DNA from: Microbulbifer variabilis
Lineage (GTDB): Bacteria > Pseudomonadota > Gammaproteobacteria > Pseudomonadales > Cellvibrionaceae
NCBI RefSeq assembly: GCF_023716485.1
Contig: NZ_CP092418.1
Coordinates: forward strand, 1,719,001-1,783,000
Direction: 5' to 3'
Length of the DNA stretch: 64,000 bases
Below are positions 1-64,000 of the stretch, in pieces. Within the stretch, counting starts at the first letter, position 1. Each line of letters opens with the position of its first letter. Made by a program: the position numbers and the translations under genes. Below the pieces are notes generated by a model. The model had not been told where the DNA came from and did not search any database. It worked only from the letters and a program-made list of their open reading frames with translations.

Positions 1-1
1 G

Positions 2-433
2 CCAAAGCCTCCTAAGCTGAAGACAGCGGCAATTGAGAAACCCCAGAAACGACAGGTGCAACCTGAGCCGGTTCCGACTGTTAAGAGAGATATTGATCCC
101 GAGTTGCTTGCCTATGTCAAGCGGGAACAGAAACGTCTGAGTCTTTTACTTTCCGATAAAGAGGGGGAAAACAAACAGACTTTCCGCAATTTGCTTCTGA
201 AGCCATCTAGTGGGGGGCGTCAACCTTTTGAGTTCCTGGGGAAGAACCAGTATCGTTTAGTGGCAACAGTTCATGCTGGTCGACAGACATACAAAATCAA
301 CACTTGGAAGTTCCGTCGTACCATACCTGCAGAAGATGATGGCGAACGCTATGTTTTTATTTTTGATGCTCGGCGCCTTTCACGTCCCCGCCTAGTGATG
401 TATCCAGAATATGTCTTAGACGCTCTCAAATAG
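2..433 (+). CDS. Hypothetical protein, C-terminal part (cut by window start)
   Basis: The reading frame is open from base 2, so the gene starts outside the window; an internal GTG at 56 is not needed as a start. The visible N-terminal stretch is rich in Pro, Lys and Gln and looks like a linker. The last roughly 110 residues are a compact, basic, mixed alpha/beta-looking segment with many Arg and aromatic residues (for example RKINTW-like and FIFDARRLSRPRL stretches). I do not recognise the family. The frame ends with TAG just before a good intrinsic terminator, so this is the last gene of its transcript. The function is unknown. Confidence 0.6.
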   Translation, partial: PKPPKLKTAAIEKPQKRQVQPEPVPTVKRDIDPELLAYVKREQKRLSLLLSDKEGENKQTFRNLLLKPSSGGRQPFEFLGKNQYRLVATVHAGRQTYKINTWKFRRTIPAEDDGERYVFIFDARRLSRPRLVMYPEYVLDALK

Positions 434-460
434 GAAGTCTCAGCCTCTCAAGAGGATGCA

Positions 461-488
461 AAAAGTCCGCTCAGTGCGGGCTTTTTTA
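461..488 (+). terminator. Intrinsic terminator after the first gene
   Basis: The hairpin GTCCGC-TCAGT-GCGGGC (one G-U pair) at about 465-481 is followed by six T. A-rich sequence before it may also give some function for the convergent thpR. Confidence 0.8.
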
Positions 489-497
489 TTCTACGCT

Positions 498-1088
498 TTA
501 GTCATTTAGTAAGGGTACTTTGAGTAAGGAGTGGTAGTGGCTTTTTCCTGCCAGGGGAACACTCTCATAAAGAATGACATTTTCGACTAACACGGATGAG
601 TTTAGGTTGCGCGGTGCAATATGCTGAAATCCCTCTTTATTGCGACTGCGCGCTAAGGTGATATGGGGTCGATATTCCTGACTTTCTGGTTCCATTCCAA
701 GCTCGCCAATAAATTGCCGGCATTCCTCATGGAGTTCAGTTAAATTAGGATTTAGGGCTAATTCTACAGCAAGAATTTTGGAGTGCTGTTTTGGGAAAGG
801 GGTTAAAGAACAAACCCTACTTTGAAAACTTCCTTTGCAGTGTGCAAGCTCAATAAGTCCCTGCTTAAGCTGGGGGATTTTTTCTTTCGGAGTGCTCCCA
901 AGAAAAGCCAAGGTCAGGTGCCAGTTATTGGGGGTTGTCCAGCGTATATGGTTAGTAGTTGTGTCTTTTAGCTGCTTTTGGCACTGAGTGGTTATCTCGT
1001 CTAGGAATGCTTGTGATGCCACATCAGGTTTAATACCAATAAATAACCTGCTAGTGGATTGATCTGACAAATTTTCTTCTCTTTGCAT
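498..1088 (-). CDS. thpR: RNA 2',3'-cyclic phosphodiesterase (ThpR/LigT family)
   Basis: This 196-residue protein belongs to the 2H phosphoesterase superfamily. It has the two diagnostic HxTx tetrapeptides, HLTL near residue 57 and HITL near residue 142, which together form the active site. The start RLFIGIKP and the segment RPHITLAR are typical of ThpR. Family members hydrolyse 2',3'-cyclic phosphate RNA ends and were first described as 2'-5' RNA ligases. Length is close to the usual 175-195. It is a single gene on the minus strand, converging with the preceding terminator. The physiological substrate is not evident. The rtcB RNA ligase near 34 kb uses the same kind of RNA ends but is not linked to this gene. 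Confidence 0.88.
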   Translation of the reverse strand: MQREENLSDQSTSRLFIGIKPDVASQAFLDEITTQCQKQLKDTTTNHIRWTTPNNWHLTLAFLGSTPKEKIPQLKQGLIELAHCKGSFQSRVCSLTPFPKQHSKILAVELALNPNLTELHEECRQFIGELGMEPESQEYRPHITLARSRNKEGFQHIAPRNLNSSVLVENVILYESVPLAGKSHYHSLLKVPLLND

Positions 1089-1104
1089 TTTTTCCCTTTG
1101 GGAC

Positions 1105-1130
1105 CTTGAAATAAAACTTGTGGCCCATAC
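1105..1130 (+). promoter_or_regulatory. Candidate sigma32 promoter for ibpA
   Basis: CTTGAAA at 1105-1111 matches the sigma32 -35 element. GCCCATAC at 1123-1130 resembles the CCCCATnT -10 element. The spacer is about 12 nt from CTTGAA, slightly short. It lies about 105 bases before the small heat-shock gene, which is normally sigma32-controlled. Confidence 0.5.
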
Positions 1131-1235
1131 CTATTGAGTACGGCTGGTAGCTTTGAGTGTGAAAGTGCCCCGTTAGCAATGCTCGTGCTTATTGGCGAGC
1201 AAAATTGAATATTGCTCTGAATTGAGGATATAACT

Positions 1236-1727
1236 ATGCGTAATTTTGATTTTTCCCCTCTGTATCGATCTGCAATTGGTTTTGATCGTATGGCCAGTCT
1301 GCTGGATGCAATGAGCTCCAGTGAGCAAAAACAACCCTCATACCCTCCCTATGATATAGAACTTACTGGTGAAGATAGCTATAGAATTACTATGGCTGTG
1401 GCTGGGTTTGAGCAATCTGAACTCGATATTCAGGTTGAGCAAAATCGCTTAAGTGTGAGCGGTAAAAAACCAGAAGATATTGCACAAAGAAACTTTCTCC
1501 ATCGAGGAATTGCTGCGAGAAATTTTGAGCGACGCTTCCAGCTAGCAGATCACGTCAAAGTGACTGATGCGAAGCTTGCCAACGGCCTGCTTCATATAGA
1601 GCTGGTTAGAGAAATACCTGAAGCGATGAAGCCTCGAAAAATCCAGATCAGTGAAGGCGCTTTACTGAATCATGAGCAGGCTGAAAGCGTCACGGCGAAA
1701 AAAAAGCCTGACACGGTAGCTGCATAA
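1236..1727 (+). CDS. ibpA: Small heat-shock protein, IbpA type (Hsp20)
   Basis: A 163-residue cytoplasmic holdase chaperone. The first residues, MRNFDFSPLYRSAIGFDR, closely resemble E. coli IbpA/IbpB. The alpha-crystallin domain covers about residues 36-145 (PPYDIELTGEDSYRI, VAGF, and GLLHIELVREIPEA near the end) and is followed by the RKIQI segment, the IxI motif used in oligomer assembly. It is longer than E. coli IbpA (137) because of a Lys/Ala-rich tail ending DTVAA. A GAGGAT ribosome site precedes the ATG. The upstream sigma32-like promoter suggests heat-shock induction. The next gene starts one base after its stop, so the two are probably co-transcribed. Confidence 0.93.
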   Translation: MRNFDFSPLYRSAIGFDRMASLLDAMSSSEQKQPSYPPYDIELTGEDSYRITMAVAGFEQSELDIQVEQNRLSVSGKKPEDIAQRNFLHRGIAARNFERRFQLADHVKVTDAKLANGLLHIELVREIPEAMKPRKIQISEGALLNHEQAESVTAKKKPDTVAA

Positions 1728-1728
1728 G

Positions 1729-2382
1729 TTGACACTTTCTTGCCCCCTGTGCCGCCATCGCGCGGCACAATTCTATTATCGAGATAAATTTCGCAGTTAT
1801 TACCAATGTAATAACTGCGAATTGGTGTTTGTACCCGCAGAATATCATTTGACTCCAGTTGAAGAGCATGCCTATTACAATCTGCATGAAAATTCTATGG
1901 AGGATGAAGGGTATCGCCGTTTCCTAAGCCGTTGTGCCAAGCCCTTATTGAAAGAGCTTTCTGTTACTAGTGTGGGGCTGGATTTTGGCTGTGGACCAGC
2001 GCCATTATTGGCGCGAATTTTAGAGGAGCAGGGCCATAAAGTTGAGTTGTTTGACTGTTATTACTTCCCTGAGCGTCGGGTGCAGGAAAAAAGCTACGAC
2101 TTCATAGTGGCGACAGAAGTGGTGGAGCACTTGAGCGCGCCTGGCGATGAGTTGTCGGCTTTGTGGGCACGATTACGTGTTGGCGGTGTGCTGGCACTGA
2201 TGACCAAGCTGGTTATTTCTCGAGAACGCTTTGCCAGCTGGCATTATATTCGCGACCCAACACATATTTCCTTCTTTTGTGTTGAAACCTTTCAATGGCT
2301 GTCGCGAAAATTAGGTGCGGAACTACACTTTGCAGATAGTGATGTTATCTTCCTGAAAAAATCAGGTATTGACCCGGAATAG
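1729..2382 (+). CDS. Zinc-ribbon class I SAM-dependent methyltransferase
   Basis: A 217-residue protein. The N terminus has a CPLC...CNNC zinc-ribbon-like pair (residues 5-8 and 27-30). A Rossmann methyltransferase core follows: motif I VGLDFGCGPAP near residue 83, then FIVATEVVEHL (motif IV region) near residue 125. It resembles the Methyltransf_23 group of 'class I SAM-dependent methyltransferases' with an N-terminal Cys cluster. The substrate is unknown. The start is TTG one base after the ibpA stop. No strong Shine-Dalgarno is visible, so translational coupling is likely, and the zinc ribbon begins immediately after this start, which supports it. The 3' end overlaps the convergent GlxA-type regulator by 21 bases. 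Confidence 0.8.
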   Translation: MTLSCPLCRHRAAQFYYRDKFRSYYQCNNCELVFVPAEYHLTPVEEHAYYNLHENSMEDEGYRRFLSRCAKPLLKELSVTSVGLDFGCGPAPLLARILEEQGHKVELFDCYYFPERRVQEKSYDFIVATEVVEHLSAPGDELSALWARLRVGGVLALMTKLVISRERFASWHYIRDPTHISFFCVETFQWLSRKLGAELHFADSDVIFLKKSGIDPE

Positions 2383-3348
2383 CTTGGCTCTGACGGTGGC
2401 CCGATATTCGCTTGGTGTAGTGGCAAGGAATTTTTTGAACAGTGCAGTGAAGTGCCCCATATCCTGGTAGCCGACTTTTTCGGCAATTTCATTCACGGAT
2501 AGATTACTGGATTGCAGCAGTTCCCGAGCCATATCTACGCGAACATTTTGCAAATATTGCAGCGGTGTCTGTCCTGTAGCTAATTTAAAGCGGCGGTTGA
2601 AAGAGCGCACACTCATGTCGAACATTTGTGCCACCTCACTGAGGCGCACCTCGGTATTACAGTGCTCTTTTAGCCATGCCTGGGCCTGTACAATATCCTC
2701 GTCTGGATGTAGATGCACGGAACCTTCTGAGTAAGCAATTTCCTCAAATGGTCGGCGAATTTCATGGGAGAAGTTACGCTCCACATGACTGGCTACAGCG
2801 GCTCCATAGAGCTGGCGAATCATATGAACCGTGACATCTGCCAAGGCATTTACGCTGGCGGCACAAAAAAGTTTGTCAGCCTGAGTGATAAAATACTGGC
2901 GCTTCAATTTAACTTTTGGGTAGTCCGCGCTGAACTGGTCGAAATAGTGCCAGTGTGTAGTGGCGGGTTTGCCATCAAGGAGGCCTGCTTCGGCTAGAAA
3001 GCAAACTCCAGTACCCACGGCGTTGATCGCAGCTCCACCTTCGGCCTGGCTCCGTAGCCATCTTAAAAGCTTTCCACTGCGCTTCAGGGCTGGGCGGGGA
3101 TTGCGCCAAAGCGCAGGAATGTAGATCAAGTCGCTGTCTGGTGCCTCTTCCAAAGACACGTCAGGTTGAAAGGTAAAGCCGCAGCGGGTTTTTACCGCTT
3201 GTCCATCTACGCTGGCTGTTACTAGGCGCAAGGGCTCTGCCAGCCTTTCCACTCGGGCGCGGCTTTCGGCACCGCGCAGCATTTCTAAGGGCAGAACTGT
3301 GCCGGTGGCCAGCATTTGATCAATCAGAAGAAAGGTAACCGTTCGCAT
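2362..3348 (-). CDS. GlxA-family transcriptional regulator (DJ-1/PfpI + AraC HTH)
   Basis: A regulator of 328 residues from the chosen ATG at 3348 (MRTVTFLLID). The N-terminal half is a DJ-1/PfpI amidotransferase-like sensor fold, with VGTGVCFLAEAG at the nucleophile-elbow position. The C-terminal ~100 residues are two AraC-type helix-turn-helix motifs (LSEVAQMFDMSVRSFNRRF and LSVNEIAEKVGYQDMGHFTALF). A longer frame begins at 3453 but would leave only 33 bases to the divergent fabY start. The shorter start begins exactly at the PfpI domain and leaves about 137 bases for divergent promoters. GlxA-like regulators often control nitrogen or amine catabolism. Here control of fabY is possible from the divergent arrangement, but that is inference. 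Confidence 0.82.
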   Translation of the reverse strand: MRTVTFLLIDQMLATGTVLPLEMLRGAESRARVERLAEPLRLVTASVDGQAVKTRCGFTFQPDVSLEEAPDSDLIYIPALWRNPRPALKRSGKLLRWLRSQAEGGAAINAVGTGVCFLAEAGLLDGKPATTHWHYFDQFSADYPKVKLKRQYFITQADKLFCAASVNALADVTVHMIRQLYGAAVASHVERNFSHEIRRPFEEIAYSEGSVHLHPDEDIVQAQAWLKEHCNTEVRLSEVAQMFDMSVRSFNRRFKLATGQTPLQYLQNVRVDMARELLQSSNLSVNEIAEKVGYQDMGHFTALFKKFLATTPSEYRATVRAKLFRVNT

Positions 3349-3485
3349 TACATACTCAGGCGGGGTTGCGCCATTGGCCAAAACACTCAATTTTGCTGGC
3401 CAGTATGCCCATAACTGGACGGAATCGCCAGCCCCTACACTCCCAAATATCAAATTTGTAGTGTTTAGCTTGGCTGGAGGTCAGG

Positions 3486-5342
3486 ATGCAGCGCCTTCCC
3501 GTAATTACCGCGTTCGGTGGTTTTAACCCTGCAGGACGCAGCTCCTTTCACCGGGGCTATGCCCGCATGGTGCTCGACAAACTCGGACAGAGGGAGCGGA
3601 CTGATACGCTTTCTGATCTCGCCGCATTGATGGGGTTGCGTACAGGCGTCGAGGCCAAAGGCCCCCTCGAGTCAGCGCTGGAGGAAAAGGTTCTCAAGGG
3701 CACCTTGGTGCGAGAATTGGAAGCGCGAATCTACGATTATCACAGGTGTCATTTTCACCAGGCGGCGAATCTTTCAAATCCCGCTGGTATTTCTTTTGAG
3801 ATTTCTACCCGCCAACTGCCCCATCCACTGCCAGAAGGATGGCAAGTGGAGACTATTGGTAGTGGCAGGGTTCGTGTGGCTACATCAAGTTTGTCAGTCA
3901 TGCTGGATAGCTTTCGCGAGATCCCAGTGGGGGCGGCAGGACAGCTGCCCACAGGCTTTGAGCCTGGTGAGCTTTACAATTCCCGATTCCACCCGAGGGG
4001 ATTGCAGTTGGCAGTGTTGGGTGCATCTGATGCTGTTCTCTCTATGGGGGTGGATTGGCAGGATGTTGTTGCTGCAGCTGGTCCCGGTAATATTTCTGTT
4101 TACGCCTCCTCAGCCATGAGCCAACTCGACCCCTATGGAAACGGAGGCTTGATGCAGTCCCGCTTGCGCGGTTCCAGGGTTAGCTCCAAGCAGTTGGCGC
4201 TTGGGCTGAATAGTATGCCGGCAGACTTTGTGAACGCCTATGTATTGGGTAATGTTGGATCTACTGGGGCGGTTACCGGAGCTTGTGCGAGCTATTTGTA
4301 CAATTTGCGCGCAGGGGTAGAGGATATTCGCAGTGGTCGGGCCAGGGTGGCCGTTGTTGGTGCTACTGAAGCGCCATTGGTTCCCGAGATTGTTGATGGT
4401 TACTCAACCATGGGAGCGCTTGCTACCACTGAAAATCTGCGAAAGATTTCTTCGGGCGAAGTGGACTTCCGCCGCACTAGTCGCCCGTTTGGGGAGAATT
4501 GCGGTTTTACTTTGGGGGAGGGTACCCAGTGGGCCATCTTAATGGATGACGCTTTGGCTGTTGAACTGGGGGCGAGTGTCCACGGTGCGGTTACAGGGGT
4601 GTATATCAATGCTGATGGCTTCAAAAAGTCGATTTCCGCACCGGGGCCAGGTAATTATCTAACGATGGCCAGGGCGATGGCGGAGTCGAAAGCTATTGTC
4701 GGGGATAAAAGTCTGAAGAAGCGCAGTTTTGTTCAGGCCCATGGATCTAGCACACCGCAAAATCGCGTAACAGAGTCTGCGATTCTCGATCGTTTGGCTT
4801 CCGTTTTTGGTGTGCAGGAATGGCCGGTTTGTGCTGTTAAAGCTTATCTTGGGCACACGATAGCGGTGGCGAGTGGTGACCAGTTAATTTCGACCCTGGG
4901 AGTTTTTGATAGGGGAATTTTACCGGGTATCGTCACGATTGACAGAGTGGCAGATGATGTTCACCAGAATAACCTGCAGATCTCTTGTGAGCATGTGGAG
5001 AGGGATCCCGCTTCACTGGATCTCGCTTTCCTGAATTCTAAAGGTTTTGGGGGGAATAATGCGACTGCGGCTGTACTCTCTCCTCACTTGACCCGCTCAA
5101 TGCTGGAAAAACGCTATGGGTCAAAAAAGATGCTTGCTCATCATAGAAAAAATGAGTCTGTCGTGGAGCTTGCTGTAGCGTACGATGAAAAAGCAAGCAG
5201 GGGAGATTTACAAACTATCTACCGTTTTGGAGAGGGACTGGTAGATGATGCTCAAATAGGTCTTTCTGTCGATAAGGTCTCATTTCCAGGGTTTCCTCCT
5301 GTAGAACTCGATGTTGATAACCCCTTTACCGATATGGTTTAA
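3486..5342 (+). CDS. fabY: Beta-ketoacyl-ACP synthase, FabY type
   Basis: A 618-residue thiolase-fold condensing enzyme. The start (LPVITAFGGFNPAGRSSFHRGY) and length match FabY (PA5174) of Pseudomonas aeruginosa, the ketoacyl synthase that starts fatty acid synthesis there in place of FabH. A Cys-His-His active site is visible: Cys267 in GACASYLYNL, His419 in QAHGSS and His457 in YLGHTIAVASG. The C-terminal LNSKGFGGNNAT is the usual glycine-rich segment. The roughly 200 extra N-terminal residues compared with FabF are typical of this subfamily. It is divergent from a GlxA-type regulator and followed, 93 bases on, by an XRE-cupin regulator. Family assignment is strong; the initiating role is inferred from the Pseudomonas protein. 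Confidence 0.85.
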   Translation: MQRLPVITAFGGFNPAGRSSFHRGYARMVLDKLGQRERTDTLSDLAALMGLRTGVEAKGPLESALEEKVLKGTLVRELEARIYDYHRCHFHQAANLSNPAGISFEISTRQLPHPLPEGWQVETIGSGRVRVATSSLSVMLDSFREIPVGAAGQLPTGFEPGELYNSRFHPRGLQLAVLGASDAVLSMGVDWQDVVAAAGPGNISVYASSAMSQLDPYGNGGLMQSRLRGSRVSSKQLALGLNSMPADFVNAYVLGNVGSTGAVTGACASYLYNLRAGVEDIRSGRARVAVVGATEAPLVPEIVDGYSTMGALATTENLRKISSGEVDFRRTSRPFGENCGFTLGEGTQWAILMDDALAVELGASVHGAVTGVYINADGFKKSISAPGPGNYLTMARAMAESKAIVGDKSLKKRSFVQAHGSSTPQNRVTESAILDRLASVFGVQEWPVCAVKAYLGHTIAVASGDQLISTLGVFDRGILPGIVTIDRVADDVHQNNLQISCEHVERDPASLDLAFLNSKGFGGNNATAAVLSPHLTRSMLEKRYGSKKMLAHHRKNESVVELAVAYDEKASRGDLQTIYRFGEGLVDDAQIGLSVDKVSFPGFPPVELDVDNPFTDMV

Positions 5343-5435
5343 AAGGCCCGTGCATCGGTAATGTATGATGCTTAAAATTTTTCCTGCCAATTAAGGGGGA
5401 GACCTCCTTTGGCAGTTGGCGGAGTGAGAGATTCA

Positions 5436-6065
5436 ATGTCAGACATGGATGTTTGTAGTGAAGTTAGTGATGCCGGGGATCTAGGTGCCCGGCTGAAGCT
5501 GGTGCGAAAAATTTATGGGATTTCCCAGCGACAACTTGCGCGGCAAGCGGGCGTTACCAATGCCACTGTGTCTTTTATAGAGCAGGGTCGGGTCAGCCCA
5601 TCTGTGGGATCGCTTGAGAAGATATTGAATAGTGTGCCCATGTCTCTGGCTGAGTTTTTCTCCCTGGAACTTGCCGAGCCAGAACAAATTTTTTTTCGCG
5701 CCAATGAAATGCCCGATATTGGTAATGGTCGGGTTTTCTGTCATTTGCTCGGCGGCTCCCGCCAGGGTCGCGCCATGACAATCCTTCGTAAAGTGTTTCC
5801 CGCTGGGCAGGATACCGGTTCAGGCCAATTGCTACTCAATGGGGAGGTGGGGGGGATTGTTATTGCTGGAGAGTTGGAGGTTACAGCAGGATCAGAGTTT
5901 GCCCTGCTAGAGGAGGGGGATGGTTATTACTTAAATGCCCGGCGCCCACATCGCTTCCGCAACCCCGGAAGTATTGACTGTGTGGTTTTCAGTGCCGTGG
6001 CTGCCACTCCCTCATCGAATATTTCCTGCGCTTCCCGTCCAAACGAGCCTTTCTATAAAGGGTGA
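5436..6065 (+). CDS. XRE-family regulator with C-terminal cupin domain (PuuR-like)
   Basis: A 209-residue protein from ATG 5436. The N-terminal helix-turn-helix (residues ~16-70: LGARLKLVRKIYGISQRQLA, VTNATVSFIEQGRVSPS) is followed by a cupin_2 beta-barrel with VGGIVIAGELEV and GDGYYLNARRPHRFRNPG. This architecture is that of PuuR and SutR-like repressors, where the cupin is thought to bind a small ligand. A TTG nine codons upstream could also start, but GGAG at 5421 fits the ATG. A hairpin terminator follows. The ligand and targets are unknown. Its neighbours suggest a link to fatty-acid or amine metabolism, but the sequence does not settle this. Confidence 0.82.
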   Translation: MSDMDVCSEVSDAGDLGARLKLVRKIYGISQRQLARQAGVTNATVSFIEQGRVSPSVGSLEKILNSVPMSLAEFFSLELAEPEQIFFRANEMPDIGNGRVFCHLLGGSRQGRAMTILRKVFPAGQDTGSGQLLLNGEVGGIVIAGELEVTAGSEFALLEEGDGYYLNARRPHRFRNPGSIDCVVFSAVAATPSSNISCASRPNEPFYKG

Positions 6066-6123
6066 TTTGCGCCACCGTGCTGAAAAGGTGGATTGATCCG
6101 CGATAGACTGGCTCCGCCTGTGT

Positions 6124-6155
6124 AACCAGCCTGTGAGATATGGCTGGTTGTTTTC
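6124..6155 (+). terminator. Hairpin terminator before fadBA
   Basis: A perfect 8-bp stem, AACCAGCC and GGCTGGTT around a 10-base loop, is followed by GTTTTC. It separates the XRE-cupin gene from the fad promoter. Confidence 0.6.
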
Positions 6156-6199
6156 TGTACTTTGGCGCTCTTGGTGCCAGTTCTTTTGTAAGAAATAGT

Positions 6200-6230
6200 A
6201 TTCAAACAATCGTTTGAATCTGGCTATACT
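6200..6230 (+). promoter_or_regulatory. fadBA promoter with PsrA-like operator
   Basis: A perfect palindrome ATTCAAAC-AATC-GTTTGAAT occupies 6200-6219. TATACT, a good -10 element, follows at 6225-6230. TTCAAA at 6201-6206, inside the palindrome, is the only -35-like hexamer at about the right spacing. The core CAAAC-N4-GTTTG matches the site described for PsrA, the TetR-type repressor that is released by long-chain acyl-CoA/fatty acid in Pseudomonas and controls fadBA there. A repressor bound here would cover the promoter. No PsrA gene is in the window. Confidence 0.72.
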
Positions 6231-6344
6231 ACGGCTGACCATATTGGGCCAAAGTGTCACCGCACCCTGCGGGGCGGCCCTTGGTTGCAAAAAAATTCCG
6301 ACCCCGGGTCCAGGATTGCGGCCCAGAATAAAAGAGGTCAATCA

Positions 6345-9688
<3,344 letters not shown>

Positions 9689-9704
9689 TCTCCCGCACCC
9701 CACA

Positions 9705-9732
9705 AAAGGCGCCTTTCTGGCGCCTTTTTTAT
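9705..9732 (+). terminator. Intrinsic terminator of fadBA
   Basis: The hairpin AAAGGCGCC-TTTCT-GGCGCCTTT is followed by a long T run. Confidence 0.92.
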
Positions 9733-9749
9733 TTTTTTTCAGTAAAGTG

Positions 9750-9778
9750 TTGATGCCTTTAAAATGCTGTGGCACAAT
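9750..9778 (+). promoter_or_regulatory. Promoter of tRNA-Leu
   Basis: TTGATG (9750-9755), a 17-base spacer and CACAAT (9773-9778) are followed by the C-rich stretch CTGCACCCC, a discriminator-like region common at stable-RNA promoters. The predicted start is about 70 bases before the tRNA. Confidence 0.55.
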
Positions 9779-9857
9779 CTGCACCCCTTGTCGCGATGAG
9801 GTCTTAAAAAAGATCGAAACCCTATATATATCAATGGGTTAGCGGTAAGAGAGTTTC

Positions 9858-9942
<85 letters not shown>

Positions 9943-9955
9943 AATCAAAAACCTT

Positions 9956-10002
9956 GAAGTCCGTGTGACTTACCCTGGAGGGGTGGGTGCGGGCTTCTTG
10001 TG
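9956..10002 (+). terminator. Possible terminator after tRNA-Leu
   Basis: GAAGTCCG and CGGGCTTC (one G-U pair) flank a 26-base loop that itself holds a small ACCC/GGGT hairpin; TTGTGT follows. The T run is poor, so this is a weak call. Confidence 0.35.
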
Positions 10003-10125
10003 TATTTGGCGGAAGCTCAAAATCTTGTTTTGATGTTTCCCCATGAGGTTGCTGACTAAGTCTCGGTGACCCGGTATTCGTTGGCGCTGCGGCGCGATTA
10101 AAGAGATAGTCTCACGAGGATAAAC

Positions 10126-11439
10126 ATGCAGGTTTCCATCGAAACTACTTCCGGTCTGGAGCGTCGCTTAACGGTCAACTTGCCGGCGGAAGTCGTCGAT
10201 AAAGAAGTGGACAAGCGCCTTCAGCAGGCGGCTAAGACTGTTCGTATAAACGGTTTCCGCAAAGGCAAGGTGCCGATGAAAGTTGTGCGTCAGCGCTTTG
10301 GTGCCGGCGTTCGCCAGGAAGTGCTCGGCGAGGTTATGAGCCGTTCCTTCTACGATGCGGTTCAGCAGGAAGAAGTTAAGCCTGCCGGTCAGCCAAGCAT
10401 TGAGGCAAAGCAAACTGCAGCTGGCGAGAATCTGGAATACGTCGCCACTTTTGAAGTTTATCCAGAAGTAGAATTGGCCGACCTGGCTGAGGTTAGCGTT
10501 GAGCGTCCAGTTGCAGAAGTAACTGATGCGGATGTTAACAATATGGTTGATGTGCTGCGCAAACAACAGTCTTCCTGGAAGGATACCAAGCGCAAGGCAC
10601 AAAAAGGTGATCGTGTTGTGATCAACTTCTTGGGCCGTAAAGATGGTGAAGAGTTTGAGGGCGGTAAGGCCGAAGGTCACCAGTTGGTACTGGGCTCCGG
10701 CCAGATGATCCCCGGTTTTGAGGAAGGTATCCTCGGCATGAAGCCCGGTGAAGAGAAAGATCTGGACCTGACCTTCCCTGAAGACTACCAAGCTGAAGAG
10801 CTACGTGGTGCTGCGGTAACCTTCAATATTAAAGTTACCTCTTCTGAAAAGCCTGAGCTGCCCGAGCTGAATGAAGAATTCTTCGCGGCATATGGTGTTC
10901 AGGAGGGTGGAGAAGAGAAGTTCCGCGAAGAAGTTCGCGGTAACATGGAGCGTGAGCTGAAAAACGCAGCGCTGAACAAGGTTAAAACCCAGGTGATGGA
11001 CCAGTTGTTTGAACAGCACCCGGTCGAATTGCCTTCTGCCCTGGTCGCAGGTGAGGTTAGCACTCTGCGTGGACAAATGGTTCAGCAGTTTGGTGGCCAG
11101 ATCAAAGCTGAAGATGCTGAGCGTATGTTGCCGGACACTATGTTCGAAGATCAGGCCAAGCGTCGTGTAGTTCTAGGCCTTGTTGTTGGTGAGATCGTTA
11201 AGAAAAACGAACTGTCTGTAGATGCAGACCTGGTGAAGGCTAAGGTTGAGGAACTGGCTTCTACCTACCAGCAACCGGAAGAAGTGGTTGAATACTACTA
11301 CAATAACCGCGAGCTGCTCTCTGGAGTTGAATCGGTAGTTCTGGAAGATCAGGTTGTGGACTTTGTACTGAAGTCTGCAAAAGTCGAAGAAGTTAAAAGT
11401 ACTTATGACGACGTGATCAAGCCGCAGAAGCAGGGTTAA
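10126..11439 (+). CDS. tig: Trigger factor (ribosome-associated chaperone/PPIase)
   Basis: A 437-residue protein (E. coli Tig is 432). The N-terminal ribosome-binding domain carries the signature GFRKGKVPMKVVRQRFG near residues 44-60. A FKBP-type prolyl isomerase domain spans about residues 150-245 (GDRVVINFLGRKDGEEFEGG, GMKPGEEKDLDLTFPEDY). A long helical chaperone domain makes up the rest. It binds nascent chains at the ribosomal tunnel exit. A GAGGAT site precedes the ATG. It is followed by clpP, clpX and lon, the classical order. Confidence 0.97.
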   Translation: MQVSIETTSGLERRLTVNLPAEVVDKEVDKRLQQAAKTVRINGFRKGKVPMKVVRQRFGAGVRQEVLGEVMSRSFYDAVQQEEVKPAGQPSIEAKQTAAGENLEYVATFEVYPEVELADLAEVSVERPVAEVTDADVNNMVDVLRKQQSSWKDTKRKAQKGDRVVINFLGRKDGEEFEGGKAEGHQLVLGSGQMIPGFEEGILGMKPGEEKDLDLTFPEDYQAEELRGAAVTFNIKVTSSEKPELPELNEEFFAAYGVQEGGEEKFREEVRGNMERELKNAALNKVKTQVMDQLFEQHPVELPSALVAGEVSTLRGQMVQQFGGQIKAEDAERMLPDTMFEDQAKRRVVLGLVVGEIVKKNELSVDADLVKAKVEELASTYQQPEEVVEYYYNNRELLSGVESVVLEDQVVDFVLKSAKVEEVKSTYDDVIKPQKQG

Positions 11440-11456
11440 TTATCCCTTTATCTCCG

Positions 11457-11495
11457 AATGCATTGGCGCCCGCTTCAGTCGGGCGTCGTTGCATC
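11457..11495 (+). terminator. Hairpin between tig and clpP
   Basis: CGCCCG-CTTCAGT-CGGGCG is nested in a weaker outer pairing (ATGCA/TGCAT) and followed by a T/C-rich stretch, CTCCTTCCTTTTT. It could terminate or attenuate the tig transcript. Confidence 0.55.
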
Positions 11496-11616
11496 TCCTT
11501 CCTTTTTACCGGCTGGCTTTATCCTGCCTGACCGGTTAAGCTCTGAAAACCTAATTTTCAGCACGGGCGCCTAGCGCTTGCATGCTGGCCTGCCGAACAC
11601 GCCACAAAAGGAAGCA

Positions 11617-12267
11617 ATGGTACCTATGGCACGAATCGATTATCCCCAAGCCTCAATTGACCCCTTAGCGACTGGTTTGGTGCCCATGGTGGTAGAACAA
11701 ACTGCCAGGGGTGAGCGTTCCTTTGATATCTACTCACGTCTATTGAAGGAAAGGGTTATTTTCTTGGTTGGCCCTGTGGAAGACCACATGGCTAATCTGG
11801 TAGTTGCCCAGTTACTGTTTCTCGAAGCAGAAAATCCTGATAAAGACATTCATCTGTATATCAACTCTCCCGGTGGATCTGTAACTGCAGGTATGTCCAT
11901 TTATGACACCATGCAGTTTATCAAGCCGGATGTGAGCACCATGTGTATTGGTCAGGCTTGCAGCATGGGAGCCTTCCTGCTGACGGCAGGAGCGCCAGGT
12001 AAGCGGTTTGCCACCCCTAACTCCCGGGTGATGATCCATCAGCCCAGTGGTGGCGCTCAAGGGCAGGCTAGCGATATTCATATTCATGCTCAGGAAATCC
12101 TCAAAATTCGTCATCGCTTAAATGAGTTGATGGCCCACCATTCTGGGCGTCCGGTCAGTGATATTGAGAGAGATACTGAGCGTGACCACTTCCTGAGTGC
12201 CGATGAGGCGAAGGAGTATGGTCTAGTGGATGATGTACTTTCCCGCCGTCAGGCTCTTGAAAAGTAA
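11617..12267 (+). CDS. clpP: ATP-dependent Clp protease proteolytic subunit
   Basis: A 216-residue serine protease. The catalytic triad is visible: Ser116 in GQACSMGAF, His141 in VMIHQPSGG and Asp190 in IERDTERD, all offset by the same five residues from E. coli ClpP. The N terminus holds a short propeptide. ATG 11617 has AAGGAAG six bases upstream and is preferred; a second ATG at 11626 (MARIDYP) is possible, and a TTG further up at 11578 is unlikely. It assembles as a double heptamer and works with ClpX, encoded 164 bases downstream. Confidence 0.96.
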
Positions 12268-12431
12268 CACTATCAACAAAAATATTTTGCTAAAGGCGTG
12301 AAGAGAGAACCAGAGTTCTTTCAAAGTCATTTCTCAGGCAGAGGGGGCTTGAAAAAAACGCCAAGAGACAGCATCTTGCTGTAATAGCTGAATTAAAGGC
12401 CCTGGTAGGCCAGTGACCACGGAGTATTTTG

Positions 12432-13718
12432 ATGACCGACAAAAGCAGCGGAGAAGATAGCGGCAAATTGCTGTACTGCTCCTTCTGTGGCAAAAGCCAG
12501 CAGGAGGTGCGGAAGCTGATTGCTGGGCCGTCAGTCTTTATCTGCGATGAGTGTGTCGAGCTCTGCACCGATATCATTCGCGAAGAGGTCCAGGAGACTG
12601 CGGAGGGCCCGGAGGGGCGCCTACCCACGCCGCGTGAAATCACCGAGATTTTGGATCAGTACGTGATTGGCCAGGAGAGGGCCAAGCGTGTCCTGGCGGT
12701 TGCGGTTTACAACCACTATAAGCGCCTGCGTAGTAAAACTGGCGTTAAAGGCAAAGATGATGTTGAGCTGAGCAAGTCCAACATTCTTCTGGTGGGTCCA
12801 ACTGGTAGCGGTAAAACCCTGCTGGCTGAAACCCTTGCGCGGCTGCTGAACGTGCCGTTTACCATCGCCGATGCCACCACTCTTACTGAGGCTGGCTATG
12901 TCGGTGAGGATGTAGAAAATATCATCCAAAAGCTGCTACAAAAGTGTGATTACGATGTTGAGAAGGCCCAGCAGGGAATTGTTTACATCGATGAAATTGA
13001 CAAGATTTCACGTAAATCCGATAACCCATCCATCACCCGGGACGTCTCTGGTGAGGGTGTGCAGCAGGCACTGCTAAAACTGATTGAAGGTACTGTGGCT
13101 TCCGTTCCCCCTCAGGGTGGTCGTAAGCACCCGCAGCAGGAATTCCTGCAAGTGGATACCTCTAACATCCTGTTCATCTGTGGCGGTGCCTTTGCGGGCC
13201 TTGACAAGGTGATTCGCGATCGCTCAGAGAAGGGGGGGATTGGGTTTAGCGCTGAAGTGAAGTCTAAGGATGGAACCAGTAACTTTGGTGAAATTCTGCG
13301 TGACCTCGAACCCGAAGACCTGGTTCGCTATGGTCTTATACCAGAGTTTGTTGGGCGCCTGCCGGTTACCGCGACCCTGGAGGAGCTCGATCGCGAGGCT
13401 CTGGTGCAAATTCTCACTGAGCCGCGCAATGCTCTGACCAAGCAGTATGCAAAACTCTTCGAAATGGAAGATGTAGAGCTGGACTTCCGTCCAGACGCCT
13501 TAGATGCTGTGGCTACTAAGGCTATGGAGCGCAAAACTGGTGCCCGGGGACTTCGCTCTATCATGGAGTCGGTGTTACTGGAAACTATGTATGATATTCC
13601 ATCTTCTGATGATGTCGCTAAGGTCGTTATCGATGAGGCGGTGATAAAGGGGGAGTCGGCACCGCTGTTGGTTTACGAAAGTGAAAGCCAGCCGCAAAAG
13701 GCGGCGCCAGAGGAATAA
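12432..13718 (+). CDS. clpX: ATP-dependent Clp protease ATP-binding subunit ClpX
   Basis: A 428-residue AAA+ unfoldase. The N-terminal C4 zinc domain [11 protein letters not shown]...[10 protein letters not shown] is intact. Walker A is GPTGSGKT near residue 119, Walker B is VYIDEIDKI, and a [13 protein letters not shown] stretch carries the RKH-like/sensor region. The ATG at 12432 is chosen over the TTG one codon before; GGAG lies upstream. It recognises substrates such as SsrA-tagged proteins for ClpP. The gene ends in a strong bidirectional-looking terminator. Confidence 0.97.
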
Positions 13719-13730
13719 CTCTCCATATTA

Positions 13731-13757
13731 AAAAGCCCCACTTGTGGGGCTTTTTTT
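13731..13757 (+). terminator. Intrinsic terminator after clpX
   Basis: AAAAGCCCCA-CTTG-TGGGGCTTTT is flanked by A and T runs, so it could act in both directions. Confidence 0.92.
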
Positions 13758-13866
13758 ATAGCCAATTGTTATTCAAATCTATCCTTTCTACCTGTTTGAC
13801 ATGCTTAACTACCAGCGGCCAGCCAGTATTCAGTTGAATTCGGCACAAATTGGTCGCGAGATTAGA

Positions 13867-13895
13867 CTTGTATTCCGGGCTCTCCCCCCCCATCT
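13867..13895 (+). promoter_or_regulatory. Candidate sigma32 promoter for lon
   Basis: CTTGTAT at 13867-13873 and CCCCATCT at 13888-13895 are separated by 14 bases. The -10 element is a perfect match to CCCCATnT and the spacing is in the normal sigma32 range. It lies about 100 bases before the lon start, a gene that is heat-shock controlled in E. coli. Confidence 0.7.
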
Positions 13896-13992
13896 CTAGC
13901 AACTGACGGGCGGTGGCCCAAATTAAGCTGTCAATTTCAACAGCAGCATGATGCCGCGCCAAATACCCAGTGATAGGGCCGAGAGGAGTTCT

Positions 13993-16398
13993 ATGGATCA
14001 GTCATCCGACACCAAGCTTGAATATCCATTGTTGCCATTGCGCGATGTTGTTGTTTACCCCCACATGGTGATTCCGCTGTTCGTCGGCAGGGAAAAATCC
14101 ATTGAGGCTCTGGAAGAGGCCATGCGCAGGGATAAGCAAGTGCTACTCGTAGCCCAGAGGAGAGCATCGGAAGATGACCCTGGCGCCGAGGACATCTATC
14201 GCGTTGGTACTATTGCCAGTGTTCTGCAGCTTCTCAAGCTTCCAGATGGCACTGTGAAAGTGCTTGTGGAAGGGGGGGAGAGGGTCAATATCCTCGATGT
14301 TGCCGAGCACGATAATCACTTTGAGGCTACTGTCGAGCCTATAGAAACTACTGAGCTGTCCGAGGGAGAGGCTGAAGCCTTGGTGCGCTCGGTTATGTCT
14401 CAGTTCGAGCAGTATGTCTCCATCAGTAAGAAGGTCCCCAATGAGGTCATTACCTCGCTGTCTGGCATTGATGAGCCGGGGCGCCTGGCGGATACCATCT
14501 CCGCGCACATGTCCCTCGAGCTGGCTCAGAAACAAGAGCTGCTGGAAACCTCCAATGTCAAAGAGCGGCTGGAACATTTGCTCGGTTTGATGGATTCCGA
14601 GATCGACCTGATACAGGTGGAGAAGCGTATTCGCGGCCGTGTTAAGAAGCAGATGGAAAAGAGCCAGCGCGAGTACTACCTCAATGAGCAGATGAAGGCG
14701 ATTCAAAAAGAATTGGGCGAAATTACTGAAGAGCCCAATGAAATTGAGGAGCTGGAAAACAAGATTGCAGATTCAGGAATGTCTGCAGAGGCGGAAAAGA
14801 AAACCCGTGCCGAGCTGGCCAAGCTGAAAATGATGTCGCCCATGTCGGCAGAAGCATCGGTATTGCGTAGCTATATTGATTGGATGTTGAGCCTTCCTTG
14901 GAAAAAAGCTAGCCGGGTGCGACATGACCTAAAGAAAGCCGAAGAGATTCTCGAGAAAGAGCACTATGGCCTAGAAGAGGTGAAAGAGCGCATCCTCGAA
15001 TATCTTGCTGTGCAAAAACGTGTCAAGAAAGTGAAGGGGCCGATCCTTTGCCTGGTTGGGCCTCCCGGGGTTGGTAAGACCTCACTCGGGCAGTCTATCG
15101 CTCGTGCGACTAACCGCCAGTATGTGCGTATGGCCCTTGGTGGCGTTCGTGATGAAGCAGAAATCCGCGGGCATAGACGCACTTACATAGGTTCTCTGCC
15201 AGGTAAGCTGGTACAGAAAATATCCAAAGTCGGCGTTAAGAATCCGCTTTTCCTGCTCGATGAGGTCGACAAAATGGGTATGGATCAGCGTGGTGACCCC
15301 GCGTCGGCCCTGCTCGAAGTACTTGATCCAGAGCAAAACAAGACATTTAACGACCACTACTTGGAGGTGGATTACGACCTTTCGGATGTGATGTTTGTGT
15401 GCACCTCAAACTCCATGAACATCCCCGGTCCCTTGCTGGATCGCATGGAGGTTATTCGTATCCCCGGTTATACCGAGGATGAGAAGCTCAACATTGCTCA
15501 GCGCTACCTGGTACCCAAGCAACGTAAAGCCAATGGGTTGAAAGAGGATGAGCTGGAGCTTTCTGACCAGTCAATCCGGGATATCGTTCGTTACTACACT
15601 CGTGAAGCGGGTGTGCGGGGGCTCGACCGGGAAATTGCCAAAGTTTGCCGCAAGATTGTAACGGAGCATGTCCGTAATCCTTCGGACAAAAAAGCGATAG
15701 TGCAGCCTGAGGAACTGGAAGAGTTGTTGGGTGTGCGCAAGTTTGACTTTGGTCGCGCCGAGGAAGAGAACAAGATCGGGATTGTTACCGGCCTAGCCTG
15801 GACAGAGGTGGGTGGTGAACTTCTCAATATTGAGGCCTCTGCTGTTCCGGGTAAAGGGCGCATGATCAAGACCGGTTCTCTCGGCGATGTGATGCAGGAG
15901 TCTATTCAGGCTGCATTGACAGTGGTGCGCTCACGCTCCCAGGCACTCGGTATTGGCCCAGATTTCCATGAAACCAGGGATATCCATATTCATGTTCCGG
16001 AAGGTGCAACGCCAAAAGATGGGCCCTCTGCGGGTATCGCCATGTGCACGGCACTGGTTTCCGTACTGACCAATATTCCAGTTCGTTCGGATGTGGCAAT
16101 GACCGGAGAAATCACCCTGAGGGGAGAAGTTTTACGAATTGGAGGTCTGAAGGAAAAGTTATTGGCGGCGCATCGGGGCGGTATAAAAACTGTGCTGATT
16201 CCTGCCGATAACGAGCGAGACTTGAAGGATATTCCCGACAATATTCTTCAGGATCTGGTGGTAAAACCGGTTAAATGGATTGATCAGGTTCTTGAATTGG
16301 CGCTTGAGCACAAACCCGAGTCTCTTACTGATGAGGAATATTCTGCTTTGCAAAAGCAGGCTGAAGAGCGCTCACAGAGATCCGTTCAAACCCATTAA
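13993..16398 (+). CDS. lon: ATP-dependent Lon protease
   Basis: An 801-residue LonA. The N-terminal LAN domain (EYPLLPLRDVVVYPHMVIPL) covers about residues 10-200, followed by a coiled linker. The AAA+ module has Walker A GPPGVGKTSLGQ and Walker B LFLLDEVDKM. The protease domain has the Ser-Lys dyad: Ser679 in PKDGPSAGIAM and Lys722 in GGLKEKLLAA, the same numbers as in E. coli. GAGAGGAG six bases ahead of ATG 13993 selects this start over ATGs at 13948 and 13951. It degrades misfolded and regulatory proteins. The sigma32-like promoter upstream supports heat induction. Confidence 0.97.
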   Translation: MDQSSDTKLEYPLLPLRDVVVYPHMVIPLFVGREKSIEALEEAMRRDKQVLLVAQRRASEDDPGAEDIYRVGTIASVLQLLKLPDGTVKVLVEGGERVNILDVAEHDNHFEATVEPIETTELSEGEAEALVRSVMSQFEQYVSISKKVPNEVITSLSGIDEPGRLADTISAHMSLELAQKQELLETSNVKERLEHLLGLMDSEIDLIQVEKRIRGRVKKQMEKSQREYYLNEQMKAIQKELGEITEEPNEIEELENKIADSGMSAEAEKKTRAELAKLKMMSPMSAEASVLRSYIDWMLSLPWKKASRVRHDLKKAEEILEKEHYGLEEVKERILEYLAVQKRVKKVKGPILCLVGPPGVGKTSLGQSIARATNRQYVRMALGGVRDEAEIRGHRRTYIGSLPGKLVQKISKVGVKNPLFLLDEVDKMGMDQRGDPASALLEVLDPEQNKTFNDHYLEVDYDLSDVMFVCTSNSMNIPGPLLDRMEVIRIPGYTEDEKLNIAQRYLVPKQRKANGLKEDELELSDQSIRDIVRYYTREAGVRGLDREIAKVCRKIVTEHVRNPSDKKAIVQPEELEELLGVRKFDFGRAEEENKIGIVTGLAWTEVGGELLNIEASAVPGKGRMIKTGSLGDVMQESIQAALTVVRSRSQALGIGPDFHETRDIHIHVPEGATPKDGPSAGIAMCTALVSVLTNIPVRSDVAMTGEITLRGEVLRIGGLKEKLLAAHRGGIKTVLIPADNERDLKDIPDNILQDLVVKPVKWIDQVLELALEHKPESLTDEEYSALQKQAEERSQRSVQTH

Positions 16399-16405
16399 TC
16401 GCATT

Positions 16406-16427
16406 CGGGGTGACAACTGTCACCCCG
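16406..16427. repeat. Perfect inverted repeat after lon
   Basis: CGGGGTGAC-AACT-GTCACCCCG forms a 9-bp GC-rich stem 8 bases after the lon stop. It lacks a T run, so it may be an mRNA 3'-end stabiliser, a factor-assisted terminator or a protein-binding site. Confidence 0.6.
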
Positions 16428-16514
16428 TAACAATTTACAAGACCAAAATCTAACCACAAAATTGATTTTTGTTACCTGAGGTTTGTCTTACCGGCCGGAA
16501 ACCCGCATGGTTCC

Positions 16515-16543
16515 TTGACCCGCTACCGGGCAGTTGGTATAAA
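16515..16543 (+). promoter_or_regulatory. Sigma70 promoter of the HU gene
   Basis: TTGACC (16515-16520), a 17-base spacer and TATAAA (16538-16543) form a near-consensus promoter about 110 bases before the HU start. Confidence 0.8.
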
Positions 16544-16655
16544 ACGGGCCTTATTTGGCCGGCGCTAAAATTGCCGGTGGTTAGAAAGTTACGAGAAGGG
16601 ATGCCTTGCCTGAGGGCATGCCCTAAACATATTTAAAAGAACAGAGGGATTAAGC

Positions 16656-16928
16656 GTGAATAAGTCCGAACTGATTGAAGCTATTGCTGAGTCTGCAGAT
16701 ATTCCTAAAGCTGCAGCTGGCCGTGCTTTGGACGCAATGGTTGACAGCATTACTGATGCGCTTAAAAAAGGCGATCAGGTTGCCTTGGTGGGCTTTGGTA
16801 CTTTTGCAGTAAAAGAGCGTGCAGCCCGCACTGGCCGCAACCCACGCACTGGCGACCCGATTGAAATTGCAGCGGCAAAAATTCCTAACTTCAAGGCCGG
16901 TAAAGCCCTGAAAGACGCCGTAAACTAA
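16656..16928 (+). CDS. hupB: DNA-binding protein HU (beta type)
   Basis: A 90-residue nucleoid protein of standard length. It starts at GTG with [16 protein letters not shown] and holds the HU signature [21 protein letters not shown] followed by the DNA-arm segment and a [16 protein letters not shown] tail. A strong promoter lies upstream and a terminator downstream, so it is its own transcript. The position between lon and ppiD is that of hupB in E. coli. Confidence 0.96.
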
Positions 16929-16971
16929 GTTTCGGTGAACTTCGAAACCTTGTAAAAGTCGAAGTGCAAAG

Positions 16972-17000
16972 AGGCGTGTCAATTTCGATACGCCTTTTTT
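16972..17000 (+). terminator. Intrinsic terminator after hupB
   Basis: AGGCGTGTC and GATACGCCT pair (one G-U) around AATTTC, followed by TTTTTT. Confidence 0.88.
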
Positions 17001-17047
17001 GTATCTGCTAACAGTTGAACAATTAGAGTGAAAATTCGGAGCTGAGC

Positions 17048-18931
17048 ATGCTTCAGTCCATGCGCGATAACCTGAAGGGAACGGCAGCCATTATTGTTGC
17101 GGCATTCTTTGGGTTCATTATGGTCATTGGGGGAATCGATTTTTTTACCGGTGCCAGTGGTGGTGCCACCGACGCGGTCGCCGAGGTCAATGGTGAAAAA
17201 ATCACTAATATGGATTTGCAGCGGGCCATACAAAACCGCCGCAGTATGATCATGAGCCAATACGGAGAGGATGTTCCGGCGGACTTGATCAGTGATGAGC
17301 AGCTGCGTGAACCGGTTTTACGCCAATTGATTTCCACTTCAGTCATGCGCCAGGCTGCTCAGGAGAGTGGTATGGTAATGAGTACCGCTGCGGTTAATAA
17401 GGCGATTACCGATATTCCGGCCTTCCAGGTCAACGGTACCTTTAACACCCAGCTATATCGTGATGCTTTACGCCGTATGGGGTATAGCACAGCTAGTTTC
17501 CCGCAAATTGTTGAGGGCGATCTGTCTTTGCAACAATATGCGGATAGCGTTACTGCCAGTGCCTTTACCACCAAGGAAGACGCTGAGCAGATAGTTGCAG
17601 CCTCTATGGAAGAGCGCGACTTTTCCTACGTTGTGTTGCCTGTGCAGGAGTTATTGGCCTCTACAGACGTTAGTGATGCTGAAGTTGAGCAGTATTACCA
17701 AGCCAACCAGAGTCAATACCAGCGGCCTGAGCAGGTAGCGGTTGAGTATATCGAGCTGACTCCGGAGGTTTTTGCCTCCAACATTGATATCTCTGAAGAG
17801 GATGTTCGCGCTCAATATGACCTGGAGCTTGCTAATTTTGGTTCTGATCTTCGCCGTCGTGCAGCGCATATTCTTTTGGAAGATGCAGATCAGGAAAAAT
17901 TGAATGAAATTCAGGTGAAACTCGACGCCGGTGAAGATTTTGCTGAACTGGCCAAAAGTTACTCGGAGGATATTGGTTCCCGTGATGAAGGGGGAGACCT
18001 CGGCTTCACTACTGGCGATGTATTCCCGCAAGCTTTTGAAGAGGCCCTTGCTTCTCTGGAAGTTGGGCAGGTTTCTGCTCCAGTTACCACTGATAGTGGC
18101 ACTCATTTTATTAAGCTCTTAGAAGTGGAAGAGAGTGAGCCGCCGGTTTTTGAAGAGCGTAAGAGCGCTATTGAAAATCAGTTGCGTACTGCGGCAGCGG
18201 AAAGAGAGTTTCTGGATGCCCTGAGTCGCTTGGCAGATCTGGCCTACAATGCTGAAAGCTTGGCAGGCCCGGCTGAGGAATTAGGGGTATCCTTACAAAC
18301 CAGCGGTCTTTTCTCTCGCTCAAATGGTAGTGGGGTACTGGCTAATGGCCAGGTAGTAGAGGCTGCTTTTTCTCCAGAGGTGATGGAGGACGGCAATACC
18401 TCTGATGTGCTGAATCTCAATAATGAGCATTCTGTCGTATTGCGAGTGACAGACTCCAAACCTGCAGGTATTTACCCGCTGGAAGAGGTGCGCGAGCAGA
18501 TTGTTGACGTTCTGAAGCGTGACAAGGCGAGCGCTCAGCTTGCCCAAAAGGCGGAAAGCTTGAAAGAAAGTTTGGCATCTGGCGGTGATTTTGCCGAGCT
18601 GGCCCAGGAGCAGGGCTTGACCCTGGAGGCTAGTGATAAGACTCGTCGAGGTGGTTTCGGTGAGCGCGCTGAGATCAATAGTAAAGCTTTCTCTATGCCT
18701 GTGCCTACGGCAGGTTCTGAGGAGTTGGCTGTTTTTGCAGTGAGCAACGGCAACCAGATTGTTTTGGCATTGCGTGATGTGCGTCCAGGCGACCTCTCCC
18801 AGCAGAGTAAGGAGCAGCGCCGAGCCTTGATGCAGCAGTTAGCATCAGTGAATGGTGGTGCAGAATTGGCTGCAATTCGCCGTTACCTGTCTGATCAGGC
18901 CAAAGTGGAGCTTAGTTCTACAGGCGAATAG
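17048..18931 (+). CDS. ppiD: Periplasmic folding chaperone PpiD (SurA-like PPIase)
   Basis: A 627-residue inner-membrane-anchored protein. A single N-terminal transmembrane helix (about residues 12-34, TAAIIVAAFFGFIMVIGGI) leads to a SurA_N-type chaperone domain. One parvulin domain begins at AAHILLEDADQEKLNEIQ (about residue 275) and includes FAELAKSYSEDIGSRDEGGD and VFPQAFEEALASL. A C-terminal chaperone-like half follows. E. coli PpiD is 623 residues and also follows hupB. It interacts with newly exported proteins at the SecYEG translocon. Confidence 0.94.
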   Translation: MLQSMRDNLKGTAAIIVAAFFGFIMVIGGIDFFTGASGGATDAVAEVNGEKITNMDLQRAIQNRRSMIMSQYGEDVPADLISDEQLREPVLRQLISTSVMRQAAQESGMVMSTAAVNKAITDIPAFQVNGTFNTQLYRDALRRMGYSTASFPQIVEGDLSLQQYADSVTASAFTTKEDAEQIVAASMEERDFSYVVLPVQELLASTDVSDAEVEQYYQANQSQYQRPEQVAVEYIELTPEVFASNIDISEEDVRAQYDLELANFGSDLRRRAAHILLEDADQEKLNEIQVKLDAGEDFAELAKSYSEDIGSRDEGGDLGFTTGDVFPQAFEEALASLEVGQVSAPVTTDSGTHFIKLLEVEESEPPVFEERKSAIENQLRTAAAEREFLDALSRLADLAYNAESLAGPAEELGVSLQTSGLFSRSNGSGVLANGQVVEAAFSPEVMEDGNTSDVLNLNNEHSVVLRVTDSKPAGIYPLEEVREQIVDVLKRDKASAQLAQKAESLKESLASGGDFAELAQEQGLTLEASDKTRRGGFGERAEINSKAFSMPVPTAGSEELAVFAVSNGNQIVLALRDVRPGDLSQQSKEQRRALMQQLASVNGGAELAAIRRYLSDQAKVELSSTGE

Positions 18932-18970
18932 CAGGTAAGCCTGTATAGGCCGGTCAATTTGGCCAATAAA

Positions 18971-18996
18971 AAACCCGGCTTTTGCCGGGTTTTTTA
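18971..18996 (+). terminator. Bidirectional terminator between ppiD and mltD
   Basis: AACCCGGC-TTTT-GCCGGGTT is flanked by A and T runs and serves the two convergent genes. Confidence 0.92.
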
Positions 18997-19024
18997 TTGC
19001 GGTTAATAGCGTTTGGAAAAAAGA

Positions 19025-20581
19025 TTAGCTGTTATGTGCACTATCGACGAAGAGAGTTAAACGCTGGCCGGGTTGTAGATATTTCGACTTGGGAATTTTG
19101 TTCCAGCGTAAAATATCGTCGATTTTGATACTGAACTTATTGGCAATTCGGTAGAGGGAGTCTCCGTTTCTTACCTTGTATGAGAGTTTGCGAGTGGTAC
19201 GGTTGCTGCTACCTGAATCCCCATTGTAGGCAACCAGTGTCCGGCCTGGGCGAAGGGTGTCCCCTGGAGCCATGCTATTCCAATGAGCGAGCTCCTTGAC
19301 GCTCACTTTCAGTTTGCGCGAGATGGCCCAAAGGCTGTCACCGGGTTGTACTGTGTAGCTCGACCTCTGCCCTTGGTCAGTAGCTTGGCGCTGTTTCACT
19401 CTCTGGTCTACGGTGTACGCATACTGGCCCTCTGGACCAGAGGCGCTAGGGATAAGTAGGGTTTTACCCGCGCGAATATTGTTATTTCGCAGCTTGTTGG
19501 CTTCACGAATGGCTGAGATGGTTGTCTGATAGCGCCGCGCGATGGTAGAAAGCGTATCTCCGCGGGCGATAGTATAGCGCTCCCAGGTTACGCGTTGCTC
19601 TACGGGCAGTTCTTCCAAGGCCGACTCAAAGCGCTCTAGGCTTTCTACTGGAATAAGCAGGTGGTGATTGCCATTGGGGTCAGTGGCCCATCGGTTAAAC
19701 CCGGGGTTGAGTAGGTAAAGCTCATCTAACTCGATTTGAGCAAGCTCTGCGGCTTGGGAAAGATCTATCTGGCTGCCAACATTGACGCGGGCATAGTAGG
19801 GTTCGTTAGCGACTTCGTGTAGAGGTACCTTGTAATGCTCTGGGCGGGATACTACCTCAGCAAGTGCTAGAAGCTGTGGTACATAGCGCTTTGTTTCGCG
19901 TGGTAACTTGATTTCCCAGAAAGAAGTTCCTTGTCCTCTGCGGCGGTTGCGCTCTATTGAGCGACGCACAGTTCCTTCCCCAGCATTGTAAGCTGCTAGA
20001 GTAAGCTCCCAGTCGCCATCAAAACGCTCGAATAAGTATTTGAAGTATTTTACGGCTGCGCGGGTCGATTCATGTACATCTCGGCGTCCGTCATACCACC
20101 AATTTTGCTGGAGGCCGAAAGAGCGACCGGTTGCGGGGATAAATTGCCACATTCCGGAGGCTTGTGCATGCGAGTAAGCAAAGGGATCGTAGGCGCTCTC
20201 CACTATAGGCAATAAGGCGAGCTCAAGAGGCATATTTGCCTGCTCTAACTCCTCTGCAACATGAAAGATATAGCGGCGAGACCTCTCTGTAACCCGCGAC
20301 ATATAGCCTTCATTACGAGAGAAATAAGCGATGTAATCCTGCACTTTCGGATCTTCAGTGCGGTGATTGAGGCGAAATCCCCGGCGCAGGCGCTCCCAGA
20401 TATCTGTAGGGGGCGGGGTTGCTTCCGTGGAAATAGGGGAAGATATCTCAAGGTTATTTGCAGGGCTGGTTTCTTGCGTCTGCTGACTTTCGCTATCGGG
20501 AGATGAGCCAGTCTCAGGTATTTGCGAGCAAGCTCCAACCGTAGCGGCCAGCAATGCTGCGGCAAAATTCTTGTGAACCAT
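19025..20581 (-). CDS. mltD: Membrane-bound lytic murein transglycosylase D with three LysM domains
   Basis: A 518-residue lipoprotein. The signal peptide ends with the lipobox VGAC near residue 18. The transglycosylase (SLT) domain covers about residues 115-230, with the catalytic Glu in PIVESAYDPFA and the motifs ASGMWQFIPATG and AAYNAGEG. Three LysM peptidoglycan-binding repeats follow (YTIARGDTLSTIARRY, YTVQPGDSLWAISRKL, YKVRNGDSLYRIANKF). It cleaves glycan strands to 1,6-anhydromuropeptides at the outer membrane. In E. coli mltD is next to gloB, and it is so here. Confidence 0.94.
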   Translation of the reverse strand: MVHKNFAAALLAATVGACSQIPETGSSPDSESQQTQETSPANNLEISSPISTEATPPPTDIWERLRRGFRLNHRTEDPKVQDYIAYFSRNEGYMSRVTERSRRYIFHVAEELEQANMPLELALLPIVESAYDPFAYSHAQASGMWQFIPATGRSFGLQQNWWYDGRRDVHESTRAAVKYFKYLFERFDGDWELTLAAYNAGEGTVRRSIERNRRRGQGTSFWEIKLPRETKRYVPQLLALAEVVSRPEHYKVPLHEVANEPYYARVNVGSQIDLSQAAELAQIELDELYLLNPGFNRWATDPNGNHHLLIPVESLERFESALEELPVEQRVTWERYTIARGDTLSTIARRYQTTISAIREANKLRNNNIRAGKTLLIPSASGPEGQYAYTVDQRVKQRQATDQGQRSSYTVQPGDSLWAISRKLKVSVKELAHWNSMAPGDTLRPGRTLVAYNGDSGSSNRTTRKLSYKVRNGDSLYRIANKFSIKIDDILRWNKIPKSKYLQPGQRLTLFVDSAHNS

Positions 20582-20784
20582 GTTTGATATCCGCGAGTAA
20601 TTCTTTTAATTCCCACTCAGCTCGCGCGAAGGCGCTTATTTTTTGCTAACACTGAGCATTGGATCATAGCCTTCTGATTCTAATTAGTGGGAATAGTTTC
20701 GGTCAATGTAGATGGATAAAAAACAGACAGTATTTGAGGGCGCTAAGCGGCTGGTCATGACTTATGGCGTTATGGCCACCTCTA

Positions 20785-21567
20785 TTAGAAATGGTCTTTC
20801 CAGTCGCGAAGGCTGGAAAATATTTCAACTTCACTGAGCTCTTCGGGCGTTTCCCGCCCCAGATGATGGGCACCACTTTGAGCAACCTCTGGAAATTGGC
20901 AGCGCAAGAAAGGGTTTGTTGCCAGTTCCTCGGAAATGCTGCTAGGCAGGGTCGGCTCGCCGGATTGCCGCAAGGTTTGGGTGTGGGCTAGTCGTTCACT
21001 AACCGCAGTATTTCCAGGTTCTACAGTATGGGCAAACCGGAGGTTACTGAGCGTGTATTCATGGGCACAGTAAACAAGGGTATGTTTTGGTAGTTTGGTT
21101 AGCATTTGTAGGGAATTGAGCATCTGCTTTGGGGTTCCCTCAAATATGCGGCCACAGCCGGCGGCAAAAAGTGTATCACCACAAAATAGATGAGGCTGCC
21201 GACTGCCGCTGGCAGATTCCTCTTTCAGAATTATCGCTAAGTGGTCCAGGGTGTGGCCGGGAATACCCCGGACTTCAGTTGGTAGTCCTAACAGTAAAAA
21301 TGTATCCCCGTCGGCAATTGGATTGGTTACTCCTTTGATGGATTCGGGGCCGAACACTGGGCATTCATAATGCTTGTGCAGTGTTTTGATGCCGCCTGTA
21401 TGATCATAATGATGATGAGTAATTAAAATGCCACTTAGGGGGGCTTCCCCTAAGGTCTTGATTACCGGCTCGGCTTCACCGGGATCGACGACCCAGTGCT
21501 CACCATCCTTCTCAAGATGCCAGATATAGTTGTCATTTAATGCGGGAATAGGGGTTACGGAGAGCAT
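20785..21567 (-). CDS. gloB: Hydroxyacylglutathione hydrolase (glyoxalase II)
   Basis: A 260-residue metallo-beta-lactamase-fold enzyme. The metal motif THHHYDHTGG (HxHxDH), CGDTLFAAGCGRIFEG, and the C-terminal LRFAHTVEPGN and FLRC segments are typical. It hydrolyses S-lactoylglutathione to lactate and glutathione in methylglyoxal detoxification. ATG 21567 (MLSVTPIPALNDNYIWHL) is preferred over a TTG six codons earlier because family members start here. It is divergent from the methyltransferase gene at 21791, the same arrangement as gloB/yafS in E. coli. Confidence 0.94.
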   Translation of the reverse strand: MLSVTPIPALNDNYIWHLEKDGEHWVVDPGEAEPVIKTLGEAPLSGILITHHHYDHTGGIKTLHKHYECPVFGPESIKGVTNPIADGDTFLLLGLPTEVRGIPGHTLDHLAIILKEESASGSRQPHLFCGDTLFAAGCGRIFEGTPKQMLNSLQMLTKLPKHTLVYCAHEYTLSNLRFAHTVEPGNTAVSERLAHTQTLRQSGEPTLPSSISEELATNPFLRCQFPEVAQSGAHHLGRETPEELSEVEIFSSLRDWKDHF

Positions 21568-21790
21568 ATTTGTTCTGCCTGCCAACTCAATGCCGGAACG
21601 ATATCATGGATATTAACCGAAAGGTGTAGAGGAGTGTGCTTGCCTAGCAGCAAGCTTTCTGTAGTGTCTCGTAAATGAATGATCGACATGATGTTAAACT
21701 GCATAGCATTTAGAGCTAACCACCGTAAAGGATGGCTACGGGAGTGCAGGATAATCAATTTGATTTCTGCCTGGTTCTTAAGGAGAGTGA

Positions 21791-22579
21791 ATGACTGATA
21801 AGTCCAGATCTCGTGAGTCGATAGAGTCATCGCTATTGCGCAAAGCCAGTCCGGCCCTTTCTCACTGGTTTTCAAGTAGTCTAGGGCAGGAGATTCTTTC
21901 TCAGCAATTGGCGCTGACCCAGCCTTTGGTTGAAGGATTCTTTGGTTACCATCTATTGCAGGCGGGGGTTACTGATGCCGTAGATTTTGCCGCTTCTAGC
22001 CGTATTAATCATTGCTTTCGCTTGGCGGTTTGCCCGGAGCAGCAAGGGTCGGCTATTGTAGAGATGGAACACCTGCCACTCCCCTCTGAGTCAATTGATG
22101 TGGTCCTTTTACATCATTTGCTGGACTTTTCCACTCATCCCCATCAAATTTTGCGTGAAGCGGCGCGAGTACTGATACCTGGCGGTCACATGCTGCTAAT
22201 GGGGTTCAATCCCTTTTCTTTGTTGGGTCTATCACGCCTGTTATTTTCACGTGGAGCCTATCAAAAAGGCAATCAATTGAGGGCAGCCAGGATTGCTGAC
22301 TGGATGAACCTACTGGATCTCCAGGCTGAACAGATGCATCGAGGCTTCTTCCGTCTGCCTTTACAGCAACGTGAGCTACTCGCTAAGTCGGCCTGGATGG
22401 AGAGGCTCGCTAACCGCCTGCGCTTGCCTTGGGGTGGCTTTTACATCATAGTCGCGCGCAAAGAAGTGGCGCGGGTGCGGACAATCAAGATAGATTGGCG
22501 TGCTGAGCGTAAGCCTGCCCTGGTAGCAACACCTACAAGTCCCCGTGTCGCTGCACGGGGAAAACATCAGAAGCGATAG
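21791..22579 (+). CDS. SAM-dependent methyltransferase (YafS-like)
   Basis: A 262-residue protein. It has the Methyltransf_11 features [42 protein letters not shown] around residues 100-145. The glycine-rich motif I is poorly conserved, as in YafS proteins. Position and length match yafS between gloB and rnhA in E. coli. The substrate is unknown. The ATG at 21791 has AAGGAGAG just upstream. The basic C-terminal tail ([10 protein letters not shown]) is probably disordered. Confidence 0.83.
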
Positions 22580-22629
22580 CTCTGGGGGAGTCTCCAGAAG
22601 CTGATTTACTCCTATTTCTGGCACTGATT

Positions 22630-23061
22630 TTGAAGCAAATTACTATCTACACAGATGGCGCCTGTCGTGGCAACCCGGGTCCAGGTGGCTGGGGAGCTCT
22701 ACTGGTTTACGGAGAGCATGAAAAAGAGTTATGTGGAGGGGAGTCCCATACCACCAATAACCGTATGGAGCTGATGGCTGCGATCAAGGCATTGGAAGCC
22801 CTGAAGCAGCCCTGTGAGGTTGAATTACATACCGATTCCCAATATCTAAGGCAGGGGATCACTGGTTGGATCAATAACTGGAAAAAGAATGGTTGGAAGA
22901 CGGCGAGTAAAAAGCCAGTAAAAAATGCCGATCTCTGGCGTCAGTTGGATGAAGGCGTTGCCAGGCATCAGGTCGAGTGGCACTGGGTGAAGGGCCATGC
23001 TGGCCACCCTGGAAATGAGCGGGCTGACCAGTTAGCCAATCGTGGTATAGATGAGCTGTAA
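22630..23061 (+). CDS. rnhA: Ribonuclease HI
   Basis: A 143-residue enzyme that cuts RNA in RNA-DNA hybrids. The four catalytic acidic residues are seen in [32 protein letters not shown] and GNERADQLA. The start is a TTG giving [10 protein letters not shown]; no ATG is available before the essential first strand. dnaQ starts 20 bases after the stop, so the pair is co-transcribed; in E. coli rnhA and dnaQ are adjacent but divergent. Confidence 0.95.
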
Positions 23062-23080
23062 TTCTGACGGGGAGTGAGTT

Positions 23081-23809
23081 ATGCGCCAGGTTGTACTGGA
23101 CACCGAAACTACCGGCCTAGATCCCAAGAATGGCCACCGAATTATTGAAATAGGCTGTGTGGAGCTTGAAAACCGTAAGCTTACAGGGCGTCATTATCAT
23201 CAATATATAAACCCTCAGCGGCAGGTTGATGATGGGGCGATTGAAGTTCACGGTATCACCAACGAGTTCCTTGCGGATAAGCCCGTTTTTGCGCAGATCG
23301 CCGACGAATTTATGGCTTTCTGCGAGGGTGCTGAGCTCGTTATTCACAACGCCCCGTTTGATGTTGGCTTTATAAATGCCGAGCTAAAGTTGTTGGGCAG
23401 TCCACGCTGGCAGCATGTGAATGCTCATTGCAGTGTGTTGGATACTCTGGCCCTTGCGCGAGAAAAGCATCCTGGTCAAAAGAACAACCTGGATGCGTTG
23501 TGTAAACGTTATTTCGTCGACAATTCACAGCGAGATCTGCATGGCGCTCTGCTAGATGCGGAGATACTTGCCGACGTCTACCTGATGATGACTGGAGGCC
23601 AAACCGATTTGGGGTTGGCTCAGGGGGGCGATGGGCAAAGCTCTGAGGAGAGTGAGCAGGCAAAGGGGGAGAGTGTATCATCGGTAATTCGCAGGCTTCC
23701 GCAGAATCGGCCCTCTCTCAGGGTAATCCAGGCTTCGGGACATGAGCAGGAAGCGCACCTGTCTATGCTTGAGCTTTTGCAGAAATCTGCTGGGAAGCAC
23801 TTCTGGTAA
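23081..23809 (+). CDS. dnaQ: DNA polymerase III epsilon subunit (proofreading exonuclease)
   Basis: A 242-residue DEDDh 3'-5' exonuclease. Exo I is VLDTETTGLDP (residues 5-15), Exo II is HNAPFDVGFINAE, and Exo III is HGALLDAEILADVY. A linker and the C-terminal polymerase-alpha-binding tail with Arg/Pro-rich RRLPQNRPSLRVIQAS follow. Its length equals E. coli DnaQ (243). A terminator lies directly behind it. Confidence 0.95.
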   Translation: MRQVVLDTETTGLDPKNGHRIIEIGCVELENRKLTGRHYHQYINPQRQVDDGAIEVHGITNEFLADKPVFAQIADEFMAFCEGAELVIHNAPFDVGFINAELKLLGSPRWQHVNAHCSVLDTLALAREKHPGQKNNLDALCKRYFVDNSQRDLHGALLDAEILADVYLMMTGGQTDLGLAQGGDGQSSEESEQAKGESVSSVIRRLPQNRPSLRVIQASGHEQEAHLSMLELLQKSAGKHFW

Positions 23810-23814
23810 GCAAT

Positions 23815-23842
23815 AAAAAAGCCCGCTAAGCGGGCTTTTTTA
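23815..23842 (+). terminator. Bidirectional terminator after dnaQ
   Basis: GCCCGC-TAA-GCGGGC is flanked by six A and six T and serves dnaQ and possibly the convergent nhaB. Confidence 0.92.
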
Positions 23843-23922
23843 TTGCTGGTTACTCTTCTTATCGTTGGGTCATAGCTTTGGGGCTGCCGGCTAATACTGG
23901 GTATTTGCCGGCGAATTATTCT

Positions 23923-25461
23923 CTAGAGAGTGTAAATCACACAAAACAGAGCTACAGCACTGAGTACTAATGTATAGGGTAGGGCCATAATCACCATGCG
24001 GCCGTAGGATAGGCGGATGAGGGGCGCAAGGGCCGACGTCAGAAGAAATAAGAATGCCGCCTGCCCATTAGGTGTGGCAACACTCGGTAAGTTGGTGCCA
24101 GTATTGATGGCAATAGCTAGTTTGTCGAAGTGCTCCCGAGTTATATCGCCAGCAACGAGAGCCGATTTAACTTCATTGATATATACGGTGGCGACAAACA
24201 CGTTATCACTGATCATGGATAGAATACCGTTGGCAACAAACAGTAAAGCCGGTTGTTGTTCAGGCTTTTGCGATAGTACGAAGTGAGTCACGGGTTCAAA
24301 TAGGTGTTGTTGATGAATGACTGCAACAATCGCGAAGAACACAACTAAAAGTGCAGTAAAAGGCAGTGCTTCTTCAAAGGCATGGCCGATACGAGCTTCT
24401 TGAACCACCCCATTAAAGGCCGTTAGCAATACAATAATCATCAGGCCAATCATGCCAACTTCTGCAACGTGGAAGGCCAGGGCGAATACTAGAACTAGTG
24501 CAACAATACCCTGTATCCAGAGCTCAGCAACCTGGGCGCTGGTACGTTTGCTTTCTTCTTCCTTGGAGAAGTTTACTAAAACTTCCCTAACCGCTAGGGG
24601 AAGCTGTACGCCGTAACCGAATACCTTGGTTTTTTCCAAGACTACGCAAGTTATTAGTCCGGCAAACAGGGTGGGGATGGTCACTGGAGCCATTTGTAGG
24701 AAAAACTGCACAAATTCCCATCCGGCTTTCTCGGCAATGAGGAGATTTTGCGGCTCGCCCACTAAGGTACATACTCCGCCGAGTGCGGTGCCGACAGCGC
24801 CGTGCATGATCAGGCTGCGCAAGTAGGCCCGGAACTGATCTAAATCCTCACGGTGATACTCGACCACATGCTCATCGTTGGAGTGATCGTGACTATGGTG
24901 GTGATGGGGTTGTTGTGATGCAACCCGGTGGTATACCGAATAAAAGCCAACAGCAACGGCAATCAAAACAGCTGTTACGGTAAGTGCATCCAAAAAGGCG
25001 GAAAGCACAGCTGCCACTGCACAGAACAATAGTGACAATAGGCTTTTAGAATTTACATGAATAAGGATCTTGGTGAAGACAAATAGTAACAGGCTCTTCA
25101 TAAAGTAGATGCCTGCCACCATAAACATTAGCAACAAGATAACTTCTATATTCTCTACTACCTCGTGGTAAACCGCATCAGTACTGGTCATGCCCATCAA
25201 CACGGCTTCGATTGCAAGCAGTCCGCCTGGTTGCAATGGGTAGCATTTTAAAGCCATGGCCAGGGTAAAAATAAATTCCCCGATTAGCACCCAGCCGGTG
25301 ATGAAGGGGCCGCTGACATAGAGTAGGAGAGGGTTTAAAAGTAGGAAGGCGGCGATGGTTAATTTGTACCAGTCCGGAGCCTCACCGAGAAAATTATCTG
25401 CAAAAGCCCGGCCAAAACCGCTTCCAGACGCGGTAATTGCATTGTTGTAGGTGTTCATCAT
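23923..25461 (-). CDS. nhaB: Na+/H+ antiporter NhaB
   Basis: A 512-residue polytopic inner-membrane protein (E. coli NhaB is 513) with about 12 hydrophobic segments. Diagnostic stretches include [14 protein letters not shown] near the N terminus, [37 protein letters not shown] and [25 protein letters not shown] His-rich loop ([14 protein letters not shown], near residue 186) sits between two helices. It extrudes sodium for protons and gives sodium and pH homeostasis, which fits a marine or saline habitat. Two ATG codons are adjacent at the start, with GGAAG upstream. Confidence 0.94.
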
Positions 25462-25832
25462 TTACTTCCATGGTTTACCCAGTTAAGGGCCAAATTGGAG
25501 TGTTGGAATTGATTGGCGAGAATAGCAGTGATGTGCCTACTCCCCTGTCTCTTCCCCTTGCGGCAAAGCTGTTAATTTTTGTACTGGTTGTTTTTTGTGC
25601 GCAAGAACAAAATGCGTACAGACGCAAATATCAAAATAGCAAACGCTACTGGGTTTTCCGGAAAATTCAAGTAATTTAGGGCTGTCTGCCTTATTGCCGG
25701 GGGTTTTGTCGAATATTCGGTGGAATTTGTCTGCGGAAAGGTGGACTCTTTTCGCTATTGGTATAAATTGCCGTTTATTAGGCCTACTCCACTGGAGTTG
25801 GTTGTTTTTTGTTCGGTTACAGGAAGAATGTA
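25462..25832. other. Divergent intergenic region nhaB/fimL
   Basis: About 370 bases hold the promoters of two divergent genes. A TATAAAT (-10-like) at about 25761 precedes fimL by 70 bases, but I see no convincing -35 at the right spacing. I see no further gene. P. aeruginosa has an extra enoyl-CoA hydratase gene here that is absent in this window. Confidence 0.5.
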
Positions 25833-27542
25833 GTGGTGCAGGCAAAAAGTGAATTGCGCAAGATCAACATCACTTCTGTCAATGTAGTCAAGGACGAGCT
25901 GGTTGTTGCAATAGACAATGCCGCCGCTCACCTGGATAAGTTTGCAGCAGATACCACCCAGAAACAGTCTTTGGAGCAGTGTGTCGCTGTTCTTAGGCAA
26001 GTGAGTGGAGTGCTGCAAATGGTGCAACTCCATGCGGGTGAATTGCTAGCGCAGGAAAAGATCGCCGCTTTGACCGAGGTGCTGGAGGGGCGCCAACAGC
26101 CCACAGAAGAGCTGATGGAAGCCTTGGGTACGGGTTTTTATGTGCTGGGTCGTTATCTTGACTTCGTGCAAAACCGAGCGATTGCGCGCCCAGAGCTGTT
26201 AATACCTTTTATTAACAATTTACGTGCGGCGCGTTCCGAGCCTCCTGTGCCAGAGAGTCACTTTTTTAGCTGTAATCTAAGTGCTTCGATACCTGGCCTG
26301 GGGGCTTCGGCGGTAATGTCCGAAGACCTTCGCAGTTTTGTGCGCAGGTTTCGTCATATGTACCAAGTTGGTTTATTGGCGCTGTTGCGTGGAAAGCCTA
26401 GGGGGCCCGCTTTCACGATGATGGCGCGAGCACTAGAGCGTATTGCCAGTATTACCACAGGCCGCCCCAATGGGCGCCTATGGCTGGTAGCTGGAGCCGC
26501 ACTTGGCGGCATGGCTGCGGCTGAAATGCGGATCAGCCGTTCGCGGGTGATGGTTTTCAGTATGTTTGACCGCTGGCTGCGTGCATTACAGAAAGAGTGT
26601 GATACGGCCCTGGATCAACCGGCTCCGCCAATTCTTTTAAAAGAATGTATCTATTGGCTGGCTCTTTCACGCCCTGATAAAAGTGGAGAGAAACTGCTTG
26701 AAGCTTTTTCTGCGGAGGAACTCGAATACACTGAGGATGAACTGGAAAGAGAGCGCGCAAGCCTCGGCGGCCCTGGTGCAACGGCTATTGCTGCAGTTGC
26801 GGGTGCCCTTGATGAAGAATTGTCTAGTGTGCGGAGAATGCTTGATGACATCGAGATGATTGGGGTATCGGGTATTGATGAGGATGATGGCCTGACTACT
26901 ACCCTGCAAAAGGTTGCCGGCACCTTACAAATGCTCAATTTCAGACGGATTGGGGAGAGCCTGCGTAATGCCATAGCTGAATACCAGAGCGAAGCAGGTG
27001 CTGGTGGCTCCGTTGCGGATGCAGCGTTGCAAAAGCTCACAGGCCAAGTGCTAATGGTAGATAGTACTGTACGGGCGCTAAAGCAAAGCACCAGTATTGA
27101 TCTTGATGAGTACGGTCATGCGGATATTGCATTTGAGTGCAGCCAGCTGGCCGAGGCCGAGGTGGCAGTACTTAAAGAGGCGGAAGCGGGCCTTGCCCTC
27201 ATCAAGCGAGCGCTGGCTGCCTATGCAGACTCTGGTTTTGATCACGGGCATATCCGCAATGTTTCCACCACTTTAAATTCCGTTCGAGGGGGGCTGATTG
27301 TGCTCAACCTCCGCCGTGCCGCAGCCGTGGTTGAAGGTTTGCTGAACTTTGTTGAAAGCTCGGTGGATAGGCATGATGCGGCCCCTGAGGTGGAGCAGCT
27401 GCTGGATATCTTTGCCGATGCGATTATTAGCCTGGAATACTACCTAGGCGAAGTAAAGCTACATCGCCAGGCAGATGTTCAATCTCTGAATCTTGCAGTG
27501 GAGAGCTTGGCAGCGCTAGGTTGTCCTGTTGAAACGGCCTAA
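25833..27542 (+). CDS. fimL: FimL-like scaffold protein (degenerate Hpt, ChpA N-terminal homologue)
   Basis: A 569-residue alpha-helical protein related to the N-terminal Hpt-like modules of the chemosensory kinase ChpA. Repeated features such as LRQVSGVLQMVQLHAGELLA and LQKVAGTLQMLNFRRIGESL are Hpt-like segments without the phosphorylatable histidine context. In P. aeruginosa FimL links type IV pilus signalling to cAMP via FimV/PilG. The order nhaB - fimL - nudC matches that species, which strengthens the name. The start is GTG 25833 with AGGAAG six bases upstream; the next GTG, 25836, is possible. Cytoplasmic; no membrane segment. Confidence 0.82.
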   Translation: MVQAKSELRKINITSVNVVKDELVVAIDNAAAHLDKFAADTTQKQSLEQCVAVLRQVSGVLQMVQLHAGELLAQEKIAALTEVLEGRQQPTEELMEALGTGFYVLGRYLDFVQNRAIARPELLIPFINNLRAARSEPPVPESHFFSCNLSASIPGLGASAVMSEDLRSFVRRFRHMYQVGLLALLRGKPRGPAFTMMARALERIASITTGRPNGRLWLVAGAALGGMAAAEMRISRSRVMVFSMFDRWLRALQKECDTALDQPAPPILLKECIYWLALSRPDKSGEKLLEAFSAEELEYTEDELERERASLGGPGATAIAAVAGALDEELSSVRRMLDDIEMIGVSGIDEDDGLTTTLQKVAGTLQMLNFRRIGESLRNAIAEYQSEAGAGGSVADAALQKLTGQVLMVDSTVRALKQSTSIDLDEYGHADIAFECSQLAEAEVAVLKEAEAGLALIKRALAAYADSGFDHGHIRNVSTTLNSVRGGLIVLNLRRAAAVVEGLLNFVESSVDRHDAAPEVEQLLDIFADAIISLEYYLGEVKLHRQADVQSLNLAVESLAALGCPVETA

Positions 27543-27562
27543 CTTGAGAAAGGAGTCACTTT

Positions 27563-28378
27563 TTGGTTGATCGCTTTGAGCCTGCCGCAAATGTTTGGGA
27601 GGCTCCTGAGTTCTCCCAGCAAATTATTGTAGCGGAGGGCCTGGTTCTCTGTAGTGGAGACCGGTTCATTCACGAGGTGGATCAATTGCCACCTACTACT
27701 GCTATCTCAAGCCACTATCTCGGTGAGCTGGGAGGTCGCAGTTGCGGTGTTAGAGTACTTTCAGCTCAGTTTGAGATTCATGGGCATGACTGGCGTAACC
27801 TGCGTAGTCTACTTACTTCGACAGAGGAGTATCTATTTGCTTTAGCTGGCCGAGCTCTGCAGGTGGCTTATTGGGATCGAGATCACCGCTTTTGCGGCCG
27901 CTGCGGCACGGAAACCCATTACCATTCTCTAGACCGGGCCAGGACCTGCCCAAATTGTCAGTTGACGGTTTACCCAAGAATTTCTCCCTGCGTAATCATG
28001 TTGGTTACCCGTGGGGAGGAGTGCCTACTCGCTCGCCATGCCAATCGAAGAAATATCACCTATACCGCGCTGGCTGGATTTATTGAACCAGGTGAAAGTG
28101 CAGAGCAGGCTTTAAGGCGAGAAGTCCGAGAGGAAGTTGGACTTGAGGTGGGAAAACTCAGGTACGTCGGTAGCCAACCCTGGCCTTTTCCGGGGCAGTT
28201 GATGTTGGGATATCTGGCAGAGTGGCAGGGGGGGGAGCTATGCCCCGATCCAAATGAGATTGAGGAGGCTCAGTGGTTCCACTATCGTTCGCTGCCAGCT
28301 ATTCCGCCAGTGCAAACTTTATCTGGACAGTTGATTCATACGTTTGCCAATTTATTGGCAGGCGGATTGAAGCTGTAG
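27563..28378 (+). CDS. nudC: NAD(H) pyrophosphatase / decapping Nudix hydrolase NudC
   Basis: A 271-residue enzyme. The zinc ribbon CGRCG...CPNC is near residues 112-133. The Nudix box GFIEPGESAEQALRREVREEVG is intact, and the SQPWPFP motif that marks the NADH-specific subfamily follows it. NudC hydrolyses NADH and removes NAD caps from RNA. It starts at TTG 27563 with AAGGAGTC nearby, 20 bases after fimL, so the two are probably one operon. Confidence 0.94.
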   Translation: MVDRFEPAANVWEAPEFSQQIIVAEGLVLCSGDRFIHEVDQLPPTTAISSHYLGELGGRSCGVRVLSAQFEIHGHDWRNLRSLLTSTEEYLFALAGRALQVAYWDRDHRFCGRCGTETHYHSLDRARTCPNCQLTVYPRISPCVIMLVTRGEECLLARHANRRNITYTALAGFIEPGESAEQALRREVREEVGLEVGKLRYVGSQPWPFPGQLMLGYLAEWQGGELCPDPNEIEEAQWFHYRSLPAIPPVQTLSGQLIHTFANLLAGGLKL

Positions 28379-28423
28379 ACCTTCCGTTTTTAAGGAATTG
28401 GCAGAGAGGAGTTAAGTATCATC

Positions 28424-29074
28424 ATGTATATCGTGATCACCTTCCTAATAGCGGTAGTGGCTCTGTTCCTCGTCTTTTGGGGAGCGAGGGTACTATTGAG
28501 TGGCTCTTGGGTGATGGGTTTTTTGCGCGGCTCTGTAGGGCTGGTTTTCTTTGGTTTGGCCCTTTGGATCGTTTTGGTTGCTGCGGATGTATACAGTTAT
28601 CGAAATCTAGGTAATGAGCATAGCGTTGGCGTTGTGTCATTTAAAAAGATCGCGGAGCAGCAGTTTGAAGTGAAGTTTTCTGATGCCGATGGTATTTCGC
28701 AAAAATTTGAGCTGTATGGAGATCAGTGGCAATTGGATGCCCGTATGCTGAAGTGGCAAGGCCCTTTGATACGCTGGGGTATCGAGCCAGCTTATCGCCT
28801 GGATCGCCTGAGTGGTCGTTATCTTACCTTGCAAGATGAAAGAGTACGCGAACGCTCTGTGCATCAAATTGATGGCGCAAATTATGGGGTTGATATTTGG
28901 CAGTTTGTACGAGGGTTTGATAAAAATCTTCCTTTCGTTGATGCCGTCTACGGGAGCGCAACCTTCTTGCCGATGGAGGATGGTGCAGTTTATGAGGTGC
29001 GTATCAGTCACAGTGGCTTGTTGGCGCGACCATTAAATCAGCAGGCGACCACTGCCTTGGATGGTTGGCAGTAG
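28424..29074 (+). CDS. Conserved membrane protein of unknown function (PA1824-like)
   Basis: A 216-residue protein with two N-terminal transmembrane helices (about residues 3-22 and 32-55) and a soluble, probably periplasmic beta-rich domain (FEVKFSDADGISQKFELYGD, QLDARMLKWQGPLIRWG). Similar pseudomonad proteins next to nudC are often labelled 'multidrug efflux', but nothing in the sequence indicates transport. AGAGGAG lies ahead of the ATG. Function unknown. Confidence 0.7.
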   Translation: MYIVITFLIAVVALFLVFWGARVLLSGSWVMGFLRGSVGLVFFGLALWIVLVAADVYSYRNLGNEHSVGVVSFKKIAEQQFEVKFSDADGISQKFELYGDQWQLDARMLKWQGPLIRWGIEPAYRLDRLSGRYLTLQDERVRERSVHQIDGANYGVDIWQFVRGFDKNLPFVDAVYGSATFLPMEDGAVYEVRISHSGLLARPLNQQATTALDGWQ

Positions 29075-29121
29075 GGCGGCTAAATAATTTTTAATTTGCA
29101 TGGCAGCAATCTGGAGTATAA

Positions 29122-30267
29122 GTGGAATTTTTAATTGAATACGGCCTGTTCCTGGCAAAAATAGTAACTGTTATCGTTGCTCTGATGGTGTTGATAGGTT
29201 TTATTTTTGCTAATCGAGAGCAGCTTAAAGAGAGGGTGCAGGGACACATCAGTGTTACTCGATTGAATGACCGCTACGAGCAGTTTAAAGAAACTCTGCT
29301 CGAAGCTGTTATGGAAAAACATGAGTTTAATCAACGTAAAAAGCAGCTAGCAAAGGATAAGAAAGCTGAGGAAAAAGCCCTGGCTAAAAAGCATAAGGCG
29401 GCGGCCAAAGAGAAAACCTCCAAAGAAGGTAATCTAGGCGGTGAGACGAAAGAGCCACAAGCTGATGCCCGAGAGGCAGAGAAAATCTCGGATTCGACAG
29501 ATGGGCGCAAGCGTATTTTTGTCACCCACTTTAATGGCGACATCAAAGCCAGTGAGCTTTCGCGTTTGCGGGAGGAAATTACTGCAATTCTTCAAGTTGC
29601 AGAGGCTGGTGATGAGGTACTGCTCTGCTTGGAAAGCCCCGGAGGAATGGTGGCCAACTATGGTCTGGCCGCAAGCCAGTTGGCACGTGTACGTAGTGCG
29701 GGCATTCAGCTCACTATTGCAGTGGATAAAGTGGCGGCAAGTGGCGGTTATATGATGGCCTGCGTGGCAGACAGAATTCTCGCTGCACCTTTCGCAATGT
29801 TGGGCTCTATCGGTGTTTTGGCGCAGCTGCCTAACTTTAATCGCTTGCTAAAGCGTCACGATGTGGATTATGAGCTTTTCACTGCGGGTGAGTTCAAGCG
29901 CACAGTAACCATGTTCGGAGAAAATACTGAAGAGGGACGTGAGAAGTTCCAGAGTGATCTGGAGGAAATACATGTACTTTTCCAGCACTTTATCAGTGAG
30001 TACCGCCCCAACTTGGATGTTGCCAAGGTTGCGACAGGAGAAGTTTGGTTTGGGCAAAAGGCTCTGACAATGGGCCTTGTGGATGAGCTGAAAACATCTG
30101 ATGAGTACCTGACAGATTGTGCTAAACATGCTGACCTGTTTCAGGTGGAATACAAAGAGAAGAAAAATATCGCCAAGAAAATGGGGTTGGCTGCTGAGGC
30201 CGGGGTAGAGTCGGCCCTGACACGTCTATTCTCAAGATTGAGCGCATGGCGTCATCACGCCCAGTAA
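29122..30267 (+). CDS. sohB: Inner-membrane S49 peptidase SohB
   Basis: A 381-residue protein. One N-terminal membrane helix (about residues 8-30) is followed by a Lys/Glu-rich coiled region (residues 65-130) and an S49 serine protease domain. The catalytic Ser region is AASGGYMMACVADRILAAP, and the Lys region (about FTAGEFKRTVTMFG) follows. SohB relates to signal-peptide peptidase SppA. The start is GTG 29122 with CTGGAG upstream. E. coli SohB is 349 residues; the extra length is the charged linker. Confidence 0.9.
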   Translation: MEFLIEYGLFLAKIVTVIVALMVLIGFIFANREQLKERVQGHISVTRLNDRYEQFKETLLEAVMEKHEFNQRKKQLAKDKKAEEKALAKKHKAAAKEKTSKEGNLGGETKEPQADAREAEKISDSTDGRKRIFVTHFNGDIKASELSRLREEITAILQVAEAGDEVLLCLESPGGMVANYGLAASQLARVRSAGIQLTIAVDKVAASGGYMMACVADRILAAPFAMLGSIGVLAQLPNFNRLLKRHDVDYELFTAGEFKRTVTMFGENTEEGREKFQSDLEEIHVLFQHFISEYRPNLDVAKVATGEVWFGQKALTMGLVDELKTSDEYLTDCAKHADLFQVEYKEKKNIAKKMGLAAEAGVESALTRLFSRLSAWRHHAQ

Positions 30268-30321
30268 GAGATATCGACAAGGGCAATTTATAGGGAAGTT
30301 TGTCATTAGGATAAAGCAGGC

Positions 30322-31335
30322 ATGAATAGTTCTCAGGAAAGGGAGTTTCGGGCCATTAGGGTGGAAGAGGTGGCCGCTGGAAAATTTGATCAACTACTGG
30401 TGAAGCGACATCTCCGAGATTTGCCTAGTAACCCCTTGTTGCTTAGAGTTTCCTATTCCTCTCTGAACTACAAGGATGCTATGTCTGCATTTGGAAACCG
30501 CAGTATTACCAGAGAGTACCCGCACACTCCAGGGATTGATGCGGTAGGCTCAGTGCTCGAAGACCAAAGTGGTAAATTCACGCCAGGAACTGAACTCTTA
30601 GTCACAGGTTATGATTTAGGCATGAATACCCCAGGCGGCTTGGCGGAGGTTACTGCTGTTCCCTCTGAGTGGGCTCTACCGCTTCCAGAGGGGCTCAGCG
30701 CCAGGGAATCTATGGCGCTTGGTACTGCTGGGTTAACCGCAGCCCTCTGTGTGGACCGGCTATTGGAGGCTGGAGCCATGCCAGAAGATGGTGAAGTATT
30801 GGTCAGCGGTGCTACTGGCGGAGTCGGCTCAATTGCGGTGGCGCTGCTGGCAAAGTTGGGCTTTCGAGTAGCTGCGGTGACCGGGAAACTTGAAGCGGCA
30901 GACTTTCTCGCTGAATTGGGTGCTTGGAAGGTACTTGACCGAGATACTTTAGCGCCATTTGCCAACAAGGCCATGGCTAAACCCTTATGGGCTTGGGCTG
31001 TAGATACAGTAGGCGGTGAAACCCTTTTTAATGTGGTTAAATCCCTAGCATACGGTGGTGGTGTAGCGGCATGTGGTATGGCTTCGGGCGCACAGTTTCA
31101 TGCAAATGTATTCCCTTTTATTTTGCGAGGTATCAGTCTGCTGGGTGTTGATAGTGTAGAGCTGCCAGTAGAAAAGAAAGCTGCGGTTTGGCAAAAGCTA
31201 GCTGGCCCATGGTATATCGGCGATAAGCTAAAACTTATTGCGGAAGATATATCACTTGAACAGGCACCGGAATTTCTGGCACGGTTACACCGAGGCCATG
31301 GCATCGGCCGCTATGTCGTTAATATGGCACTTTAG
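30322..31335 (+). CDS. acuI: Acrylyl-CoA reductase family quinone oxidoreductase (AcuI/YhdH)
   Basis: A 337-residue zinc-independent MDR-family reductase. The N-terminal catalytic domain has VSYSSLNYKDAMSAFGN and HTPGIDAVGSV. The Rossmann NADPH site is VLVSGATGGVGSIAVALLAKLG. The MDR segment LGTAGLTAA is characteristic of YhdH/AcuI, which reduce acryloyl-CoA to propionyl-CoA. In marine bacteria this detoxifies acrylate from DMSP breakdown, but no DMSP lyase is seen nearby, so the in vivo role is open. Confidence 0.86.
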   Translation: MNSSQEREFRAIRVEEVAAGKFDQLLVKRHLRDLPSNPLLLRVSYSSLNYKDAMSAFGNRSITREYPHTPGIDAVGSVLEDQSGKFTPGTELLVTGYDLGMNTPGGLAEVTAVPSEWALPLPEGLSARESMALGTAGLTAALCVDRLLEAGAMPEDGEVLVSGATGGVGSIAVALLAKLGFRVAAVTGKLEAADFLAELGAWKVLDRDTLAPFANKAMAKPLWAWAVDTVGGETLFNVVKSLAYGGGVAACGMASGAQFHANVFPFILRGISLLGVDSVELPVEKKAAVWQKLAGPWYIGDKLKLIAEDISLEQAPEFLARLHRGHGIGRYVVNMAL

Positions 31336-31390
31336 ATTTCTTGAGTATTTCAGAGTTTATTTGGAGAAAAAATTACAGCTGAACAGGCGA

Positions 31391-31418
31391 TTGACAGTCA
31401 TCTGCCTCTTTATATAAG
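31391..31418 (+). promoter_or_regulatory. Sigma70 promoter of the patatin gene
   Basis: TTGACA (31391-31396), 16 bases, then TATAAG (31413-31418). The perfect -35 box and AT-rich -10 region lie about 80 bases before the gene. Confidence 0.65.
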
Positions 31419-31497
31419 TAATGGTGTTTGTCTGTGCCTGTGCTTTTCAATAGCCTTATAGCCAGTAGCGTGATTTATAGCCTGTTTCTGTTGGAAG

Positions 31498-32769
31498 ATG
31501 ACAGTGTCTCAAGGTAACGAAAAGTCCCTGATTCCGGTGCAGAACAGCGCGTTAGTGCTCTCGGGTGGTGGCGCCCGTGCTGCTTATCAGGCCGGGGTTC
31601 TCAAAGCCCTAGCAGAAGTTGTGCCCGAAGATAACCCGCGCCCTTTTAAAATTATTTGCGGCACATCTGCTGGCGCTATGAATGCCATGATGCTGGCCGC
31701 TCACCCAGGTACATTTAAAGAAGCGATCGAGAGTATGTGCTCGGTGTGGATGAACCTGAGTGTGGAGCGGGTGTACCGCACTAGCTGGTTTAGCTTAATA
31801 AGTAATTTATTATCTATTAGCCGTTCGCTGTTTAATCAGGGTGTTGGGCGAGAAAAACCTCTTGCACTTCTCGATAATTTCCCCTTGCGTCAGCTTTTAC
31901 TGGATGTAATTAATTTCGATAATATCCAAAAAAATATCGACGCAGGCCATCTACACGCAACTTGCATTAATGCGCTTTCATATAGTGAGGGCGAGTCGGT
32001 GAGCTTTTATCAAGCTGCGGATGGTGTGAGAGGTTGGCAGCGCTTTCGCCGGTTTGGAGTTTCCACCCGCTTGACGGTGGATCACCTGCTCGCCTCATCT
32101 GCAATCCCCGCAATTTTTCCTGCAGTAAAAATCGACGACATTTACTACTGCGATGGTGCAATTCGTCAAATGGCTCCCATCAGCCCGGCCTTACACCTTG
32201 GAGCTAAGCGTGTCTTTATCGTAGGTGTTTCCGATAACCGCTCTCCAGTTCACTGGGGTAGTCGGCGTAGCAATAATCAGGTCCATTCTCCTTCAATGGC
32301 CCAGATTACTGCTCAGTGGTTCAATGCTGCTTTTATTGATAGCTTGGAAGGGGATTTGGAACATTTGGATAGGGTTAATACCTTACTGGATTCTGTGGAA
32401 GAAGATAAATTTGCCGATCTCTCTCCTCTTCGGCCAGTAGAATCCGTGGTTATTGAACCATCGCAGAGTCTCGCCAGATTGGGAGGGAGAAAATTAAAGT
32501 ATCTACCGCCGGCGTTGCGTTGGTTATTTCGCTCCACAGGTGCGACGCGGTCTGGAGGCGGAGTCTCCGCGGCAAGTTACTTGCTTTTTGAGCGGCCTTA
32601 TATTGAGGAGTTGATTGAGCTTGGCTACCAGGATGCAATGTGGGAGAAAGATAAATTGCGCTATTTCTTGAGGCCTCAGCCCAAACTTGAGGTGGAGCGA
32701 AGAGGCCTCTTTGGTTCACGTAAAAAGAGTATCGAGGATCAGCTTGGGCAGGGAGATGTTTCGTCGTAA
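31498..32769 (+). CDS. Patatin-like phospholipase
   Basis: A 423-residue protein with the patatin Ser-Asp dyad. The oxyanion motif is LVLSGGGARAAYQAGVL, the nucleophile Ser is in CGTSAGAMNA, and the catalytic Asp is in YYCDGAIRQM. No signal peptide or clear membrane helix is seen. The C-terminal half contains an additional ~200-residue region found in proteobacterial patatin hydrolases. Lipid substrate unknown. The ATG follows GGAAG without a spacer, so GTG 31504 could be the true start. Confidence 0.88.
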   Translation: MTVSQGNEKSLIPVQNSALVLSGGGARAAYQAGVLKALAEVVPEDNPRPFKIICGTSAGAMNAMMLAAHPGTFKEAIESMCSVWMNLSVERVYRTSWFSLISNLLSISRSLFNQGVGREKPLALLDNFPLRQLLLDVINFDNIQKNIDAGHLHATCINALSYSEGESVSFYQAADGVRGWQRFRRFGVSTRLTVDHLLASSAIPAIFPAVKIDDIYYCDGAIRQMAPISPALHLGAKRVFIVGVSDNRSPVHWGSRRSNNQVHSPSMAQITAQWFNAAFIDSLEGDLEHLDRVNTLLDSVEEDKFADLSPLRPVESVVIEPSQSLARLGGRKLKYLPPALRWLFRSTGATRSGGGVSAASYLLFERPYIEELIELGYQDAMWEKDKLRYFLRPQPKLEVERRGLFGSRKKSIEDQLGQGDVSS

Positions 32770-32870
32770 TTTGGACTGCCTGCTAACGATTTGAATTAAG
32801 TGTGATTTCTATTTGGGAGATCTCGCTCGAACACAGTGTTTCTTGGTTTTCTAATTTTATTCCCTTTGCT

Positions 32871-33611
32871 TCAGTGGTTGAGTGCATCAGACCAGCCAAA
32901 TGTCTGCAGAAGCTTCATGAACTTTCCTCGTGGTTCGGCCTGTAATACTAATAATTTTTGACTAGCTGGGTGCTGTAATTCTAATTTTACGGCATGTAGT
33001 AGCAGTCTCCCACAATTAAACTGCTGAGAAAAAAAATGGTTGTGGGAAGATTTTCCATATTTGGGGCAACCAATTAAGGGGTGGTGAATATGCTTGAAGT
33101 GTCTGCGGATTTGATGTCGGCGACCAGTTTTCAGCTGAATTTCTACCAGTGAATATCGGCTGGTGGGATAGCGATCCACCTCATAAGGTAGTTCTATGGT
33201 GGCGAGCCGCTGAAAGAGGGTGATGGCCTCCTGGCGGGGAAGCTCTGACTTGGGGCGTTTCCTCTGGTGTTTAAAGTCTGCTACCGGTGGGAGTGGGTAA
33301 TCAATGGTCTCCTGTTCGGGGCAGTATCCGCGGCAAACAGCAAGATATTTCTTTAGGGAGCCCTTACCTTCCAGTTGATGTTGGAGCTGAGCGGCGACCG
33401 CACTGCTTTTGCCAAAAATAATAACTCCAGATGTAGGCTTATCTAGTCTGTGAACTGGGTATAAATGATAACCACTTAGATTGCGGAGGTGCTGCAGGAG
33501 GATACGTGTCTCGTGACGGTCTATCTCGGAGCGGTGAACGAGCCAGCCTTCAGGCTTATAAGCGGCAAGCAGGTGTTCGTCCTCATAGATAATCTCTGGT
33601 TCACAACTCAT
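32871..33611 (-). CDS. truC: tRNA pseudouridine(65) synthase TruC
   Basis: A 246-residue RluA-family enzyme. The catalytic Asp is in PVHRLDKPTSGV. The N terminus (EIIYEDEHLLAAYKPEGWLVHRS) and the segment RYPTSRYSLVEIQLKTGRRHQIRRH match TruC, which modifies U65 of tRNA-Ile and tRNA-Asp, rather than the longer RluC/RluD. E. coli TruC is 260 residues. Transcribed alone on the minus strand. Confidence 0.88.
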   Translation of the reverse strand: MSCEPEIIYEDEHLLAAYKPEGWLVHRSEIDRHETRILLQHLRNLSGYHLYPVHRLDKPTSGVIIFGKSSAVAAQLQHQLEGKGSLKKYLAVCRGYCPEQETIDYPLPPVADFKHQRKRPKSELPRQEAITLFQRLATIELPYEVDRYPTSRYSLVEIQLKTGRRHQIRRHFKHIHHPLIGCPKYGKSSHNHFFSQQFNCGRLLLHAVKLELQHPASQKLLVLQAEPRGKFMKLLQTFGWSDALNH

Positions 33612-33759
33612 GGTTTGATCTGATACAGGCTCATATGTCGGCTGCTTAGTGTATTGCCGAAACGTAGTGATTGCATATAAAAAATGCCTCAGTTAATTGG
33701 TATTAATACCTGATAGTAACTTGCTGAGAAAAAATACTAAAAAGTAGTTTAAATTTAGG

Positions 33760-33787
33760 TTGACTTATTACGGCTAGGCAATAAAAT
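33760..33787 (+). promoter_or_regulatory. Sigma70 promoter of the rtcB leader/sRNA
   Basis: TTGACT (33760-33765), a 16-base spacer and TAAAAT (33782-33787). The predicted start is near 33794, about 270 bases before rtcB. Confidence 0.65.
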
Positions 33788-33887
33788 TTGTCACATAGTT
33801 TGTTGTCGGCATGAGTTGCTTAAAGCTGGCATTTTTTATTAGTTATTTCTTGATTGACGTGGAACGCAGCCACGAAGGAGCCATGAA

Positions 33888-33923
33888 ATGCGAAATGTGG
33901 ATATTAACAACCTATTTTTTTGA
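33888..33923 (+). CDS. Eleven-codon ORF in the rtcB leader
   Basis: ATG 33888 has AAGGAG (33875-33880) seven bases upstream, an ideal spacing. It encodes MRNVDINNLFF followed by TGA. The position before alternative hairpins is like a leader peptide. An overlapping 21-codon frame from ATG 33883 has only a 2-base spacing and is less likely. Not recognised as a known leader. Confidence 0.45.
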   Translation: MRNVDINNLFF

Positions 33924-33983
33924 TCGCTTTTCATGTGCATCTGCTTGAAAAGTGATTGAGCTTTTCAAGCCAGAATTCTCTAG

Positions 33984-34010
33984 AGCCCTGGCATTTGCCG
34001 GGGCTTTTTT
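33984..34010 (+). terminator. Intrinsic terminator between leader and rtcB
   Basis: A 9-bp stem AGCCCTGGC/GCCGGGGCT (one T-G pair) with loop ATTT is followed by TTTTT. It lies 56 bases before the rtcB start and after the leader promoter. Confidence 0.9.
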
Positions 34011-34065
34011 GTTTGGGGCTTTGGAGGGCTTTTAATGATTTATTGGATCAATCCAGGGACTCTAT

Positions 34066-35274
34066 ATGCCTGTAAAAATTGTGCTAAATAAAAATGCACA
34101 GCAAGGTAGTGTGCCGGTAAAAATATATACCGATGAAATCGAGCCGCAGGCCTTGCAGCAGCTAAAAAATATTGCTCAGTTACCAATCGTACACTCCCAT
34201 GTTGCGGCAATGCCGGATGTACATTTAGGAAAAGGGGCAACCGTTGGTTCTGTGATCCCAACAGTAGATGCGGTAATCCCATCAGCGGTAGGGGTGGATA
34301 TTGGCTGCGGAATGAATGCAGTGCGAACTTCGTTACATGCCCATCAGTTGCCTGACAACCTGAAAGCATTGCGGGAGGCCATTGAGGTGAAAGTACCCAT
34401 TGGACAGGGTCGTCACAAGATGATCAGTGCCAGGGAATCTGCCTGCAAACTTTTAGCTCCCGGTGTGGATAGGTTGTTTGAAAAACATCCTGGGCTACTA
34501 AAAAGGCTGCATCAGCCACAGAAAACTTGGGTTACCCAGATGGGGACCCTGGGTGGCGGCAATCATTTTATTGAAATTTGTCTGGATGAAAATAATGCGG
34601 TTTGGGTGATGCTGCACTCAGGCAGTCGAGGTGTTGGCAATGCTATTGGACAGCACTTTATCCAGTTGGCTCGAAAGGATATGGCAGGACATATACGTAA
34701 TCTGCCAGATAAAGATTTGGCTTACTTTTCCGAAGGTAACCACCATCTTGATGATTACATCGAGGCGGTAAGCTGGGCCCAGGAGTACGCTAGAGTTAAT
34801 CGGGAAGAAATGATGAGGTTGGTTTTGAATTGTCTCAAAAATTTTCTGCCAAAATTTACGCTCACCAGTGAGGTAATCAATTGTCATCACAATTATGTAA
34901 TGCGCGAACGCCATTTTGAGCAGGATATTTTTATTACCCGTAAAGGGGCGATCAGTGCGAAAAAAGATCAGCTGGGAATTATTCCAGGCTCAATGGGAGC
35001 CAAGTCCTATATTGTGCGTGGACGTGGTATTGCCGAATCATTCCACTCATGCGCTCATGGAGCTGGCCGCAAAATGAGTCGTAGCGCAGCGCGCCAGAGG
35101 TTTACCAGGCAGGATCTTGAAGAGCAGACTAGGGGTGTTCAATGCCGTAAAGATAAGGGAGTGATTGATGAAATTCCGGCGGCCTATAAAGATATAGATC
35201 AAGTTATGGATAATCAGTCAGACCTTGTCGAAGTGGAGCATACCCTGCGTCAGGTAATATGTATTAAGGGGTAG
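34066..35274 (+). CDS. rtcB: RNA-splicing ligase RtcB
   Basis: A 402-residue protein close to E. coli RtcB (408) throughout. Conserved blocks include HIAVMPDVHLGKG-like VAAMPDVHLGKGATVGS, VGVDIGCGMNAVRT (metal Cys), GNHFIEICLDE, MLHSGSRGVGNAIG, INCHHNYVMRE and the guanylylated His region CAHGAGRKMSRSAAR. It joins 2',3'-cyclic phosphate or 3'-phosphate RNA ends to 5'-OH ends using GTP and Mn2+. RNA repair is the presumed role. No RtcA, RtcR, archease or PrfH gene is adjacent. The upstream leader with a terminator suggests conditional expression. Confidence 0.96.
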   Translation: MPVKIVLNKNAQQGSVPVKIYTDEIEPQALQQLKNIAQLPIVHSHVAAMPDVHLGKGATVGSVIPTVDAVIPSAVGVDIGCGMNAVRTSLHAHQLPDNLKALREAIEVKVPIGQGRHKMISARESACKLLAPGVDRLFEKHPGLLKRLHQPQKTWVTQMGTLGGGNHFIEICLDENNAVWVMLHSGSRGVGNAIGQHFIQLARKDMAGHIRNLPDKDLAYFSEGNHHLDDYIEAVSWAQEYARVNREEMMRLVLNCLKNFLPKFTLTSEVINCHHNYVMRERHFEQDIFITRKGAISAKKDQLGIIPGSMGAKSYIVRGRGIAESFHSCAHGAGRKMSRSAARQRFTRQDLEEQTRGVQCRKDKGVIDEIPAAYKDIDQVMDNQSDLVEVEHTLRQVICIKG

Positions 35275-35407
35275 ACTTCTAGTTTGTAGCAGTTTTGAAA
35301 AGGAGTTATTTGATGTGGCATAAGCCGGTTACTTGGCTGAGACTAGCAGGAAAATACCTTAGCTGTTGGCACTTAGCTGCCAAAATTTTCGACAAAGGAG
35401 AATGTAT

Positions 35408-35632
35408 ATGAAAAAAAATCCACCTAAGGGGAGTGGGAAATTTCGCAATTATATCGCGCGTAATCCACTTATGGGGAAGGGTGGTGCGCACGTTAAAGCA
35501 AAGTCAGGAAAACGTTTTTTAAATAAACAAAAAATGAGGAAGGAGGTGCGGGAGTGGAGGGGCTCCCGCGATACTTACTCTCTTGTAGTTGCAGTTCGTT
35601 TTATTTTGCCACTGACTCTTGCCGGTTTTTAG
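35408..35632 (+). CDS. Small basic protein with arfA-like mRNA layout
   Basis: A 74-residue protein. ATG 35408 has AAGGAG seven bases upstream; ATG 35402 is too close to that site. The first ~54 residues are very basic (KKNPPKGSGKFRNYIARNPL, GKGGAHVKAKSGKRF, KQKMRKEVREWR), as expected for an RNA- or ribosome-binding peptide. The last ~20 residues are hydrophobic (SLVVAVRFILPLTLAGF). A GC-rich hairpin sits in codons ~47-54. E. coli ArfA, the ribosome-rescue factor, has this same plan: basic rescue part, mRNA hairpin, hydrophobic degradation tail. Sequence similarity to ArfA itself is weak, so the name is inference. Its stop overlaps the convergent ychJ-like gene. Confidence 0.6.
   Translation: MKKNPPKGSGKFRNYIARNPLMGKGGAHVKAKSGKRFLNKQKMRKEVREWRGSRDTYSLVVAVRFILPLTLAGF
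35548..35569 (+). promoter_or_regulatory. Hairpin inside the arfA-like coding sequence
   Basis: GCGGGAG-TGGAGGGG-CTCCCGC, a perfect 7-bp stem, is located before the codons of the hydrophobic tail. No T run follows, so cleavage by RNase III rather than termination would be the way to make a nonstop mRNA. Confidence 0.55.
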
Positions 35633-36024
35633 GTTCTGCCTTCTTCAGGCCATTCGGGGAGCGCTTCCAGATACACCCACTTTTTTTTGTAGAGTTTGAA
35701 CAGGGATACTTCATGAATTACATGTTCCTGCTCATTTTCTGAATACCACGCCTTAAACTCTACCACCGATCTCTTCAGGCCAGCTTTGCTTTTAATAACC
35801 TCCAGTCTCGTCCACTGGGTCTCCAGGTCCTCCTGGCGAAGATCTGGATAGGTGTCTGGATGCCAAGTTTTGCGCAGATAGGCCAGGTTTCCCATCGCAT
35901 AAGCGCAATAACGGCTGCGCATCAGGTTCTCTGCAGTATTGGGATAGGCTTGCCCAGAGAGGAAGAGGTTGCAACAGCTCTGAAATTTCTTACCTGAGCC
36001 GCAGGGGCAGGCGTGATCCGTCAT
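35629..36024 (-). CDS. YchJ-family protein with SEC-C zinc motif
   Basis: A 131-residue protein. The N-terminal SEC-C motif CPCGSGKKFQSCC is a zinc-binding site also found at the end of SecA. The segment AENLMRSRYCAYAMGNLAYL is the YchJ/UPF0225 signature and a NTF2-like fold follows. The biochemical role is not known. It converges with the arfA-like gene with a 4-base overlap. Confidence 0.87.
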   Translation of the reverse strand: MTDHACPCGSGKKFQSCCNLFLSGQAYPNTAENLMRSRYCAYAMGNLAYLRKTWHPDTYPDLRQEDLETQWTRLEVIKSKAGLKRSVVEFKAWYSENEQEHVIHEVSLFKLYKKKWVYLEALPEWPEEGRT

Positions 36025-36196
36025 AAGTAACTCCGTAATCGGGGGCGCTGACTTTCACTGGTTAGGTCAGCGCGTTTCGTAAACACTTTTTAACCTTGCT
36101 TGACGGTGACAGAGGGTAGCATAGCTTGATCTTTTGCTGAGGAGCGTTAAGATACCGACCAGCCGGTTGGTTTGTTGGGTAATCCCGGGAGGTCAT

Positions 36197-36724
36197 GTGT
36201 CCAGAGTCGATAAATCTGCCATTGTCCGTGCTGCCGAAGAGGTGGTGCGAGAGAAGGGGGCACGCAAGCTCACTCTCGATGCAGTGGCTACCCAGTGCGG
36301 GTTAAGTAAGGGTGGTTTAATTCATCACTTCAGAACCAAACAGTCTCTTCTCAAAGCGATGTTGGAGGCAGCGATTGCCAGGGAAGATGCCAGTGCTGAA
36401 GCTTGCACCAAAGCTGGCGGTGACTTGTTGACCTCTCGGCTGAGTTCCATTTTTGAACTAATGGAAGATGATGAAGGCTTGCCCCGTTCATTGATTGCAG
36501 CAGTAGCCGAAGATCCGGCGCTCCTGGAACCAGTTAAGGTTAAGGAGGCTGAATTGCGCAGTGAAATCTCCCAAACCTACAAAGACCCCGAGTTTGCACA
36601 GCTGTTGATTCTCGCAGCCCAAGGTATGTTCTTTGGGCGTGTGTTGGGTGTGGTGGAGCCAGAAGATCCGATGCTCACCCGTTTACGCGAACGTTTGTTG
36701 ATGCTTTCTGCAGATCTCACCTGA
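36197..36724 (+). CDS. TetR-family transcriptional regulator
   Basis: A 175-residue protein. The N-terminal helix-turn-helix is LTLDAVATQCGLSKGGLIHHFRTKQSLLKAML (about residues 28-60). The C-terminal ligand domain resembles TetR_C members that follow GGLIHHF-type DNA-binding domains. GTG 36197 has GGGAGG four bases upstream and is chosen over a TTG 21 codons earlier. It lies 25 bases before an RND efflux operon, so it is probably its repressor and co-transcribed with it. Confidence 0.85.
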   Translation: MSRVDKSAIVRAAEEVVREKGARKLTLDAVATQCGLSKGGLIHHFRTKQSLLKAMLEAAIAREDASAEACTKAGGDLLTSRLSSIFELMEDDEGLPRSLIAAVAEDPALLEPVKVKEAELRSEISQTYKDPEFAQLLILAAQGMFFGRVLGVVEPEDPMLTRLRERLLMLSADLT

Positions 36725-36749
36725 TTTTTTTCTTAAACACGCTTTTTGG

Positions 36750-37823
36750 ATGACGAATATGAAATTGTCGGTAAGTTCTCGTGCCCCACTAGCCCTGCTT
36801 ATGGCAGCGGTGGTCATTCTTGCGGGTTGCTCCGGCTCGGAGAAAGAAGAGCAACGTGCTGAGCGGTTGTGGCCGGTGAAAGTGGCCACCGTTCAGAGCA
36901 CCAATAAAGTGGCAGATCGCCAATTTGCAGGCAGGGTAAAAGCTGTGCAGAGCGTGGACCTTTCTTTTCAGGTTGGCGGTAAGCTCGATAAGCTAAATCT
37001 TCGAGAGGGCGAAATCATTCCTAAAGGCACTTTGATTGCCGAGCTTGACGATCGCGATTACCGACGCCGGGTAAAGGAAGCCCGGGTAAATGTAGAGCTT
37101 CTGGAGAAAACATTGAATCGACAGCGCTCACTGGCAAGTTCCAAAGTGATTTCCCAGCAGCAGCTCGATGAAACCGAGAGTAACTTTGACCTTGCCAAAG
37201 TAACCCTGGAAAGAGCGGAACAGGATTTAGCTTATACCAAGCTGACGGTTCCCTTTGATGCGTTGGCAACACGGCAGCTTGTCGAGAATTACACTAACGT
37301 TCAGCCAGGCCAGCCCATTGTGCGCTTACAGAATATTTCTGAGGTGCGTATACAAATTTCTGTGCCGGAAAAAATGTTGGCTACTGTCAACGAAGAGCAA
37401 ATAAGCTCAGTGTTAGCGGAGTTTGAGTTTCTTCCGGGTGAGCAGTTTGCTTTGCAATACCGTGAACACCAAGCGGAAGCCGACAGTGTAACCCAGACCT
37501 ACGCGGTGGAACTGGGGATGCCGCGACCGCAGAATGTTCAGATCCTTCCTGGTATGACTGCCCGAGTGACGGTCAAAATGAAAGAGGGCAGCGGAGATTT
37601 TTGGATTCCTCTGGCGGCGGTGCAGAGCAATAGTGAGGGGAAACCCTATGTCTGGCAAATTAATGAAGATCAATCGGTTTCCAAGGTTCAGGTGGCTCTT
37701 GGCCGTACCAATGGTGAAGCCGTACAGATCACTAAGGGCTTGTCAGCAGCGATGAAGTTGGTAGCTGCGGGCGGTCAGCATCTCTATGACGGTGCAAAAG
37801 TTCGCAATTATGTACAGCACTAG
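36750..37823 (+). CDS. RND efflux periplasmic adaptor (membrane fusion lipoprotein)
   Basis: A 357-residue protein. The signal peptide ends at the lipobox ILAGC (Cys near residue 26). The barrel-sandwich/lipoyl part has FAGRVKAVQSVDLSFQVGGKLDKL, then a coiled-coil hairpin (YRRRVKEARVNVELLEKTLNRQ... LAKVTLERAEQDL) and AYTKLTVPFDALATRQLVENYTNVQPGQP. It bridges the inner-membrane pump encoded next to an outer-membrane channel such as TolC, not present here. A second ATG at 36759 (MKLSVSS) could be the start. Confidence 0.9.
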   Translation: MTNMKLSVSSRAPLALLMAAVVILAGCSGSEKEEQRAERLWPVKVATVQSTNKVADRQFAGRVKAVQSVDLSFQVGGKLDKLNLREGEIIPKGTLIAELDDRDYRRRVKEARVNVELLEKTLNRQRSLASSKVISQQQLDETESNFDLAKVTLERAEQDLAYTKLTVPFDALATRQLVENYTNVQPGQPIVRLQNISEVRIQISVPEKMLATVNEEQISSVLAEFEFLPGEQFALQYREHQAEADSVTQTYAVELGMPRPQNVQILPGMTARVTVKMKEGSGDFWIPLAAVQSNSEGKPYVWQINEDQSVSKVQVALGRTNGEAVQITKGLSAAMKLVAAGGQHLYDGAKVRNYVQH

Positions 37824-37868
37824 TTTTTTGCTTGAGAGCTCTGGCCCTGTGAACAGGGGGGAAATGTT

Positions 37869-40800
37869 GTGAAGATTTCTGACACATTTATCGAAAAGCC
37901 GGTTTATAGCTGGCTACTAATGTTGATTTGCCTGATCGGCGGACTCTGGGGGCTTTCGGATATTGGCCGCCTTGAAGACCCTGCCTTTACCATTAAAGAA
38001 GCGCGAGTGTATACCTTCTATCCCGGTGCCAGTGCACAAAGGGTGGAAGAGGAGGTTACGGAAAAGCTTGAGGTTGCTATCCAGCAAATGGGACAGCTGG
38101 ATAAGGTAACCTCTACCTCTAGTCCGGGAATGTCGGAAATCCGTGTAGAGATTAAGGATCAATACGCCTCCGCAGAACTGGCTCAGGTATGGGATGAGCT
38201 GCGTCGCAAAGTTAATGATGCCCAAAGTGACCTTCCCAGTGGGGCATATCCCTCGGTGGTCAATGATGACTTCGGTGAAGTCTACGGTATTTATTATGCG
38301 ATTACCGGCGAGGGTTTTTCCCTGACCGAAATGCGTGAAATCACCAAAGCGATTCGTCGTGAACTGCTCGGTGTTGAGGGGGTGGCGAAAGTTTCCCGTT
38401 CTGGAATCATTGATGAAGTCGCCTATTTGGATATTGATGAGTCCCGACTCGCCCAGTTTGGTTTCTCTCTCGATGATCTAGCCCAGGTTCTGCAATCGGA
38501 AAGCTCCACACAGAAAGTTGGGGAAATCGGTGGTCAGGATTTGCGCACCCGCATCGTAGTGGATAATCCTGCAAGTGACTTGGAAGCAATCCGTAATATT
38601 CTTGTGGGCGTACCTGGTTCAACGGCAATGTTGGCCATCAGAGATATCGCAGATATCTCCCTGGGTTACGATGAAAGCCCTAGCTTTATCGCCCGTTATG
38701 ATGGAAATCAGGCGGTATTACTTGGTATAGCGGGAGCTGAAAATACCAATATTGTTAATGTTGGTAAGGCTGTAGAGGCCAAGCTTGAGGAGATAAAACA
38801 GGCACTGCCGCTGGGGGTGGAAATTCACCCGGTTTATGCCCAGCACCAAGTGGTAGAAGAGAGTGTCGATGGCTTTCTGTTTAATCTGGTCTCTTCAGTT
38901 GTGATCGTTACCCTCGTACTCTGTGTATTTATGGGCTGGCGCTCTGGTGTGGTGGTGGGTACCGTACTTGGTCTTACGGTTCTGGGTACCGTATTAATCA
39001 TGAACCTGTTTGGTTTGAACCTGCAGAGGATTTCTCTTGGTGCCCTCATTATTGCCATGGGTATGTTGGTTGATAATGCTATCGTAGTTGCAGAAGGCAT
39101 GTTGATGGGGGTTCAACGAAATGAGGAGCCCAAGAGCGCTGCCAGCCGGGTAGTGCGCCAAACATTCTGGCCGCTTTTGGGGGCCACTGTAATTGGTATT
39201 ATGGCTTTCTCTGGTATTGGACTGTCTGATGATGCCACCGGTGAATTCCTCTTCTCGCTGTTTGCTGTGATTGGGATTTCATTGCTGCTCAGCTGGATTC
39301 TCGCTGTAACTGTAACGCCCTATTTGGGGTATCACCTGTTCAAACCCGGTAAGAATTCAGATTCTGAAGACCCCTATAATGGTCGTTTTTATAACATGTA
39401 TTCCGGAGCCTTAGCAGGAGCATTAAGGCATCGTGGCCTCACCATCGGCTTACTCGTTGCCGTTACATTAGTAAGCTATTTTGCTTTTGGGTTTGTAAAG
39501 CAGGGATTCTTCCCCAACTCCAATGCACCGCTGTTCTATGTGAATTACTTCTTACCACAGGGCAGTGATATCAACCGTACTGATAAGGCTCTTCAACAGG
39601 CAACAAAGTATTTTAAAGAGCAGGATGAGGTGGTTTCGGTAACGGCTGTAGCTGGTCGGGGAGCCGATCGCTTTATGCTCACTTATGCTCCTGAACCGCC
39701 CAACGCTTCCTATGGTCAGCTAATTGTTCGCACTGAGAATCGCGAGCAGATCGCTCAACTGATAGAGAGGGCAAAGGCGCAGTTACGTGAAGAGCAGCCT
39801 GAAGCATTGATTACCTTTAAGCGCCTGGTGTTTGGCCCTGGTGGTGGTGCCGATGTGGAAGTGCGAATTTCTGGTCAGGATTTTCAGACCTTGCGTGCGC
39901 TTGCCGTAGATGTTGAGCAACAGTTTCGCGAGAAGGGCCTGGAAGATATTCGCCATGATTGGCGCAGTAGAGAGCCGACTATCCATGCGCACCTTGATGA
40001 TGAGCGCGCTCGCGTAGCTGGTGTCACGAATACCGATATTAGCCGGATGATTCAATTTGCCTCTGCCGGTTATACCGTGGGTGATTTTGAGAGCGGCGAT
40101 CGTATTATCCCTATTATTGCGCGAATGCCGGAAGGGGATAGGAATCAAGTGGGTTCCCTGGAGGATCGTTTGGTCTGGAGCCCTAACGAGCAAGGGTATA
40201 TTCCGGCGGGACAGTTGATCACGGATTTTGAGGTTACTGCAGATGAGGGCCTGATCCAAAGACGCGATAGGGTTCCGACCATCACTATCAGTGCCGATGC
40301 TCCGGAAGGCGTTACTGCTATGGCCGCGTTTGGGAGAATTCGCCCCTGGGTAGAAAGTATGCAGTTACCACCAGGCTTTAAAGTGGAATTTGGTGGTGAG
40401 TATGAAAGCTCTACCGATGCACAGAAGTCTCTGGGTAAAGGCTTGCCACTTGGCTTCCTAATCATGATCCTGGTATCGATCTTGTTGTTCGGTACTGTAC
40501 GTGAGCCCGTAATTATCTGGCTGGTAGTTCCCATGTGTTTGGTGGGCGTAGTTGTAGGCTTGTTGGCGACGGGGCTGCCTTTCGGATTTATGTCACTTCT
40601 TGGTGTATTGAGTTTATCCGGAATGCTGATTAAAAACGCTGTGGTTTTGGTCGATGAGATCGAAGTGCAAACACATGCGGGCCTGCCCAGACTCACTGCT
40701 ATTCAGCGTGCTAGCGTAAGTCGCTTGCGTCCGGTCTTCCTTGCAGCTGTGACCACTATTTTAGGAATGTCGCCACTGCTATTTGATGCTTTCTTTGCGG

Positions 40801-40976
40801 ATATGGCCGTAACCATTATGGGGGGGCTGGGTTTTGCCACTGTGCTTACGCTGATTGCTATCCCTGTTTTCTACGCGGTCTTCCACAAGGTTAAGCCTAA
40901 TGAGGTGGAAGGTAATCTAGATGAGGTGAATTTAAAGTCGCAGCCAGCCCCTGCTAAAGAGATTGTCTCTGTATAG
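37869..40976 (+). CDS. RND efflux permease
   Basis: A 1035-residue inner-membrane transporter with the usual two repeats of six helices and two large periplasmic loops. Landmarks are the first helix after MKISDTFIEKPVYSWL, GMLVDNAIVVAEGML in helix 4 (with the proton-relay Asp region), and GMLIKNAVVLVDEIE in the second half. It starts at GTG 37869. The family includes HAE1-type drug pumps; substrates cannot be told from sequence. TetR-adaptor-permease forms a complete regulatory and transport unit except for the outer-membrane factor. Confidence 0.93.
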   Translation: MKISDTFIEKPVYSWLLMLICLIGGLWGLSDIGRLEDPAFTIKEARVYTFYPGASAQRVEEEVTEKLEVAIQQMGQLDKVTSTSSPGMSEIRVEIKDQYASAELAQVWDELRRKVNDAQSDLPSGAYPSVVNDDFGEVYGIYYAITGEGFSLTEMREITKAIRRELLGVEGVAKVSRSGIIDEVAYLDIDESRLAQFGFSLDDLAQVLQSESSTQKVGEIGGQDLRTRIVVDNPASDLEAIRNILVGVPGSTAMLAIRDIADISLGYDESPSFIARYDGNQAVLLGIAGAENTNIVNVGKAVEAKLEEIKQALPLGVEIHPVYAQHQVVEESVDGFLFNLVSSVVIVTLVLCVFMGWRSGVVVGTVLGLTVLGTVLIMNLFGLNLQRISLGALIIAMGMLVDNAIVVAEGMLMGVQRNEEPKSAASRVVRQTFWPLLGATVIGIMAFSGIGLSDDATGEFLFSLFAVIGISLLLSWILAVTVTPYLGYHLFKPGKNSDSEDPYNGRFYNMYSGALAGALRHRGLTIGLLVAVTLVSYFAFGFVKQGFFPNSNAPLFYVNYFLPQGSDINRTDKALQQATKYFKEQDEVVSVTAVAGRGADRFMLTYAPEPPNASYGQLIVRTENREQIAQLIERAKAQLREEQPEALITFKRLVFGPGGGADVEVRISGQDFQTLRALAVDVEQQFREKGLEDIRHDWRSREPTIHAHLDDERARVAGVTNTDISRMIQFASAGYTVGDFESGDRIIPIIARMPEGDRNQVGSLEDRLVWSPNEQGYIPAGQLITDFEVTADEGLIQRRDRVPTITISADAPEGVTAMAAFGRIRPWVESMQLPPGFKVEFGGEYESSTDAQKSLGKGLPLGFLIMILVSILLFGTVREPVIIWLVVPMCLVGVVVGLLATGLPFGFMSLLGVLSLSGMLIKNAVVLVDEIEVQTHAGLPRLTAIQRASVSRLRPVFLAAVTTILGMSPLLFDAFFADMAVTIMGGLGFATVLTLIAIPVFYAVFHKVKPNEVEGNLDEVNLKSQPAPAKEIVSV

Positions 40977-41010
40977 TGCGATGAGCCTGCGTTGATGGTG
41001 GGTAATTCGA

Positions 41011-41047
41011 GATCCTGCGCAATGCCTTTTTAAGTATTGCGTGGGAT
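41011..41047 (+). terminator. Long imperfect hairpin after the RND operon
   Basis: GATCCTGCGCAATGC pairs with GTATTGCGTGGGATC (two mismatches, one G-U) around CTTTTTAA. There is no T tract behind it, so it may be a Rho-assisted or mRNA-end structure. Confidence 0.45.
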
Positions 41048-41095
41048 CATCCTTCCTTTCCCTGGTACTCGTGGTTTCTAACTGCCTCCGTTGCG

Positions 41096-41180
41096 CCGGT
41101 TCATACACTTATTTTTTCCTTTCGCTGCTTGTAGGTAATTAATGGTTTCGTTTTACCTCAGTTTGAACCGGTACATACAA
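41096..41180. repeat. Pair of CCGGT-CATACA repeats
   Basis: CCGGTTCATACA (41096-41107) and CCGGTACATACA (41169-41180) are direct repeats with one mismatch. In addition CCGGTTCA (41096-41103) and TGAACCGG (41164-41171) form an inverted repeat across the same region. They lie upstream of the secreted nuclease gene. Confidence 0.5.
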
Positions 41181-41233
41181 TCCCGATCAGTTTTCTAGTA
41201 ATCTAAAGATCTGATTTGATTGGTAGTTGATGT

Positions 41234-41785
41234 ATGAGTGTTCGGTCAATTTCAAGATTTTGTGTGTGCTTCTTTTTATTTTCTTTCAGCTTTTCTGCTC
41301 TGGCGATTAGTTATGAGAGATCAGAGTGGTTACCCAAGTGGTCTGATACAGATAGGGATTGCCAAGATACCCGACATGAGCTGTTGATACGGTACTCCCT
41401 TTCGCCAGTTACTTATACTCGCGCCAACGGCTGTAAGGTGGATACTGGGTTGTGGCTAGATCCTTATACCGGCAATTTTTACAGCAAAGCTTCTGATCTG
41501 GATGTGGAGCATATTGTGCCCCTTAAGTGGGCCCATGATCATGGAGGAGCTGGGTGGAGCCGCGCAAAGAAAAGGCACTTTGCTGAGGATATCGATAACC
41601 TCTGGTTGGTGGATGATGGCCGCAATCAAAGTAAAGGGCACAAAGGGCCTGATGAGTGGATGCCACCCTATGCGCCCGTCGGTAAAATATATGTTCAGCG
41701 ATTTATTTCTATCGTAGAGAAATATGGACTGAGCCTGAGTCGAGATGAATCTCGCAAACTACGCACAATAGCGAGTGAGGGCTAG
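41234..41785 (+). CDS. Secreted HNH-family nuclease (DUF1524/GmrSD-like)
   Basis: A 183-residue protein. A Phe-rich signal peptide (about residues 1-24, ending FSALA) is followed by a single nuclease domain. The HNH-like core is DLDVEHIVPLKWAHDHGG with NLWLVDDGRNQSKGHKGPDEWMPP, where the His and the downstream Asn are the expected metal and catalytic residues. Four or fewer Cys (CQDTRH, GCKVD) could form a disulfide. Such exported nucleases probably scavenge extracellular DNA or nucleotides. It is not obviously in an operon with the helicase 90 bases on. Confidence 0.85.
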   Translation: MSVRSISRFCVCFFLFSFSFSALAISYERSEWLPKWSDTDRDCQDTRHELLIRYSLSPVTYTRANGCKVDTGLWLDPYTGNFYSKASDLDVEHIVPLKWAHDHGGAGWSRAKKRHFAEDIDNLWLVDDGRNQSKGHKGPDEWMPPYAPVGKIYVQRFISIVEKYGLSLSRDESRKLRTIASEG

Positions 41786-41876
41786 CCAGTCTAAATGCCA
41801 ACTGGCACATTGAGTGGGGAGTGTCGTCCCGGTGGTACAATTTCGGGCAGGACTTTGCCTCTAATTGGAAGCATGG

Positions 41877-44576
41877 ATGGTTATGCGGGACTCCTCCAAG
41901 TTGTTGGTCGAATATTTCAGACGCTGCTATCAGGCGGATAGTCATGATTTATCACTGAGTAATATTGCCCGGCTTTCGGGTAATCGCCGGGTATTTTTCA
42001 GAGAGCGGGACTTTTTAGCCAGTGGAGAGTTGCCCAGAGTACCATTGGTGGGGACCTCGGTTACTAAGCTCGTAGAGCTAACGGATGCTTACCGAAAAGA
42101 GCGCAGTTTAATCTATTCGGTGTTCTTGATCTCTGGTGAACTCCCGAGCCAGCTAGGGCTTAGTTCCAAGCGTCAATTGTGTGCCCCGCTACTGTATTTT
42201 CCTGCCCGTCTTTGTTCTGACGAAGAGTATTTTGTGGAGGTCAACTCGGCTGATCTCCATATCAACCTTCCACTGCTGCGCTTGATCCTTAAGCCGGATA
42301 TAGACTCAAGAGTAACAGATAGCTTCCCTATACCGAGCTTTCCGCTGGATAGTCCCCAGGTGGCAGCCATGGGGCGCTGGCTGGAACAAAACAGTCGGTT
42401 AACCGGTATTGAAGAGATTAGCCGCTGGCCGAATCTACAGGCGGTTGATTGTGATGAGTTGGGCAGGGCTCCAGCTCTGGCAATAAGTAGTGCTTGCGCC
42501 CTCATTCTGGCTGATAGGTCGCGGGGATCGCGAGGTGTCCTTCATGAGCTGAAACTTCTAGGCCGAGAACGAAACTTTTCTGCTCCATTAAATTTGGCCC
42601 TTGGGGAGGAGGTTGTTGATTTCCTGCAAAGTGACAGTGAGCCGGAGATGCTGCCGGGACTTTTGAGTGAAGCTCAGGAAAGGACATTGCAAAATGCCGC
42701 GAAGATGCCCTTGAGTCTGGTTTCTGGCCCGCCAGGCACCGGTAAGAGTTTTACCATTGCCGCAATGGCGATTGACCAAATGCTGCATGGCAATACTGTT
42801 TTGGTAGTTTCTAAAACCCCCCAGGCCATAGATGTTGTACGGCAGAAGTTGCGTGAGGACTATGACTTACAGGAAGGGTATGTACATGCGGGTGAAAAGG
42901 GGTTTATACCCAGCCTGAAATTTCATTTGGATTCTTTGCTCAAAGAAGGGGTTGAAGCTCCCGAGGTGAGCGCTGCCAACCTAAAGCGTGGTCTTAAAGT
43001 AACACTCAAATCAATGCGTAAAGCTGAGCGCCGCTTTAATGGGGCGTTAAGAGCTGCTCAGAAACTCGGTTCCGATGGTTTTGCCGCTTGGTTGGTGGCA
43101 TTGAGATTGCGTATTTTAGGTAGGCAACTGGATACGGAATCACTGTGGGAATTCCAGGAGGTAATCGGAACCTTGCGTAAAAATTTTGAGCGGCATGCGT
43201 CTCGATTTATTAATGCTTATCGAAAAGAGGCCCTTCTAAATCTTTTAAAGCATGAAAGAAGGCATTTATCGGCTTTCAATCAGGCTCTCAGGGCTAGAAC
43301 CTCCAAAACACAAGCAGAGCATTTTGCTCAAACGAATATGCAGGTTGTTTTACAGGCGTACCCAATTTGGCTTGTGAGCCTGGATGAGCTAAATGAAGTA
43401 TTGCCTCTCTCCCGCGAGCTCTTTGATCTCGTTATCTTTGATGAGTCCACCCAGTGTGATATCGCCAGCGCCCTACCAGCATTGCAGCGAGCAAAACGTG
43501 CGGTTGTCGTCGGGGATGGCAAGCAGCTGCGTCACGTCTCCTTTTTATCTGTGGCGCAACAACAACAGTTGTGGGAAGACCTAGGCAGCCTTGAAGAATT
43601 ACCTATGAAGTTGAGTTACCGGGACCAGTCCTTGTTGGATATTGTCTCTGACTCCCTGGGTAGTCAGCAAGCCGTTACCTTACTGGATGAACACTATCGT
43701 AGTCAGCCGGAGTTAATTGCTTTTAGCAATAACTCTTTTTATACAGATCGACTCAAGGTAATGCAGGCTAGACCGGTAGCCTCCAGTGAGAGGACTTTAA
43801 CTCTGCATTACTTGGAGGGAAAGCGAGCAAAAAATGGCAGAAATCGGCTGGAAAAGGATTGGATACTTGAGCAGCTGCGTGAACATACTCATCGCTATGC
43901 CGACTCACCACTCAAGCCAACGGTTGGAATTCTTTCTCCTTTCAGGGAGCAGGCGGATTATCTGGCATCCGAAGTGGATAAGGCCTTCCCGGCAGATGTG
44001 CTGCGCAGTTTCTCCGTCTTGGTTGCAACCCCTTACGGATTTCAGGGAGAGGAGCGGGACCTGATGCTCCTGTCTTTTTCTGTAGACAATCAGTCCCTGC
44101 GTGCAGCGACTTATCTTAATCGTGCCGACATGTTTAATGTTGCTGTGACCCGGGCTAAAGAGAGACAGTTGGTAGCTTATTCCATCAGCCCAGAATCCCT
44201 GTCACCTGAGCACTTGCTGCGCCGCTATGTTGATTTTGAACATGAGGTGGGCCTAAGTGCTCCACAAAAAGTTTTTCCCTGCGAGTTTGCTGAAGAGGTA
44301 AGTGCGAGCCTACGGATGGCGGAGGTCAGACATTGGGTTGCATTCCCTATCGCCGGCCAGCGTATTGATGTGGTTTGCGAATACCACGGCCGAGTCCTGG
44401 GGGTGGATTTGATCGGTTTTCCTGGGGAGTATCGGTATCACTTTACTACTCAGACTTATAAAGTGTTGCACAGGGCGGGGGTTACTGTTTTGCCATTACC
44501 CTATGCCAGCTGGAAGCGTGACCCAGAGAACTGCCTTAGACGTATTCTTGCGGTTTTGAAGAGGGATCACCTTTAG
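41877..44576 (+). CDS. Superfamily 1 (DNA2/NAM7-like) helicase with nuclease-like C terminus
   Basis: An 899-residue protein. Walker A is SGPPGTGKSFTIAA near residue 289. Walker B is VIFDESTQ. Motif III is VVVGDGKQLRH, motif IV DEHYRSQPEL, motif V PYGFQGEERDLML and motif VI FNVAVTRAKERQ. About 240 residues N-terminal to the motor are unassigned. The last ~100 residues look like a restriction-endonuclease fold of the REase_MTES_1575/VSR type (RHWVAFPIAGQRIDVV, RVLGVDLIGFPG, LHRAGVTVLPLPYASWKRDP), with Asp in place of the usual Glu. ATG 41877 follows GGAAG; a TTG four codons earlier is possible. Confidence 0.87.
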   Translation: MVMRDSSKLLVEYFRRCYQADSHDLSLSNIARLSGNRRVFFRERDFLASGELPRVPLVGTSVTKLVELTDAYRKERSLIYSVFLISGELPSQLGLSSKRQLCAPLLYFPARLCSDEEYFVEVNSADLHINLPLLRLILKPDIDSRVTDSFPIPSFPLDSPQVAAMGRWLEQNSRLTGIEEISRWPNLQAVDCDELGRAPALAISSACALILADRSRGSRGVLHELKLLGRERNFSAPLNLALGEEVVDFLQSDSEPEMLPGLLSEAQERTLQNAAKMPLSLVSGPPGTGKSFTIAAMAIDQMLHGNTVLVVSKTPQAIDVVRQKLREDYDLQEGYVHAGEKGFIPSLKFHLDSLLKEGVEAPEVSAANLKRGLKVTLKSMRKAERRFNGALRAAQKLGSDGFAAWLVALRLRILGRQLDTESLWEFQEVIGTLRKNFERHASRFINAYRKEALLNLLKHERRHLSAFNQALRARTSKTQAEHFAQTNMQVVLQAYPIWLVSLDELNEVLPLSRELFDLVIFDESTQCDIASALPALQRAKRAVVVGDGKQLRHVSFLSVAQQQQLWEDLGSLEELPMKLSYRDQSLLDIVSDSLGSQQAVTLLDEHYRSQPELIAFSNNSFYTDRLKVMQARPVASSERTLTLHYLEGKRAKNGRNRLEKDWILEQLREHTHRYADSPLKPTVGILSPFREQADYLASEVDKAFPADVLRSFSVLVATPYGFQGEERDLMLLSFSVDNQSLRAATYLNRADMFNVAVTRAKERQLVAYSISPESLSPEHLLRRYVDFEHEVGLSAPQKVFPCEFAEEVSASLRMAEVRHWVAFPIAGQRIDVVCEYHGRVLGVDLIGFPGEYRYHFTTQTYKVLHRAGVTVLPLPYASWKRDPENCLRRILAVLKRDHL

Positions 44577-44680
44577 GGTAGTGGGGGGCTCACTCTTAGA
44601 AGTGGATACACAAAATGAAAGTTGCGCCGGGGCTGCTAGGCTTTATAGGAGTTCAGCTTGCAGTTTAGCCGAGTACGCCT

Positions 44681-44983
44681 ATGAAATTGTGGTTATTAAT
44701 ACCCTGCTTTTGGGTGACTGCCGTAGCAGCTGTGGATGTGATATTTGTGGATGCCCAGCAGCAACAGGGGGTGCGAAGCCCGACCTTAAGCTTTTGTCAG
44801 GCGCGATTCTATGAGGAGGATGACGGCCGCCTTTACTGTAACTGGGCAGTCAATTTTCGCTATGCCTGTTTTGTATGGTGGCCAACCAATAAAATAATAC
44901 CGGCAGGAGCCAAACTCTCTGAACCAGAGGTTGTCGGTAAGTGTGGTAACGGTGAGCCGGTTTATAAGCTCCATCACTACTAG
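44681..44983 (+). CDS. Small predicted secreted protein with four cysteines
   Basis: A 100-residue protein. The first ~17 residues (MKLWLLIPCFWVTAVAA) form a signal peptide. The mature part has four Cys (SFCQARF, LYCNWAV, RYACFVWW, GKCGNG) that could make two disulfides, and is rich in aromatic residues. No strong ribosome site is seen ahead of the ATG. I do not recognise the family. It lies between the helicase and a DUF6471 gene. Confidence 0.55.
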   Translation: MKLWLLIPCFWVTAVAAVDVIFVDAQQQQGVRSPTLSFCQARFYEEDDGRLYCNWAVNFRYACFVWWPTNKIIPAGAKLSEPEVVGKCGNGEPVYKLHHY

Positions 44984-45084
44984 CTATTCAGCGGGCCTGG
45001 TTGCTAGATTTTATAGCATGCTCTGTCTTCGAGTTTAGCGATTTACTTCCTATTGGTACTGCATGATAGAGCATGTTAGCTTCT

Positions 45085-45390
45085 CTATTGTTCGGTATTG
45101 AGTCCTTGATCTTGCAGTTCTCGCGCTTGCTTAAGGATTTCAGGCATGGCGCTGTCTTCCACCGATAAGGCATCAATGATGGCTGCCAGGAGATCTGCAG
45201 AAAACATGCATTTGCTCACCTTGCTACGCAGGTTTTCCGTGGTCATTGAAATCCCTCTTTCGGCCAGGGCCTGGGCGAGATCCCCGTAACGCATACCCCG
45301 CAAAGCCATAGATGCGCGCACATAGCGGGCGATAGCCTGTTTGTACGGAGCCAGTGCTTGCTGGTTACTGAGGCTTTGCTTGTGGTCCAT
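45085..45390 (-). CDS. DUF6471-type small regulator-like protein
   Basis: A 101-residue protein from ATG 45390. The core (YKQAIARYVRASMALRGMRY, GDLAQALAERGISMTTENLRSKVSKCMFSADLLAAIIDAL) has the look of a lambda-repressor-type helix-turn-helix and matches DUF6471. A longer frame runs into the divergent promoter and is not used. It is divergent from the PspA-type operon at 45539, and a 7-bp inverted repeat lies between them, so it may regulate that operon. Function not proven. Confidence 0.65.
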   Translation of the reverse strand: MDHKQSLSNQQALAPYKQAIARYVRASMALRGMRYGDLAQALAERGISMTTENLRSKVSKCMFSADLLAAIIDALSVEDSAMPEILKQARELQDQGLNTEQ

Positions 45391-45418
45391 GGGCTCGACT
45401 CCGTTACAGTTGATGTCA

Positions 45419-45464
45419 CTTATGTGGTAAATATTATCTTTGTGTGTATTATTTGCAACATAAG
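45419..45464. repeat. Inverted repeat CTTATGT/ACATAAG between DUF6471 and the yjf operon
   Basis: CTTATGT (45419-45425) and ACATAAG (45458-45464) flank a 32-base AT-rich interval directly upstream of the -35 box of the operon. Possible operator. Confidence 0.45.
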
Positions 45465-45478
45465 TTTGAAATAAGTTA

Positions 45479-45506
45479 TTGACCGCCTTTTTTTTGATGC
45501 TATATT
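45479..45506 (+). promoter_or_regulatory. Sigma70 promoter of the yjfIJ-K channel-KLMC operon
   Basis: TTGACC (45479-45484), 16 bases containing eight consecutive T, then TATATT (45501-45506). It sits 33 bases before the first gene. No sigma54 (-24/-12) element like that of pspA is seen. Confidence 0.7.
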
Positions 45507-45538
45507 TGTGACTAATATTCCACAGCGAGGGAGTCGAG

Positions 45539-45943
45539 ATGACCTGGAACCATGAGAATCTACGCCATTTGGCGGAAAGCCACACCGGATGGGTGGTGGA
45601 ATCTGAGGGAGAGTGCCTCAGTATTTCCAATGACGAAGGAGTCGATGCATTCGTTTATGTCGGTGAGAAGCAAATCGTTGTCGAGAGCATCTTGTTCCCG
45701 GTCAGCCAGGTAGCCGACGTGGTCTCCCTTAATGAGTTGATTCTCCAGACTCATCAACTGGTTCCTCTGACGTCGATCGCCATCACCATGATTGGCGGTG
45801 AGCGTTACTATGTCGCTTTTGGCGCTTTGTCTGTGTCCAGTAAGGACGAAGTGGTAATTGAAGAAGTTGAAACCCTGTTCTCCAATGTGGGTGACTTCCT
45901 GGATTTATATGCTGATCATTTTGAAATGGAGGGTGTAGCATGA
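45539..45943 (+). CDS. yjfI: DUF2170 protein, YjfI-like
   Basis: A 134-residue protein, the same size as E. coli YjfI (133). An acidic protein with a YbjN/type III chaperone-like alpha/beta pattern (SHTGWVVESEGECLSISNDE, VYVGEKQIVVESILFPVSQV). GAGGGAG precedes the ATG. First gene of the operon; its stop overlaps the next start (ATGA). Role unknown. Confidence 0.8.
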   Translation: MTWNHENLRHLAESHTGWVVESEGECLSISNDEGVDAFVYVGEKQIVVESILFPVSQVADVVSLNELILQTHQLVPLTSIAITMIGGERYYVAFGALSVSSKDEVVIEEVETLFSNVGDFLDLYADHFEMEGVA

Positions 45944-46635
45944 GCCTGAGAAAAATTTGGACTGCCTTGAAAGGCGCGGTCAATGAAGGAACTGAAGCCG
46001 TTGCGGACAGCCAGTCTATCCGTATCCTCGATCAAGAACTGCGGGAGGCAAAGGCCGAATTGAAAGCTTGTGATGAGAACCTGACTAAAATCATGGCCAA
46101 GCGCAAGCTGGCAGAAAGTAAGGTAGAGTCTCTAAAAGCCGATATTGAGACTTACAGCAACCACGCAATCAGTGCCAGCGAGAAAGGTGATGATAGCCTG
46201 GCCTTGGAGTGTGCCGAGCGTGTTACTGAGCTGGAAGCTCAACTCGAAACGGAACAGAGCCTCTTAGATGGCTTCATCAACTCTGAGCGTACCCTGAAAG
46301 GGAATATCTCCAAGGCGAAAATTAATGTCCGCCGTATGGAGCAGCAGATTGACCAGATCAAGGCCACCGAATCTGTGCAAAAGGCCCAAGTAGCCGTTTC
46401 CTCCCGCCATATGGGGGCTAACAGCAAAATCAAAACGGCCCTGGACAGCCTTGATCGTATCAAGACCAAGCAACAGGAGCGTGCTGCGGAGCTGGAAGCT
46501 GCTGAAGAGCTGGCAACAGAGGAAAGCGGCTCTGGTCTGGACGCCAAGCTGAAGGCGGCGGGCATTAAGCCCGGAGGCCAGGTCAGCGGCAGCGACAAGC
46601 TGGCCCAGCTACTGGCGAGCCGCCAAAAGGCCTGA
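45940..46635 (+). CDS. yjfJ: PspA/IM30-family protein, YjfJ-like
   Basis: A 231-residue, mainly coiled-coil protein. The N-terminal amphipathic segment MSLRKIWTALKGAVNEGTEAV and the long helical hairpin (residues ~25-180) are those of PspA/Vipp1, which are ESCRT-III-like membrane-remodelling proteins. The C terminus has a Gly/Ser linker and a short conserved motif KLAQLLASRQKA. No PspF, PspB or PspC is nearby, so this is a separate PspA lineage with a different partner set. Confidence 0.9.
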   Translation: MSLRKIWTALKGAVNEGTEAVADSQSIRILDQELREAKAELKACDENLTKIMAKRKLAESKVESLKADIETYSNHAISASEKGDDSLALECAERVTELEAQLETEQSLLDGFINSERTLKGNISKAKINVRRMEQQIDQIKATESVQKAQVAVSSRHMGANSKIKTALDSLDRIKTKQQERAAELEAAEELATEESGSGLDAKLKAAGIKPGGQVSGSDKLAQLLASRQKA

Positions 46636-46639
46636 TCCA

Positions 46640-47713
46640 GTGCTACTTTATCGAGTGCGGCGCCTTCTGGCGTCGCTTTTTGTTAAGGCCAATATACTAA
46701 CCATTCTTGTCGGCGTGCTGGGTTATGTAATGGGGAGTTACCTATTACTCAGTGCTGCAGGGGAGCATGAGATTGTTGACCCCGCCAACTTTATATATTG
46801 GCTGATAGTGACTGCTTCCACAGTAGGCTATGGCGATTTCTCGCCGGTAACGCCCGCAGGTAAAGTGGTTGTGGCAACCTGGGTGATCCCCTTTGGATTG
46901 AGTCTATTCGCTTTGGTGCTTACCAAGGTGGGCTTTGTAATTTCAGAGTTTGTGCATAGAGGAAAGAGAGGGTTGCGCATGACAAACCATGTAAATCACA
47001 CGGTTATAATTGGCTGGAATGGAACGCGAACCCTTCGTTTGATAGAGCTGCTGTTATCGAAAACCAATGGTACAGCAACAGATATCGTGCTTTGTGTCGA
47101 AGCCGATATCGAGAATCCCATGCCGGGTAAAATTGATTTTGTCCGGGTTGAATCCTTTTCCCATATTGAGAGCATGCAGCGCGCCGCACTTGTCGATGCC
47201 GCGCGAATAATTATCGATAATCCCCTGGATGATGTCACGCTCACCACAGCTTTGTTCTGTGACAAACTCAGTCCCAATAGTCATAAAACAGCCTATTTTC
47301 AGGATGAAAATGTCGGTGAGCTATTGCGCTCACACTGCCCGAATATTGAATGCATCCCCTCAGTAGCGGTGGAATTACTGGCTAAATCCTCCCTGGACCC
47401 CGGTTCTGCCAGATTACACAGGCAGCTACTGGATAGCACTTATGGAATGACTCAGTACAGTATTGAGTATCAGGGTGAACGGCCTTTGTTATTTTCTGCT
47501 CTGTTTGATCATTTCAAAAAGAATTTGTCCGCAACCTTGATTGCCGTGCGTCGTCAGGGAATAGTTAAAATTGATGTAAACCCCGCGTTGACCGATGAGG
47601 TGAACAGGGGGGATATGCTCTATTACATTTCTGCTAAGCGGCTTACAGAAAAGCGCTGCTTCGATATAAAAATGAATGAAGGAGAGGGGACAGGTACGTG
47701 TTTACCAAGCTGA
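46640..47713 (+). CDS. Potassium channel with RCK/TrkA-N domain
   Basis: A 357-residue protein. Two transmembrane helices flank the selectivity filter TVGYGDFSP (near residue 62). The cytoplasmic part has an RCK domain (HTVIIGWNGTRTLRLIELLL) where the usual GxGxxG is altered to GWNGTR. It starts at GTG 46640, four bases after yjfJ. E. coli yjfIJKLMC lacks this gene, so it is an insertion relative to that operon. A gated ion channel next to a PspA protein suggests sensing or control of membrane potential (inference). Confidence 0.88.
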   Translation: MLLYRVRRLLASLFVKANILTILVGVLGYVMGSYLLLSAAGEHEIVDPANFIYWLIVTASTVGYGDFSPVTPAGKVVVATWVIPFGLSLFALVLTKVGFVISEFVHRGKRGLRMTNHVNHTVIIGWNGTRTLRLIELLLSKTNGTATDIVLCVEADIENPMPGKIDFVRVESFSHIESMQRAALVDAARIIIDNPLDDVTLTTALFCDKLSPNSHKTAYFQDENVGELLRSHCPNIECIPSVAVELLAKSSLDPGSARLHRQLLDSTYGMTQYSIEYQGERPLLFSALFDHFKKNLSATLIAVRRQGIVKIDVNPALTDEVNRGDMLYYISAKRLTEKRCFDIKMNEGEGTGTCLPS

Positions 47714-48351
47714 TTGACAAACTCAAAGGTAAAGATATTCCAAAGGTGAAAACCCCGGAAATTATGGGATTGCGACTCGGCGCAAGTTTTGAACTGGACC
47801 CATTGGCTATTCGCCTGATACTGGATGAACTCACGATTGAATCCTGTTCTCCAACGCAGATTATCAAAGCCGCCGGAATTGTAGAGCTCGATGGAGCCTG
47901 GGTTTATCGGTTTTATACCGATGACGATGCCTGGCTACAGGTTGTGGCAGAAGGCGGTCAAAGTGATGAGCATGTAGTAGACGTAAAGCTGTTTCACTTT
48001 TACGATACCCTCGATGTCGCCAATCAGCAGGTTTGGGACAGGCTTCTAAAGCAGGAAATCGGTGCGGCTAATTACCAATTGCAGGACCGTAACTATCAGA
48101 GAGTCTGGACTGCTACTGGTGATTATCACAACCCGGTGCATATGGCCGAGAAGACCTATGACGCCGATGGGGACTATTCCCTCACCGACCAATTCACCAT
48201 GCTTTTCGAACGCGATTTGTCCGATCAGCGTACCGAATCCCTGTTCCTTTCAGCGGAAGAGAAAGAGGAGGACGCAGGTTACTTGAGTCGCAGTCTGGTG
48301 ATTAGTACCGGTATAACTTTGACACCATCACAGCTGACTATTCACGGATAA
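47698..48351 (+). CDS. yjfK: DUF2491 protein, YjfK-like
   Basis: A 217-residue soluble protein (E. coli YjfK is 219). The first residues MFTKLIDKLKGKDIPKVKTPE form a helix, and the body has LGASFELDPLAIRLI and FYTDDDAWLQVV. Start at GTG 47698 overlaps the channel gene by 16 bases, so translation is coupled. Role unknown. Confidence 0.83.
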   Translation: MFTKLIDKLKGKDIPKVKTPEIMGLRLGASFELDPLAIRLILDELTIESCSPTQIIKAAGIVELDGAWVYRFYTDDDAWLQVVAEGGQSDEHVVDVKLFHFYDTLDVANQQVWDRLLKQEIGAANYQLQDRNYQRVWTATGDYHNPVHMAEKTYDADGDYSLTDQFTMLFERDLSDQRTESLFLSAEEKEEDAGYLSRSLVISTGITLTPSQLTIHG

Positions 48352-48366
48352 TAAGGAGATGTATTA

Positions 48367-48783
48367 ATGGACCAGCCCTACGATTTGATGACTGGTATCC
48401 TCCATTTTGCGGCCTATTTTGGCCTGTCACTGGTATTTTTAATTGCGTTTAAATTTCTTTATGCACTAGTGACACCCCATGACGAATGGAAGTTGATCCG
48501 TGAAGACAAAAACGCAGCCGCTGCCATTGGATTTGGTGGTGCGGTGCTGGGTTTTGCCATTGCTGTTGGCGGCGCTGCCAGTAACTCTGTTTCCATTATT
48601 GACTTTGCCACTTGGGCAGTGGTTGCTCTAATCGCTCAGCTTATTGCCTTTGCGATTATTCGTTTTGGCTTTATGCCACGTATTGTTGAGCGTATTGAAG
48701 ACGGTGAAGTTAGCGCGGGTATTATGCTGGCAGCTACCACTATTTCTGTTGGTGTCCTCAACGCGGCTTGCATGAGCTATTAA
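48367..48783 (+). CDS. yjfL: DUF350 membrane protein, YjfL-like
   Basis: A 138-residue inner-membrane protein with four predicted helices (about residues 12-30, 52-72, 77-97 and 115-135). DUF350 features include AAAIGFGGAVLGFAIAVGGA. AAGGAG precedes the ATG. It always travels with ATP-grasp or PspA genes in this type of operon. Confidence 0.86.
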   Translation: MDQPYDLMTGILHFAAYFGLSLVFLIAFKFLYALVTPHDEWKLIREDKNAAAAIGFGGAVLGFAIAVGGAASNSVSIIDFATWAVVALIAQLIAFAIIRFGFMPRIVERIEDGEVSAGIMLAATTISVGVLNAACMSY

Positions 48784-48795
48784 GCGGAGGTGAGG

Positions 48796-49419
48796 ATGAA
48801 GCGTAGTAAAAATATTAATCTTGCGCGGATGCGCAAGGGCAGGGGGGCAAGTTTTGTTTTACGCCCCCTGGCTATGGGTATCACCGTGGCTCTGGTGGGC
48901 TGCTCCTCCGATGAAGAGGTTAAGGTGGTGTCCTCTGTCGAGGACTGTGTGAATAATACACAGCTCGATGAAGCCCAATGTGAGGCGGCTTACCAGAAGG
49001 CCCTCGCGGAAGCTGAGCGGACTGGGCCCAAATATGCCAATTTGTCCCAGTGTGAGACGGAGTTCGGTAGTTGTCGCGAGAGTAGCAGCGGTTTTTGGAT
49101 GCCACTGATGACCGGTTTTATGGTCGCCTCCATATTGAATGATAACGACCGGCGCTATCACTCCTACGGTCATTACAACCCGGTATACCGTTATTCTGCC
49201 TCTGGCTCCCGCTATTATGATCGCTTGATGACCGCTGATGGTCAGGTTATCGGCCGCTACGGTAAAAACTCCTATACCGTAGATAAAACTGCGATGGATC
49301 CCAAGCCCAAGGTTACCAAGACGGTTTCACGCGGGGGCTTTGGAGCAGTCGCTTCAGCCAAATCCAACTGGGGTGGTGGACGCTCTAGTAGCAGTCGCTC
49401 CCGAAGCTGGGGGGGGTGA
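48796..49419 (+). CDS. yjfM: DUF1190 lipoprotein-like protein, YjfM-like
   Basis: A 207-residue protein from ATG 48796. A GTG at 48790 overlaps the GGAGG and cannot be the start. A basic N terminus is followed by a hydrophobic segment ending LVGCSS, a probable lipobox. Four further Cys (EDCVNN, AQCEAAY, SQCETEFGSC) and the Ser/Gly/Arg-rich end (GGGRSSSSRSRSWGG) match DUF1190. Envelope location expected. Role unknown. Confidence 0.83.
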   Translation: MKRSKNINLARMRKGRGASFVLRPLAMGITVALVGCSSDEEVKVVSSVEDCVNNTQLDEAQCEAAYQKALAEAERTGPKYANLSQCETEFGSCRESSSGFWMPLMTGFMVASILNDNDRRYHSYGHYNPVYRYSASGSRYYDRLMTADGQVIGRYGKNSYTVDKTAMDPKPKVTKTVSRGGFGAVASAKSNWGGGRSSSSRSRSWGG

Positions 49420-49422
49420 TTG

Positions 49423-50589
49423 GTGCTGAGGTTGCCGATCGGTGAGCGCCCGCGCTGGAAAGAGCGGGCGCAGGAGTTTGGTTTTCATTTTCACACCATG
49501 TATGGGGAGCCATACTGGGATGAAACTGCTTACTATCAGTTCACTTTGGAACAGATAGAGCAGGATATCGAGGACCCTACCGAAGAAATCCACGCAATGT
49601 GCCTGGATGTTGTCGCTAAGGTGCTTGAGGATGAGGCGTTGTTAAGGCGCTTCCGCATACCGGAGCAGCACTGGGATTTTGTCCGCGATTCCTGGAAAAA
49701 TGGTGACCCCAGCCTTTATTCTCGCTTGGATTTTGCCTATTCGGGGCAGGGGCCGGCCAAACTTTATGAGAATAACGCCGACACGCCTACCAGCCTATAT
49801 GAAACGGGATTTTGGCAGTGGCTTTGGTTGCAGGATAATGTAGATAGGCGGGCACTTCCCCTACAGTCTGATCAATTTAACAGCCTGCAGGAAAAGCTGG
49901 TTAATCGCTTTCGCGATGTACAGTTCCTGACCCCTGGTCGAGAACTACATTTTGCCTGTTGCAAAGATACGGTAGAAGACCGCGGTACGGTTCAATATTT
50001 GCAAGATTGTGCCAGTGAAGCCGGCATCACTAATCATTTTGTATTTATCGAAGATATTGGTTGTGATGCGCAGGGAGATTTTACCGATTTAGACGATCAG
50101 GTAATTACCTGGATGTTCAAACTGTACCCTTGGGAGTTTATGTTCCGCGAGGAATTTGGCTCTCTGTTGGGGGGCAATAACGTACGTTGGTTGGAACCAC
50201 CCTGGAAGGCGATATTATCCAATAAAGCACTCCTGCCCATGTTGTGGAAGTTGTTTCCTGGACACCCCAACTTACTACCTTCATTTTTCGAAGATGAGCT
50301 AGATAAAGCTGAGGGCTATTCGGAGCTGGTTAAGAAGCCCATTTTCTCCCGTGAGGGAGCCAATATTTCAGTAGTACGCGGAGAAGATGTGCAATCGCTT
50401 TCGGATGGGCCCTATGGAGAAGAGGGCTTTATCTATCAGGCTATGCATCCACTGCCGAAGTTTGGTCAGAGTTTTACCCTGGTGGGTAGCTGGCTAGTGG
50501 ATGATATGGCTGCGGGTATTTCAATTCGCGAGGATAGTAATCTTATAACTCAGGATATGAGTCGCTACCTCCCGCATATTATCCTTTAA
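49423..50589 (+). CDS. yjfC: Glutathionylspermidine synthase-like ATP-grasp ligase, YjfC-like
   Basis: A 388-residue protein aligned along its length with E. coli YjfC (387). Blocks include [55 protein letters not shown] and [13 protein letters not shown], where ATP-grasp Lys and acidic residues lie. The family condenses glutathione with spermidine or related amines; YjfC itself has no settled substrate. The frame begins right after the yjfM stop; GTG 49423 is taken, TTG 49420 is an alternative. Last gene of the operon, followed by hairpins. Confidence 0.9.
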
Positions 50590-50634
50590 AATACTTGCCA
50601 GTGTAATTTCTCTGGCAAGTATTCGTGTAAGTGT

Positions 50635-50664
50635 GCCACTTTCTTAAAGTAAGTGGCTTTTTTG
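50635..50664 (+). terminator. Terminator of the yjf operon
   Basis: GCCACTT and AAGTGGC around a 9-base loop are followed by TTTTTT. A second, perfect 12-bp hairpin (AATACTTGCCAG/CTGGCAAGTATT, 50590-50623) lies directly before it. Confidence 0.85.
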
Positions 50665-50691
50665 CTTTAAGACACAAGTTATTTTAGATAT

Positions 50692-52326
50692 TCAAAGCTC
50701 TGTTGTTATCAGTTGCCCGCTTAAAATCAATTCCTCAATTTTGTTGCTGAGCCTATCGTAAGTAAAAGGTTTTTGGATACAGTCGAGAACCCCATCTTTG
50801 ATAACTTCCTGGACTTTGCTATCGACACTAAACCCGGTTGAAAGCAATGCTTTCACCTCCGGGTTGATGCGCTGCAGAAAGGCGAATAGTTCCTGGCCAT
50901 CCATTCCGGGCATAATCATATCGAGAATCACCAGGTCTACCTGTTCGTAATGCTGTCGGTAATAGGTGATCGCCTGTTCCGCCGAAGCGAAAGTGGTTAC
51001 GCTGTGGCCATTCATTTCAAAGAGTGTTTTCGAATAGCTGCGGACAATGGCTTCATCGTCCACCACCATAATACGAAGTTGGCGTTTGACAGATTGCGGT
51101 ACAGTTTGTTTTTGCTGTCTACTTACTTTTGCTTCGGCAATCGGCAGGTACAAATTAAAGGTGCTGCCCTCTCCCTCAATGCTATGGCATTGTATGGCCC
51201 CCTTATGCAAATGGATGGTGCCATGCACTGCGGCGAGACCCAGTCCGGCACCCCGACCGCATTCCTTAGTGGTGAAGAAAGGCTCAAAAATTCTGCGGCG
51301 CACTTCAGGGGGCATACCTGTACCATTATCGCGAATGGTGATTAACAGGTAATGACCAGGTTGCACTTCAAAATCTGCGATAGTAGTAATTTTTTCAAAG
51401 GTAATATTACTACTACTAAAACGCAGAGTGCCTCCACTCGGCATGGCATCCTTGGCGTTGATGCCGATATTTAATAATGCACTTTTCAACTGGGCTGGAT
51501 CGCCGACTACATGAGGCCGGCCAGCTTCTAGTTGCTGTTCAACGCGAATACGCCGATCAATAGTGCGCTCAAGCATGGCACAGACATCGCGGGTGATTTC
51601 ATGGGTATTGCAATCTTTTAGTTGATAGTTACCTTTGCGAGCAAAGGTAAGCAGCTGCTTAGTCAGCTCAGCGGCATGGCGGGCAGTAGTGAGTATATGA
51701 TTGGTGTATTCGCTGATACGAGGATCTTCCGCTATCTGCTGGATAACCTCGGCATAACCACTGATTCCATGAATCATATTGTTGAAGTCGTGTGCGATGC
51801 CGCCGGCTAGCTCGCCAATAGCCTGCATTTTTTGCGCTTGACGCAACTCCTCCTCCAGCAAGCGCTGTTTGGTGATATCGGTTCCAATACTGAGTATGCC
51901 CGTTGGGCAGCCACTTTCATCTGAAAGGATTTTATTAGTCCAGGCGATCCAAACCCTCTTGCCAGACTTGGTGATGTTCTCGTTAATGTTGTAACGATGT
52001 TCTTGTGGGTTATCGCAAACATGTTGAATGAGTTGACGTAGATCCCGGCCGCTGGACTCGCAGGCGGGCACTATGGTGCCGATCAGATGCCGCCCAATAA
52101 TTTCTGTTTCAGAGTAGTCAAAAAGTTGTTGAGCATACTCATTAAAAGAGGTGATTCGCCCGTGCCTGTCGCAGCGCATAATGATGGAATTCGCATGCTC
52201 AACCAGTTCGCGATAGCGCTCTTCACTTTTACGTAAAGCCTCATAGACTTGCTGGGAATCCCGGCTTTGGCTACTGGTGACATAAGTGGATGTGGGGAAT
52301 ACCGGCAAGCTGTTTTCCTTGATCAC
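50692..52326 (-). CDS. Hybrid sensor histidine kinase (PAS-HisKA-HATPase-REC)
   Basis: A 544-residue cytoplasmic protein without membrane segments. Order: a PAS/PAC domain (about residues 28-155, RYRELVEHANSIIMRCDRHG), HisKA with the phospho-His in GGIAHDFNNMIHGIS (about 178), HATPase_c with INAKDAMPSGG, RDNGTGMP and GAGLGLAAVHG, and a C-terminal receiver (about 415-535) with the phospho-Asp in VILDMIMPGMDG. The GTG start has GGAGGAG five bases before it. No response regulator or transcription factor is adjacent, so the output is unknown. Confidence 0.92.
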   Translation of the reverse strand: MIKENSLPVFPTSTYVTSSQSRDSQQVYEALRKSEERYRELVEHANSIIMRCDRHGRITSFNEYAQQLFDYSETEIIGRHLIGTIVPACESSGRDLRQLIQHVCDNPQEHRYNINENITKSGKRVWIAWTNKILSDESGCPTGILSIGTDITKQRLLEEELRQAQKMQAIGELAGGIAHDFNNMIHGISGYAEVIQQIAEDPRISEYTNHILTTARHAAELTKQLLTFARKGNYQLKDCNTHEITRDVCAMLERTIDRRIRVEQQLEAGRPHVVGDPAQLKSALLNIGINAKDAMPSGGTLRFSSSNITFEKITTIADFEVQPGHYLLITIRDNGTGMPPEVRRRIFEPFFTTKECGRGAGLGLAAVHGTIHLHKGAIQCHSIEGEGSTFNLYLPIAEAKVSRQQKQTVPQSVKRQLRIMVVDDEAIVRSYSKTLFEMNGHSVTTFASAEQAITYYRQHYEQVDLVILDMIMPGMDGQELFAFLQRINPEVKALLSTGFSVDSKVQEVIKDGVLDCIQKPFTYDRLSNKIEELILSGQLITTEL

Positions 52327-52644
52327 CTATTCTCCTCCGGAATAATTATTGAGTATTTTTTCACCAGAAACTGCATCATGTGGAAACAAAAAAGTATATA
52401 GGGAACCTGGGGCCTTTTAAGAGCTGGTTTGCAGTCTTTGCTGACATGCCGACATTTGTAAACCCTTTTGTAATTGTGTGTTTATTCAAATGTGATGGGT
52501 ATCCACTTGCAGAGCAGATGAGTTTCTCGTTAATTCTTTGGGGCTTTTCTTCTCAGAAGCGAACTTTTCTTCTCTAAGTAGTGGCTAAGGTCAGACAAAC
52601 TGATAGCATTCACCGCCATCTTCAAAACCATTGGATGAATAACT
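52327..52644. other. Divergent intergenic region, kinase/amidohydrolase
   Basis: About 318 AT-rich bases. It must hold the promoters of both flanking genes. CTTTTCTTCTC occurs twice (near 52551 and 52565). I see no ORF worth calling and no clear promoter. Confidence 0.4.
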
Positions 52645-54057
52645 ATGCAGCTGCATTCTCGAGTTTTCGGGCGCGGCATCGCGGCTTTGCTTTGTGCCTC
52701 GCTGTTGGTGTCTGCCTGCGGAGAGAAGAAAGCCGGGAGTGAGCAGAGATCTCTGGATTTTGCTCGCCTGGATGCTTTCCCTTCAACTTATTCTGTTGCT
52801 CAGTCCCGGCCAGTGCTGATTCAGGATGCCACTTTGCTTACTGGGACTGGGGAGCAATTAGAGAACACAGACCTTTTATTGAAAGGCGGAAAGATTGCAA
52901 AGATCGGTCAAGATCTTGAGGCTCCCAAGGACGCCCTGGTGGTCGATGGCAAAGGTAAGTGGGTGACCCCCGGAATTATCGATGTGCACTCTCACCTGGG
53001 AGATTATCCCGCCCCCTCTATTGAGTCCTCTCAGGATGGCAATGAGATGACATCCCCCAACACCGCGCAGGTATGGGCGGAACACTCTGTATGGACACAG
53101 GATCCCCAGTTCCCCTTAGCCCTGGCTGGCGGTGTGACAACATTGCAGATTCTACCGGGCTCTGCCAACTTGTTCGGTGGCCGCAGTGTAACCCTCAAAA
53201 ATGTACCGGGTCGCAGCGTACAGGACATGAAATTTCCCGGTGCGCCCTACGGTCTGAAGATGGCCTGTGGCGAGAATCCGAAGCGTGTTTATGGTGGTAA
53301 AGGTACTTCCCCATCAACCCGTATGGGTAATGTAGCTGGCTACCGCAATGCCTGGATTGAGGCCAGCAATTATAAGAAGAAGTGGGAAGAATATGTAGAG
53401 AAGGGTGGAGATGAACCAGAGCGAGACCTGGGCCTAGAGACCCTGGCAGGCGTTCTGAACGGCGATATCCTGGTACATAATCACTGCTATCGCGGAGAGG
53501 AAATGGCGGTGATGATGGATGTCGCTAAGGAGTTCGATTTCCAGATCTCTACGTTCCACCACGCAGTAGAAGCATACAAAGTCGCCGACCTGCTGGCGGA
53601 GAACAATGTATGTGCTGCGATGTGGGCTGACTGGTGGGGCTTTAAGCACGAAGCCTTCGATATGACAGAGGCAAATATTGCTATCGTCGATCAGGCCAAG
53701 GCCTGTGCGATGATTCACTCGGATTCCGGTGTGGGCGTTCAGCACCTGAATGAAGAAGTTGCTAAAGCGATGACCGCAGGTCAGCGCGCAGGTTTCGATA
53801 TTCAGCCAAAGGATGCTGTGACCTGGATGACCATGAACCCCGCTAAGGCACTGGGTATCGATAAGCAAACCGGCAGCCTCGAGATGGGTAAGATGGCCGA
53901 TGTTGTTATTTGGTCTGGCAACCCGTTCAGTGTTTATACCCATGTTGATCAGGTCTTTATCGATGGGGAGCTGATGTACGATCGCTCCGATAAAAAGCGC
54001 CAACCGCGCAGTGATTTTGAGCTTGGTATTCTCAATGCAGAGGGAGAGCGACTGTGA
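52645..54057 (+). CDS. Exported amidohydrolase, imidazolonepropionase-like (lipoprotein)
   Basis: A 470-residue protein. Signal peptide with lipobox LLVSAC (Cys near residue 25). The amidohydrolase TIM-barrel has the metal motif GIIDVHSHLGDYP (HxH), HNHCYRGEEMAV and a C-terminal VTWMTMNPAKALGIDKQTGSLEMGKMADVV segment that closes the fold. A probable periplasmic or outer-membrane metal-dependent hydrolase; substrate unknown. Its stop overlaps the next start (ATGA). Confidence 0.88.
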   Translation: MQLHSRVFGRGIAALLCASLLVSACGEKKAGSEQRSLDFARLDAFPSTYSVAQSRPVLIQDATLLTGTGEQLENTDLLLKGGKIAKIGQDLEAPKDALVVDGKGKWVTPGIIDVHSHLGDYPAPSIESSQDGNEMTSPNTAQVWAEHSVWTQDPQFPLALAGGVTTLQILPGSANLFGGRSVTLKNVPGRSVQDMKFPGAPYGLKMACGENPKRVYGGKGTSPSTRMGNVAGYRNAWIEASNYKKKWEEYVEKGGDEPERDLGLETLAGVLNGDILVHNHCYRGEEMAVMMDVAKEFDFQISTFHHAVEAYKVADLLAENNVCAAMWADWWGFKHEAFDMTEANIAIVDQAKACAMIHSDSGVGVQHLNEEVAKAMTAGQRAGFDIQPKDAVTWMTMNPAKALGIDKQTGSLEMGKMADVVIWSGNPFSVYTHVDQVFIDGELMYDRSDKKRQPRSDFELGILNAEGERL

Positions 54058-55355
54058 AAAAAATAGCTGTATTCTATGCGCTGGCCCTGGGGGTTTTGAC
54101 AGCAGGGGCTCAGGCGCAAAGTATCCTGATTAAGGGCGGCAAGGTACACACCCTAGCTGATATGGGTACACTGGAATCTGCCGATGTGCTGGTAGTGGAC
54201 GGTAAAGTGGAGCAGGTGGCTCCCTCGCTGAATATACCTGCCGATCGGGTAATTGATGCGAAAGGCAAGGTGGTGACTCCTGGAGTTATTGCACCCATTT
54301 CTGAATTGGGGCTGGTGGAGATCAGCGCAGCCAGTGGCACCAACGACCATGCGGTAACTGGTGAGAGTATCGGCAGCGCCTTCAATCCTGTACCCGCATA
54401 CAACCCCAAATCTACATTGATCCCTTTTAACCGGGCTGGTGGTGTTACCAGCGCCGTGGTGTTTCCAGCTATCAGTACTTGGGATAGCGCTGCGGTAGAG
54501 GCCCAGAGAGTGTTTGCCGGACGCGGCTTTGCTATCAAACTCAATGGTGAGTTCGATAGTGTCGAGGCGGAAGATGTTGCCCAGAAGGCTTATTTGGGTG
54601 AGGCCGGTGCTCAACTGGCCGGTGGTAGCCGTGCAAACGCCTATGCGAAAATTGAGAATGCCTTGAATGAGGCTAAGGAGTACCGGGACAATCGTGCAGC
54701 GATTCGTCTGGGAGAGTGGCGAGAGCTGAATTATAGTCTTGCGGATCTCGAGGCCTTACAGCCGGTGATTAATGGAACGGAACCGCTATTAATTACAGCC
54801 AATCGTGCCAGCGATATCCTTGCAGCTATTGAGTTGGCCAAGACTTACAGTGTAAAGCTGGTGTTGCTGGGGGCGGCTGAAGGTTGGATGGTGGCGGAGC
54901 AGCTGGCCCAAGCTCAGGTGCCTGTCGTGATTGATGCGATTAACAACCTGCCCATTTCTTTCTCCAGCCTTGGCGCCCGCCTGGATAATGCTGCTTTGTT
55001 AACCAAAGCTGGTGTGAAAGTTGCCATTAGTGGTCCCGACTACGCTTCTACCCACAATGTATACCTCTCACGTCAGTCTGCTGGTAATGCTGTTGCCCAC
55101 GGGTTGTCCTACGAGGAGGCTCTGAAGTCTATCAGTACAAATGTGGCAGATATCTTTAGCCTTAGTGGCGGTACCCTGGAGAAAGGGGCCGATGCTGATA
55201 TTGTAGTTTGGAGCGGTGATCCACTGGAAGTAACCAGCTACCCTGAACAGGTACTGATTGAGGGAGAGCCCCAATCTTTGGTTACTCGTTCAACCCGCCT
55301 GCGCGATCGTCATCTTAAGCCGAGCAAGGGGCACGAGTTTGGCTATCGCAATTAA
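54054..55355 (+). CDS. Exported amidohydrolase paralogue lacking the HxH metal motif
   Basis: A 433-residue protein with a cleavable signal peptide (about residues 1-21, ending AQAQ). The fold matches the preceding gene (VIDAKGKVVTPGVI, GGVTSAVVFP, GTLEKGADADIVVWSGDP). At the place of HxH the sequence reads VIAPISELG, so the first two metal ligands are missing and it is probably inactive or differently metallated. Translational coupling suggests a heteromer or a partner role. Confidence 0.85.
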   Translation: MKKIAVFYALALGVLTAGAQAQSILIKGGKVHTLADMGTLESADVLVVDGKVEQVAPSLNIPADRVIDAKGKVVTPGVIAPISELGLVEISAASGTNDHAVTGESIGSAFNPVPAYNPKSTLIPFNRAGGVTSAVVFPAISTWDSAAVEAQRVFAGRGFAIKLNGEFDSVEAEDVAQKAYLGEAGAQLAGGSRANAYAKIENALNEAKEYRDNRAAIRLGEWRELNYSLADLEALQPVINGTEPLLITANRASDILAAIELAKTYSVKLVLLGAAEGWMVAEQLAQAQVPVVIDAINNLPISFSSLGARLDNAALLTKAGVKVAISGPDYASTHNVYLSRQSAGNAVAHGLSYEEALKSISTNVADIFSLSGGTLEKGADADIVVWSGDPLEVTSYPEQVLIEGEPQSLVTRSTRLRDRHLKPSKGHEFGYRN

Positions 55356-55381
55356 CTAGTGCTTAGTTTGTGAGCAAATGA

Positions 55382-55408
55382 AGAGCGGGCAAAGCCCGCT
55401 CTTTTTTT
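55382..55408 (+). terminator. Terminator of the amidohydrolase pair
   Basis: AGAGCGGGC-AAA-GCCCGCTCT followed by a seven-T run. Confidence 0.93.
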
Positions 55409-55522
55409 GTGTGACGAAAAATGAACAAAAAGGTCCAGCCACTTGTTTAGCATTGGTGTGGTGGGCTGTGTGGTGATAGGGATATATTTACATCTCGTAT
55501 TAATAAGAAAAAGGAAAATGCC

Positions 55523-55918
55523 ATGGTAAATATTACAGCGCTGTATGCCAGCCTCTGTGCAATCCTCATTATCTACTTGGCAGGCCGGGTCGTTCAGTTT
55601 CGTCGCACTAAGCGAGTAGGCATTGGCACTGGCGAGGATCGTCATAATGAGATTCGTGTGCGCGTGCACGCGAATGCGATTGAATATACCCCCATCGCAT
55701 TATTGCTCTTGTTGCTTGCGGAGCTAGGGGGCTTATCTGCACTGTGGTTGCATGTCTTTGGAATCGCCTTTTTTCTATCCCGCATTTTCCACGCTTATGG
55801 CCTGACAGCGGGTAAGGGAGGTACCCATGCCGGACGCTTTTGGGGAACATTAATCAGTTGGCTGGTGATACTTATACTCGCAGTGATCAATATTGTGATA
55901 TCGATAAGATCTCTGTAA
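55523..55918 (+). CDS. MAPEG-family membrane protein (YecN-like)
   Basis: A 131-residue protein with four predicted helices. The loop EIRVRVHANAIEYTPIALLLL is the MAPEG signature, followed by RIFHAYGLT. The family includes membrane glutathione transferases, but bacterial YecN-type members lack a proven reaction. AAAAAGGAAAA precedes the ATG. Single gene. Confidence 0.86.
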   Translation: MVNITALYASLCAILIIYLAGRVVQFRRTKRVGIGTGEDRHNEIRVRVHANAIEYTPIALLLLLLAELGGLSALWLHVFGIAFFLSRIFHAYGLTAGKGGTHAGRFWGTLISWLVILILAVINIVISIRSL

Positions 55919-56010
55919 AAGCGCTTGTAGCAGTAAAGAATTTTTTAGGCGATCTGGAACGATTAACGATCTTTATGCGGTGAGAGGCTTCAGCTAAATA
56001 CTGAAGCCCA

Positions 56011-56036
56011 GCAAAAAAGCCCGGTTGAACCGGGCA
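56011..56036 (-). terminator. Terminator after yebG
   Basis: On the minus strand GCCCGG-TTCAA-CCGGGC is followed by six T. A perfect 10-bp hairpin (ACTACCAGAA/TTCTGGTAGT, 56062-56087) directly after the yebG stop adds to it. A third hairpin (GGCTTCAG/CTGAAGCC) lies at 55986-56008. Confidence 0.8.
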
Positions 56037-56088
56037 GAGTACAGGGATGAAACTTTAAACTACTACCAGAAAATTTCTTCTGGTAGTT

Positions 56089-56385
56089 TTACTGGTTTGC
56101 AGCAAAGGGAGTAACGGTCTCGTCGGAGGACTCTTCACCGCTCTCATCTTCTTCCAACAGAACTTCTGGTTTGCCTTTGCAGGCTTTGGCCAGGGCATCG
56201 CGACGCTTGGCCAGCAACAGGCCGATCTCTTCGCTCACCTGCTCATCAATACCTTCAATACTGCGCTCAATGAGCGTGGTAATGTTGGCTGCAAGCTCCA
56301 GCATCTTATCGTGTTCTTCAGCATCTTTTTTGTTGTCGAACATTGCTCCGTCTCGATCGCATTTCCAAACAGCTACTACGGCCAT
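56089..56385 (-). CDS. yebG: YebG-family SOS-induced protein
   Basis: A 98-residue acidic protein from ATG 56385 (MAVVAVWKCDRDG), with GGGAGG upstream. Compared with E. coli YebG (96) it keeps the start, the segment KKDAEEHDKMLELA and an acidic tail (EEDESGEESSDE). A longer frame upstream is not used because it would read through the SOS box. YebG is a DNA-damage-inducible protein of unclear action. A LexA box 58 bases ahead of the start supports SOS control. Confidence 0.85.
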   Translation of the reverse strand: MAVVAVWKCDRDGAMFDNKKDAEEHDKMLELAANITTLIERSIEGIDEQVSEEIGLLLAKRRDALAKACKGKPEVLLEEDESGEESSDETVTPFAANQ

Positions 56386-56442
56386 GATATGCCTCCCAAT
56401 TGCCTTTAAGACATTCCAGTTTGCTTGTATGGCTATACGGTA

Positions 56443-56460
56443 ACTGTATAAATATTCAGT
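56443..56460 (-). promoter_or_regulatory. LexA (SOS) box of yebG
   Basis: ACTGTATAAATATTCAGT matches the CTG-N10-CAG consensus with an AT-rich centre and extended A/T ends. It lies 58 bases before the yebG start. Confidence 0.82.
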
Positions 56461-56522
56461 GTCAATGGTGGTTGGAACTGAAATGGCGGCTGTTTCGTTG
56501 CGCTCAAGAGAGTGGCTATTGC

Positions 56523-56647
56523 GATAATTCGTCTTTAGGAAGCTGTTGTAACTGTCATAATGCGCCACTGCAGCCGGATGTACTCCCCCCAGGCATCCAG
56601 GCTGCAACCTCCGCACTGTGCAGGCCCGTTTGCGGGCCTGTTTTTTT
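56523..56647 (+). ncRNA. Candidate trans-acting sRNA with C-rich loop
   Basis: GATAAT (56523-56528) is a good -10 box, with TTGCGC 19 bases upstream as a weak -35. An 11-bp stem, GCAGCCGGATG and CATCC(A)GGCTGC with one bulge, encloses the loop TACTCCCCCCAGG. CAGGCCCG-TTTG-CGGGCCTG plus seven T (56621-56647) ends it. The loop and the later AACCTCC can pair with ribosome-binding sites. Both flanking genes are on the minus strand, so the terminator has no other user. Transcript about 113 bases. Inference only. Confidence 0.5.
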
Positions 56648-56728
56648 GGAGTGCCTAATCATCATTCTTACGGGGGAAAGTTTCGATTTTGGCACGCCTG
56701 TACGGAGATGGTGCTTAGGTCCTACCCA

Positions 56729-57346
56729 CTAAATAGTGAATACCAAACGTGCGGCCAAGCCAATCAGGAGCAGACCAAACAGCTGCTGGATGCGGTGGCC
56801 GAGGTGCTTGCTAACCAGTTGACGTTTGCGGCTGGCATGAACTGCCAGGGCAACGATGCAATACCATAGTGTATCGACTCCTGAAACCATGGCAGCCATT
56901 CCGAGCTTGGTTGTGAGAGCCTGCTGCTCAGATACGAACTGGCTGAATAGGGCAGTAAAGAATACCGCGATCTTGGGATTAAAGAAGGCCACCCCGAAAC
57001 CTTGTACGATCGAGCGGCGAACACTCATGTGGGGGGCTTCCAACTGGGTCGTTCCTGAGCCGGGAGCCGGGGCTCGGAAGGCCTTCCAGCCCAGGTATAC
57101 CAACATGGCTGCACCGGCCCATTGCAGAATACTGAATAGTAGTGGAGAGCTGGTAATCAGTACTGCGAGGCCAAAGGCTGTCAGCGCAGCGTAAACGGCA
57201 ACGCCCGCGCCGTGCGCAATTGCGCTGGCGAGGCCCTGCCGAAGACCGGAGGTGGAACAGCGCATTACGATAAGCAGGCTAGGGCCTGGTGACATTGCGC
57301 CTAGGGCACAGATACCTGCAAGTGATAACCATCCGAGTAAATCCAT
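56729..57346 (-). CDS. LysE/RhtB-family amino acid exporter
   Basis: A 205-residue membrane protein with six hydrophobic segments. The N terminus GICALGAMSPGPSLLIVMRCS has the MSPGP signature of the RhtB group, and GWKAFRAPAPG and VAFFNPKIAVFFTALFSQFV are typical. Export of amino acids or similar compounds is expected. The start overlaps the stop of the DUF924 gene (TAATG), so the two are coupled. Confidence 0.88.
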   Translation of the reverse strand: MDLLGWLSLAGICALGAMSPGPSLLIVMRCSTSGLRQGLASAIAHGAGVAVYAALTAFGLAVLITSSPLLFSILQWAGAAMLVYLGWKAFRAPAPGSGTTQLEAPHMSVRRSIVQGFGVAFFNPKIAVFFTALFSQFVSEQQALTTKLGMAAMVSGVDTLWYCIVALAVHASRKRQLVSKHLGHRIQQLFGLLLIGLAARLVFTI

Positions 57347-57951
57347 TATTTAAAGCCGCCCCCTTGTGCCAGCCAGTGCTTTTCTTCATCAGTGGAATTG
57401 CGGCCTAAGGCCGCATTGCGATGCGGATAGCGGCCAAACTGCTCGATAATCGCCTGGTGGGCCAGGGCGTATCGATAGTGGGTGGCGAGATAAGGGGCGA
57501 TGGACTCATCATCCCCGTACTGCTTCTGCAACTGGGCGAAGTATGCCACGGAGCGCTGTTGGATAGCGGAGTTTTCACTGTGCTCAAGTGGCATGCCGAC
57601 AAAAATCTGCTGAAATAGCCCAAGTTTTTGCTCATCTGCCCTCTGTAGAATCGACTCGGTGATATCGAGAGCCAGTGGGTCCCCCTCAAAGGCCAGAGGG
57701 TTACCGCGGTGGATATTGCGGGCGAATTGATCGCATAACAGCAACAGGGCCAGCTCGCCCTCCAGACTTTGGCGCCAGTGATCCAGCTTTCCCTCAAGGG
57801 CCATATTGGTGATTTCGGTAAAGTCTTCAGCCATTTGCTTGTCCAGCTTTGGGTCTGCCGAAAACCACCGCTTCTGCCGCTCAGGTGTAGGGCGGTAATT
57901 TAAAGCGGGATCACCAAACCAAAAGATCAGTATTTCCTTAATACCGGTCAT
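57346..57951 (-). CDS. DUF924 family protein
   Basis: A 201-residue all-helical, TPR-like protein. Conserved points include ILIFWFGDP at the start, RQKRWFSADPKLD, LLLLCDQFARNIHRG and RYPHRNAALGR. Widely conserved and of unknown function. First gene of a two-gene unit with the LysE exporter. Confidence 0.87.
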   Translation of the reverse strand: MTGIKEILIFWFGDPALNYRPTPERQKRWFSADPKLDKQMAEDFTEITNMALEGKLDHWRQSLEGELALLLLCDQFARNIHRGNPLAFEGDPLALDITESILQRADEQKLGLFQQIFVGMPLEHSENSAIQQRSVAYFAQLQKQYGDDESIAPYLATHYRYALAHQAIIEQFGRYPHRNAALGRNSTDEEKHWLAQGGGFK

Positions 57952-58128
57952 CTACGAGCTCCCCAATGGTTACAGGCCGATTATTGCGACTTTTGTACTT
58001 ATTGGTCCAGTAGCCATAGGAAGTAGTCCTTCTACAAAATGTTTAAAAAAATATTTTTGCGCCTGCATCCAAAATCGGTTCTGGCTCCGTCATAGAGGTG
58101 TGCAAGGAAAAGCGATCTGGAGGTCACA

Positions 58129-58416
58129 ATGTTTACTGCGGGATCATTTAAGAAGGTACAATTTTGCGCCGTACTGATTTTGGCGCTTGGCGGCATGCAG
58201 GCCGGAGCGGCGGAGCTGGGATTCTCGGTGGATGATATTCATCGTCAGCTTACTGAGAAAACAGACCAGCACTTTATGCAAAAGCTCAATGAATGTAAGT
58301 CAGGCAGTGAGGTTGAAGGCAGCGGGCTTCCCTACCCGGTGCGGATTGCCGAGGAGAGAGCTCCCCAAGGCGCCACCCCCGGACCTTACAGCCGAGGCCG
58401 CATGACAGTGATGTAG
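58129..58416 (+). CDS. Small predicted secreted protein in the ECF operon
   Basis: A 95-residue protein. Signal peptide of about 27 residues (VQFCAVLILALGGMQAGAAE). The short mature part has no recognised domain. CTGGAGG precedes the ATG. It opens the row leading to a sigma factor and its anti-sigma partner and may be part of that unit. Function unknown. Confidence 0.6.
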   Translation: MFTAGSFKKVQFCAVLILALGGMQAGAAELGFSVDDIHRQLTEKTDQHFMQKLNECKSGSEVEGSGLPYPVRIAEERAPQGATPGPYSRGRMTVM

Positions 58417-58481
58417 CGTGCAGGGCTTCCCCGGGCCGACGGTTAAACAGTACAAGAAAGACAACGATTAGAGAGTAACTA

Positions 58482-59282
58482 ATGAGAGCGAGAAATTCAC
58501 AACCCCTGCGGGTAGCTACCTACTGGTTGGCGGCGCTGGCAGCTACTTTTGCCGCGATGGGCAGCTGGGCACAGGATGACAGCAGCACAATACCCAACCC
58601 GCCAAAGCCGCCGGCAATGGAAAGTGAGGGATCTAAGCCAGATACGCGTGTACGCATCATGCGTGATGAGGAGGGGGTGCTCACCATCAAAACCCAGGGA
58701 GAGGACGGCGAGCGCAGTGAGGTCCAGGTGGACTTGGGAGCTGAGTTCGGAGGCCCTCTGAGCCAGCGCATTATCGAGAAACTGGAGCGCAAGGGGATTC
58801 TCGATGAGCGGGGACAGGTGGCTGAAGAGGCGCTAGATAGTGTGCCAGACAATGTGCAGATTGGCCTGTCAAAAAAATATGGCTCTTCACATGAGGGTTG
58901 GGAAGAGTCTCAATCAGATTCTGGCTTCCACCAAGTGGTGACTTTACCAATTCTGGCCTTACTTTGTGTGTTCGGTATGCCGGTGTTGATCGTGTGGCTG
59001 GTAACTCGCAATAGCTACAGGAAGAAACAGCTGGTGATGGAAAATATCAATAACATGGTGGCCGATGGTCGGGATGTGCCGCCTGAGATGTTGGATATGC
59101 TGGAAGATAGCAGCCCTAAGAATACTGGGGACAGAGGGATTACTCTAATCGCAGTGGGTGCTGCAGTGTTTATCTGGCTCACTTCCCTTGCAGGATTTGG
59201 GGTAGGTAGTCTGGGCTTGATCCCACTGTTTATCGGCCTGGCCCGCTTTATCAACTGGAAGCTCGATACTAAGCAGGCGTAG
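58482..59282 (+). CDS. Exported/membrane protein with DUF6249-type C terminus
   Basis: A 266-residue protein. Signal sequence (about residues 10-30, ending SWA), a soluble acidic region (RVRIMRDEEGVLTIK), then one membrane helix near residues 150-172 and a C-terminal helical hairpin (ITLIAVGAAVFIWLTSLAGFGVG, LGLIPLFIGLARFI). The part ENINNMVADGRDVPPEMLD resembles DUF6249 proteins found near ECF sigma factors. It ends ten bases before the sigma gene. Confidence 0.75.
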   Translation: MRARNSQPLRVATYWLAALAATFAAMGSWAQDDSSTIPNPPKPPAMESEGSKPDTRVRIMRDEEGVLTIKTQGEDGERSEVQVDLGAEFGGPLSQRIIEKLERKGILDERGQVAEEALDSVPDNVQIGLSKKYGSSHEGWEESQSDSGFHQVVTLPILALLCVFGMPVLIVWLVTRNSYRKKQLVMENINNMVADGRDVPPEMLDMLEDSSPKNTGDRGITLIAVGAAVFIWLTSLAGFGVGSLGLIPLFIGLARFINWKLDTKQA

Positions 59283-59292
59283 GGACCGAAAT

Positions 59293-59847
59293 ATGGACCT
59301 CAATGATGAGGATTTGATCAGGCGCACCGTCAAAGACGGGGACCAGCGGGCATATGCCCAGCTGGTGCGTCGCTATCAATCCCAGCTGCGATTCTCGCTC
59401 CGCAAGCTGTGTGATGGCGATCAGGGCCTGGCCGATGATATGGCGCAAGAGGCCTTTATTAAGGCCTATAAGGCGCTGCCGGCATTTCGAGGAGATGCCC
59501 GCTTTAGCACCTGGTTGTACCGGATCGCCTACAATCTCGTCATGAGCCACAAACGCAAGAACGCCCCAGAAGTGGATCAGGAGGCGGTCGATCGGGCCCA
59601 GGCGGAAGAGTCGGTTGAAGAGTCTCAGCGCCTGGGGATGGCCCGGGACCTGAACTCCGCAATGGACTCTTTAAGCGATGCCCAACGCCAGGCGATACAC
59701 TTGTGCATGCAGCGGGGCTTCTCCCATGAGGAAGCGGCAAGTATTATGAAGTTGCCGCTAGGTACGGTAAAATCCCATGTCAACCGCGCGCGAGCAAAGC
59801 TACAGAGCTTGTTGCAGCCGTGGCGCGAGGAGGTGGTCAATGGTTAA
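59293..59847 (+). CDS. ECF-type RNA polymerase sigma factor
   Basis: A 184-residue sigma70-family factor. Region 2 includes YAQLVRRYQSQL, DMAQEAFIKAYKALPAFRGD and FSTWLYRIAYNLVMSHKRK (-10 recognition). Region 4 includes LSDAQRQAIHLCMQRGFSHEEAASIMKLPLGTVKSHVNRARAKL (-35 recognition). No regions 1 or 3. The target regulon is unknown. Overlaps the following gene, which looks like its anti-sigma factor. Confidence 0.92.
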   Translation: MDLNDEDLIRRTVKDGDQRAYAQLVRRYQSQLRFSLRKLCDGDQGLADDMAQEAFIKAYKALPAFRGDARFSTWLYRIAYNLVMSHKRKNAPEVDQEAVDRAQAEESVEESQRLGMARDLNSAMDSLSDAQRQAIHLCMQRGFSHEEAASIMKLPLGTVKSHVNRARAKLQSLLQPWREEVVNG

Positions 59848-60214
59848 CTTTGAACAGCGCAACACAAAGGGTGGCGCCTTGGGCGATTTAACTATAGAGG
59901 GCAAAGACCCACAATTTGATGCTTGGCTGGCAGAGCAGCTGCAGTTCGATGAGCCCTACCTGGACGATGACGGTTTCTGCGAGAGCGTCATGGCAAAATT
60001 GCCAATGCCCTCCAAGAAGAACGAACGTCGCGCCAGTCGCGTTCAATACATCGCTGTGCTGGCGGCTTCGGGTATTGTTGCCTGGCAATTTCCTTTTGGC
60101 GAAGTGCTTAACGAAGCCGCGCGCCAGTCTATCAGTCTTTATAGTTTGGTTGGTGTGGGAATGCTCTCCTCGTTGGTAGTGATGGCCGGCGGTATCTTTG
60201 CCGCTCGTCGCTGA
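59840..60214 (+). CDS. Probable anti-sigma factor
   Basis: A 124-residue protein. ATG 59840 overlaps the sigma gene by eight bases. A soluble ~65-residue N terminus with an acidic segment (FDEPYLDDDGFCESVMAKLPMP) that could bind the sigma factor is followed by two membrane helices (VQYIAVLAASGIVAWQF and LVGVGMLSSLVVMAGGIFAA). It lacks the zinc His-Cys-Cys motif of ZAS-type anti-sigmas. The role comes from context and topology (DUF5056-like). Confidence 0.72.
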   Translation: MVNFEQRNTKGGALGDLTIEGKDPQFDAWLAEQLQFDEPYLDDDGFCESVMAKLPMPSKKNERRASRVQYIAVLAASGIVAWQFPFGEVLNEAARQSISLYSLVGVGMLSSLVVMAGGIFAARR

Positions 60215-60253
60215 TCATCTTGTAGCGGGGAAGCACACCACACAAAATCTGTG

Positions 60254-60280
60254 CCGCCTCTAATGATGAATTAGAGGCGG
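60254..60280 (+). terminator. Hairpin after the ECF operon
   Basis: A perfect 11-bp stem (CCGCCTCTAAT/ATTAGAGGCGG) with loop GATGA. No T run directly follows, so termination strength is uncertain. Confidence 0.5.
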
Positions 60281-60471
60281 ACTATTATACCTTATACCCC
60301 CAGGCTTCTATGGGCTTGGAGATTCCTCTCTTCAAAAGCCCGATGTCTTTTATAACTTAAGGCCCCGATTTACTGAGCAGCGCTAATGCATTCAGCATTG
60401 AGTTGACTTGAACGCTATATTTTCTATGCACCTTGGTTGGCTGGTGTGGAGATATGGCGGTGCGCCACATG

Positions 60472-60669
60472 TCACGATTCTTCCAATTTGATAAAGCAGA
60501 AAATCGCTCGAACAGTATCACGAACTTCCTTGCCATCGAGAAGAGTGCCACCACACTTAATATGGCAGTGGGCAAAGCCTGTATAACGCTCTGCGGTAAT
60601 ATTCAATTCTTCTAATTCAAACAGTGATGGAGCCTTAAAAGGTGGCTGCCATTCATCAAAGCTCTCCAT
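60472..60669 (-). CDS. Possible small protein or gene remnant
   Basis: A 65-codon frame with a protein-like composition (SFDEWQPPFKAPSLFELEEL, GFAHCHIKCGG). It overlaps a second minus-strand frame (60357-60575) that continues downstream, so this may be the remains of a longer, frameshifted gene. No good ribosome site. I recognise no family. Low confidence. Confidence 0.25.
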   Translation of the reverse strand: MESFDEWQPPFKAPSLFELEELNITAERYTGFAHCHIKCGGTLLDGKEVRDTVRAIFCFIKLEES

Positions 60670-60957
60670 AGGCTTTACTGGCCATTTTTCTTAAATTTTA
60701 TGTTGGCTGGCATGGATGAATTAGGTTGGAACTTGTGGCTCTTAATAGGCAGCAAGCGAAAGCTATAATTTTTCTCTGAATGGAAATTCTAGATTACATC
60801 TTTAAGAATTCTCACTATTGAAAGCTATAGCTTTATCAGGTTGCAGTGTATTATTGAGTCTTTATATTTAAATAAATTGCTCAGTACTATGTGTGATAAA
60901 TAGGATTCTTGTGGCGGGTGACGGTATGTGTTTTCCGTGAGATTATTCTGTCAGGAA

Positions 60958-61112
60958 TATAATTGACTCGCTTTATTCGCAGAGACATGGGCTTGGATCT
61001 TGGAGGCGGGCTCTGATAGCTATCCGATTCGCGCTGCTGACTTTAATTAATTATCAAGTATATATTCCAGTAGCCGCTGGATTGCGGACTTGTCAAGACA
61101 AGTCCGCTTTTT
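60958..61112 (+). ncRNA. Candidate sRNA upstream of the beta-lactamase-fold gene
   Basis: A perfect TATAAT at 60958-60963, but no clear -35, is followed about 120 bases later by an 11-bp stem GCGGACTTGTC-AA-GACAAGTCCGC with five T (61084-61112). The neighbour at 61117 runs the other way, so this terminator does not fit it. The interval contains several GGA trinucleotides (CTTGGATCTTGGAGG, CTGGATTGCGGA), a feature of CsrA/RsmA-binding sRNAs. Hypothesis only. Confidence 0.4.
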
Positions 61113-61116
61113 AGAT

Positions 61117-62271
61117 TCACTCAAATGGTTTTAGGCGCTCCATAAGAAGCTTGCGGATATCTTTCATTGATTTTTCTGCAGTATCACCAGCGGAGTTCAT
61201 CGCGATTAGAAAAATTATGTTGTGCTTTGGCATGATACGTGCGTCAGTGAGCCAATAGCCGTTACTACCGGTGTGTGTAAGCAGCAATAACTCTGGATCG
61301 TACAATGCCCCCCAGCCCAGTGCGTAATGACCATTTACGGGTGAGTGTAGTTTGCGATAGGTTTCGGACTTCAATAATTTACCGCGGCCGTGTACGCCAT
61401 TGAGTTGGTCCTCTGCGAAGAGAATCCAATCTTTAAGAGAAATATTGATTGTGCCGGCAGGGCCGAGCGCTTGAGGATTATCACTTTGTATGTCGGCGGG
61501 ATCGAGTGGTACGAGCTTGCCCCACCAGGTTTTTTTATGACCACGCGGTTGGTCCAACTTGCCAGAGGATCCGGGCGCTGCAAATCCTGCATTCTTTATG
61601 CCGAGCGGAGTAAAGATCTGTTCCTTGATGAGATCCTCCCAAGTCTTGCCTGTTCGTGCCTCGGCGATGGCACCCGCGATAATGTAACCGAGATTGGAGT
61701 ATTTAAATGAACCAGTTGCGGATGTAGGTGGCATTGCAAGGTAACTGCGTGCAACCGCAATACGTTGCGCCCGAATACTGGGTACTGACTCGATTAAATC
61801 TTCAAATTGAGGAAGTTCATTATCGTCGGTCAGAGGTGGTAAACCTGCGGTATGACTGAGCAATTGCGTGATCGTAATGTTGCGGTAAGCGGGGTCCATA
61901 TTTTTTGCGAAAGCCGGAAAAGAATCAGCGAGTGTATCCTCAAATCGCATGATACCTTGCTCAACTAAGCGTGCGATCATTGTTGCAGTTAGCGCCTTGG
62001 TATTCGATCCAATATGCCAACGATCGTCGATAGTGACTGGTTCCATATGACTATGCGCACGAAAACCGTCTGCAGCTATAGCAGCAGTCTTGCCATCGAT
62101 TTGAATCAGCGCGGCGACGGCAGGAAGATCGTTTTTGTCACGTGCTGTGGTAAGTGTCTGTTCGAGAAATGTCTGCAACGCTTCGTCCGCACGTACAGCA
62201 ACGGTTACTGCTAAGAGTGCAGTTGTAAGAAAAATCTTTGACAGAATTTTTGTGTGCCGACTATGCATCAT
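61117..62271 (-). CDS. Beta-lactamase-fold serine hydrolase (class C-like)
   Basis: A 384-residue exported protein with a signal peptide (about residues 1-28, ending VAVRA). Active-site motifs: SxxK as GSNTKALTATM (near residue 91), YxN as KYSNLGYII (near 186) and a C-terminal HTGSNGYW in the KTG position. It resembles penicillin-binding-protein-like esterases and D-aminopeptidases as much as true AmpC, and no ampR is nearby, so resistance cannot be inferred. Two Met codons are adjacent at the start. Confidence 0.88.
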   Translation of the reverse strand: MMHSRHTKILSKIFLTTALLAVTVAVRADEALQTFLEQTLTTARDKNDLPAVAALIQIDGKTAAIAADGFRAHSHMEPVTIDDRWHIGSNTKALTATMIARLVEQGIMRFEDTLADSFPAFAKNMDPAYRNITITQLLSHTAGLPPLTDDNELPQFEDLIESVPSIRAQRIAVARSYLAMPPTSATGSFKYSNLGYIIAGAIAEARTGKTWEDLIKEQIFTPLGIKNAGFAAPGSSGKLDQPRGHKKTWWGKLVPLDPADIQSDNPQALGPAGTINISLKDWILFAEDQLNGVHGRGKLLKSETYRKLHSPVNGHYALGWGALYDPELLLLTHTGSNGYWLTDARIMPKHNIIFLIAMNSAGDTAEKSMKDIRKLLMERLKPFE

Positions 62272-62430
62272 GATAAGCCTGTATTAAAAGTAACATGAAA
62301 ACTGAGTCAGATCTTAGTTACCGCTAAAAGTGGTACGAAATTTCGAGGTTATTGGCGTACTACTTCGATTTCTGACTAGATCGTTTTGTTTAAGTTCCTA
62401 AAAAGCATGTAATTGTGAGGGGGAAATCCT

Positions 62431-62511
62431 ATGCAGAAAATTTCTGGCGGTAATTTATACAGTAATGATGATGTTAATAACCTCCAATACCAAGAAGCTG
62501 CTTGTGCATAG
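62431..62511 (+). CDS. Possible 26-residue small protein
   Basis: ATG 62431 has GAGGGGG (62417-62423) seven bases upstream, a very strong ribosome site. The frame gives 26 residues starting MQKISGGNLYSND and ending EAACA, with one Cys. Nothing similar is known to me. It is too short to judge by composition, so the ribosome site is the main support. Confidence 0.35.
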   Translation: MQKISGGNLYSNDDVNNLQYQEAACA

Positions 62512-62752
62512 CTTGTAAAAGAAGTTGAGAGTATAAATAGGATAAAAAGCATTTAATAGAGTTTCTATTAAAAATAATATCAAATAATTTATTTAAGTCA
62601 TGCGTTTATAAGGTTATTAGAAATAGTAAGTTGTGATGGTCTGCTATATCTAAATCAAATAAGCCGCAGTAGTAAATACCTGCGTACAACTTTAAGAATC
62701 TTCTAGAGTTTTTCTTCTTGATAGATTTTGAGAGTGAGGAAGCCGGATGTTT

Positions 62753-62778
62753 GTAAAAGCCAGCTGCCCGAAGGCAGC
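62753..62778 (-). terminator. Terminator of the zinc-knuckle gene
   Basis: On the minus strand GCTGCC-TTCG-GGCAGC, a stem capped by a TTCG tetraloop, is followed by TGGCTTTT. It lies 17 bases after the stop at 62795. Confidence 0.8.
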
Positions 62779-62794
62779 ACTATGAAGTAATTGC

Positions 62795-63808
62795 TCAGCC
62801 TAAGCCCAGTTCTTGCTCAATTTGGGCTTTGCGCCAAACGGAATAGTGAGAAGGGAGTTTTGCTTCTTTGGTGTTATCAGCAATGATGGCACGTTTCATA
62901 CTGGGCCAGGATAAAACGGCTAAAATTTTCGGAGCGATCACCTGAAAGACCTTGGGCGGCCCCATCAAAGTTTTCAGTTTCTGGATCAGCGGAAGCCAAG
63001 AGGCGGGAACTACTTGCTCGGCGATTGCCCAGGATGCTTGGGGTTCACTACCCAACTGTTTGGTAAGGGATTCGTAGCGCAGGGTTGCTGCACGCAGCGC
63101 TGCTTGAGGGGGTGCCACTAATACAGTACGAGCTCTCCGCTCGGCGCAAAGAAGGCAAATTTCTCTGGGGAGACTACTGAGTTCAGCCAGCTTAGGGTTA
63201 ATCGCCCAGCCGTTGGCATTAATATGGCACTGACAAATTGAGCAGGAATACCTCGGGGGTTCAGTGGTGAATAGTGCAGTCACTTTTTGTGGGCGTTCAC
63301 CGTTGCGCCAGAAGAGTGGGTATTTTTCAAAAATTGCACCGGCAAAGTATCGTGCGTAAATTAACCAATCGATAGCGGTAACATTACCAAAGCGGTCTTT
63401 GTGCAGTAAATCTGGAATATCCAAACTATAAAGGTGGCGCAAGCAGTGCGGACAAGGCTTTAGGTTGTCTCGCGGAAAGGATTTTTGTACGGCGGCGAAG
63501 TCGCTGCTCGCCCAGAGGGGCCCTTGGTAATTACTTACCGAAGGGCATTTGGGAGAAATATGGACCTGCCCAAAAGAATCTTCCTGTGTTGAGGGTGAAT
63601 ACTCAAGACCAAATACAAATACTGGGATGCCCCGGTAGCGCCAACCGCAAGAAAGTATATCGAGGTCTGAATAGTCCAGCTGAATACCTAAACGAATGGC
63701 GCTCGCCAAGCTATTTCGACTCGGCTTGCAAATAGTTTCGGGATTGAGAAGATTTTGAGGGCTTTGCCTTTGACGCTTATGAATAGGCCGCAAGTCGGTT
63801 AGTTTCAC
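62795..63808 (-). CDS. Unknown protein with CxxC zinc motifs, coupled to a MotB/OmpA-type gene
   Basis: A 337-residue protein. Three Cys clusters are visible: PCPHCLRHLY (near 118), CSICQCHI (near 189) and CLLCAERRA (near 218), enough for one or two zinc sites. The flanks are helix-rich. The GTG start lies inside the stop of the upstream gene (GTGA) with GAGGAGG five bases before, so the two genes are translationally coupled and probably act together. I do not recognise the family. Given the MotB-like neighbour, a role in a Zorya-like or other ion-driven motor system is possible but unproven. Confidence 0.72.
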   Translation of the reverse strand: MKLTDLRPIHKRQRQSPQNLLNPETICKPSRNSLASAIRLGIQLDYSDLDILSCGWRYRGIPVFVFGLEYSPSTQEDSFGQVHISPKCPSVSNYQGPLWASSDFAAVQKSFPRDNLKPCPHCLRHLYSLDIPDLLHKDRFGNVTAIDWLIYARYFAGAIFEKYPLFWRNGERPQKVTALFTTEPPRYSCSICQCHINANGWAINPKLAELSSLPREICLLCAERRARTVLVAPPQAALRAATLRYESLTKQLGSEPQASWAIAEQVVPASWLPLIQKLKTLMGPPKVFQVIAPKILAVLSWPSMKRAIIADNTKEAKLPSHYSVWRKAQIEQELGLG

Positions 63809-64000
63809 AGGGCCTCCTCAAGAATCTGCAAAATGTGGCTTTCAGAGTCTCGCACTACTCGGAATGCAACGCGACGAGAGCGATCTGGATCCTCAATACC
63901 ATTGTTATTGAGGACCGGGCGGGCGGATGAATAACCTACGGCTGCAACTTTTGCACGTACTAAAACGGCTTGATTTGGGGATAGTAGCGAGTGGGCATAT
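63805..64000 (-). CDS. MotB/OmpA-family protein, C-terminal end (cut by window end)
   Basis: The last 64 codons are visible. They read LLSPNQAVLVRAKV, GYSSARPVLNNNG and RSRRVAFRVV, the end of an OmpA-type peptidoglycan-binding domain (LSxxRAxxV, GxSxxRPxxxN, NRRVxFxVV). Proteins with such an end include MotB, Pal and ZorB. The gene begins beyond the window, so the presence of a membrane helix or a MotA/ZorA-type partner cannot be seen. Its TGA overlaps the next GTG. Confidence 0.72.
   Translation of the reverse strand, partial: YAHSLLSPNQAVLVRAKVAAVGYSSARPVLNNNGIEDPDRSRRVAFRVVRDSESHILQILEEAL

What the first reader, a model, noticed from the sequence alone, without database searches (positions are those of the whole stretch)
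45539..50589. PspA - K+ channel - ATP-grasp ligase operon with an inserted RCK channel
Seven tightly spaced, partly overlapping genes encode DUF2170, PspA, a two-helix K+ channel with RCK domain, DUF2491, DUF350, a DUF1190 lipoprotein and a glutathionylspermidine-synthase-like ligase. Six match E. coli yjfIJKLMC, whose function is not established. The channel is extra and sits between yjfJ and yjfK with a 16-base coding overlap, so it belongs to the unit. Together they suggest a membrane-stress system in which an ESCRT-III-like protein, an ion channel and a peptide/amine ligase act on the envelope.
Basis: partly seen in the sequence, partly recalled or inferred. Interest (0 to 1): 0.72.

Follow-up and report, generated by a model that had tools for sequence, protein, structure and literature searches.

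The report
Envelope-stress operon with potassium channel
This is a known kind of bacterial membrane-stress operon in which the potassium channel is a usual part that E. coli lacks; what looks new is a likely switch at its start and a conserved RNA-hairpin signal that seems to divide it into two halves.

Summary
The seven genes are present at the stated coordinates with the stated families and the 16-base overlap. The gene set, potassium channel included, is already in print as the "third group" of CesT/Tir-PspA operons (PMC11237479 passages).

Three features I found in none of the searches made: (1) a divergent DUF6471 gene beside 34 of 61 operons with DUF2170, with a palindrome TGTgActTATAagTcACA between them in 32 of those 34, against 2 of 27 operons without it; in the window it starts right after the -10 box. 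(2) A terminator-like hairpin just after pspA in 23 of 45 channel-bearing loci (0.5 expected), synonymously constrained inside the channel gene in Microbulbifer. (3) A rhomboid-family gene beside 11 of 63 loci.

Best reading: a DUF6471-repressed, two-tier membrane-stress operon, PspA/chaperone abundant, channel/ligase module scarcer. Repression, cue, channel ligand and ligase product are inferred.

The parts
45085..45390 (-). DUF6471 gene (101 aa from the ATG at 45390), divergent; candidate dedicated regulator
   Evidence: PF20075 1e-16 and 2.4e-17; the only DUF6471 match in the genome; adjacent to 34 of 61 operons with DUF2170, window included
45479..45506 (+). sigma-70-like promoter TTGACC-16-TATATT
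   Evidence: 10 of 12 matches (the region as a whole has no more promoter-like sites than shuffles: 8 against 6.9); similar in most other Microbulbifer loci by inspection
45507..45524 (.). palindromic candidate operator TGTGACTAATATTCCACA, starting right after the -10 box
   Evidence: with 0 mismatches once in the genome, two further sites with 2 mismatches
45539..45943 (+). DUF2170 (YjfI/BacA family, CesT/Tir-like chaperone)
   Evidence: PF09938 3.6e-34; solved relative 8q8o, E 7.8e-17
45940..46635 (+). PspA/YjfJ (ESCRT-III-like)
   Evidence: PF04012 1.3e-41; a second, weaker PspA family match lies elsewhere in the genome
46657..46681 (+). terminator-like hairpin (8-bp stem with one G-T pair, then T5) inside channel codons RRLLAS; candidate attenuator between PspA and the membrane module
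46640..47713 (+). two-helix K+ channel with RCK region, filter TVGYGD
   Evidence: PF07885 7e-14; MthK alignment; TxGYGD in 47 of 49 family members aligned
47698..48351 (+). DUF2491 (YjfK)
   Evidence: PF10679 3.6e-70
48367..48783 (+). DUF350 (YjfL, multi-helix inner-membrane protein)
   Evidence: PF03994 3.2e-38
48790..49419 (+). DUF1190 lipoprotein (YjfM/YgiB-like; LVGC lipobox seen by eye in the translation)
   Evidence: PF06693 4.7e-44; NF008655 167 bits, under its 223-bit cut-off
49420..50589 (+). ATP-grasp peptide-spermidine-ligase-like enzyme (YgiC/YjfC family)
   Evidence: PF03738 1.4e-156; 7uk8 YgiC 2.2e-159, 7uk6 YjfC 1.7e-133; the only GSP_synth match in the genome
50635..50663 (+). 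terminator-like hairpin and T6 after the ligase
   Evidence: score 11, just under the threshold of 12 used in the survey

Best explanation
It is a YjfIJ-type membrane-stress operon with two expression tiers. Shown by sequence and comparison: a sigma-70-like promoter upstream; a palindrome right after its -10 box next to a divergent DUF6471 gene; genes for a CesT-like chaperone (DUF2170) and PspA first; a terminator-like hairpin; then a membrane/enzyme module of RCK K+ channel, DUF2491, DUF350, DUF1190 lipoprotein and ATP-grasp ligase. Inferred: DUF6471 is the repressor that binds the palindrome and is released by an unknown envelope cue. DUF2170 holds or regulates PspA. The hairpin ends most transcripts, so PspA is made in excess over its membrane partners, as is suggested by the Rho-independent terminator after B. 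subtilis pspA. The channel lets K+ flow under control of a cytosolic ligand to restore or limit membrane potential while PspA seals the membrane. The ligase makes a peptide-polyamine conjugate whose substrate and target here are unknown.
For: Gene content and order conserved. Channel integral: 48 of 63 operons, congruent distances. DUF6471 adjacent to 34 of 61; co-occurrence with DUF2491 in 21 genomes of 244, 3.0 expected. Palindrome in 32 of 34 loci with DUF6471, leave-one-clade-out with free start, against 2 of 27 without, scored with the full motif. Hairpin after pspA in 23 of 45 channel-bearing loci, 0.5 expected; 0 or 1 after each other internal gene; synonymous diversity 0.154 against 0.640 in Microbulbifer. 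Ten loci with DUF2170-PspA divergent break at the same joint. In B. [quoted passage not shown] YjfC/YgiC ligase activity. yjfIJKL raised in heat-evolved E. coli (PMC12492005 passages).
Against: DUF6471 is not shown to have a DNA-binding fold. Of 22 members 7 hit Myb_DNA-bind_4 (best 0.0041) and 1 hits HTH_26 (0.086), all weak; the PDB search gives nothing credible, and no structure prediction ran. Palindrome: L116 has none; L111 missed in the free-start run; in two of 12 hold-outs (f268+, L111) the free search settled on another, lower-scoring palindrome. In family f142 the site lies 109-226 bases upstream of the anchor, nearer DUF6471. 17 of 40 same-strand channel-bearing loci show no hairpin by my criterion, which finds only 2 of 63 after the ligase, so it misses ordinary terminators. 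15 of 63 surveyed operons plus E. coli have no adjacent channel. The paper cites work that YgiC does not make glutathionylspermidine. No activity tested.
Confidence: 0.6

Rival explanations
1. The channel is a chance or recent insertion into a yjfIJKLMC operon.
For: E. coli yjfIJKLMC has none; 15 of 63 surveyed operons lack an adjacent channel; the family occurs outside the operon in 12 of 30 order genomes that have it, and in 7 of the 10 such places read no other operon gene was labelled within five genes.
Against: Same place in 48 of 63; congruent distances; E. coli joins channel-bearing L092 (99) and L093 (100) on a quick tree; a channel in two pieces in L095.
Confidence: 0.03
2. The RCK channel is gated by the ligase's product: a peptide-polyamine conjugate binds the RCK domain, as glutathione adducts do with KefC (recalled, not tested), so ligase and channel form a chemical-signal circuit.
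For: Ligase and channel share the operon in 48 of 63 loci; L152 keeps channel-DUF350-DUF1190-ligase without PspA, DUF2170 or DUF2491; the RCK loop reads IIGWNGTRT in the window instead of a classic GxGxxG, so its ligand is probably not NAD (inference).
Against: 15 surveyed operons and E. coli keep the ligase without an adjacent channel; in 7 of 10 places outside the operon no ligase was labelled near the channel (ligase elsewhere in those genomes not searched). No binding data.
Confidence: 0.12
3. The hairpin is not an attenuator but a 3' stabiliser or processing site of a DUF2170-pspA mRNA, or a by-product of coding constraint at the channel start.
For: It lies in coding sequence in Microbulbifer; only 6 codons of 14 related loci carry the synonymous test; no RNA data.
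Against: Synonymous positions are constrained (0 of 20000 matched sets as low); different sequences with the same shape in 9 loci outside Microbulbifer. A stabiliser would give the same two-tier output.
Confidence: 0.25
4. DUF6471 is a co-located protein with another role (for example binding the PspA complex), and the palindrome belongs to another regulator.
For: No HTH shown by sequence.
Against: Palindrome tracks the DUF6471 gene (32 of 34 against 2 of 27); related palindromes beside DUF6471 at L139-L141 (L139 and L140 are one genus); a different perfect palindrome at L142.
Confidence: 0.25

Closest known systems
PspA-CesT/Tir 'third group' operon (Ravi et al. 2024, PMC11237479, passages seen)
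   Same: DUF2170-type CesT/Tir, PspA, K+ channel with ligand sensing, DUF2491, DUF350, DUF1190, GSP-synthetase-like ATP-grasp: the same seven parts
   Different: The words DUF6471 and rhomboid do not occur in the main text; operator and hairpin are not in the passages I saw. Figures and supplements not seen.
E. coli yjfIJKLMC
   Same: Six genes, same order; a hairpin also follows yjfJ
   Different: No channel; no DUF6471 in the E. coli control genome and no palindrome (p=0.29); the ligase here is closer to YgiC
P. aeruginosa bacABCDEF operon (PMC10948618, abstract and passages)
   Same: DUF2170-PspA dyad at the head of an operon
   Different: A sigma-54 site is proposed there; sigma-70-like here
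B. subtilis pspA-ydjGHI (PMC8581546, passages)
   Same: PspA gene followed by a Rho-independent terminator and membrane-associated partners
   Different: SPFH/YdjG/YdjH partners instead of channel, DUF350 and ligase; DUF2170 not mentioned in the passages

Membership tests
Ravi 'third group' PspA operon | DUF2170-PspA dyad with ATP-grasp, K+ channel, DUF350, DUF1190, DUF2491 | tested here: met
yjfIJKLMC (E. coli type) | six genes in the order I-J-K-L-M-C | tested here: met
   same order, with the channel between J and K
MthK-type RCK K+ channel | two-helix pore with TxGYGD filter joined to an RCK domain | tested here: met
   by sequence; no structure; the MthK calcium site (recalled) was not tested
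YgiC/YjfC peptide-spermidine ligases | full-length homology to the solved YgiC and YjfC, no amidase domain hit | tested here: met
   (residues 4-388 of 389)
YgiC/YjfC peptide-spermidine ligases | ligase activity on a peptide and spermidine | not testable with these tools
   needs enzyme assay
HTH transcription regulators (DUF6471) | helix-turn-helix fold | tested here: inconclusive
   weak hits only; structure prediction never ran
HTH transcription regulators (DUF6471) | associated palindromic operator | tested here: met
   binding not testable here
bac (sigma-54) operon | -24/-12 promoter | not tested
   no scan was made; a sigma-70-like site was found

The most novel reading that the evidence does not exclude
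DUF6471 is a family of dedicated repressors for bacterial membrane-scaffold operons: the same regulator family, with related palindromes, governs PspA operons and Band_7-NfeD (stomatin-like) operons. The same RCK K+ channel family serves both scaffolds, so ion flux and membrane scaffolding form one regulated response.
Probability: 0.45. Interest if true: 0.68.

Novelty: new member of a known kind. Interest (0 to 1): 0.5.

Why it matters
The yjfIJKL genes rose in heat-evolved E. coli strains and were called uncharacterised there (PMC12492005 passages). That E. coli has a reduced version, that many relatives carry a candidate repressor with a defined site, and that the operon seems cut into two expression tiers would make the system directly testable: remove DUF6471 to switch it on, then ask what PspA, channel and ligase each do.

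Tried and rejected
Channel as insertion: rejected. Channel exclusive to the operon: rejected. At E <= 1e-25 the family is in 30 of 244 order genomes; 21 of these have DUF2491, and in 18 of the 21 the two are neighbours by coordinates. Three operons scored as channel-less (L104, L123, L126) have a channel gene elsewhere in the genome, and L024 has one about 1 kb upstream on the other strand; the other channel-less genomes were not all searched. Polyamine-biosynthesis neighbours: of 24 flank clusters present in 3 or more of the 63 loci clustered, representatives of 10 were scanned with Pfam and none was a polyamine gene; 14 were not scanned. DUF2491 fold by sequence: the PDB profile search gave nothing below 0.058. 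The inverted repeat 45394-45413/45519-45538 was not pursued as the operator: it covers the start regions of the two divergent genes and varies in relatives. Resampling tests ignore relatedness; clade-level counts are given for that reason.

Selection: all surveyed loci were chosen by DUF2491, and 18 by likeness to the window's own DUF2491, which favours close relatives; operons without DUF2491 (L150, L152) are not counted. Rows dropped or set by hand: 2 duplicate loci; L128 (contig end); 7 loci with DUF2491 but without DUF350 plus ligase (L081, L105-L108, L129, L130); L131 had no DUF2491 by my profile; L079, L092, L100, L103 counted as channel-adjacent by coordinates although the strict gap rule missed them because of over-long start calls; L095 counted as lacking (channel in two pieces). 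The motif was trained on 22 of the 34 loci (Microbulbifer thinned to 3, one near-duplicate left out). The tree is a quick one with long-branch warnings.
Full report
WHAT IS THERE. The window is a Microbulbifer genome (the closest locus, 97% identity in DUF2491, is Microbulbifer variabilis SaN7-12). Seven genes on the + strand from 45539 to 50589 encode DUF2170, PspA, a two-helix RCK K+ channel, DUF2491, DUF350, a DUF1190 lipoprotein and a GSP_synth ATP-grasp enzyme. The channel aligns with MthK over pore and RCK region. The ligase aligns full-length with the solved E. coli YgiC (534 bits) and YjfC (449 bits), and less with trypanothione synthetase and GspSA.

ALREADY IN PRINT. Passages of PMC11237479 describe these parts as a third group of CesT/Tir-PspA operons, potassium channel included. 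Pederick et al. 2023 on YgiC/YjfC peptide-spermidine ligase activity is not held; I saw it only as a citation and one sentence in PMC12568646, and as the RefSeq product name of YjfC. PMC12506659 passages cite Sui et al. 2012 (not held) that YgiC does not have glutathionylspermidine synthase activity. PMC12492005 passages report yjfIJKL upregulated in heat-evolved E. coli.

IS THE CHANNEL EXTRA? DUF2491 was found in 8 of 369 class genomes, 29 of 398 phylum genomes and 28 of 244 order genomes, the draws overlapping; 55 regions were fetched and 18 named loci came. One search annotated these 73 loci. With the window added and duplicates removed, 71 distinct loci with DUF2491 remained, 64 of them with DUF350 and ligase. 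Without the truncated L128, 63 operons remain: 48 have the channel directly upstream of DUF2491 (34 of 49 without the 14 Microbulbifer rows), 15 do not. One search's strict gap rule gave 44; four more were added by reading coordinates. On a quick ligase tree of these 63 plus E. coli the channel state changes at least 9 times (7 forced by starred branches). E. coli joins channel-bearing L092 (99) and L093 (100). Counts of changes cannot tell gain from loss, but channel distances follow ligase, DUF2491, PspA and DUF350 distances as closely as those follow each other (Mantel r 0.938-0.953 against 0.925-0.961, 45 loci). I therefore read the channel as old and repeatedly lost or moved; in L095 it is in two pieces.

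TWO MODULES. In ten operon loci DUF2170-PspA are divergent from the rest (L082 and L094-L102, with or without channel), and the break falls between PspA and the channel/DUF2491. Nine of the ten are from the phylum outside the window's class and one (L082) from the same class. L124, L125 and L127 have channel-DUF2491-DUF350-DUF1190-ligase without PspA. Outside the survey, 10 of the 12 genomes with a channel away from DUF2491 were read: L152 has channel-DUF350-DUF1190-ligase, L150 channel-DUF350, L148 a channel right after a stomatin-like and an NfeD-like gene (named by likeness to the pair scanned, not scanned themselves), and seven show no other labelled operon gene within five genes. So the channel's commonest steady partner is the DUF2491/DUF350 module, not PspA.

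A HAIRPIN AT THE SAME JOINT. A hairpin with T-run (window 46657-46681) was flagged. It is present in 14 of 14 Microbulbifer loci (T4 or T5 in 13, TGTTT in L015). Its six codons RRLLAS show synonymous diversity 0.154 against 0.640 in the rest of the gene; 0 of 20000 amino-acid-matched sets were as low. Across 45 channel-bearing loci with PspA, 23 have such a hairpin just after pspA, 0.5 expected by resampling; after DUF2170 0 of 61, channel 0 of 50, DUF2491 0 of 64, DUF350 0 of 64, DUF1190 1 of 64. Nine of the 23 lie outside Microbulbifer, with different sequences. By strand: 23 of 40 same-strand, 0 of 5 divergent. Of 16 channel-less rows 2 have it, one being E. coli between yjfJ and yjfK. A caution: after the ligase the same test finds only 2 of 63, so it misses ordinary terminators; the window's own end hairpin (50635-50663) scores 11, below the threshold of 12. 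In B. [quoted passage not shown]

A CANDIDATE REGULATOR AND ITS SITE. Clustering flanking genes of 63 loci gave one widespread neighbour: a divergent DUF6471 protein. It is next to 34 of 61 operons with DUF2170, window and E. coli counted in the 61. Palindromic motif search on 22 of these upstream regions gave TGTgActTATAagTcACA with log-likelihood 155.9 against 26.1-33.5 in six shuffles. Leaving each clade out: 33 of 34 loci at p<0.05 when started from the full motif, 32 of 34 (10 of 12 clades) with a free start, although in two hold-outs the free search settled on another palindrome. Without DUF6471: 2 of 27 with the full motif. In the window the site is 45507-45524, immediately after the -10 hexamer, which fits a repressor. 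DUF6471 matches once in the genome, and the site occurs once without mismatch. In 244 order genomes DUF6471 is in 26, DUF2491 in 28, both in 21, 3.0 expected; 14 of the 21 are adjacent by coordinates. Of the 12 genomes with DUF6471 away from the operon, 8 were read: it sits beside stomatin-like (Band_7) genes with an NfeD-like gene in L139-L141, L143 and L144 (Band_7 scanned in L139 and L143, NfeD in L139, the rest by likeness), beside DUF2170-PspA-YqiJ-flotillin in L142, and at the end of a gene cluster with TerD in L145 (scanned) and L146 (by likeness). Related palindromes occur at L139-L141 (p 0.004-0.006; L139 and L140 are one genus) and weakly at L143 (0.024), not at L142 and L144-L146; L142 has a different perfect palindrome with 16-base arms, seen by eye. 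No held paper contains the word DUF6471, and the main text of PMC11237479 has neither DUF6471 nor rhomboid. That DUF6471 is an HTH protein is my inference; searches give only weak hits.

MECHANISM. My best account is a DUF6471-repressed membrane-stress operon in two tiers, stated under Best explanation. Steps resting on sequence and comparison: gene content, promoter-like site, palindrome, hairpin, channel integral. Steps inferred: repression, inducing cue, attenuation, K+ role, ligase product and target.

NOVELTY. The operon is a new member of a printed group. The regulator, operator and conserved hairpin are additions that I did not find in the passages and searches named; no search was made for the hairpin by name, and figures, supplements and most subscription papers were not seen.

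Noticed in passing
L022, L023, L024, L077, L085, L086, L088, L089, L103, L115, L121: A rhomboid-family gene (PF01694, scanned for L103; the other 10 by clustering) lies within two genes of the operon, or inside it, in 11 of 63 loci, with a GASG serine motif visible in all 11; possibly a protease acting on a membrane partner.
   Followed up: partly
L142 5920-9926: DUF6471 divergent from DUF2170-PspA-YqiJ-flotillin, with its own perfect palindrome with 16-base arms between them.
   Followed up: partly
L145, L146: Distant DUF6471 proteins at the end of gene clusters with TerD.
   Followed up: no
L092, L093: The channel filter reads GFGD instead of GYGD in the two rows nearest E. coli, possibly drift before loss.
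   Followed up: no
L014 8709-9171: About 460 bases separate DUF1190 and the ligase in this Microbulbifer locus, unlike its relatives.
   Followed up: no
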